Source of the DNA: Flavobacteriales bacterium
GTDB taxonomy: Bacteria; Bacteroidota; Bacteroidia; NS11-12g; UBA955
Direction: 5' to 3'
Assembly (NCBI GenBank): GCA_024643755.1
Contig: JAHEMG010000035.1
Coordinates: forward strand, 1 to 33,506
DNA length: 33,506 nt
A model generated the notes under the pieces. It saw nothing but the letters and a program-made list of their open reading frames with translations. It was not told where the DNA came from and did not search any database. The translations under genes and the position numbers were made by a program. Below, in pieces: positions 1 to 33,506 of this stretch. How positions within the stretch are numbered: the first letter of the stretch is position 1; each line of letters starts with the position of its first letter.

Positions 1-719
1 AACACCCGCTCTTTGTGCGCCAAAACCGCCTCAGAATCCGGGTCTATCTCAATAACATCTCCCTCTTTCACACTCAATTGCTGTTGCAAAAAATCGGGAA
101 GTCGCACATGACCAATGAAACACAATCCCTGACTGTCTTTCTTCGCCGCAGTAACCAATCCGCCCGCCTCCGCCAACCTCCTAACCTCACTTTTTTCCAA
201 ATCGCCAATCGGAAACAACGCCTTCGACAATTGAAACTGATTGAGTTGACATAAAAAATAACTCTGATCCTTGTTCGCATCCCTGCCACTCATCAAGCGA
301 TACTCAGTCACTCCATCCACTTCCACTGCTTCCTTCCGCACATAATGACCGGTAGCCACAAAATCAGCCCCTAACTTCAAGGCCTCATCCAAAAAAACAT
401 CAAACTTAATTTCTCGGTTGCACAACACATCTGGATTGGGTGTCCTGCCGCGACCATATTCGGCAAACATGTAATCCACGATTCGCTCTTTGTACAAATC
501 ACTCAAATCCAACACCTGAAATGGAATACCCAAATGTTCCGCCACCAACATCGCATCCCGGCTATCATCGATCCACGGACACTCATCCTCCAAAGTAACA
601 CTGGCATCGTTCCAATTGCGCATGAACAAGCCAATCACCTCGTGCCCTCGCTGTTTCAACAACAACGCCACCACGGAGCTATCTACCCCGCCGCTCATCC
701 CAACGACAATTTTCGCCAT
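1..719 (-). CDS. mnmA: tRNA-uridine 2-sulfurtransferase MnmA, C-terminal part cut by window edge
   Basis: This enzyme thiolates U34 of the wobble position in tRNAs for Lys, Glu and Gln, using ATP to activate the uridine and sulfur passed from a relay. Translating the complement from the ATG at 719 gives [15 protein letters not shown], the PP-loop ATP-pyrophosphatase signature of the family. The segment [13 protein letters not shown] holds the first catalytic cysteine and [10 protein letters not shown] the second. ATGHYVR is also typical. About 239 codons are visible of a usual 360 or so, and the frame stays open to base 1, so only the C-terminal beta-barrel domain is missing. It is the last visible gene of a leftward run, 26 bases after the VWA-like gene. 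A near-consensus -7 element (724-731) lies 4 bases from the start. I am very sure of the family. Confidence 0.95.
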
Positions 720-723
720 GCTA

Positions 724-731
724 CAAAGTTC
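724..731 (-). promoter_or_regulatory. possible -7 element upstream of mnmA
   Basis: The complement reads GAACTTTG, matching the Bacteroidota TAnnTTTG -7 consensus except for the first base. It ends 4 bases before the mnmA ATG, so transcription from it would give a leaderless or nearly leaderless message. I see no convincing -33 element. Confidence 0.3.
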
Positions 732-745
732 GTGAAAGTGATTGA

Positions 746-2794
746 TTAATACTTACCCAAATACCTGCGGATCCACCATTCGATGCCAAAAAACACCGCA
801 ATCAAGATCATCCAAGGCCAAGAATCCCACCAATGCACATTGGTAGACTGCGCTTTCATCACCGGTTTGGCAATCATTTTCTGGGCGATGGCCGATCCAA
901 TAGAATCCCCCATTCCCAACGATATAAACTGTCCGCCAGATTGCGTTGCCAATTGCTGCAACAACCCATGATCGGCCTGCAAATTCATGGTTTCTGCGGG
1001 TTGGTCCACGACCACAAAAGTCCGCTCTGCCGCCGACTTACCGTCCACCGTTTGCGCAGTCAATTGATACGCTCCGGGGGCCAGACCCGATAAATTCGCC
1101 ACCCAACCTTGGTTTCCTTTAACCAAATTAATCGTTCTTTTTTTGCCCCGCGCATCGCTGAGTTCCAACCTGCGATCCTGAGCGTGATCCATCATCCCGC
1201 TGCGATCCCTACAAACCACCTTCGCCACAATCTGATCTCTAGCATCAAACGAAGTGCCCGACAACAATATCTCAATGGGCTTTCTAGCCGATGCCGATGA
1301 CACCAGCAATCCTACCGAACGCCGAACCCAGGCATCGAAAGCCTTGGCATCGCCATGTTTTGATTTTTCTGCAATCCGCCATCGCCACACACCTTCTCCA
1401 TAAAACATCGCCACTGAAGCATCCCCCTGAGCCCACTGAATCATCAATGGAATTTGCGTATTCACCCCGCTCCAGCGTTGATACAACATCACTTCCGCGG
1501 CCGCAGGTGCCGAAGGCTTGTACACAGGCGCATATACCGGCGGAAATTCAACCCACCGACTCGCCTCTACGCCATCCATTCCCCAATTGACTTCCCCATT
1601 GTTCCAATGTGGTTGAATTTCTTGCCAATTTCTGGGCCATGTTGCTTCGTCCGATAAACCCACAATCTTGGATAACGCCAAATTATTTTGCAACTCGGTA
1701 GCAAAAATCCAAATTGCCTTGCCCGCCGATACCCATGATTTTAATTGCTCCAATTCTCTGGCCGATTGAAATTTACAACCATGCAAAACATATACATCCA
1801 CTTCAGGATTTGCATTTGCTCTGGGCGTGGACGACACTATAAACTGTCCCCCAGCTTCCAACGCCGATTTCAACGCTGATACATCCGGGTGGGGCGAACC
1901 ATACAAAATGGCCACTTTTTTCCGCTCATCAACCACTTTGACATACCTCGTCATGCGATTATTGGCTGGATTTTGGTCTGATTTATTGCTCAGAACCACC
2001 ATTTCTATGGGCATAAGACCCTTGCGCGTTGGTCGAATTTCAAATGAAAAGCGTCGCCAATCTTGTTCACTCCCCGGGGTCCATAACTGCTCATAGGTTT
2101 GACCACCCGCCTTCAATTGAATCCTCAAAGGTTGGGATTTCAATCGCTGACTTTTGACCGAGGCCTCCACCGTAAATACGTTGCCAATGAATGCTTCTTC
2201 ATTGCACTGCAGCAAGGCAACAGATGCATCAATTTGGGGCGATGGATCTCCAACACCCACAGTAAACCAAGGCACGCCAGAAACAGGCATTTCAAATTTT
2301 GGATTCACCCCTTCATTCCCAATACCGTCTGTCATCCACACAATCCCCGCAACGGCAGTATTCGACGCGATGTCATTGGCATGCCGAATCACAGACGATA
2401 GATTGGTATGATAGGTATTTAGAGCATTGCTTTGTTTTGACAAAACAACAGCATCCGCTGCACTGTAGGTCTGAACGCTAACACCTTTCAAGGCGTTCAA
2501 TTTGGTCAGTTGGCCCGCCCACTTTGATTTATCCGCAGCACTTACCGATTTACTAGCATCGGTATAGACCAACAAAATAGGATCTTGCACCCACTGTTTT
2601 ACATGGATCCACCAAGGATTGAACAGCAACAAAATCAAACACATCCACGCAAGGAAGCGAGAAATCATCGCCCAAAGCCATGGCGATTTCAACCATTTGC
2701 CATCGCGTTGTAAGAGTAAATAATATTGAAATACTGCCAGGCCCGCCGCAACGACCACAGCAATCAACCATCCAAATACTGGAACGCCGAACAT
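746..2794 (-). CDS. membrane-anchored VWA-like protein, function unknown
   Basis: This is a 682-residue protein with two N-terminal membrane helices (about residues 5-28 and 40-60) and one near the C-terminus, ending in a short basic tail (IRRYLGKY). Between them is a large, presumably periplasmic, region. VYTDASKSV (D79, S81, S83) fits the DxSxS metal-binding motif of von Willebrand type A domains, and MTDG at 154-157 fits the second MIDAS loop. The layout resembles Bacteroidota membrane proteins related to BatA/BatB, but I cannot assign it to a characterised member. The middle part is probably built of Ig-like and glutamine-amidotransferase-like modules; this is inferred from general appearance. 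The gene sits between a secreted protein gene and mnmA with short gaps (22 and 26 bases), so it may be co-transcribed. No partner gene indicates its role. Confidence 0.8.
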
Positions 2795-2816
2795 GGTTTT
2801 TCCAGCAGATAAAGGA

Positions 2817-3497
2817 TTATTGTCGAACGAATCCCACGCGGTTTACACCCACAGCGGATTTCAATACAAGAGAATATACGCCGGCCGACAGTTCAGAAAC
2901 ATCCACACTTCCGTTCTGCACAGACACGCTTTTCACGAAAGCACCTTTGGCATCGATCAACTGTCCTTCCGCATCCTCAACACCCACAACATGTAGCACA
3001 TCTTTAACGGGATTTGGATAGGCAGTTACCATATCCATCAACCACGTATTTGTATTGGCACCCCAGCGGATGTAAATATTCCAAGTAATGGTGTCTCTGT
3101 CTGAAGGATTCTCAAAATCCCACAAAGCATATTTCACAATCGCAGTATCGGCCTTTCCATTTGGAAACACAGTTATTTTCAAAGACGCCTCAGCATTGGG
3201 AGCCACTTTCGCCATGGTATCGTTGTTTAGGAACGTAGCATAGCAATTACGGTTGTCGCAGAAAGACACATCCCAAGCAGAAGGATAATCAATACTCACC
3301 TTTTCATAAGCGAATACCATGGCCGTTTTCTTCACATTCTTGAAATGGATGGCGCAATCTACTGGCTGGGTAGCATCGGGATAAAAAGTATGCTCAGCGG
3401 CACCGTTTTCAAGTTCAAACCCTTGGGCGATGGCCATATTCCATCCAACAAATACGAAGGCCAACAGGGCCATACTGCGATTCATCATGCTTTTCAT
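2817..3497 (-). CDS. secreted protein with type IX secretion (Por) sorting domain
   Basis: With the start at the ATG at 3497 the protein has 226 residues. It opens with a Sec signal peptide (MKSMMNRSMALLAFVFVGWN, cleavage probably after MAIAQ). It ends in about 70 residues beginning AYPNPVKDVLHV and containing GVYSLVL, the pattern of a type A C-terminal sorting domain used by the type IX secretion system. The middle (about 25-150) looks like a beta-sandwich with one cysteine pair in DVSFCDNRNC; its function is not evident. A longer reading frame opens at a GTG at 3527, but the -7 element at 3503-3510 lies inside that extension, so the downstream ATG is preferred. The protein is probably exported across the outer membrane and attached to the cell surface or released. 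It lies between the HAD phosphatase and the VWA-like gene. Confidence 0.85.
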   Translation of the reverse strand: MKSMMNRSMALLAFVFVGWNMAIAQGFELENGAAEHTFYPDATQPVDCAIHFKNVKKTAMVFAYEKVSIDYPSAWDVSFCDNRNCYATFLNNDTMAKVAPNAEASLKITVFPNGKADTAIVKYALWDFENPSDRDTITWNIYIRWGANTNTWLMDMVTAYPNPVKDVLHVVGVEDAEGQLIDAKGAFVKSVSVQNGSVDVSELSAGVYSLVLKSAVGVNRVGFVRQ

Positions 3498-3502
3498 TAA
3501 AG

Positions 3503-3510
3503 CAAAAATA
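3503..3510 (-). promoter_or_regulatory. -7 promoter element TATTTTTG for the type IX-secreted protein gene
   Basis: An exact TAnnTTTG match on the complement, ending 5 bases before the ATG at 3497. It gives the gene its own promoter inside the leftward block and supports the shorter start. The expected message would have almost no 5' leader. Confidence 0.55.
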
Positions 3511-3532
3511 CGGAAAAGACCGCACACAGCGA

Positions 3533-4249
3533 TTACAATTGGACAAAGGCCATCAAATCATCAACCACACCACCAAAATGCGCGCTTTCGTGATCACGCA
3601 TTGGCTGTTCGCGACGATACCAATAGGTCAATATTCCTGCGCCCATTCCCCCTAGCACATCGGTATCCCATGTATCGCCCAAATAAACGGCCTCTTCAGC
3701 AGTGCAATTGGCCTGTAGCAGGGCTTTTTCAAAAAACGCAGGGGAGGGTTTTGCGATGCCCAAGGCCTCTGACGTCACCATAAATTGCACATATGGGGCG
3801 ATGCCTGAGCAGGCAATTTTGGTCTGTTGGGTTGCTTCAAAACCATTGGTTAGCAGGGCGATTTTATAACGCTGACTCAGCTTCTCCAGGGCAGCAAGGG
3901 CATTGGGCATCATGAGGGTCATGATCGGACAAATATCCAAGTACTCTTGCCAAACATCGGCCGGCTGCAAAACGGGCGGAATTCCCATTGCATCAAATGT
4001 ATCGGTGAAACGTGCAGTGCGCAGCACTTCTTTCGACACTTCACCCCGTTCATATCGCTTCCAATAAGCAGCATTTACGTCTTGGTAAAGCGATACAAAT
4101 TGATCTACATGATAATCTGTGTGCAGGTGTAAACTGTGCCTGCGATAGAGCTCTTTGAGGGCTTCATTGGCATTCGCATCAAAATCCCACAACGTGTTAT
4201 CAAGGTCCAAAAAGACCCATTTCACCGATGAGGGAAACGATTTCAACAT
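3533..4249 (-). CDS. HAD-superfamily phosphatase, YjjG-like nucleotidase
   Basis: A 238-residue haloacid-dehalogenase-type hydrolase. Motif I is DLDNTLWDF (nucleophile D15, acid D17), motif II is LLTNG, the motif III lysine is in GIAKPSPAFF, and motif IV is YLGDTWDTD. The helical cap between motifs I and II, and the overall length, resemble the YjjG family, which hydrolyses pyrimidine nucleoside monophosphates including non-canonical ones. That substrate is inferred from family resemblance. The ATG at 4249 is chosen because it lies one base beyond the adk stop codon (4251), suggesting translational coupling. An upstream in-frame start at 4306 would run deep into adk. The pairing with adk fits a role in nucleotide pool cleaning. 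A 2-haloacid dehalogenase-like or phosphoglycolate phosphatase-like activity cannot be excluded. Confidence 0.85.
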   Translation of the reverse strand: MLKSFPSSVKWVFLDLDNTLWDFDANANEALKELYRRHSLHLHTDYHVDQFVSLYQDVNAAYWKRYERGEVSKEVLRTARFTDTFDAMGIPPVLQPADVWQEYLDICPIMTLMMPNALAALEKLSQRYKIALLTNGFEATQQTKIACSGIAPYVQFMVTSEALGIAKPSPAFFEKALLQANCTAEEAVYLGDTWDTDVLGGMGAGILTYWYRREQPMRDHESAHFGGVVDDLMAFVQL

Positions 4250-4250
4250 G

Positions 4251-4823
4251 TTATAGTGCGTCGATATGGGCACACAAAGCCGAGAAAATGACTTCGACTT
4301 CACCAATACCCATTACACCATGATACTTGCCTTGTGCTTGATAATACCCTTGCAAAGGCAATGTTTTGTTTTGATACTCTTGGAAACGGTTGCGGATGGT
4401 TGATTCGTCTTGATCGTCGGCCCTACCACTGCTCTGCCCTCTCAACAACAAACGCTTAACCAACTCATCTTCATTAACTTCCAATCCTAGCACAATGGAA
4501 ATGCTGGTTTGAAACTCTTGGAGCATCACATCCAAGGCATCGGCTTGTGGGGTGGTTCGTGGAAATCCGTCGAAAATGAACCCTTTGGCTTCTGGGTGAG
4601 CGATCATGAAATTCTTCACCATCCCAATCACCACGGCATCGGGCACCAATTCTCCTTTGGCGATGAATTCATTGGCTTGATTCCCCAATTCTGTTCCCGC
4701 ATTGCGTTCTGCACGCAACAAATCGCCAGTTGAAATGTGTTGCAATTGGTATTTGCTCAACAATTTTTCGCTTTGGGTGCCTTTACCCGCGCCCGGAGGG
4801 CCAAAAATGATCAGATTCAGCAT
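4251..4823 (-). CDS. adk: adenylate kinase, short form
   Basis: This enzyme interconverts ATP plus AMP and two ADP in the cytoplasm. The 190-residue protein has the P-loop GPPGAGKG (8-15), the AMP-binding ISTGDLLRAE, and FDGFPRTTPQAD, which carries the conserved Arg of the family. The LID region after LLLRGQSSGRADD is short, without the cysteine cluster of zinc-type LIDs, as in the 190-residue adenylate kinases common in Bacteroidota. GRADDQDESTIRNRF keeps the arginines that contact phosphates. It is followed one base later by a HAD nucleotidase gene, so both likely share a transcript starting at the -7 element at 4832-4839. Confidence 0.96.
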   Translation of the reverse strand: MLNLIIFGPPGAGKGTQSEKLLSKYQLQHISTGDLLRAERNAGTELGNQANEFIAKGELVPDAVVIGMVKNFMIAHPEAKGFIFDGFPRTTPQADALDVMLQEFQTSISIVLGLEVNEDELVKRLLLRGQSSGRADDQDESTIRNRFQEYQNKTLPLQGYYQAQGKYHGVMGIGEVEVIFSALCAHIDAL

Positions 4824-4831
4824 ATAAGCGA

Positions 4832-4839
4832 CAAAAGTA
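4832..4839 (-). promoter_or_regulatory. -7 promoter element TACTTTTG for adk
   Basis: An exact TAnnTTTG match on the complement, 8 bases before the adk ATG, in the short gap between adk and the methyltransferase gene. It implies that adk and the HAD gene can be transcribed independently of the gene upstream, with a leader of at most a few bases. Confidence 0.55.
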
Positions 4840-4861
4840 AGAAAATTAGCGTTGAATTAGT

Positions 4862-5860
4862 TCAACCCAAAACGGGCTTCAATAAACGTTTCAAAAACTG
4901 CTTGATCGCTACAGTGGTAAAGGGGTATTGCCAGCGCTTGTTTTCAGTTGAAATCAGGTATTGTCGCGTTGTGTCGTATTCATTTTTAGCACTTGACACT
5001 TCGTTACCCAACTTGTAAATCGCATGCACATATTCATCACCTGCCGATAATGCAAAACCGCACTTTGACATCATAACCGATAAACTACCCAACGTAAAAT
5101 GCACGGAATGCGCATTTTGGTAGTATTTCATTACATCCATTTGATAAGCCTTATGGATGTTTTTAAGTCCAGGCACCTCCATATATACCAAGGTATTCTC
5201 ACCGCATCGACGTTGTATTTCTGCCATTTCTGCCAACGGATCCAAAATATGCTCCATCACATGAGAATAAATAATCAAATCGGGAACAAAGTCTATCGAA
5301 AGGTCTTTCAAATAGGCCACCCTCAAATCTAGACCATGTGTCTGACTCCCATATTGCACGTATTCCGAACCCAAATCAATTCCTACAACACAGTGTCCCT
5401 GCTCTTTGAACGTAGCCAAAATACCTCCTGCCCCACAGCCAACTTCCAAAACATTTAAGGATTGACTTAGGTCAACACCCTTGCTTCTTAAATATTGATA
5501 AATCCGCTGTCCCTGCTTCTTTTGCTCTTGAAAAAACGCATCCCCTGCACGTTCACTACCAACGTACAAAGGGCGATACTCATCATCGTAAAATTGACCA
5601 TAAGCTTCTCCTGTCATTCTAGGAGATGTATAAGCTAAGCCGCAATCTTTGCATAATTTTACCGAATACTGAAGACCGTATCGATCGCGTTCAGCAATGA
5701 GTTCACTGTTATCTGATCCACAATTCAAACAACCAACTTCTTCAAACTGGTATACTCCTGAGGCAACTTTTTCAGCGACCTCTTTTCTTTTTTGTTCTTG
5801 AAGGAGATTCAGTGATATACTGGGTTCACCCTGCCCCATCATCCTACGAAACGCATGCAT
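4862..5860 (-). CDS. zinc-ribbon class I SAM-dependent methyltransferase
   Basis: About 332 residues. An N-terminal two-knuckle zinc ribbon (CLNCGSDN ... CKDCGLAYTSPR) is followed by a Rossmann methyltransferase core with the SAM motif LNVLEVGCGAGG, the acidic VVGIDLG at the end of strand 2, and a post-motif segment YSHVMEHI. This layout is common in methyltransferases of surface-polysaccharide and nucleotide-sugar loci. The methyl acceptor cannot be read from the sequence. The gene is divergent from the nonulosonate cassette, so a role in modifying the same glycan is a reasonable inference. The frame is open upstream to an ATG at 5890, but a consensus -7 element at 5867-5874 sits inside that extension, so the ATG at 5860 is preferred; ATGs at 5842 and 5839 are also possible. 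Confidence 0.8.
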   Translation of the reverse strand: MHAFRRMMGQGEPSISLNLLQEQKRKEVAEKVASGVYQFEEVGCLNCGSDNSELIAERDRYGLQYSVKLCKDCGLAYTSPRMTGEAYGQFYDDEYRPLYVGSERAGDAFFQEQKKQGQRIYQYLRSKGVDLSQSLNVLEVGCGAGGILATFKEQGHCVVGIDLGSEYVQYGSQTHGLDLRVAYLKDLSIDFVPDLIIYSHVMEHILDPLAEMAEIQRRCGENTLVYMEVPGLKNIHKAYQMDVMKYYQNAHSVHFTLGSLSVMMSKCGFALSAGDEYVHAIYKLGNEVSSAKNEYDTTRQYLISTENKRWQYPFTTVAIKQFLKRLLKPVLG

Positions 5861-5866
5861 AGTCAA

Positions 5867-5874
5867 CAAAATTA
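5867..5874 (-). promoter_or_regulatory. -7 promoter element TAATTTTG for the methyltransferase gene
   Basis: An exact TAnnTTTG match on the complement, ending 6 bases before the preferred ATG at 5860. It lies back to back, 21 bases away, with the rightward element at 5896-5903, so this short stretch would hold two divergent promoters. Confidence 0.45.
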
Positions 5875-5895
5875 TGGCTTTTGCCATCATTTTCG

Positions 5896-5903
5896 TATTT
5901 TTG
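5896..5903 (+). promoter_or_regulatory. -7 promoter element TATTTTTG for the nonulosonate cassette
   Basis: An exact TAnnTTTG match 32 bases before the ATG at 5936. It argues against the upstream ATG at 5855, and is the likely single promoter for the four tightly packed genes that follow. Confidence 0.5.
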
Positions 5904-5935
5904 TTGTAACTCGGTTTATAGATTTAAAAAACATC

Positions 5936-6799
5936 ATGTACGATCAGCCCAAACTCATTGCCGAAATCGGCTGCAACCACAAAGGCGACATTGAAATTGC
6001 CAAAGAACTCATTTCTATGGCAAAGGCCGCCGGTGCGCACGTAGCCAAATTTCAGAAGAGAAATAACAAAGAACTACTCACCGAGGAACAATACAATACG
6101 CCCCACCCAAATCCTGCGAATTCCTACGGCAATACATATGGCGAACATCGGGAATACCTCGAATTCAGCTTGGAACAGCATGCTGATTTGAAAAAATATG
6201 CCGACAACTTGGGTATCGAATATTCCACATCTGTTTGGGATATTACCTCAGCGCGTGAAATCATTCAAATCAATCCTAGCTTTCTGAAAGTACCCTCAGC
6301 TTGTAACAATTACATTGGATTGCTTCAAGTTCTTCGTGATGAATACCAAGGAGATGTCCATGTTTCATTGGGGATGACTACCCACGAAGAAGAAAACGAG
6401 CTCATCCAATTTTTCAAAGAAAAGAACCAAGCACACCGCTTGGTGGTATATTCTTGTACCTCAGGTTACCCTGTGCCATTTCAAGACATATGTCTTTTAG
6501 AAATTCCCCGAATCATTCAAACCTACAAAGCAGACGTTAAAGACATTGGATTCTCTGGACACCATCTAGGTATTGCTGTTGATATTGCGGCATATGCCTT
6601 GGGGGCTAATTGGGTTGAACGCCATTTCACCAAAGACAGAACCTGGAAAGGCACAGACCATGCAGCATCTCTTGAATTTGCAGGCCTACAAAAGCTTGCG
6701 AGAGATCTAAATGCTGTACATCAGTCACTCACAACAAAGTCTTCGGAAATTTTAGGCATCGAACAAGTTCAGCGCGACAAGCTTAAATACCGGGGTTAA
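5936..6799 (+). CDS. NeuB-family nonulosonate (sialic-acid-like) synthase without SAF domain
   Basis: Members of this family condense phosphoenolpyruvate with a hexosamine or hexose derivative to form nine-carbon 2-keto-3-deoxy acids. The 287-residue protein begins LIAEIGCNHKGD, the NeuB N-terminal strand. SGHHLG (H209) and VERHFTKDR (H230) match the two metal-binding histidines, spaced 21 residues as in meningococcal NeuB, and KGTDHAASLE matches the conserved loop after them. The chain stops where the TIM barrel ends, so the C-terminal SAF (antifreeze-like) domain of typical NeuB, about 60 residues, is absent. The next genes encode a CMP-sugar synthetase and a C0-type HAD phosphatase. That set suggests a phosphorylated (9-phosphate) product which is then dephosphorylated, as in the KDN pathway known from Bacteroides thetaiotaomicron. 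The exact sugar is not determined. The start is set by ATG 5936, downstream of the promoter. Confidence 0.88.
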   Translation: MYDQPKLIAEIGCNHKGDIEIAKELISMAKAAGAHVAKFQKRNNKELLTEEQYNTPHPNPANSYGNTYGEHREYLEFSLEQHADLKKYADNLGIEYSTSVWDITSAREIIQINPSFLKVPSACNNYIGLLQVLRDEYQGDVHVSLGMTTHEEENELIQFFKEKNQAHRLVVYSCTSGYPVPFQDICLLEIPRIIQTYKADVKDIGFSGHHLGIAVDIAAYALGANWVERHFTKDRTWKGTDHAASLEFAGLQKLARDLNAVHQSLTTKSSEILGIEQVQRDKLKYRG

Positions 6800-6800
6800 T

Positions 6801-7484
6801 ATGAAATCAGTTGCGTTTATTCCTGTTCGCGGTGGTAGTAAATCCATACCAGGAAAAAACATTAAACTGTTTAATGGCCACCCTTTGGTATACTGGACTG
6901 CGCTTGCAGCACAAAAATGCCAGCACATTACCGACATTGTAATTGCAACCGATGATTCCGAAATTGCTGAAACCGTAGAGAAATTTGGATTTAGCAAACT
7001 CTCGGTATACCACAGAAGCGCCCAAAATGCAAATGATACGGCAAGCACAGAATCAGTAATTCTGGAATACCTAAGCCAGGCTAAATCAAATCCAAGAGAC
7101 CCGTTCGTGCTAATCCAAGCCACAAACCCAATGCTCGTGGAGGCCGATCTCAATCGAGGATTTGAATTATTCAATCAACAACCCCATGGTTCTGTGATAT
7201 CTTGCGCTACATTCAAACGATTCATCTGGAATCGCAATGGAACCGCTGCCAATTACGACTTCAAGAACCGTCCCAGACGTCAAGATTTTGAGGGAATTCT
7301 ACTAGAAAACGGGGCATTTTACATCAATTCAGTAGAGAACATATTCGCACACAAGAATCGGCTATCAGAGCCCATTCAAATTTGCGAAATGGGGGAGAAC
7401 ACCAGTTTCGAGATTGACGAACCTGAAGATTGGCTCATCCTAGAAAAAATACATAAGAAACATTTCCCAAATACAGAAACCTAG
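6801..7484 (+). CDS. CMP-nonulosonate synthetase (NeuA-like cytidylyltransferase)
   Basis: This enzyme activates the nine-carbon acid with CTP to give the CMP-sugar used by transferases. The 227-residue protein opens with VAFIPVRGGSKSIPGKNIK, the nucleotide-binding motif of the acylneuraminate cytidylyltransferase family. It continues with IATDDSEIAE, LIQATNPM (compare QPTSPLR in the family), ENGAFYI and a C-terminal FEIDEPED that matches the family's IDxPxD metal-site segment. It is a stand-alone synthetase domain of normal length with no fused esterase. It starts one base after the NeuB-like stop codon and is followed after two bases by the phosphatase gene, so the three are surely one operon. 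Whether the sugar is KDN, Neu5Ac, legionaminate or another acid cannot be decided by eye. Confidence 0.9.
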   Translation: MKSVAFIPVRGGSKSIPGKNIKLFNGHPLVYWTALAAQKCQHITDIVIATDDSEIAETVEKFGFSKLSVYHRSAQNANDTASTESVILEYLSQAKSNPRDPFVLIQATNPMLVEADLNRGFELFNQQPHGSVISCATFKRFIWNRNGTAANYDFKNRPRRQDFEGILLENGAFYINSVENIFAHKNRLSEPIQICEMGENTSFEIDEPEDWLILEKIHKKHFPNTET

Positions 7485-7486
7485 CT

Positions 7487-7990
7487 ATGAATCTACCCAA
7501 ATTAATCCTCACTGACATTGATGGCGTATGGACCGATGGTGGGATGTATTACGATCAAACCGGAAATGAATGGAAAAAATTCAATACGATTGATAGTGCC
7601 GGTGTGATTTTTTGTAGACAGCTCAATATTCCTTTGGGGATTATCACGGGTGAGAACACCCAAATTGTAGCGAATCGTGCCAAAAAACTACAAATCACAG
7701 AAGTGCACCAAGGTATCAAAAACAAACTGCCTGTAGCACAACAAATTTGTCAAGAAATGCAAATCAGTTTGGCAGATGTTGCCTATATCGGTGACGACCT
7801 GGGCGACATAGACCTACTAAAATCAGTAGGTTTCGCCGCAGCACCCGCCAATGCGAGCAACTATATCAAAAACATTTGTCACTTCGTAACCGAAAAAAAA
7901 GGTGGCGATGGCGCTTTTCGCGAATTCGTGGAGGAAATCCTCATTCGATCCAACCAATTTGAACAAATATTAAAATCATTCAATTTGTGA
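7487..7990 (+). CDS. C0-type HAD phosphatase, KdsC-like, for nonulosonate-9-phosphate
   Basis: A 167-residue capless HAD phosphatase. Motif I is LTDIDGVWTDGG (D10, D12), IITGEN is motif II, K78/K80 in GIKNKLP fit motif III, and YIGDDLGDIDLL is motif IV. KKGGDGAFREFVEEIL matches the C-terminal tail that reaches the neighbouring subunit's active site in KdsC tetramers. KdsC removes phosphate from KDO-8-phosphate, but this gene sits in a nonulosonate operon rather than with kdsA/kdsB, so the likely substrate is a nonulosonate-9-phosphate. That is an inference from context, as for the KDN-9-phosphate phosphatase of Bacteroides. Its TGA overlaps the GTG start of the next gene (GTGA), indicating translational coupling. 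Confidence 0.87.
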   Translation: MNLPKLILTDIDGVWTDGGMYYDQTGNEWKKFNTIDSAGVIFCRQLNIPLGIITGENTQIVANRAKKLQITEVHQGIKNKLPVAQQICQEMQISLADVAYIGDDLGDIDLLKSVGFAAAPANASNYIKNICHFVTEKKGGDGAFREFVEEILIRSNQFEQILKSFNL

Positions 7991-8895
7991 TCAAAGACCT
8001 ATTCGACACCTGCTTATCGTTGGTTAAAATCGCGATCAAAAGTCGACCGGTAAACCGAATCGCTGCTAACATCCCTAGCCAACAGGTTGTAATCATTGGT
8101 AATGGTCCTTCTGCCAAAGATTTTTTGGAAAAGGCCAAGATTCAACAACCCAACGCAACATTATTCGCCGTCAATAAATTCGCAATTGATCCTGTATTTA
8201 ATGAAATCAAACCCGAATTCTACTTACTCCACGATGCAGATTTTTTTGATTTCACCCAAGCGGTATTCGAAAACCCCGGCCTTCACCCAAGAACTAAACT
8301 TAAACCAGAATTTGAAGTTTGGCAATCGCAAATCAATCAAACTTGGGAGCGCTTACTAAATCAAACATGGGGAATTACGTTATACATCCCCAACCAATAC
8401 AAAAACACCTACATCGTTAAGAAGGCCAAAACAAAACAAATCAACATTCAGACATACAACTACACCGTTACTCGAGGTTTTCAGTTTTTCAAAAACTTCG
8501 CATTTAATCACTCTTTAGGAATGCCACAGTGTCAGAATGTAATTAATGCAGCAATCTTTCATGCCTTATTATTGCCAGTAAAATCAATTTATTGTTGTGG
8601 ACTTGATCATGATTTTCATAGAAATTTGATTGTAGGTCCCGACAATCAAGTATACGAATCGGTATCTCATTTTTACACCGCAGAAGCATTTAAACACCCT
8701 TTAATTCATGCAGACGGCAGTGGAAAGGTATTCTTGAGGCAAGTATTTTCAAATTTGTCAAAACTCCACACCAGTTATTTTGAATTGAGCAAATTTGCTG
8801 TGCATCAACACATTAAAATTCTTAATATTACCCCTGGAGGATTCGTCGATGAATTCGAAAGAGAAAATGCTGAGGTTCTTTTCTCCAAATTATAA
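7987..8895 (+). CDS. MptE/DUF115-like protein, candidate nonulosonate transferase
   Basis: A 302-residue protein that I do not recognise as a characterised enzyme. VVIIGNGPSAKDFL (GNGPS at 38-42) is the nucleotide-binding start shared by GT42 sialyltransferases and by the DUF115/MptE-like family. KSIYCCGLDHDF (about 199-210) follows a helix containing NVINAAIFHAL, and SHFY lies at 227-230. The ending TPGGFVDEFERE resembles the C-terminus of MptE-like proteins in Bacteroidota surface-glycan loci. There is no membrane helix or signal peptide, so it should act in the cytoplasm. It starts at a GTG overlapping the phosphatase stop codon, directly after enzymes that make a CMP-sugar, and the operon has no other transferase. 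The best guess is the CMP-nonulosonate transferase; a pterin or flagellin-type MAF role is the alternative. The gene looks more A+T-rich than its surroundings. Confidence 0.7.
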   Translation: MIKDLFDTCLSLVKIAIKSRPVNRIAANIPSQQVVIIGNGPSAKDFLEKAKIQQPNATLFAVNKFAIDPVFNEIKPEFYLLHDADFFDFTQAVFENPGLHPRTKLKPEFEVWQSQINQTWERLLNQTWGITLYIPNQYKNTYIVKKAKTKQINIQTYNYTVTRGFQFFKNFAFNHSLGMPQCQNVINAAIFHALLLPVKSIYCCGLDHDFHRNLIVGPDNQVYESVSHFYTAEAFKHPLIHADGSGKVFLRQVFSNLSKLHTSYFELSKFAVHQHIKILNITPGGFVDEFERENAEVLFSKL

Positions 8896-8901
8896 CACCC
8901 C

Positions 8902-10407
8902 TCAATCCTTCAATCGGATACCTAGGGGAGCCAGCATCTTTTTCGCCATGCTGTAAAGATCTTCACTCAACCTAAATCGGAGCAACACAAATACGGTAAT
9001 CCCCATCAAAACCAGGGATTTCAAACCGGCGTGTAACAACAATCCCTCAGTGGGTATCGCCCATTGATGATTCGCCCAAAACGCCACAGCAAACAAAGCG
9101 ATGCTTAACAAAACACCGCGTGTAATTGGCTGCATTCCGTATACCGAATAAATCAACAAAGCCATCACAATCCCCGAAGCCAACCAAACTCCGCCAGTAG
9201 CCACAGCCGCTCCTTGAATGCCATAAATGGGAATTAAATATTGATTCAACAACACCCCCACCAAGATAGAAACCGCATTCAATACCAGCGATAAATAATA
9301 TCGCTTTGAAAAAATCAACATCGCCGCAGAATTGCCCTGAAGCAACACGCACAACTTACCTACACCCAAATAAAACACCGCCCATTTTCCCGTTTCATAC
9401 AAAGCGCCATTGGGCATAAAATGATAAAATACATCAATATTGATCCACACCAAGAGCAGTGCCAACGCCCCCAAAACAAATTGATTCAAACTCGTTTTCT
9501 GATACAACCGCTCTATTTCCTTGCGATCGCCAATGTGAATGGCCTCGGATAGTTTGGGATTGGCAATTTGCAAAATACTGCGCGTAGGAATTTCAATCAG
9601 CACAGCCATATTCACGGCGATAGCATAGATTCCTGTATCCGCAGACCCCTTCATCGAACTTACCATCAAAAAATCCATGCGCTGCAACACCAACATCGCC
9701 ACATACGTAAGAAACAAATAGCCTGTATACCGATAAAACTCGCCCTTCAAACCCGCCTGCTCCTCAATAAAGGTCCAATTGGGACGAAAACTCAACTCCG
9801 TCTTCCTCAGCAAATAAACCAAATTCAACAACATCACCACCCCATAAACAGCGGAGATTGAATACATCGTTTGGTCAAAATTAACCACACCAATATAGTA
9901 GCACCAGCCCAATAGACCCAGCAAAATCCGAACTACATTCTCTCGCAAAAATGATGAATATACAATGTTTCCTAGGGCCGATAAGAAAATTTCAAAAACG
10001 GTATTGAAAACGAAGAAAAATACAAAAGGAATCAACCAATGATAGTAAGGCAAAAAGTCAGCACTGTTTTCAGCCAAATACTTCACAACCCAAGGTTGTC
10101 CCCACAACAACAAAACCGCAACCAACGCAAAACCAACCAACGGAATGGCCAACAACCAAAATCCCGCCCCGTTATGTCCCCGATCATTCTTAAAACGCGG
10201 AAAGAACTTCCAAATTGAATAGCCTGTTCCCAGTTGCGCCACACCCGCAAGCAAAGCCCCCATCTCTATAAACAACCGAAACACCCCATTCTCACTGGCT
10301 GTAAATACCAATGGAAACAAGTAAAACGTTGTAAACAAGCCCACCAAACTACCACTGTAATTTACAATGGAAGCCCAAAAACTATTCTTGGCAATGACTC
10401 CTGACAT
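8902..10407 (-). CDS. Wzx-like polysaccharide flippase, MOP superfamily
   Basis: A 501-residue integral membrane protein with about 12-14 predicted hydrophobic helices. It begins SGVIAKNSFWASIVNYSGSL, the usual first helix of polysaccharide exporters of the MOP/Wzx group. These proteins flip lipid-linked sugar repeat units to the periplasmic face of the inner membrane. Short basic loops such as KFFPRFKNDRGHN follow helices, as is normal for the family. The frame is open to a TTG at 10470, but a consensus -7 element (10413-10420) ends 5 bases before the ATG at 10407, which I take as the start. Its stop codon is only 6 bases from the end of the convergent nonulosonate cassette and there is no hairpin between them, so the transcripts may overlap. 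It may export the glycan that carries the nonulosonate; this is inferred from location only. Confidence 0.85.
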   Translation of the reverse strand: MSGVIAKNSFWASIVNYSGSLVGLFTTFYLFPLVFTASENGVFRLFIEMGALLAGVAQLGTGYSIWKFFPRFKNDRGHNGAGFWLLAIPLVGFALVAVLLLWGQPWVVKYLAENSADFLPYYHWLIPFVFFFVFNTVFEIFLSALGNIVYSSFLRENVVRILLGLLGWCYYIGVVNFDQTMYSISAVYGVVMLLNLVYLLRKTELSFRPNWTFIEEQAGLKGEFYRYTGYLFLTYVAMLVLQRMDFLMVSSMKGSADTGIYAIAVNMAVLIEIPTRSILQIANPKLSEAIHIGDRKEIERLYQKTSLNQFVLGALALLLVWINIDVFYHFMPNGALYETGKWAVFYLGVGKLCVLLQGNSAAMLIFSKRYYLSLVLNAVSILVGVLLNQYLIPIYGIQGAAVATGGVWLASGIVMALLIYSVYGMQPITRGVLLSIALFAVAFWANHQWAIPTEGLLLHAGLKSLVLMGITVFVLLRFRLSEDLYSMAKKMLAPLGIRLKD

Positions 10408-10412
10408 TGTTA

Positions 10413-10420
10413 CAAAGGTA
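10413..10420 (-). promoter_or_regulatory. -7 promoter element TACCTTTG for the flippase gene
   Basis: An exact TAnnTTTG match on the complement, 5 bases upstream of the ATG at 10407. The position predicts a leaderless transcript and rules against the TTG start at 10470. Confidence 0.55.
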
Positions 10421-10532
10421 ATGTTGCTGTCATTACTTTTACTTTTTCCTTCAATTGAAACCAATTTCAATTGGAATTGAAGTTAAAATGGCGTTAATTC
10501 GCTTTTAACAATTTAGAACAATACTAAACTTT

Positions 10533-11471
10533 ATGAAAAAATTACTCCTTTTGGCCGTTGTTGCTGCAAGTTTTGCAGGAATAATGCAGAGCTGTAAGCC
10601 CGACAGTCCCGATGGTGGAAACGGATCAGCTGCTTTGACAGTAACCAACAAACAACGTTCTTTCGTTGTTTATCACACTGCTACTTGGTGCGGACCATGC
10701 GGTCTTTACGCTATGCCTGAGTTCAAGAAATTGGTAACTAATGCAAACTCAGACAACATCGTAGCCGTTGACTACCATTCTTCTAACTCTTCTAAGTTGG
10801 TTCCTTTGTGGATGAAGCCAAACAATGACACTTTGTTCATTGCTCCTTTCTCATTCGAATTGTTGACCACTGTATCTAACATCAACACTGCTGGACAGTA
10901 TTCAATCCCAACTTTCTGGTTGAACAACTCTTTGTTGGGTACCAGCTCAGTAAAATCTACCGACATCGAAGCTGCATCAGTAAACGCTAACCAAGTGGCT
11001 ACCGAAGTAGGTGTTGCTGCAAGCGCTACTGCAAGCGGACAAACTTTGAATATCAAATACAAATTGAAGGCATTTGCTCCTGAAGCAGGTGACTACTATG
11101 TATCTGTTTTCGTTGTTGAGAAAAAAGTAAACGCTTTGCAAACTGTTTCTGGTGCTGGTGATGTTGCTACAGACCACGAACACGTAATCCGTGCTTCTGC
11201 ACAAGCGGATGCTGCTGGTAAGCCAATCGCCTTCTCTTCTTCTGCTATCATGAGCAGCCCTGCTGCTAACGCGGAAGTTGAAAAGTCACTTTCTTGGACT
11301 TACTCTGCTATTCCTCAAGCCGTTAAAGACAAATATTCTGCCGTTGGCTTGCCATGGTGGAGCTGGAACCCTGCCAACACTGGCGTGGTTGTAGCTGTTT
11401 GGAGAAAAGTTACCGATAACCCTACTAAGCCTTGGTTCTTGATCAATGCTGCTTGGGCTGACGTGAAATAA
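10533..11471 (+). CDS. Omp28-like lipoprotein with thioredoxin CGPC motif
   Basis: A 312-residue exported lipoprotein. The signal peptide ends in a lipobox (GIMQSC, C21 lipidated). Residues 45-130 form a thioredoxin-like domain with TWCGPCG (C53, C56), and a beta-sandwich-like domain of about 150 residues follows. This architecture fits the Omp28-related family of Bacteroidota outer-membrane lipoproteins. Whether it has disulfide oxidoreductase activity is not known. Codon choice differs visibly from the neighbours: GCT, GTT, TCT and AAC/GAC dominate, which suggests strong expression. The gene stands alone between the leftward flippase and a convergent enoyl-CoA hydratase, and ends at a strong palindromic terminator (11490-11530). 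I see no exact TAnnTTTG element before it; ATACTAAACTTT just upstream of the ATG is the closest. Confidence 0.85.
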   Translation: MKKLLLLAVVAASFAGIMQSCKPDSPDGGNGSAALTVTNKQRSFVVYHTATWCGPCGLYAMPEFKKLVTNANSDNIVAVDYHSSNSSKLVPLWMKPNNDTLFIAPFSFELLTTVSNINTAGQYSIPTFWLNNSLLGTSSVKSTDIEAASVNANQVATEVGVAASATASGQTLNIKYKLKAFAPEAGDYYVSVFVVEKKVNALQTVSGAGDVATDHEHVIRASAQADAAGKPIAFSSSAIMSSPAANAEVEKSLSWTYSAIPQAVKDKYSAVGLPWWSWNPANTGVVVAVWRKVTDNPTKPWFLINAAWADVK

Positions 11472-11489
11472 TTCACCCAACCAAACAAC

Positions 11490-11530
11490 AAAAAGAGAGG
11501 GCCTCGTCTGCGACGAGGCCCTCTCTTTTT
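11490..11530. terminator. bidirectional intrinsic terminator, 19-bp perfect stem
   Basis: Left arm 11490-11508, loop TGC (11509-11511), right arm 11512-11530, all 19 pairs matching. The arms begin with A5 and end with T5, so on either strand a GC-rich stem is followed by a U run. It lies between the rightward Omp28-like gene and the leftward enoyl-CoA hydratase gene and can end both transcripts. Confidence 0.92.
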
Positions 11531-11575
11531 GTTTAACACCACAGTACAATCCGCATCGCGGTTGACTGCCTACAA

Positions 11576-12355
11576 TTATTTTCCTTTAAAATCCGGCTTG
11601 CGCTTCTCAACAAATGCAGCCATCCCTTCCTTCTGGTCTTCGGTGGCAAACAACATGTAAAAATTCTTGCGCTCAAAATACAAACCCTCCTGCAAATGAC
11701 TATCGAAAGCCTTCAACACACTCTCCTTGGCCATCTGCACCGCGATGGGCGATTTACCGGCAATCGACGATGCCAACTGAATTGCTTCGTCTAAGTACAA
11801 TTCCACCGGCACAATCTTGTTAATCAAACCCGCCGCCATCGCCTCTTCGGCAGTAATAAACTTCCCGGTCAATACCATCTCCATCGCCCTAACTTTACCT
11901 ACGGCACGGGTCAATCGCTGCGTACCTCCCGCACCAGGCATTACTCCGATGTTGATTTCGGGCTGACCAAATTGTGCTGTTTCACTGGCCACTATCATAT
12001 CGCATAGCATACACAACTCACAACCACCACCCAACGCAAATCCCGAAACCGCCGCAATGATTGGCTTCTTCGTTTTACGAATACTATCCCATGTACTAAA
12101 CTGATCAATCTTTAACATATCAATGGCCGTTCTCCCAGCCATCTGCTTGATATCAGCACCCGCAGCAAACGCGCGCTCATTACCTGTAATCACAATAGCC
12201 CGAACCGCATCATCCGCATCCAACGCCAACAAAGCATCTCGAATCTCGCCCATCAACTGCAAGTTGAGGGCATTCAATTCCTTAGGACGGTTTAATTGAA
12301 TTTTCGCTACGTAAGGCGCCACCTGGGCATCTACCAAAATAAATTCGTACGACAT
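11576..12355 (-). CDS. enoyl-CoA hydratase (crotonase family)
   Basis: A 259-residue crotonase-fold enzyme that should hydrate 2-enoyl-CoA to 3-hydroxyacyl-CoA in fatty-acid or amino-acid degradation. Both catalytic glutamates of true hydratases are present: E113 in ALGGGCEL and E133 in FGQPEINIG. The oxyanion-hole segments AAGADIK and GFALGGG, and PGAGGTQRL, are also intact. The C-terminus EGMAAFVEKRKPDFKGK is typical. There are no other beta-oxidation genes here, so the chain-length preference is open. The gene is followed by the bidirectional terminator at 11490-11530. A near-consensus -7 sequence (TAACTTCG, 12360-12367) lies 4 bases before the start. The PAP2 phosphatase gene lies 19 bases upstream in the same direction. 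Confidence 0.92.
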   Translation of the reverse strand: MSYEFILVDAQVAPYVAKIQLNRPKELNALNLQLMGEIRDALLALDADDAVRAIVITGNERAFAAGADIKQMAGRTAIDMLKIDQFSTWDSIRKTKKPIIAAVSGFALGGGCELCMLCDMIVASETAQFGQPEINIGVMPGAGGTQRLTRAVGKVRAMEMVLTGKFITAEEAMAAGLINKIVPVELYLDEAIQLASSIAGKSPIAVQMAKESVLKAFDSHLQEGLYFERKNFYMLFATEDQKEGMAAFVEKRKPDFKGK

Positions 12356-12374
12356 GCCACGAAGTTAATCGTTT

Positions 12375-12947
12375 CTATTTGTTCATCATACCCCGCAACT
12401 CCACCTGGGTTCTAAAAACCCTCACCAAACACCACGATATCCCCAAACCCAACAACGCACCAAAAAACACATCGCCCACATAATGCACACCCAAATACAC
12501 CCGCGAATACGCAATGGCCGCAGCCAAATACATCAACGCCAAACGCCACCTTCTGCTCAACCCCAACAAGGCCATCGCCGTGGCAAAAACCGCAAATGCA
12601 TTGGCGGAATGACTGCTCACAAATCCATACCTACTCCCCGGCTCTCCGTTGGGCAAACGAGGGGTTAACGACTTCTCCCAAGCCGGCCTTACCCGCGCAA
12701 AACCTGGTTTGAAAATTCTAGAGCTAATGCTATCGGCCAAACCAAACGATGCCACCGTGAACAGAATTGGCAACCAACACTTCACCCCAAATTTTCGCCA
12801 AAAAAGCCAAACGAACACCGCATACAGCGGCATAAATGCCCATTTGCTACTCAGAAAAATCATCATCGGATCCAACGAAGGTGAAGCCCAACGCTGGTTG
12901 ATCAACACAAATAAGTCGCGATCAAAAAAATCTAAAACGAACAACAT
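12375..12947 (-). CDS. PAP2-family membrane phosphatase
   Basis: A 190-residue inner-membrane protein with about five hydrophobic helices. It has the three phosphatidic-acid-phosphatase motifs: K80-x6-R87-P88 in KPGFARVRP, SSHS (111-114, usually PSGH; H113 is the proton donor), and SRVYLGVHYVGD (S148, R149, catalytic H155, D159). Such enzymes remove phosphate from lipid phosphates, including undecaprenyl pyrophosphate, at the outer face of the inner membrane. Which lipid is used here cannot be told. The SSHS variant in motif 2 keeps the essential histidine. It lies 12 bases after the methyltransferase gene and is probably co-transcribed with it. Confidence 0.9.
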   Translation of the reverse strand: MLFVLDFFDRDLFVLINQRWASPSLDPMMIFLSSKWAFMPLYAVFVWLFWRKFGVKCWLPILFTVASFGLADSISSRIFKPGFARVRPAWEKSLTPRLPNGEPGSRYGFVSSHSANAFAVFATAMALLGLSRRWRLALMYLAAAIAYSRVYLGVHYVGDVFFGALLGLGISWCLVRVFRTQVELRGMMNK

Positions 12948-12959
12948 GCACAGCGAAGA

Positions 12960-13685
12960 TCAACTTTTCCTTGAAATCACCACAATGCGGGGCGATGATT
13001 TCGCATCAAATGCCCCCAATCGATCATCGCCAAATACATCCACCACATCCAACCCCGCCTGCCTGTGCAAACCCAACAACCTTTCGCAATCAAAAATCCG
13101 CACCTGTTCCTGAAACGAATAAACCGCATCGCCATTAGCAACCTCAATATCCTTAACGATATGATTTTCTGTGCGATACTTCCGGGTCACAAACCCATAA
13201 CCACCGCGAGACAATTCGGCCTCCTGGGGCAAATCATCCAACACAGACGCCGCGTTCAAATAATCTTGCACCACATATCCCCCTCGCTTGCAGGCCGATG
13301 CCATGTTCATTAATACCTGCGCATCCTCCGCTGGATCATCAAAATAACCGAAGGAAGTAAACACATTGAATACCGCATCCACCTCGGTCATGGGAAAAGG
13401 CTGACGCATATCATGCACCAAAAAATCGGCGCCCACAACATTCAACCCTCTGGCAATGTTGATGCTGTTCTCGCTCAAATCAAATCCGCAAACCTTCAAT
13501 CCGCGAGAAGCCAAATGAGCACTATGCCTACCTTTGCCACAAGCCACATCCATCACCTTGCTGCCTAACTCCAGTCCCAAATGTCCCAACAAACGATCCA
13601 TAAACTCAGCGGCCTCGGCATCATTGCGATGCTCGTAAAGCGCATGATAATATGCGGTATCAAACCAAGATTCAAACCATTTCAT
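12960..13685 (-). CDS. class I SAM-dependent methyltransferase
   Basis: A 241-residue cytoplasmic methyltransferase beginning MKWFESWFDTAYYHALY. SAM-binding motif I is VMDVACGKGRHS, followed by the acidic strand-2 end VCGFDLSENS and DAVFNVFTSFGYF. The opening WFDTxYYHxLY is typical of a group of small Bacteroidota methyltransferases annotated only as methyltransferase-domain proteins; the substrate is unknown. The frame extends upstream to an ATG at 13730, but a consensus -7 element (13707-13714) lies inside that extension, so the ATG at 13685 is preferred. It heads a leftward operon with the PAP2 phosphatase gene and is divergent from the ECF sigma factor. Confidence 0.85.
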   Translation of the reverse strand: MKWFESWFDTAYYHALYEHRNDAEAAEFMDRLLGHLGLELGSKVMDVACGKGRHSAHLASRGLKVCGFDLSENSINIARGLNVVGADFLVHDMRQPFPMTEVDAVFNVFTSFGYFDDPAEDAQVLMNMASACKRGGYVVQDYLNAASVLDDLPQEAELSRGGYGFVTRKYRTENHIVKDIEVANGDAVYSFQEQVRIFDCERLLGLHRQAGLDVVDVFGDDRLGAFDAKSSPRIVVISRKS

Positions 13686-13706
13686 TCCCACAATCAATTT
13701 ATTTAT

Positions 13707-13714
13707 CAAAGGTA
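13707..13714 (-). promoter_or_regulatory. -7 promoter element TACCTTTG for the methyltransferase-PAP2 operon
   Basis: An exact TAnnTTTG match on the complement, 21 bases before the ATG at 13685. It sits in the 72-base gap shared with the divergent sigma-factor gene and fixes the methyltransferase start. Confidence 0.5.
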
Positions 13715-13757
13715 ATGTAACTTTTGGCATCCCTTTCGCGTATTAACAAACAGCTGC

Positions 13758-14249
13758 ATGACGGTATCGGATTATAACAAGTGCGTGGATCTCCACAGCA
13801 GTGCGATTTTCCGATTCGCGCTCAAACAGTTACGTAACCCTGATGATGCCAAAGAAATCGTACAAATAACCTTCGAAAAACTCTGGATGAAACGAGATAC
13901 CGTTCAAATCGACACTGCCAAAAGCTACTTGTTTACCACCGCTTATCACAGCATGGTAGATGCCTGGCGTGTGCAAAAACCCACAGAGGATGTCGAAACG
14001 CTATCTCCAGCAAAACACCCAACCACCGAAGCGCTTGCCTATGATGGACTCATGGAAACGCTGGAAAAAGCCCTTTCGCAGATCAGTCAAATTCAAAAAA
14101 CGGTGATTTTACTGCGCGATTACGAAGGCTACTCCTACGCAGAAATTGGAGAAATTACCGGCCTCAACGAAGCGCAAGTAAAAGTGAATATTTTCCGAGG
14201 ACGACAGGCACTCAAAGAAATCATCGGCAATCCCAACAACCTTATTTAA
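13758..14249 (+). CDS. ECF-type RNA polymerase sigma factor
   Basis: A 163-residue sigma-70-family factor of the extracytoplasmic-function class. The region 2 part contains DAKEIVQITFEKLWMKRD, and YLFTTAYHSMVDAWR continues it. After a short linker, region 4 has YEGYSYAEIGEITGLNEAQV and KVNIFRGRQALKEI, the helix-turn-helix that reads the -35 box. It directs RNA polymerase to a small regulon, normally held inactive by a membrane anti-sigma factor. The next gene, 6 bases downstream, encodes a single-pass membrane protein in the right place for that role. No exact TAnnTTTG element precedes it; a TAACTTTTG with one extra base lies at about 13717-13725. The signal and regulon are unknown. Confidence 0.93.
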   Translation: MTVSDYNKCVDLHSSAIFRFALKQLRNPDDAKEIVQITFEKLWMKRDTVQIDTAKSYLFTTAYHSMVDAWRVQKPTEDVETLSPAKHPTTEALAYDGLMETLEKALSQISQIQKTVILLRDYEGYSYAEIGEITGLNEAQVKVNIFRGRQALKEIIGNPNNLI

Positions 14250-14255
14250 CGCACC

Positions 14256-15062
14256 ATGAAACCATCTCCCATCTCCGAAGAGCAAGAATGGCAGTTGTTT
14301 GAACTGTTGGAAGGTAATTTATCTACGATCGAAGCTGCAAACTTGCGTAAACAGATCCAAGGCGATGCCAACCTAGAAGCCCATTACAAGGCGATGTCGC
14401 ACACCTATTTGACGCCCTCAGACATCCATTTCACTGAGAAAGAATTGCTCAAAAAACGACAAAGCAAGCGTACCGTATATTTTTACACCTCGATGTCTGC
14501 AGCAGCAACTATCGCCATACTTTGGTTCTTTTCGGCCAACCGGGCGATTCAACCCGTTGTTCCAGCGCAACTTCAATTGACTACAACAGAATCGCAACGA
14601 CCGCCAACAACAAACAAGGCATCGAACCCATCAACCTTGGTTGTCACCACTGAAGCAGAGTCCAAGAAAAATGCTAAAGTCGTTGTGATTACTACCTCCG
14701 AACAAAACCTTACAACCACCCTAGACAATTCGCAAACAGTGCATCCATTGATAACGGCTACTGAACCCATTCGGAAAGTACGCAACATCAACGATTCGGT
14801 GGTTCGCAAAACCGTTTCACCTCAAAGCACCGCGTCAGCATTGGCGAGTATTGATCGCCCATCGCCCAAAATCGCCCAGCAAAAAACCAAAAAGGAATTG
14901 TTGAAGTCGTTCTACCTCGATGCGCGAAGAATGATCGAAAACGGACATGTGCCTCATATCAACGTGAAAACCGTAAACAACGATGAGGATTGGATGCCCG
15001 AATTTCAGGTGGGACTCACCCTTGAAAACAATGTAATTCTTACTTCATTTAACCCCGAATAA
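14256..15062 (+). CDS. single-pass membrane protein, probable anti-sigma factor
   Basis: A 268-residue protein. The N-terminal cytoplasmic part (about 1-70) contains LFELLEGNLSTIEAANLRKQ and DANLEAHYKAM, similar in style to anti-sigma domains of Bacteroidota that count a short helical bundle before the membrane. One hydrophobic helix follows at about residues 77-91 (SAAATIAILWFF). The rest is a Ser/Thr-rich, low-complexity linker leading to a conserved-looking C-terminal piece (KELLKSFYLDARRMIENGH). No zinc-binding HxxxCxxC motif is visible. Its place 6 bases after an ECF sigma factor gene is the main reason for the call. It would tether the sigma factor at the inner membrane and sense an envelope signal. 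Confidence 0.72.
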   Translation: MKPSPISEEQEWQLFELLEGNLSTIEAANLRKQIQGDANLEAHYKAMSHTYLTPSDIHFTEKELLKKRQSKRTVYFYTSMSAAATIAILWFFSANRAIQPVVPAQLQLTTTESQRPPTTNKASNPSTLVVTTEAESKKNAKVVVITTSEQNLTTTLDNSQTVHPLITATEPIRKVRNINDSVVRKTVSPQSTASALASIDRPSPKIAQQKTKKELLKSFYLDARRMIENGHVPHINVKTVNNDEDWMPEFQVGLTLENNVILTSFNPE

Positions 15063-15071
15063 TCTTATTTT

Positions 15072-15980
15072 ATGCTACACAAAACAATCATCGCAACCCT
15101 TCTGGCCCTGTTGAGTGGCGCGCCGTTACTGAAAGCCCAAACCATTGACACAACCTCGGTCGACACCCTAATTTCTATTACCGATAGTCTGATTCACAAA
15201 TGGGTAAAAGAGATTGACAAAGGAATACAAGTCCAAGAAGGAGTGATTTACAGAATGCCGGAGGATTCAATGATGGTCTTTAGTCGCGATACCTTTCGCA
15301 TGGTAAAACGCCGGCGCAGAATAACGAAAGCCACCATCGAAGAAACAAAGCAGTACTGGGGGTACAACTCGCAGATCATTGATGAGGCCAGCATGAAAAC
15401 CGTACCAACAACCATTGGCGATCAATCAAACTACTTGCCCGAACTCAACAACGCCAAAAGCATCCATTGGGGCATAGAGCAACAGTGGGGGTTCAACCTC
15501 ATCCGCGGCAAAGTGCGCGTGTTTACGGGTATTCGCTACGATATTCACAACTATCGTTTTCAAAACAATTTAACCCGCCTCACCCAGGACCAGCCTGAAT
15601 TTACAGCGGTTGAGATTGGCGGTCCACTCATTGACCCCATCCCAGTGGAAAAATCAAAACTCGTAGTCAACTACATCGGTGTTCCTGTTTCTCTGGGATT
15701 CCAAGACAAACCGGGCGATAATTCAAAATTCAGCGCCAAAGTTGGCGTGCACGCAGGATATAGGGTTAGAACCCATACCAAGATTAAGCAAACAGGTGGT
15801 AACGTTGAAAAACAGTTCGACGATTTCAACATGAACGATTTTTACCTGTCGCCCTTTGTCAACGTAAGTTACGGCGATATGGGATTGTACATGAGATATC
15901 CCTTGACCAATTTGTTCAAGAACGGACAGGGCGCAAATACCCAAGCCATTCAATTCGGCATCACTTTGAAAATGAGCTAA
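15072..15980 (+). CDS. outer-membrane beta-barrel protein of the sigma/anti-sigma operon
   Basis: A 302-residue protein with a signal peptide (TIIATLLALLSGAPLLKAQ). A periplasmic-looking segment of about 100 residues contains a very basic stretch (MVKRRRRITKA). The C-terminal half has alternating-residue strands that fit an 8-10-strand outer-membrane barrel, ending in FGITLKMS. I do not recognise a characterised family beyond the general Bacteroidota beta-barrel type. It begins 9 bases after the anti-sigma candidate and closes the operon before a strong terminator (16022-16045). The three-gene order suggests that it either senses the envelope state or is itself the main output of the sigma factor. 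Confidence 0.75.
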   Translation: MLHKTIIATLLALLSGAPLLKAQTIDTTSVDTLISITDSLIHKWVKEIDKGIQVQEGVIYRMPEDSMMVFSRDTFRMVKRRRRITKATIEETKQYWGYNSQIIDEASMKTVPTTIGDQSNYLPELNNAKSIHWGIEQQWGFNLIRGKVRVFTGIRYDIHNYRFQNNLTRLTQDQPEFTAVEIGGPLIDPIPVEKSKLVVNYIGVPVSLGFQDKPGDNSKFSAKVGVHAGYRVRTHTKIKQTGGNVEKQFDDFNMNDFYLSPFVNVSYGDMGLYMRYPLTNLFKNGQGANTQAIQFGITLKMS

Positions 15981-16021
15981 GACATTCCGCATAGGCTATC
16001 TATGTTGGTTTAACCGATTAG

Positions 16022-16045
16022 AGCCCCGCGCAGCGGGGCTTTTTT
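16022..16045 (+). terminator. intrinsic terminator after the sigma-factor operon
   Basis: The stem AGCCCCGC (16022-16029) pairs with GCGGGGCT (16033-16040) around a GCA loop and is followed by five or six T. The palindromic core is repeated exactly downstream of icd at 18274-18290. Confidence 0.9.
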
Positions 16046-16068
16046 CGTATAAGACCACCCCTTTTTCG

Positions 16069-16076
16069 TATCTTTG
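16069..16076 (+). promoter_or_regulatory. -7 promoter element TATCTTTG for menB
   Basis: An exact TAnnTTTG match 17 bases before the menB ATG and just after the preceding terminator, as expected for an independent transcription unit. Confidence 0.55.
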
Positions 16077-16093
16077 CAGTAATAAGAAAAGCC

Positions 16094-16915
16094 ATGAACC
16101 CTCGTCAATGGACCCCCATCAAATCCTATTCAGACATCCTGTTTGAACAACACGGCAACATAGCCAAAGTGAGCATCAACCGTCCGGAAGTTTATAACGC
16201 ATTCCGTCCTCAAACCGTGATGGATATGCTAGACGCATTCGACATTTGCAGAGAGCGCGCAGACATCGGTGTCGTTATCCTTACCGGCGTGGGCGACAAG
16301 GCCTTCTGCTCGGGCGGAGACCAAAACGTAAAAGGCGTGGGTGGTTATGTAGACGACAACGGCGTTCCCAGACTCAACGTATTGGATTTGCATAAAAAAA
16401 TCCGCTCACTACCAAAACCCGTAGTTGCCATGGTGAATGGTTATGCGATTGGTGGCGGACACGTACTGCACGTGGTTTGCGACCTTACACTGGCGGCGGA
16501 GCATGCGAAATTCGGCCAAACAGGTCCCAAAGTTGGTAGCTTCGATGGCGGTTTCGGCAGCAGCTACTTGGCACGCCACGTGGGTCAGAAAAAAGCACGC
16601 GAGATTTGGTTCTTATGTCGCCAATATACCGCTGAAGAAGCCGAAAGAATGGGCATGGTCAACAAGGTTGTCCCCTTGGAAATGCTGGAAGACGAAACCA
16701 TCGACTGGTGTAACACCATGTTAGAGCGATCGCCAATGGCCCTAAGAATGTTGAAGCGTGCCTTCAATGCCGAACTCGACGGTCAACACGGACTTATGGA
16801 ACTTGCCGGCGATGCCACCCTGTTGTACTACCTCACCGAAGAAGCACAAGAAGGGAAACACGCCTTTTTGGAAAAGCGCAAACCCGATTTCCAACAGTTC
16901 CCCAAGTTCCCTTAA
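16094..16915 (+). CDS. menB: 1,4-dihydroxy-2-naphthoyl-CoA synthase
   Basis: This enzyme closes the second ring of the menaquinone head group by cyclising o-succinylbenzoyl-CoA. The 273-residue protein is a crotonase-fold enzyme with the MenB hallmarks [31 protein letters not shown] and [16 protein letters not shown], whose aspartate is the catalytic residue of the family. A C-terminal [13 protein letters not shown] is also typical. The absence of the two hydratase glutamates separates it from the crotonase at 11576. No other men genes are nearby. Menaquinone made with its help would be the acceptor for the sdhCAB complex encoded 8 kb downstream. Confidence 0.95.
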
Positions 16916-16931
16916 TACTAGAGAAAAACAT

Positions 16932-16939
16932 TACCTTTG
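16932..16939 (+). promoter_or_regulatory. -7 promoter element TACCTTTG for icd
   Basis: An exact TAnnTTTG match 26 bases before the icd ATG in the 50-base gap after menB. There is no terminator between menB and icd, so read-through is also possible. Confidence 0.5.
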
Positions 16940-16965
16940 CACCACGAAATTCTAACCCAATATCC

Positions 16966-18186
16966 ATGAAAATCAAAGTAGCCAACCCCGTAGTAGAGCT
17001 TGATGGTGATGAAATGACCCGCATCATTTGGCACTTCATCAAAGACAAATTGATCCTTCCTTACCTAGACGTAGATATCAAATATTTCGATTTGGGCATG
17101 GAACACCGCGATGCAACGAATGACCAAGTAACCATCGACGCAGCGGAAGCCATCAAACAATACAACGTGGGAATCAAATGTGCAACCATCACCCCTGATG
17201 AAGCACGCGTTGAAGAATTTGGCTTGAAGCAAATGTGGAAGAGTCCGAACGGAACCATCCGCAATATCCTCGACGGAACCGTTTTCCGTGAGCCCATCGT
17301 TTGTAAAAACGTACCTCGCTTGGTTCCAAACTGGACAGCCCCTATCTGCATTGGCCGTCACGCATTTGGCGATCAATACCGCGCCACCGATTTCGTTACC
17401 AAAGGAAAAGGCAAATTGACCATCAAATTTGAAGGCGAAGATGGACAGGTAATCGAACACGAAGTATACAATTTCAAAGGCGATGGCGTTGCTTTGGCGA
17501 TGTACAACACCGATGAAAGTATCAAAGGATTTGCCCGCGCCTGCTTCAACCAAGCAATCGCAAAAGGCTGGCCTTTGTATTTGAGCACCAAGAACACCAT
17601 CTTGAAAAAGTACGACGGTCGCTTCAAAGACATCTTTGAAGACGTTTACCAAACCGAATTCAAAGCCACCATGGATGCCGCAGGTATCACTTACGAGCAC
17701 CGTTTGATCGACGATATGGTTGCCTCTGCATTGAAGTGGAACGGAAACTTCGTTTGGGCTTGTAAAAACTACGATGGCGACGTTCAGTCCGACACAGTAG
17801 CACAAGGTTTTGGATCATTGGGATTGATGACCAGTGTATTGGTTACGCCAGATGGCAAAACCATGGAAGCAGAAGCCGCTCACGGAACTGTAACCCGTCA
17901 CTACCGTCAGCACCAAAAAGGACAAAAAACCTCAACCAACCCTATCGCGAGCATTTTCGCTTGGACCCGTGGTTTGGAGCATAGAGGTCGCTTAGATGGC
18001 AACGAAGCCTTGATCAATTTCTGTCAAACCCTCGAGCAAGTTTGTATCGATGTGGTTGAAAGCGGCAGAATGACCAAAGATTTGGCAGTTTGCATTTACG
18101 GCAACAAAGTTTCTGAGGATCAGTACATGTACACTGAGGACTTCTTGGAAGCCTTGAACAGCGAATTGAAGGCCCGTTTGGAATAA
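16966..18186 (+). CDS. icd: NADP-dependent isocitrate dehydrogenase, dimeric eukaryote-like type
   Basis: This TCA-cycle enzyme converts isocitrate to 2-oxoglutarate and CO2 with reduction of NADP. The 406-residue chain begins [19 protein letters not shown], the opening of the type II (eukaryote-like) homodimeric enzyme, and shows [19 protein letters not shown] (substrate site) and [25 protein letters not shown] is followed by [17 protein letters not shown]. The coenzyme-binding R/H residues in GTVTRHYR indicate NADP rather than NAD preference, by comparison with the family. Length is as expected. It is followed by two hairpins (18209-18229 and 18269-18295). Confidence 0.96.
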
Positions 18187-18208
18187 TCAAACGAGTCAAT
18201 GGAAAAAC

Positions 18209-18229
18209 AGCCGCGGCAGGGCCGCGGCT
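18209..18229. terminator. GC-rich hairpin after icd
   Basis: The arms AGCCGCGGC (18209-18217) and GCCGCGGCT (18221-18229) pair perfectly around AGG. There is an A-run before it but no T-run after it. It therefore looks like a terminator for the leftward strand, or a message-stabilising hairpin for icd, more than a classical rightward terminator. Confidence 0.55.
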
Positions 18230-18268
18230 GTCAACCAGATTACCAATATATAGGAGTTCGCTCCAACG

Positions 18269-18295
18269 AATAGGCCCCGCGCAGCGGGGCCTATT
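18269..18295. terminator. second hairpin in the icd / outer-membrane protein convergent gap
   Basis: Perfect 12-bp arms (18269-18280 and 18284-18295) around a GCA loop. It lies 5 bases from the stop codon of the leftward barrel gene. Flanking T-runs are weak on both strands. Its 17-base core GCCCCGCGCAGCGGGGC is identical to the terminator core at 16023-16039. Confidence 0.6.
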
Positions 18296-18299
18296 CTGT

Positions 18300-19106
18300 T
18301 TAAAACAAATAACTCAGTCCCAATTTCAACTGTAACCACTGCGACTTGTGCACCTCTCGCAACATCACACTTGTCATTACCCTCTGTTGGGTTGGTTCCA
18401 CATTACTATAAATCATATACAACGGCACCCCCGCCGAATTCATCAACGTCAATCCAGAAGTAACCTCAAACACAATCCCTAACTCATCGGTAAGCATGTT
18501 TCTCGTGCCAAATCCGTACGACACCGAAACCATACTCGATGACACCCCCGAGTTCCCAACCCGCGGCAATGAATCCCAACTCGAAGAAGAGTAGTTATCT
18601 CTCCAACTGAGATTGTTTTTTGTGCAGCTTGCCAATCCATAGTGCATATTAGCTACCAAATAACCACCATAAGGCGCTGTAGAGCCCACAATACTCAAGT
18701 AGTTTTTCACTCCAACTACTAGCTCCTTGTAATTCATTTCCATCTCACCGAAAGGATGGTAAAATACATTAGTACCCCACATGCCACCGCCATTATACAC
18801 TTCAATGTCATAATCGTCCCAGTCTGAATTCCCCACCGTGCGATTGTACGATTTAAACCCAAACTGCCAAGAAAGTGTGCTCTTTCTCGCAGTCTCATAA
18901 GAAAACGTATAATTGGTTTGATAACGCGACCCCATATAACGAAACACACCCGCAAAATTCGTCACCCCCTGTATCGTGATGGCCTGCCGCTTACCCAAAT
19001 AACCTGGATTAAACGGACCCGGAGAAGCCAATCCTCCTATATTTCCCAAACCTGCAAACAGGGGCATTCCCATTAACCCCACGCAGATTAACAACATCTT
19101 TTTCAT
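18300..19106 (-). CDS. predicted outer-membrane beta-barrel protein
   Basis: A 268-residue protein with a signal peptide (MKKMLLICVGLMGMPLFAG), rich in alternating aromatic/polar strands such as YQTNYTFSYETARKSTLSWQ, and ending in LQLKLGLSYLF with a terminal phenylalanine, as outer-membrane barrels do. I do not recognise a characterised family. The middle contains a Ser/Trp-rich loop (NYSSSSWDSLP). Its ATG is one base past the stop codon of the M48 metallopeptidase gene, so the two are almost certainly translated from one message. This suggests a functional link, for example peptidase-assisted assembly or quality control of the barrel; that link is inference. Confidence 0.75.
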   Translation of the reverse strand: MKKMLLICVGLMGMPLFAGLGNIGGLASPGPFNPGYLGKRQAITIQGVTNFAGVFRYMGSRYQTNYTFSYETARKSTLSWQFGFKSYNRTVGNSDWDDYDIEVYNGGGMWGTNVFYHPFGEMEMNYKELVVGVKNYLSIVGSTAPYGGYLVANMHYGLASCTKNNLSWRDNYSSSSWDSLPRVGNSGVSSSMVSVSYGFGTRNMLTDELGIVFEVTSGLTLMNSAGVPLYMIYSNVEPTQQRVMTSVMLREVHKSQWLQLKLGLSYLF

Positions 19107-19107
19107 C

Positions 19108-21393
19108 TTATTTTCCTCCCTTTACTAAGTAATACAAATTGTTATACACCCTCGATTTTACGAAATCACCACGCCAACGATGCGTAAATTGATCTTCCTT
19201 CACCTGAATCAACTTTCCATCTTTCACGTCATAAACGAGTAAGAACTCCTCCCAAGAACGATCAGAACCAAACTGATAATAGAGGTAATAAGGCATAATT
19301 GGATACAATACAAAGCATAATAAGAAATTGGTCACCTTGAATTTACGTCCAATCACAGATGCCTCTACGGCCGACCACGCCAAATAACGATTCGATTCTC
19401 CACCCATCGCTTCCACAATATTTTCGGCTCCATATAAAATCATCTCTTGGGTATCATTGTTGATCCGCTCCATCATCCAATCATTGATGATCATTTGTCG
19501 GTTAATTATATCAGTAGACAATCCAGCTACGCCGGTCGACATTGGTACTACATCTACTTTCACATCCAAAACACGACCGCTATTCTCCCAATAACTCACC
19601 AATTCTTCTCGTTTATTCGCCTCATCATAAGGATCTCTTTGCGATTTTACATCGTTACCAGTGGTGTAACTCAAATTGGGCTCAAGCAACACCAGATGGT
19701 CAAAATTGGGCAGTCCTTTGAATCCGCGCGACTTCTTCTTTGAAGTTGCAGGTTTAGCGATAGTTGCGGACGGATACACACGCATCCTCCCCAAATAATC
19801 TTGCAGAGAATCACGATTCATCATTCCATAATAAATGGCCATGAAATAATCGCCGCTCACTACGTTCGCGGCCCTGCTTCGCGCAACCCGGGACCTAGGA
19901 TTCCTTAGCCCTGCATCGCCACCTTCCGGTTTCAAAACCGTACTATCCAATTTTGCGGCTTCCTCGACAGGCAAATAATCCAAGAAATCCTGTAAACGAA
20001 AATTACAAGCACCCTGTACCAAACCAAATACCCCACTTCCCAATCGCTCCATCATTCCGTCACGTAGGTGTGTCCTTTCATTCAACTGCCACATGCGCAT
20101 GGCAGCAAAAGCACCCAACCCCCGCAAATCCAACTCCCTGAATCCAACAATCACCGGACGCCAATCACCGCGCGACTCTTCTACATTGCATCCATAGCGA
20201 TCCAAATCATGCTCCTTCGATTTGTGCAACAACAATCCATAGAGCGACATTCCCTCCATGCGATCAAAAAATACGCTTTCGCCGTACAACCGACGCATCA
20301 CATGTGTCAAGTAAAACAACTCCCCAAAATCAGCCCTGCGCTCATAAATCAACAACAATTCATGTCGCGCCACCTTCTGCATCTCCTTAAACCGATCCTC
20401 ACCCACCAAGAAAAACGCCTTGGTTTTCTTGGGCTCCCCATCAATCATATCGCGCAAACGAACCACCCGACGATCCAAACTAGGATGGGTTCTGTTATCG
20501 TCATCACCTTGCAAAATCAAAAATTTATTGTCCTCAATCTCCGCATCCTTAACCTTTAAATTCACCGCATCTTTCAACGTTTTTGGAAACTCATAGGCAT
20601 CATGCTCGAAAGAATCCAACGACAATTTCATCTCCAAAAAAGGAAAATCACCGTACTTCAACATGTCAAACACAAACACCCCTTCTATCAAGTCATACCC
20701 CGATTTCAACATCATCTGAAAGCCCTTTTCGTCGGCCTCCATCTCATGATCCTTCGAAAATTGATACATCTCTTTCAAGGACGCATCCTGGTCGCGCTTT
20801 CCCTTCTGTTTCTTTTGTCCGATGCGATGCTTGTACTGCTGCAAGGAATGTTGCAACGTGTAATGCTGAATCTCATGGGCCAAAATAAAGGCCAGCTGAC
20901 TCTCATTTTCGATTCTACTCAACAGCCCCACGGTTACCATCACCACTCCATTGCTGGTTGCATAAGCATTCACCTCTTGCGATTTCAACACATAGAACCG
21001 CAACTCATTCAACAAATCCTCCCGATCATTGGCTTTAAGCAATCGCTCCGCCACGGATTCTACGAAAGAGGAAAGGGGGTCGCCGTAGAGGACGCGGCCC
21101 GACATCAAAATCTCATCAACGCCAAATACCGTGCGAACGGCATGTTCTTTTTCCTGTAATTTTTCGGCCCGATCCAGATCCTTGTTCATGACCGTTGTTT
21201 CCGCCTTGTGGGCTTTACTTACTGAAGACTCCTTGAAATCGGATGGCAATTCACCCTCACACCGCAAACCGGGGTAGTGATTAAAATCAATCTTTGACCG
21301 CACAGATTGGGACTCTCCCCGAATCGCAGCAAAGCCCAATACACCCAAACACAACAGACGCTGAAAAGTCCGGATTGTCAAGTTGCTCAACAT
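19108..21393 (-). CDS. large M48-family metallopeptidase, exported
   Basis: A 761-residue protein. A signal peptide (about residues 1-29) is followed by an M48 peptidase domain at about 85-290, with LAHEIQHYTLQHSL (HExxH at 173-177) and DHEMEADEKG (E217-D221), the distal zinc-ligand motif. The remaining 450 residues are not recognisable: they include a lysine/proline-rich stretch (ATSKKKSRGFKG) and a C-terminal WRGDFVKSRVYNNLYYLVKGGK. Most M48 proteins of this layout are near 250-500 residues, so the long C-terminal region is unusual. No clear tetratricopeptide repeats are visible, unlike BepA. It should act in the periplasm. The gene is followed with a 1-base gap by an outer-membrane barrel gene, and a degenerate -7 element lies 5 bases before its start. 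Confidence 0.85.
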   Translation of the reverse strand: MLSNLTIRTFQRLLCLGVLGFAAIRGESQSVRSKIDFNHYPGLRCEGELPSDFKESSVSKAHKAETTVMNKDLDRAEKLQEKEHAVRTVFGVDEILMSGRVLYGDPLSSFVESVAERLLKANDREDLLNELRFYVLKSQEVNAYATSNGVVMVTVGLLSRIENESQLAFILAHEIQHYTLQHSLQQYKHRIGQKKQKGKRDQDASLKEMYQFSKDHEMEADEKGFQMMLKSGYDLIEGVFVFDMLKYGDFPFLEMKLSLDSFEHDAYEFPKTLKDAVNLKVKDAEIEDNKFLILQGDDDNRTHPSLDRRVVRLRDMIDGEPKKTKAFFLVGEDRFKEMQKVARHELLLIYERRADFGELFYLTHVMRRLYGESVFFDRMEGMSLYGLLLHKSKEHDLDRYGCNVEESRGDWRPVIVGFRELDLRGLGAFAAMRMWQLNERTHLRDGMMERLGSGVFGLVQGACNFRLQDFLDYLPVEEAAKLDSTVLKPEGGDAGLRNPRSRVARSRAANVVSGDYFMAIYYGMMNRDSLQDYLGRMRVYPSATIAKPATSKKKSRGFKGLPNFDHLVLLEPNLSYTTGNDVKSQRDPYDEANKREELVSYWENSGRVLDVKVDVVPMSTGVAGLSTDIINRQMIINDWMMERINNDTQEMILYGAENIVEAMGGESNRYLAWSAVEASVIGRKFKVTNFLLCFVLYPIMPYYLYYQFGSDRSWEEFLLVYDVKDGKLIQVKEDQFTHRWRGDFVKSRVYNNLYYLVKGGK

Positions 21394-21398
21394 GGGTG

Positions 21399-21406
21399 CA
21401 AATTAA
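21399..21406 (-). promoter_or_regulatory. possible -7 element TTAATTTG for the M48 peptidase gene
   Basis: One mismatch (second base) to TAnnTTTG on the complement, 5 bases from the ATG at 21393. The spacing equals that of the flippase and type IX-protein promoters. It lies just downstream of the dnaJ terminator, as a new transcription unit would. Confidence 0.35.
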
Positions 21407-21441
21407 CCCTAATTATTTTATGACGAATGACGAAATAAAAA

Positions 21442-21469
21442 TGGGGGACCACGATTATCGCATCCCCCA
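21442..21469 (-). terminator. intrinsic terminator of the grpE-dnaJ operon
   Basis: On the complement, TGGGGGA pairs with TCCCCCA, with an inner CGAT/ATCG stem, and is followed by ATTTTTATTT. It lies 55 bases after the dnaJ stop codon and before the M48 peptidase promoter. Confidence 0.75.
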
Positions 21470-21523
21470 ATTATTTCAATATAAAAATGACGTTATCAAG
21501 ACGGCATCGCCCTGAGAATCATC

Positions 21524-22633
21524 TTAGAACAAGTCTTTCAATTTGTCAAAAAACGACTTTTCCTTGGATGAAGGTTTGAAATTTTCAGATTCAGCCAGTT
21601 TTTCCAATAAGGCTTTTTCCTCTGAATTCACTTTGGTGGGAACATATACATTCAACACCACCAACTGATCACCGGTGCCGTAGCCATTCAAATCAGGGAA
21701 TCCTTTGCCCTTCAAACGCAACATTTTCCCAGGTTGGGTACCCGCATCAATTTTAATCCTCACTTTGCCATCCAACGTGGGCACTTCTACACTATCGCCC
21801 AAAGTAGCTTGAGAAAAACTCAACCACAAATGATAGATAACATTGTTGTCCTCACGGGTTAACTCTTCATGCGGAATTCCCTCTACCAATACGATCAAAT
21901 CACCGGCAGCACCACCCCCTGGACCGTAGTTTCCTTTTCCATTCATGCTCAACTGCATGCCTTCAGCCACACCACCGGGAATGCGAATGCTGGTTTCAAT
22001 CTCCTGAGAAATCAGCCCCTGTTCGTTGGCTTCTTTGGGTTTACTTTCGATGATTTTACCCATGCCCGAACACACTGGACAAGGACTGTTTGTGGCCATC
22101 TGACCCAAGAAGGTATTCTGAACCCTACGAACGGCACCAGAGCCATTACATTGCTTACAAGTGGCATACTTCACCCCTTCCGCCTGCACCATTCTGCGAT
22201 ATTTCACCGTCTTCTCCACCCCAGATTTCATCTCGGGCAAAGTCAACTTGATTTTGATGCGAATGTTAGAACCCACAGACCGGCGAGATCTTCCACCGCC
22301 TCCGCCGCCAAAGAAGGAGCCAAAAACCCCATCATCACCGAACACATCGCCAAACTGAGAGAAAATATCGTCCATGCTGAAGCCATGCGCACCGCCGCCA
22401 CCGCCTGCACCCATGCCCGCATGACCAAATTGATCATACCGTTGCTTTTTGTCTGGGTTGCTCAACACATCATAGGCCTCCGCGGCTTCTTTGAAATTCT
22501 CTTCGGCCTCTTTATCCCCCGGATTTTTATCGGGGTGAAACTTGATGGCCAACTTGCGGTAGGCTTTCTTGATCTCCTCGGCTGTTGAACTCCGCGAAAC
22601 CCCTAGCACGTCATAATAATCTCTCTTACTCAT
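21524..22633 (-). CDS. dnaJ: chaperone DnaJ with reduced zinc-finger region
   Basis: This is the co-chaperone that delivers clients to DnaK and stimulates its ATPase. The 369-residue protein has a J domain with HPD at 33-35, a Gly/Phe-rich linker (about 71-116), a cysteine region, and two C-terminal client-binding barrels ([29 protein letters not shown]). The cysteine region has only two CxxCxGxG repeats, CKQCNGSG (159-166) and CPVCSGMG (185-192), in place of the usual four. It could bind one zinc rather than two. From memory, other Bacteroidota DnaJ proteins are similar, so this is probably a lineage trait rather than damage. grpE lies 6 bases upstream; dnaK is not in the window. Confidence 0.95.
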
Positions 22634-22639
22634 GTTCTA

Positions 22640-23206
22640 TTAATTTCCTACGACCACTTTCGCGAATCGAATTACTTTGTCATTCAAATAATAACCCTTC
22701 TCAACTTCATCAATCACCTTGCCCTTCATGTCTTCGGTAGGTGCCGGAAATTGGGTAATGGCCTCATGGATCTCTGCGTCAAATACTTGTCCAATCGACT
22801 CCATTGGCTTTAAACCCACTTTGGTGAAAATTCCCACCATTTTTTTATGAATCAAATCAAATCCTTCTACTGCCTTTTTTTCAGTCTCTGACAGATTTTC
22901 CATGGCTTTCAATGCACGTTCAAAATCGTCGACCACCGGCAACATACTCACCAAAACGTCCTTTGAAGCGGTTTGCATCCAATCCAAACGATCTTTGGTG
23001 GTTCTTCTGCGGAAATTTTCAAATTCACTATACAAACGCAAATATTTGTCGCGCTCTTGCTGCAATTGACCCTGCAAGTCGGTATCCGCCACAGTTTCAT
23101 CTCCATTAGATGTGGCCGATGTGGTATCCTCTGTGGGTTGATCCGTTGTCTTTTCTACGCCCTCCAAGGACTCTTCTGCTTCTGATTTCACTTTGTTCTT
23201 TGACAT
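22640..23206 (-). CDS. grpE: nucleotide exchange factor GrpE
   Basis: GrpE releases ADP from DnaK in the chaperone cycle. The 188-residue protein has an acidic, low-complexity N-terminus (about 1-45), then a long coiled coil through QLQQERDKYLRLYSEFENFRRR. The four-helix core follows (VLVSMLPVVDDFERALKAM), and the C-terminal beta-wing contains FDAEIHEAITQFPAP and GYYLNDKVIRFAKVVVGN, the GrpE signature. It is co-transcribed with dnaJ (6-base gap). No CIRCE element is visible upstream; a short tandem repeat at 23249-23264 in the gap shared with ribE might be a control site. Confidence 0.96.
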   Translation of the reverse strand: MSKNKVKSEAEESLEGVEKTTDQPTEDTTSATSNGDETVADTDLQGQLQQERDKYLRLYSEFENFRRRTTKDRLDWMQTASKDVLVSMLPVVDDFERALKAMENLSETEKKAVEGFDLIHKKMVGIFTKVGLKPMESIGQVFDAEIHEAITQFPAPTEDMKGKVIDEVEKGYYLNDKVIRFAKVVVGN

Positions 23207-23248
23207 AGCCCCTCTCCAAACTCAATTTTATTGCCACAAATGATAAAA

Positions 23249-23265
23249 TGTCATATTGTCATATG
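23249..23265. repeat. tandem TGTCATAT repeat with inverted CATAT/ATATG arms, possible operator
   Basis: TGTCATAT occurs twice without a gap (23249-23256, 23257-23264). It also forms CATAT-TGTC-ATATG (23252-23265), an inverted repeat with 5-base arms. It lies midway between the divergent grpE and ribE starts, where a regulator could affect either. Confidence 0.35.
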
Positions 23266-23286
23266 AACCTTTTCACCCGAATGTCG

Positions 23287-23294
23287 TTTCTTTG
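23287..23294 (+). promoter_or_regulatory. possible -7 element TTTCTTTG for ribE
   Basis: One mismatch to TAnnTTTG, 17 bases before the ribE ATG. There is not enough room or structure for an FMN riboswitch in this gap. Confidence 0.3.
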
Positions 23295-23311
23295 TCATCA
23301 GCAGCGAGGAA

Positions 23312-23911
23312 ATGTTTACGGGTATCATCGAACAGCAGGCGAAAGTGGAGGAGATCATCAAGGATCAATCCAATGTGCATTTCCGTTTATCAGCGCCTTT
23401 TCAAAATGAATTAAAAGTAGATCAAAGTGTAGCCCACAACGGGGTGTGCTTAACGGTTACCAAAATCGAGAATCATGGTTATTGGGTAACGGCGATCGAC
23501 GAGACACTGCAGCGAACAAACCTCAACCACTGGAAAGTGAACGACTTAGTGAATGTTGAGCGATGCATGCCCGCACATGGTAGGTTCGATGGCCATATCG
23601 TACAAGGACATGTAGACTGCATTGGCACCGTAGACGAAATCCACGACTTGGATGGCAGTTGGATGATTTTTATCGCCCATCCCCAAGACGCAGGAATCAC
23701 GGTAAACAAAGGTTCAATTTGCGTCAATGGCATCAGTCTTACCGTGGTTGACAGCTTCCCTGATGCCTTCAGCGTTGCGATTATTCCCTACACTTGGGAA
23801 CATACAAACCTTTCAAAATTGTCTGTTGGCGATGCTGTGAACCTAGAGTTCGACATCCTAGGGAAATACTTGAAAAAATTCTCCGTATCTTTGCAAATAT
23901 CCAAGAAATAG
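23312..23911 (+). CDS. ribE: riboflavin synthase, alpha chain
   Basis: This enzyme dismutates two 6,7-dimethyl-8-ribityllumazine molecules into riboflavin and a pyrimidine. The 199-residue protein has two lumazine-binding repeats. The first opens MFTGIIEQQAKVEEI and contains VAHNGVCLTV, and the second has GHIVQGHVDCIGTV and VNGISLTVVDSF. IIPYTWEHTNL, NLEFDILGKYLKK and the C-terminal helix are typical for trimer formation. No other rib genes are near. It is followed after 13 bases by sdhC, whose promoter lies inside the end of this gene. The flavin product is the precursor of the FAD covalently bound by SdhA, which may be coincidence. Confidence 0.95.
   Translation: MFTGIIEQQAKVEEIIKDQSNVHFRLSAPFQNELKVDQSVAHNGVCLTVTKIENHGYWVTAIDETLQRTNLNHWKVNDLVNVERCMPAHGRFDGHIVQGHVDCIGTVDEIHDLDGSWMIFIAHPQDAGITVNKGSICVNGISLTVVDSFPDAFSVAIIPYTWEHTNLSKLSVGDAVNLEFDILGKYLKKFSVSLQISKK
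23886..23893 (+). promoter_or_regulatory. -7 promoter element TATCTTTG for sdhCAB
   Basis: An exact TAnnTTTG match within the last codons of ribE, 31 bases before the sdhC ATG. It would let the succinate dehydrogenase operon be transcribed separately from ribE. Confidence 0.5.
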
Positions 23912-23924
23912 CAAATAGCATTTT

Positions 23925-24599
23925 ATGAAACTTCTCTCCTTCCTATTTACTTCAAGTATCGGTCGGAAAGTACTTATGGCAGTCACTGGGTTATCCTTAG
24001 TGGCTTTTTTGTTGGTACACGCTGGTATCAACGCCTGTATTTTCTTTAACGACGGTGGCGAAACTTTTAACCATGCAGCAGAATTCATGGCACACAACTG
24101 GTTAATCCGCAGCGCGGAAATTGGTTTGTTCCTTGGACTGTTGTTACACATTGTACAAGGCTTGAGTCTTACTGCCTCTAACAACCAAAAACGCAGCAGC
24201 AAATACGGAGCAAGCGCCGGAAATGCGAACAGCAAATGGTACTCTCGCTCTATGGGCATTTTGGGAAGTTTACTCCTGATTTTCTTGGTGATGCACCTCA
24301 AACATTTCTGGGTGGTTTCTCGCTTTACCGATGCCATTCAAGAAACTGCAGGTTCTACCTTGTTCGATGAAATGGTGGTGGTTTTCGCCGATCCCCTTCC
24401 CGTATTTGTTTACGTGATTGGTTGCATCAGCTTGGCCTACCACTTGTTGCACGGGTTCCAGAGCGCCTTCCAATCGTTGGGCATCAACCACCCTGCCTAC
24501 AGCCCCATCATCAAGAGCATCGGTGCTGGTTTTTCAATCATTGTCCCACTCGTTTTTGCTGCCATGCCCATTGCCATGCACTTGGGTTGGATCAAATAA
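23925..24599 (+). CDS. sdhC: succinate dehydrogenase cytochrome b subunit (b558 type)
   Basis: This is the membrane anchor of complex II, passing electrons from the iron-sulfur subunit to menaquinone. The 224-residue protein has five hydrophobic helices, the arrangement of single-subunit (type B) anchors that bind two hemes and need no sdhD. Candidate heme-ligand histidines lie in membrane helices: FLLVHAGINAC, LLLHIVQGL, LVMHLKHFW and YHLLHGFQSAFQSLGINHP. The start at MKLLSFLFTSSIGRKVLMAVTG is typical of Bacteroidota. It heads the sdhCAB operon. Confidence 0.95.
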   Translation: MKLLSFLFTSSIGRKVLMAVTGLSLVAFLLVHAGINACIFFNDGGETFNHAAEFMAHNWLIRSAEIGLFLGLLLHIVQGLSLTASNNQKRSSKYGASAGNANSKWYSRSMGILGSLLLIFLVMHLKHFWVVSRFTDAIQETAGSTLFDEMVVVFADPLPVFVYVIGCISLAYHLLHGFQSAFQSLGINHPAYSPIIKSIGAGFSIIVPLVFAAMPIAMHLGWIK

Positions 24600-24620
24600 C
24601 TTATCGTTTATCAAATCATT

Positions 24621-26597
24621 ATGACACTCGAATCAAAAATCCCAGCCGGCGATATAGCCACCAAATGGACCCAGTACAAAAGCACTGTGCCATTGGTAAA
24701 CCCCGCCAATAAAAGACAGTTGGAAATCATCGTGGTTGGTACCGGTTTGGCCGGTGCAAGTGCCGCCGCTACCTTGGCAGAAATGGGCTACAAAGTAAAA
24801 GCCTTCTGTTTCCAAGATAGCCCCCGTCGCGCCCACTCTATCGCTGCCCAAGGGGGTATCAATGCAGCCAAAAACTATCAAAACGACGGTGACTCAGTAT
24901 ACCGTTTATTCTACGATACAATCAAAGGAGGTGACTATCGCGCCCGTGAAGCCAACGTGCATCGCTTGGCAGAATGTTCAACTTCTATCATCGACCAATG
25001 TGTGGCCCAAGGTGTGCCCTTTGCCCGCGAATACGGTGGAACCTTGTCTAACCGTTCATTCGGCGGAACACAGGTTCAGCGTACTTTTTATGCGGCAGGA
25101 CAAACTGGCCAGCAGTTGTTGTTGGGTGCCTACAGCGGCTTAGAGCGCCAAGTAGGTTTGGGTAACGTGAAAATGTATGCCCGCCATGAAATGATCGAAG
25201 TCGTGAAAATCGATGGCAAAGCCCGCGGAATCATCGCCCGGAATTTGGTTACTGGTGAATTGGAAAGACATTTCGGTCACGCCGTATTGTTGTGCACCGG
25301 TGGTTACGGAAACGTATTCTACTTGTCTACCAATGCCATGGGCAGTAACGTTACCGCCGCGTGGAAAGCCCACAAAGCAGGTGCTTACTTTGGTAACCCT
25401 TGCTTCACCCAAATCCACCCAACTTGTATCCCCGTATCCGGACACTATCAGTCAAAATTGACGCTGATGAGTGAATCACTCCGTAACGATGGACGTATTT
25501 GGGTACCCAAAAAACAGAACGACGACCGTCACCCCAACGATATTCCAGAAGACGAACGCGATTACTACTTGGAGCGTCGCTACCCCGCCTTCGGAAACTT
25601 GGTGCCCCGCGATATCGCTTCGCGTGCTGCCAAAGAACGTTGTGATGCAGGTTATGGCGTAGGCCAAAGCAAAATGGCTGTGTATTTGGATTTCAAATAC
25701 AACATGATGCAGAAATATGGCAGAACCGAAGCCAGCAAATTGAACATCGCCAACCCCGATGATGAAACCTTAATTCGTTTGGGTAAAGAAGTAATCAAGG
25801 AGAAATATGGCAACTTGTTCGATATGTACAAGCAGATCACCGACGAGGATCCATACGAAGTACCGATGCGCATTTACCCCGCCGTACACTACACCATGGG
25901 TGGTTTGTGGGTTGATTATGACCTGATGACCAACGTCCCCGGTATGTACGCTTTGGGCGAAGCCAACTTCTCTGACCACGGTGCCAACCGCTTAGGTGCA
26001 TCCGCTTTGATGCAAGGTTTGGCCGATGGTTATTTCGTTATTCCTATCACCATTGGTAATTACCTCAGCAAAGAAATTCATACCAAGCCCATCTCTACAG
26101 ACCACGAAGCCTTCGTAGCCGCTGAAAAAGCCGCCAACGATCGCATCCAACAGTTGATGAGCATCCACGGTACCCGCAGCGTAGAAAGCTACCACCGCGA
26201 ATTGGGACTGATCATGTGGAACAAGTGTGGTATGGCCCGTAACGAAAAAGGATTGAAAGAAGCCATCGCTGAAATTCAAGCCCTTCGTGCCGACTTCTAC
26301 AAAAATGTACGCATCCCCGGAAGCATCAATGAATTCAACCCTGAATTGGACAAAGCAGGTCGCGTTGCCGACTTCCTGGAACTCGGTGAGTTGATGTGTA
26401 TCGATGCATTAAACCGCAACGAAAGCTGTGGTGGTCACTTCCGCGAAGAATACCAAACCGAAGAAGGTGAAGCCATGCGCGACGATGAAAATTACATGTA
26501 TGTAGCCGCTTGGGAAAACAAGGGCGATACCTGGGAACTTCACAAAGAAGAGTTGAAATACGAAAACATCAAAATCCAACAACGCAGTTACAAATAA
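24621..26597 (+). CDS. sdhA: succinate dehydrogenase flavoprotein subunit
   Basis: The catalytic subunit oxidises succinate to fumarate with covalently bound FAD. The 658-residue protein has the dinucleotide-binding [37 protein letters not shown] follows, where H72 is the FAD-linking histidine. Substrate-site residues lie in [18 protein letters not shown] and in [19 protein letters not shown], followed by GLYALGE-type [20 protein letters not shown]. The length matches the long Bacteroidota and epsilon-type subunits (about 640-670). It follows sdhC by 21 bases and precedes sdhB by 18 bases. Confidence 0.97.
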
Positions 26598-26615
26598 TCC
26601 ACTAACAAACAGATT

Positions 26616-27371
26616 ATGAGCAAGTTAATGAAATTAAATCTGAAAGTATGGCGCCAAAAAAACACCAACAGCGCCGGTAACTTTGAAGAATATAAAGTGG
26701 ATGCTAGTCCCGACATGAGCTTTTTGGAAATGTTCGATGTCTTGAACGAGCAACTCATTGAAACAGGCAAAGAGCCCGTTGCTTTTGACCACGACTGCAG
26801 AGAAGGTATTTGCGGTATGTGCTCAATGGTGATCGATGGCCGTCCGCACGGACCCAAACAAGGGGTTACTACCTGCCAATTGCACATGCGTAGCTTCAAC
26901 GATGGCGACACCATCACGGTTGAACCTTGGAGAGCGGATGGTTTCCCTGTGATCAAGGATTTGACGGTAAACCGCAGTGCATTTGACCGCATTATCGCCG
27001 CTGGTGGATTTATCTCTACCAATGCAGGTAACGCTGTTGATGCAAACTCGGTGTTGATTCCCAAAGATGTAGCAGATGAAGCATTTGAAGCCGCTACCTG
27101 TATCGGTTGTGGTGCCTGCGTAAGTGCATGTAAAAATGCCTCTGCCATGTTGTTCGTTGGAGCCAAAGTAACCCAGTTGTCTAAACTGCCACAAGGTAAA
27201 CCCGAAAGAGAAACCCGTGTGGTTGCTATGGTAAACCAAATGGATGCAGAAGGATTTGGTGCATGTACCAACACCGGTGCTTGTGCTGCTGAATGCCCAA
27301 AACAGATCCCATTGAGCGTAATTGCCAACCTAAACCGCGAGTATATCGGCGCGAAAATGAACGGCAAATAA
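26616..27371 (+). CDS. sdhB: succinate dehydrogenase iron-sulfur subunit
   Basis: The electron-transfer subunit of complex II, 251 residues. The [2Fe-2S] ligands are C61, C66, C69 and C87 (CREGICGMC and TTCQLH). The [4Fe-4S] motif is [11 protein letters not shown] (C162, C165, C168, C172 region), and the [3Fe-4S] cluster uses C217, C223 and C227 with CPKQIPL. All expected ligands are present. The gene ends the sdhCAB operon, 15 bases before a 23-bp palindrome that probably terminates transcription. A 266-codon frame on the opposite strand is a shadow of this gene. Confidence 0.97.
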
Positions 27372-27386
27372 GCGCAATCCATTTTC

Positions 27387-27433
27387 AATTAACGCAGAGG
27401 GGGCGGCCAATGGCCGCCCCCTCTGCGTTAATT
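27387..27433. terminator. 47-base near-perfect palindrome, bidirectional terminator after sdhB
   Basis: Arms 27387-27409 and 27411-27433 are exact reverse complements (23 bases) around one base. In practice the loop would open to at least 3 bases. The stem is GC-rich inside and AATT at both ends, with only short T-runs. It lies between sdhB and a convergent outer-membrane protein gene. Confidence 0.8.
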
Positions 27434-27468
27434 ACTTCGGGACAGTCGACCCGACAACCCAATCCAAA

Positions 27469-28296
27469 TTAATCCAAGGGAATGCGCAATCCCAGTTCGC
27501 AACCAATCTGGGGAGACCAATAGGTCTGTACCCCTTTGTTGCTAGGCAAAATGGGCAACATCAACCGTGGTGAAGCAAAAATGTGCATCTTGGGATCCAA
27601 ATTGTACTCCAAACGCATGGCAGCTGTGATGAACGCATTCGCGCTAACAGCAGATGATCTCGTCAACACAACCCCAGTATCCACCGTATTGGCCACATAA
27701 TCCGTCACTGTAAAATCATTGCCTTGGGGCATCGTAAAGCCCACAGTATGAATTTGCAAATTCTGACGCAATAACACAGCAGGCATTACACCCACTTGAT
27801 ACCACATACTGGCCGATTGCATCTGAAACCGAGATCCATCCAATCGCTTTTCTATCGCAAACAAAGCACCCGCATATTTTGATCTAAATTCATAATGCAC
27901 CTCCATCAATCCAGCCGAAACCAAATTCGCATACACCCCAACATCAGGGTGAATCACATACATGAACATATCACCCTCCTTCACCCGGGTAAATCCGGTA
28001 TTCACCAAACTCAAACCCACCACAAAATTGGTATACCCATTGATCTTTTTGGCATATCCCAAATTGAAATTCATCGTTTGCAACGAACGATCCGCCAAAG
28101 AAAATGAATCGCGCAACTGTTCTTCGGTGTAGCCCCCCTTCAAATCAGGTTGATAAGCCGTTATCCAACCCGTAGACCAAGCCGGAGTCACCGATAATGT
28201 CATTACATTGTCCCACTTCTTCTCGCTCACCTGTCCCGAAACCGCGGCAACGCATCCCAATGCGCCCATTGCCAGTAAGTGTTTTATATACTTCAT
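27469..28296 (-). CDS. predicted outer-membrane beta-barrel protein, coupled to the MATE gene
   Basis: A 275-residue protein with a signal peptide (MKYIKHLLAMGALGCVAAVSGQ) and alternating beta-strand sequence ending WSPQIGCELGLRIPLD. I do not recognise a characterised family; it resembles the unnamed porin-like barrels of Bacteroidota. The ATG at 28296 overlaps the MATE stop codon as TGATG, so translation is coupled and co-function with the transporter is possible. An in-frame TTG one codon upstream (28299) is less likely as the start. Confidence 0.75.
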   Translation of the reverse strand: MKYIKHLLAMGALGCVAAVSGQVSEKKWDNVMTLSVTPAWSTGWITAYQPDLKGGYTEEQLRDSFSLADRSLQTMNFNLGYAKKINGYTNFVVGLSLVNTGFTRVKEGDMFMYVIHPDVGVYANLVSAGLMEVHYEFRSKYAGALFAIEKRLDGSRFQMQSASMWYQVGVMPAVLLRQNLQIHTVGFTMPQGNDFTVTDYVANTVDTGVVLTRSSAVSANAFITAAMRLEYNLDPKMHIFASPRLMLPILPSNKGVQTYWSPQIGCELGLRIPLD

Positions 28297-29663
28297 CAAA
28301 CCGTAGATTCTTCTTCAAATGTCAATACCCGTAAGTGGGAATAAAATCGCCATACACCCAAACCCGCAGCCACAAACAAGCCCACTGTAAACCCAATCCA
28401 GATTCCATAAACCTGCAAATTCTGCCAAACACCCAACACGTAACTCAAAGGCAATGAAATGACCCAGTAAGAGAGGATACTCAGACCAGACGACCAATTC
28501 ACATCCTTAATACCGCGCAACATATTCATGGCACCCGCCTGAATGCCATCGGCCAGTTGAAACACCGCCGCCAAAATAAACAAAGGTAAAATTGTGGGCA
28601 TTACATCGTCTTTCACATCATACAACGAAGCAATCGCTTGGTTCCCGAAAACAAAAGCCAATGCATTTATTACCTCAAACACACCAATCACCAGCAACAC
28701 AGCATGCGCTGCATGACGAATCTGTTGCCTGTTTTTCTCTCCATAATAATTCCCTACGATGATGGCCCCCGCCATCGCAATGCCACTCACAACCATGTAT
28801 GTAACCGATGCTACATTCAACGCCACGGCATGTGCAGCCAACTGCTTAGCGCCATACCATCCAACCATCACACCAGAAAGTCCAAAACATGCCCACTCCG
28901 CGAACGTCTGCAAAGCCACAGGAAGTCCAAGCTTCCAAATATGGGGCATCTCCTCCTTGATTTTATCCCAACTTGGCATCTTCGCCGGTACATACTTCCG
29001 CATAAACGCCGAATATCGCACATACCACAAACCCACTAACGCCATCGCTATTCGCGCAACCAAGGTGGCATATCCCGCACCCTCAAGTCCCATCGCCGAA
29101 AAACCCCAATGTCCATAAATGAACATCCAACACAGCAACACGTTCAAACCCAATCCGCCCAAGGTAATCAACATCGCGATTTTCGTATGCCCCAGCCCAT
29201 CGGTAAACTGTCGAGTCACCACATTGATCAACAGCGGCAATATGCTCCAACTCAAAATATTCAACAACCCAGGCGCCAAGCGCGTTACCGACGCATCCTG
29301 CCCTAACCAATGAAAATTGTACACAAATACCTGCAGCACCAAATACTGAAACACAAACAAAATACCTGCTACGGCCAAACCCGCCCTGTAAGTAATAAAC
29401 CCGTCGGCTGCACGCTTCTGACCAACCTTGATACTTACCAAAGTGCTGATCGAAAACAACACACCAAACGTAAGTCCACTCACCATGAAAAACAAGTTAT
29501 TCGCCTGGTTTGCACTCGCCAAGACCTCAGATCCTAGCGGACCTACCATCAATGTATCGGCAACACCCATCAAAATAATCCCCAACTGACCCAAAATGAT
29601 GGGATAGGCCAATTTGAGGGTTTCAGCAATCTGAACTTTGTATACCGAAAAGGGATTTTGCAT
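28296..29663 (-). CDS. MATE-family multidrug/sodium antiporter (NorM-like)
   Basis: A 455-residue inner-membrane protein with about 12 helices in two homologous halves. The N-terminal half has IILGQLGIILMGVADTLMVGPLGSEVLASA, typical of the NorM branch of MATE exporters, with the conserved Asp of VADTLMVG. The second half begins near LPVALQTFAEW, where NorM has a matching segment. MATE pumps export cationic drugs or dyes in exchange for Na+ or H+; the substrate here is unknown. It is followed by an overlapping outer-membrane barrel gene, an unusual neighbour for this family. A consensus -7 element lies 12 bases before its start. Confidence 0.92.
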   Translation of the reverse strand: MQNPFSVYKVQIAETLKLAYPIILGQLGIILMGVADTLMVGPLGSEVLASANQANNLFFMVSGLTFGVLFSISTLVSIKVGQKRAADGFITYRAGLAVAGILFVFQYLVLQVFVYNFHWLGQDASVTRLAPGLLNILSWSILPLLINVVTRQFTDGLGHTKIAMLITLGGLGLNVLLCWMFIYGHWGFSAMGLEGAGYATLVARIAMALVGLWYVRYSAFMRKYVPAKMPSWDKIKEEMPHIWKLGLPVALQTFAEWACFGLSGVMVGWYGAKQLAAHAVALNVASVTYMVVSGIAMAGAIIVGNYYGEKNRQQIRHAAHAVLLVIGVFEVINALAFVFGNQAIASLYDVKDDVMPTILPLFILAAVFQLADGIQAGAMNMLRGIKDVNWSSGLSILSYWVISLPLSYVLGVWQNLQVYGIWIGFTVGLFVAAGLGVWRFYSHLRVLTFEEESTV

Positions 29664-29675
29664 GGGCTAAAAATG

Positions 29676-29683
29676 CAAAAATA
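29676..29683 (-). promoter_or_regulatory. -7 promoter element TATTTTTG for the MATE gene
   Basis: An exact TAnnTTTG match on the complement, 12 bases before the ATG at 29663. TTTTGC recurs three times at 11-base spacing across it (one helical turn), a possible extra contact pattern or a chance effect of T-rich sequence. Confidence 0.5.
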
Positions 29684-29727
29684 GGGCAAAAGGAAAGCAA
29701 AACGACGAGCGGGGCGGGGTTTCGTAT

Positions 29728-29735
29728 TAACTTTG
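29728..29735 (+). promoter_or_regulatory. -7 promoter element TAACTTTG for the RluA-family gene
   Basis: An exact TAnnTTTG match 4 bases before the GTG start at 29740. The message would begin at or next to the start codon. Confidence 0.55.
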
Positions 29736-29739
29736 CGTT

Positions 29740-30414
29740 GTGGTAGACGTATTATGGGAAGACAATCACCTGATGGTGATTAACAAACCTGCCGGATTAG
29801 CGGTACAGGGCGATTTAACGGGCGATATCCATTTGTTGGATTTGGCAGAACGATATATCGCTGAGAAATACAAAAAGCCCGGCAAGGCCTATGTAGGGTT
29901 GGTGCATCGCCTCGATAGACCTGTGAGTGGTGTTGTGATTATGGCCAAAACCTCCAAGGCGTTGACACGCATGAATGAGATATTTCGCGACAAGAAAAAC
30001 ACAAAAATCTACCATGCCATTACAACAAAAGCACTTCCCAACGAAGAAGGCACACTCACCCACCACCTGTTGAAAAACAGCGAAACCAAGCGCGCGCATG
30101 CCTACAATTCGCACAAACCTGGCACCAAGCCCGGCGTTTTACATTACAAATTGCTCAAGAATTTTGCGGGTCGCTCACTCTACGAAATCACCTTAGAAAC
30201 AGGACGCTTCCACCAAATTCGCGCACAGTTGTCAAAAATGGGTTGTCCCATTCTGGGCGATTTAAAATATGGTGCTACCGAGCCGCTACCCGATCGTTCC
30301 ATCGGATTGCACAGCAGAACTTTGATCACACCCCATGTTGTGGCTACCCAACCATCGATCACCGTTACTGCGCCACACCCCAAAGGCACTTGGTGGTGGG
30401 ACTTGTTCAAATAA
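29740..30414 (+). CDS. RluA-family pseudouridine synthase
   Basis: This enzyme converts specific uridines in rRNA or tRNA to pseudouridine. The 224-residue protein starts VLWEDNHLMVINKPAGLAVQ. It has the catalytic motif VHRLDRPVSGVVIMAKT, whose aspartate is the nucleophile, and FHQIRAQLSKMGCPILGDLKYG, the RluA-group C-terminal signature. No S4 RNA-binding domain is present, so it is a short, catalytic-domain-only member similar to RluA/TruC-size proteins. The GTG at 29740 is preferred because upstream sequence has no room beyond the promoter. It points towards the alkyltransferase-like gene with 11 bases between stop codons and no terminator hairpin. Confidence 0.93.
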   Translation: MVDVLWEDNHLMVINKPAGLAVQGDLTGDIHLLDLAERYIAEKYKKPGKAYVGLVHRLDRPVSGVVIMAKTSKALTRMNEIFRDKKNTKIYHAITTKALPNEEGTLTHHLLKNSETKRAHAYNSHKPGTKPGVLHYKLLKNFAGRSLYEITLETGRFHQIRAQLSKMGCPILGDLKYGATEPLPDRSIGLHSRTLITPHVVATQPSITVTAPHPKGTWWWDLFK

Positions 30415-30425
30415 TCTAGGGCGAT

Positions 30426-30761
30426 TTAAAGTCCCAACTCTTTTTCAGGGTCCCAAAACACCGTTGAAAACTGCTGAATTTGATCGTTCAGTATCTCGAT
30501 ACCCTCCGCAGTGAGTTGTCGTTCCATGGCCTCTGGATCCTCAAAATGGGCTTTTCCACTGAGCATCCCCAACCGATTGACAACCCGGTGAGCAGGCACT
30601 GGCGGGTGCACTTGATGCGATACATTCATCGCCCAACCCACCAATCTGCTACTGCGTGCGGCGCCTAAATACTTGGCGATAGCGCCATAGGAGGTCACCC
30701 TGCCATACGGCACCAACCGAACCACTTCGTACACCTTTTCGTAAAAAGAATTGTCATTCAT
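30426..30761 (-). CDS. alkyltransferase-like (MGMT-fold) DNA-binding protein
   Basis: A 111-residue protein with the DNA-binding fold of O6-alkylguanine-DNA alkyltransferases: VRLVPYGRVTSYGAIAKYLG, ARSSRLVGWAMN and VPAHRVVNRLG. In active alkyltransferases the last motif is PCHRV with an acceptor cysteine. Here it is PAHRV (A57), so it cannot accept alkyl groups. It fits the alkyltransferase-like proteins, which bind O6-alkylguanine and flag it for nucleotide excision repair; these most often have PWHRV. The ATG at 30761 is chosen over an in-frame TTG at 30785. It is divergent from the TlpA-like gene, with 57 bases between start codons. Confidence 0.88.
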   Translation of the reverse strand: MNDNSFYEKVYEVVRLVPYGRVTSYGAIAKYLGAARSSRLVGWAMNVSHQVHPPVPAHRVVNRLGMLSGKAHFEDPEAMERQLTAEGIEILNDQIQQFSTVFWDPEKELGL

Positions 30762-30818
30762 CGTCAAACAACAAAATTGGAACAAAATTTGTCTAATTTG
30801 GACTCGATTGCAACATCT

Positions 30819-32651
30819 ATGAAAATGAATTTTACGCGCAACTGGTCGATCATCCGAATTTCTTCCATCGCTTTGTTAATAGCGGCCTTTGCTACCACCC
30901 AACCTTTGCATGCCCAGAAAGCAAAGCGCAAAGTGAAGCACCAAGAAACTACAGCAGGAAAAACGATGGACGAATCCACTTCAAAAACCTCAACCGAACA
31001 AGATAATGTCTCAGAGGTAGTGGAATCTAATAGCCAGGTAACTTGGGTAACTCCCACCGTTGACAATTCAGAAGAAGCACTCAACGCGCAACTGCAAACC
31101 AAGCTCAAATTCATCCCTTATACCCGCACCGCACCGGTAAAACCCAATGTATTTGGCAATTACCCCAACATCAAAAATGCACCCGCTTGGGATGGTCGCG
31201 AACCCGGTAATTATAGCATCCGCTTCAGATTCAAAACCATCACCCCGCCCAAAGCAACACCCAAAATCACCAACATCTATGCCGGTGATACCGTGTACCT
31301 GGCCGACCACAACATCGGTGGGAAATACCTTCGCGATACAGCGGTGATCGACAAAAACGGCGTGGCCAATTTCGTTGGCACGAAGAAATTGCAACGTGGT
31401 ATGTATTTGTTTGTATTCCCCAAAAAGCGCGACTATTTTGAATTCATCATTGATGACGATTTAGATTTTCAAATTGATTTCGATACAGCTTGGAGCACCC
31501 GCGACTACTACAAAAACATGTCGGTTACCGGATCAGTAGAAAATGCGGCCTTTCTGGAATATCAAAAAGGAAAAGTGGCCGTCATTGAAAAGTTGATGGC
31601 CATAGACCAGATTATCGAGGCAGATTCTATGGCACCCCAAAACACCAAAGATTCGCTCAACGCCATTCGCGATCGTTACCTGAACGAAAAAGGCAACTAC
31701 GACTCTGCCTACATCCTCAAATACCCCGGCCACTTGTTGTCGAAATTCTTGGTAGCCATGATCAATGTGCCCTACCCAGAAGTGTTCCCCACCCTGCCCG
31801 ATGGCACCAAAGACAGCACCTTCCCCTTGCGCTGGTATAAAAATCATTACCTCGACCACATGGACTTTGGCGATGACGGATTGCTACGCATGCCGGTGAA
31901 CATCGTAAAACAACGCCTGGATTTTTATTTCGACAAAATCATTGTCCCCGATGCCGATACTTGCATGAATGTAGCCGAGAAACTCCTCGACCAATGCAAG
32001 AACACCATCGAAATGGAGAAATACCTCATTTGGTACCTCACCAATCGCTTCGAAAGCTCAAACATTATGGGACTCGACCGCGCATTTGTGAGAATGGCCA
32101 TGAGCACCTACTGCCAAGGCAAAAGTTGGTGGGTAGACAGCACCACCATTACAAAAATGTGTGAAAATGCCTTCCGTAGAGCCCATACCCTTATCGGCGA
32201 AACCGCCCCTGAATTAGAACTCAAAGACATCAAAGGCAACTGGGTAAATACCCAAAAAATTCGTGGCCCTTATGTGGTCATGATCTTCTGGGATCCAACC
32301 TGTGGACATTGTAAAGAAGTGATGCCCAAGTTGGCAAAAATCTACGAAGCCAACAAAGACAAAGGTTGGAAAGTCATCGCCCTGTCTAGCGGCGACAAAA
32401 AGAAGGAGTGGGAAGAATATTACAACTCACACCCCGAAACACAAGCGTTTACCCATTTGATTCGCGGTGAGGTACAAAGCCAGAAATACGCCGACGCACT
32501 CTACAGCTACTACGTGGTTGCCTCTCCCACTATCTATGTTTTAGACGCCGATCGCAAAATTGTGGCGAATCGCATCGATGTAGACAAAATGGTGGAGTTT
32601 TTGAAGCACCTCGACGAGGAACGCGCGCAAAAGTCCGCAGAAAAGAAGTAA
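30819..32651 (+). CDS. TlpA/DUF4369-type thioredoxin-like protein
   Basis: A 610-residue exported protein. A signal sequence ends at about residue 33 (PLHAQ), followed by a charged linker. A DUF4369-like beta domain at about 140-230 (GDTVYLADHNIGGKYL, then YLFVFPKKRDYFEFIID) leads to a helical middle region. A C-terminal AhpC/TlpA thioredoxin domain has FWDPTCGHCKEVMP (C495, C498), with cis-proline in VASPTIYVLDADRK. Proteins of this layout are numerous in Bacteroidota and are thought to reduce or shuffle disulfides in the periplasm. There is no lipobox, so it is likely periplasmic rather than a lipoprotein. The frame extends to a TTG at 30777, but the ATG at 30819 starts the signal peptide correctly. 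The gene has an imperfect -7 (CTAATTTG, 30793-30800). Confidence 0.87.
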   Translation: MKMNFTRNWSIIRISSIALLIAAFATTQPLHAQKAKRKVKHQETTAGKTMDESTSKTSTEQDNVSEVVESNSQVTWVTPTVDNSEEALNAQLQTKLKFIPYTRTAPVKPNVFGNYPNIKNAPAWDGREPGNYSIRFRFKTITPPKATPKITNIYAGDTVYLADHNIGGKYLRDTAVIDKNGVANFVGTKKLQRGMYLFVFPKKRDYFEFIIDDDLDFQIDFDTAWSTRDYYKNMSVTGSVENAAFLEYQKGKVAVIEKLMAIDQIIEADSMAPQNTKDSLNAIRDRYLNEKGNYDSAYILKYPGHLLSKFLVAMINVPYPEVFPTLPDGTKDSTFPLRWYKNHYLDHMDFGDDGLLRMPVNIVKQRLDFYFDKIIVPDADTCMNVAEKLLDQCKNTIEMEKYLIWYLTNRFESSNIMGLDRAFVRMAMSTYCQGKSWWVDSTTITKMCENAFRRAHTLIGETAPELELKDIKGNWVNTQKIRGPYVVMIFWDPTCGHCKEVMPKLAKIYEANKDKGWKVIALSSGDKKKEWEEYYNSHPETQAFTHLIRGEVQSQKYADALYSYYVVASPTIYVLDADRKIVANRIDVDKMVEFLKHLDEERAQKSAEKK

Positions 32652-32677
32652 CCCTTGCACCGGTCTTGAGGCAATGC

Positions 32678-33364
32678 TCAAGGCAAGTTCATCCCATGTT
32701 TTTTGGCCTTCCTGCGAACATCCTCGTAGAATGTCCATGGAAACGCAGTGAATCCTAAGTAATAAATGGGACCAGAAAAGTTTCTGCCGCCGGGAAATAG
32801 GGCGATGCGCGTGCCCAAACCACCCCCTACGCCCAAATAACGCAAGAATCGGACAGAACCATAGGCCCCAAATTCAATGGGCATGAAAAACTGTTGCTTG
32901 TTGGCGATATTGTCATTGGTGAGGTGATTTACCGTCCGAATACCCCCACCCAACTGCGCAAAACCCGTTAGCGAAAAGCGATGCGTTTTATACAATCGAT
33001 ACTCATAGGTACTGCTCAAATAATTGAATTTGTATTGAATTGAATCACCCGCCAAACCCTGATTGTACGACGTAAAATAATAGCCGGTATAAGCCGATAT
33101 CTTTCCCCAACTCAACCCATAACGCAGTCCGAAAACATTCACGGGATCCGCAGAAATAAAGGAATTGCGCGAATCAAACCACATACTGTAGGAAGGAGCC
33201 GTTGCCAATGCCATGGTGATGCTGTCTTTCAAATTCCACGCGATGGTATCAGGGGGCATGGCTTCCTCGGTCGTTGGCGTTTGTGCCCAAACCCGAATCT
33301 CTGTCATCAATAACAGCACAACCCAAAGCCAAGATTTTGCCTTCACGATACAAATTTCATGCAT
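32678..33364 (-). CDS. predicted outer-membrane beta-barrel protein
   Basis: A 228-residue protein with an N-terminal hydrophobic signal (KSWLWVVLLLMTEIRVWAQ) and strands such as GKISAYTGYYFTSYNQG and YEYRLYKTHRFSLTGFAQLGGG, consistent with a small outer-membrane barrel. It ends with a basic tail (EDVRRKAKKHGMNLP) after the last strand, which is unusual since most barrels end in an aromatic residue. I cannot name a family. The start is the ATG at 33364; a GTG at 33343 would give a more standard signal peptide (KAKSWLWVV) and cannot be excluded. It is convergent with the TlpA-like gene. A weak hairpin (CTTGAG/CTCAAG, about 32663-32680) spans the stop region. Confidence 0.7.
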   Translation of the reverse strand: MHEICIVKAKSWLWVVLLLMTEIRVWAQTPTTEEAMPPDTIAWNLKDSITMALATAPSYSMWFDSRNSFISADPVNVFGLRYGLSWGKISAYTGYYFTSYNQGLAGDSIQYKFNYLSSTYEYRLYKTHRFSLTGFAQLGGGIRTVNHLTNDNIANKQQFFMPIEFGAYGSVRFLRYLGVGGGLGTRIALFPGGRNFSGPIYYLGFTAFPWTFYEDVRRKAKKHGMNLP

Positions 33365-33438
33365 TCTCGTTGATGCCTGTCCACAACTTTCTCGGCTGTC
33401 TTATCGATAATTCGCCCCAAACCCAAGATATTCGAAAC

Positions 33439-33506
33439 ATGAAGTCGCTGCTACTGTCCGTTTCATTTTTCACTGCTACTTTGGCCATCGCCCAAACAGA
33501 GTCGCC
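33439..33506 (+). CDS. start of a secreted protein, cut by window edge
   Basis: From the ATG at 33439 the frame reads MKSLLLSVSFFTATLAIAQTES and stays open to the end of the window. It is a clear Sec signal peptide, with cleavage likely after AIAQ, as in other Bacteroidota exported proteins. Only 22 residues are visible, so no function can be given. It is divergent from the barrel gene at 32678-33364. Confidence 0.65.
   Translation, partial: MKSLLLSVSFFTATLAIAQTES

Follow-up and report, generated by a model that had tools for sequence, protein, structure and literature searches.

The locus described here raises the question of why a gene for an M48 metallopeptidase and a gene for an outer-membrane barrel are separated by a single base, and what the two proteins may do together. 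The window, i.e., the whole stretch of DNA analysed, comprises 33,506 nt from a Flavobacteriales genome. The peptidase gene (19108-21393, minus strand) is an intact open reading frame of 761 aa with a signal peptide, an M48 domain (residues about 36-330), a helical middle part and a C-terminal domain; the barrel gene (18300-19106, minus strand) encodes 268 aa with 8 strands, as judged from the open reading frame and a structural model. Both were found where a first-pass annotation of the sequence had placed them, and the one-base gap it had reported is present: the junction (19104..19110, minus strand) reads TAA-G-ATG, with the peptidase stop codon at 19110-19108, the G at 19107 and the barrel start codon at 19106-19104. 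Upstream of the peptidase are what we take, from their translations, to be dnaJ (21524-22633, minus strand) and, further upstream, grpE (22640-23206, minus strand), and beyond the barrel is a presumed icd (16966-18186) in opposite orientation. A terminator-like hairpin of 12 pairs with a T tail (18206..18232, minus strand) is situated downstream of the barrel; it has the most pairs of the ten such sites in the region, where 4.2 are expected by shuffling. A second, diverged M48-barrel pair is present in the same genome (L005:863-3852, on the short contig C80). Its barrel is cut by the contig end, and the missing part may be a barrel end of 64 residues with which contig C204 begins.

The peptidase matches Pfam M48 (PF01435, E 1.1e-18) and displays the features by which M48 membership is judged, i.e., HExxH, a downstream Glu ligand and an HP plug. 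The catalytic domain (20446..21288, minus strand; residues about 36-316, from PF01435 and structural matches) carries HEIQH at 173-177, ExxxD at 217-221 (E217 and D221) and the plug at H303-P304. H173, E174, H177, E217, D221, H303, P304 and R309 are identical in 71/71 aligned sequences, that of the window included; the alignment leaves out L143 (937 aa) and L151 (913 aa) of 72 eligible M48 sequences. An AlphaFold model made with 71 sequences has a pLDDT of 85.3 and a pTM of 0.84, and the best structural match (VIA) to its M48 part is BepA (6sar, Z 18.1 over 217 residues, rmsd 4.9; 6ait, Z 17.5), with 3c37 also matching at Z 17.6. The analogy with BepA drawn in the first-pass annotation is thus well supported for the peptidase domain, both by these matches and by the common HP plug motif. 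According to a study of BepA, its plug His is the fourth zinc ligand and mobility of the plug is needed for proteolysis (PMC7950410). The peptidase had also been called unusually long. This is so with respect to the PF01435 model (186 positions), but 761 aa is normal in its own family, where intact M48 reading frames are mostly 709-808 aa with two forms of 913 and 937 aa (best 80 loci of 471 relatives). The two longer forms come from MAGs (L143:5402-8215, 937 aa; L151:6857-9598, 913 aa), and the second of these has no barrel behind it.

Approximately 440 residues of the peptidase lie beyond the catalytic domain, and the annotation saw no recognised fold in them. That holds for Pfam, but by predicted structure the last ~200 residues (557-761) match the CsgG/PelC/TolB-N group. 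The middle part (residues about 331-545) is all helical in the AlphaFold model, and the helices, on their own, might hint at a TPR identity; no TPR family is among the Pfam hits of this region (45 members, from an alignment of 44/70 listed middle pieces plus the window). The VIA match to BepA extends to peptidase residue 383 with 6ait and to residue 620 with 6sar. Searches of Pfam, NCBIfam and PDB sequences gave no identity for either the middle region or the C-terminal domain.

Structure prediction of the C-terminal region, a check proposed along with the original annotation, returned a fold match instead of none. The domain (19111..19728, minus strand; residues about 556-761) has VIA matches to HpaA (Z 10.7), PelC (10.1), FlgT (9.8), PqiC (9.5), TraT (9.0) and CsgG (9.0). 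It should be noted that these alignments (Z 9-10.7) cover 118-149 residues at an rmsd of 3.0-5.7 on a predicted model, and that a VIA Z under about 8 may reflect only a common arrangement, a value which the best C-terminal matches exceed. Many entries of this one fold group recur among the structural matches, and in Foldseek PelC (1.6e-2) and GNA1162 (1.8e-2) rank directly after the M48 proteins, with weak E-values. The fold predicted for residues 557-761 is that of CsgG/PelC/TolB-N/TraT, which is found in proteins associated with the outer membrane. At the sequence level, Pfam gave no named family of the CsgG/PelC/TolB-N group among the best 25 of 32 families (52 members, from 51/70 listed C-terminal pieces plus the window), and comparison of the C-terminal profile with PDB sequences gave only unrelated matches, at E 0.94 or worse. 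The predicted domain also includes a hairpin, residues 683-709, which is hydrophobic and placed between two strands; this segment is above the hydropathy threshold in 48/49 testable sequences and has a Pro at position 701 in 42/52.

The barrel model (pLDDT 87.4, pTM 0.80) shows 8 long strands, and its structural matches are to OprF (Z 16.9), OmpW (15.2) and OmpA (14.7). Eight antiparallel strands in the model and a C-terminal Phe (the protein ends in YLF) are the attributes of an 8-stranded OmpA-type barrel. The window's barrel has no Pfam match, no PDB sequence match and no NCBIfam identity, and the family as a whole shows weak Pfam matches of single members only. Two motifs are found, NPGYLGKR at 33-40 immediately after the signal peptide and APYG at 144-147 in a turn. 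Relative entropy is highest in that post-signal tail (2.53 bits) and in turn T2 with APYG (1.87 bits) and lowest in the outside loops (0.58-0.73), and P145 and G147 are identical in 53/53 sequences (of 56 barrels, four, i.e., L145, L146 and two of L152, were left out of the alignment). Assignment of inside and outside follows the usual barrel rule, which places the N-terminus and the short turns in the periplasm; the most conserved elements of the modeled barrel should thus be those that face the periplasm.

Conservation of the gene pair was assayed by a contig scan, which gave 471 relatives; the best 80 loci were retained, and by record title these are from Flavobacteriales, Saprospiraceae, Chitinophagales, Cytophagales and Bacteroidales. 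A 25-row M48 alignment proved too diverse as a query for the scan, and 11 closer rows were used instead. Among the best 80 loci, a barrel is found directly behind the M48 gene in 63/71 testable loci, compared with 1/217 control reading frames, where a testable M48 gene has 750 bases of downstream sequence and the barrel had to lie between -100 and +60 bases in the same orientation. Since the barrel profile was built in part from many of the barrels tested, a split-training run served as control: with an HMM from other genomes, a barrel was found behind 42/53 M48 genes less than 50% identical to the training set, and 10/315 non-adjacent reading frames also matched, some of which may encode a second barrel within the same module. 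Eight loci are exceptions (L115, L160, L112, L124, L130, L147, L151 and L156); in L115 the barrel is 125 bases downstream of the M48 gene, and in L160 a barrel-like reading frame with VPGYLGKK is upstream of it. The pair persists while its gene neighbourhoods vary widely. Crocinitomix catalasitica ATCC 23190 is among the strains that carry a pair of this family (L125). The figures of 63/71 and 1/217 rule out chance adjacency and, together with an empty site in six congeners described below, an assembly artefact.

Co-occurrence was counted, from listings, in 65 genomes of the order that are at least 90% complete, with the barrel accepted at E < 1e-10. Both genes are present in 31 genomes, neither in 31, the peptidase only in two and the barrel only in one (Fisher p 5e-15, in genomes that are not independent). 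The peptidase-only genomes are G024 and G014, the latter with broken pieces at a contig edge where bases are unread, and in the barrel-only genome (G051) the barrel is likewise at a contig edge. A looser barrel cut of 1e-4 adds two genomes (G356 and G056) with weak barrel matches and no peptidase. Of the 31 genomes with both genes, 30 have one or more pairs with adjacent coordinates; in the remaining one, G357, the genes are on different contigs. Single genes are also found at G363:C33 (an M48 gene without a barrel neighbour) and at G353:C278 (a barrel without an M48 neighbour). Separation of the two genes in relatives, which the annotation had set as the test of its proposal, is therefore confined to few cases (G357, G363:C33 and G353:C278) against a large majority of adjacent pairs. 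In a set of 58 genomes, made up of that of the window plus relatives, 28 have the peptidase, and a search with a single barrel sequence gave matches in ten; in the nine of these other than the window's own, the barrel match is directly behind the peptidase (9/9). One weak barrel match (G011:C9, E 0.003) is away from the peptidase.

Important is the state of the dnaJ-icd site in congeners. Six congeners without the peptidase (G004, G005, G008, G009, G012 and G013) carry grpE-dnaJ-icd with dnaJ adjoining icd and neither gene of the pair between them, i.e., the site is empty where the window has the pair. The pair is present at this site in the window, G002, G003, G006 and G011, with the site split over contigs or cut in G003 and G011. 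Thus the peptidase and barrel come and go as a unit. The pair is also found between dnaJ and icd in another genus (L054 and L270), and joint loss is therefore the simpler account; repeated loss is more likely than repeated gain. In the congener tree the absences fall in separate parts, with several nodes at support 63-80 and the placement of G011 resting on 399 residues. In a phylum sample of 296 genomes, the full-length family was found only in the window's own genome, although absences are weak here, as at most three candidates per genome were scored; matches in 72 other genomes are to M48 proteins that are shorter or partial, mostly open frames of ~260-600 aa, and one frame of 779 aa matches in the catalytic part only.

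Distance matrices of M48 and barrel proteins are correlated over 85 distinct pairs (r = 0.64; best of 500 permutations 0.17), some of which shared ancestry alone would give. In genomes with two or three pairs, the barrel tracks its own M48 in 11/14 cases, i.e., of the sibling barrels it lies closest to the barrel that accompanies the nearest outside M48; in all three failures that M48 is at a distance of more than 2.3 substitutions per site. Taken with the adjacency and the joint absences, these results show that the peptidase and barrel genes form one functional unit.

Several loci display additional genes or altered arrangements. A lipoprotein-like reading frame of 100-300 aa, recognised by a simple pattern, is behind 27/97 distinct barrels compared with 17/808 control reading frames. 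In five loci (L079, L082, L264, L267 and L268) a reading frame of 741-771 aa overlaps the M48 gene start by 1 to 4 bases; that of L268 has a type IX sorting domain (E 3.9e-6), and for that of L264 no Pfam family was found. These loci form an extended row (e.g., L268:1107-6828 and L264:4033-9739) of a ~750 aa secreted protein, the M48 peptidase, the barrel and in some a lipoprotein. An M48 subfamily of ~700 aa (L074, L075, L076, L078 and L080) has, besides the downstream barrel, an extra reading frame of ~225 aa just upstream that ends in ILNY or VLNY and is possibly a second barrel. Tandem M48-barrel-M48(-barrel) arrangements are found in L152:3024-8852 and L139, and two successive barrel reading frames follow one M48 gene in L109, L133, L157 and L258.

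The conserved pair points to an undescribed two-protein machine at the outer membrane. The reading preferred here, with a probability of about 0.5, is that the barrel is an outer-membrane anchor or activator of the protease and that the two form one protease complex; it is favored because a barrel on its own, with no protease, is almost never retained and because the conserved side of the barrel should face the protease's compartment. The M48 protein would be exported via its signal peptide, in nearly all relatives presumably without a lipid anchor, as a lipobox-like start is present in 1/71 M48 sequences. It would be held on the periplasmic side of the outer membrane by the C-terminal CsgG/PelC-like domain, perhaps with the hydrophobic hairpin inserted in the membrane, and the 8-stranded barrel, translated right after, would help to hold the protease there. 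On the barrel, docking or activation would most likely involve the PGYxGK tail behind the signal peptide and the APxG turn, and at the cell surface the variable outside loops may detect or bind some factor. The active site might be kept shut by the HP plug until docking or a substrate frees it, after which the protease would attack clients other than the barrel, in the outer membrane or the periplasm. Proteins of the CsgG/PelC-type fold are located on outer-membrane barrels or rings or adjacent to them, and barrels of 8 strands are normally too narrow to form a pore. In favor of the anchor or activator role are the adjacency, co-occurrence, empty site, co-diversification, periplasmic-side conservation, C-terminal fold and scarcity of lipoboxes; against it are the peptidases without an adjacent barrel in G024 and G363:C33 and the pair on different contigs in G357. 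It should be noted that the fold match underlying this role is that of a predicted structure, with no counterpart at the sequence level, and that we infer the physical contact of the two proteins, the anchoring, the activation and the identity of the clients as other proteins.

The first-pass annotation had proposed that the peptidase processes or checks the barrel. The functional link it drew is borne out by adjacency, co-occurrence, joint absence and co-diversification, and joint loss and conserved periplasmic barrel elements fit a stable complex at least as well as either of the roles it named. In one of these, the main rival, the M48 protein is a dedicated BepA-like chaperone and quality-control protease that helps the barrel to fold or degrades failed molecules, which is possible though we consider it doubtful. 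The tight gene coupling and the co-diversification suit such a role, and BepA, the closest structure, acts on the barrel LptD according to one report (PMC8423444). However, a barrel with a function of its own should sometimes persist alone, and at E < 1e-10 this is the case in 1/65 genomes, at a contig edge. Moreover, small barrels of the 8-stranded type normally fold without a dedicated protease. The other role, in which the peptidase cuts the PGYxGK tail or a loop and so matures the barrel or releases a signal, seems unlikely: conservation within the barrel does peak in the tail, which directly follows the signal peptide and lies in the periplasm, but its conservation suits docking equally well, and there is no known cleavage site or released product.

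That unrelated outer-membrane genes are co-transcribed for convenience, with no shared complex, is very improbable and already largely refuted. The position of the pair behind grpE-dnaJ, other general proteostasis genes, in this genus would agree with it, but the pair stays while neighbourhoods differ widely, both genes together are missing at one site in six congeners, and partners stay together in paralogous pairs. A more elaborate arrangement, likewise improbable, is a protease ring inserted in the outer membrane, whereby the C-terminal domain would oligomerise like TraT, PelC or CsgG with its hairpins in the membrane and many plug-gated M48 domains in the periplasm, and the barrels with their variable loops would be surface sensors or exclusion factors that unlock proteolysis. 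If true, Bacteroidota would have in it an accessory, loss-prone proteolytic system that runs from the surface to the periplasm.

With regard to known systems, an M48 envelope protease is of a known kind, but we did not find the domain combination with a dedicated barrel described; no account of an M48-barrel pair was found in a literature search without subscription papers and preprints, where it may be described. Little is known about how envelope proteases of Bacteroidota find their clients and are restricted to them. Here, with a protease that carries a CsgG/PelC-like domain and is encoded with its own small barrel, the system is defined by two proteins, and whether the barrel is anchor, activator or client is directly testable; the pair is also a tractable case of an outer-membrane complex lost as a unit. 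BepA (YfgC), the periplasmic M48 protease at the BAM complex of E. coli, has in common with the peptidase the M48 fold, HExxH, ExxxD, the HP plug, export and a helical region that follows. Unlike the BepA structures, the peptidase has a predicted C-terminal CsgG/PelC-fold domain and an adjoining partner barrel gene, and it has no TPR match by Pfam; against the NCBIfam BepA model NF052400 it scores 61.5 bits, with the best stretch at 100-182, where the cut-off is 570. With the group of PelC, CsgG, TraT, the TolB N-terminal domain, PqiC, LptE and FlgT the C-terminal domain shares the predicted fold (Z 7.2-10.7), but it differs in having no sequence match, in its fusion to a protease and in the near absence of a lipobox-like start. 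Its hydrophobic segment could enter the membrane and is in this respect like TraT, in which, according to a published account, three amphipathic transmembrane helices anchor a decamer (PMC11733297). The barrel has 8 strands as do OmpA, OprF and OmpW; unlike these it has no Pfam or PDB sequence match, and it displays its own PGYxGK and APxG motifs and is encoded together with an M48 protease.
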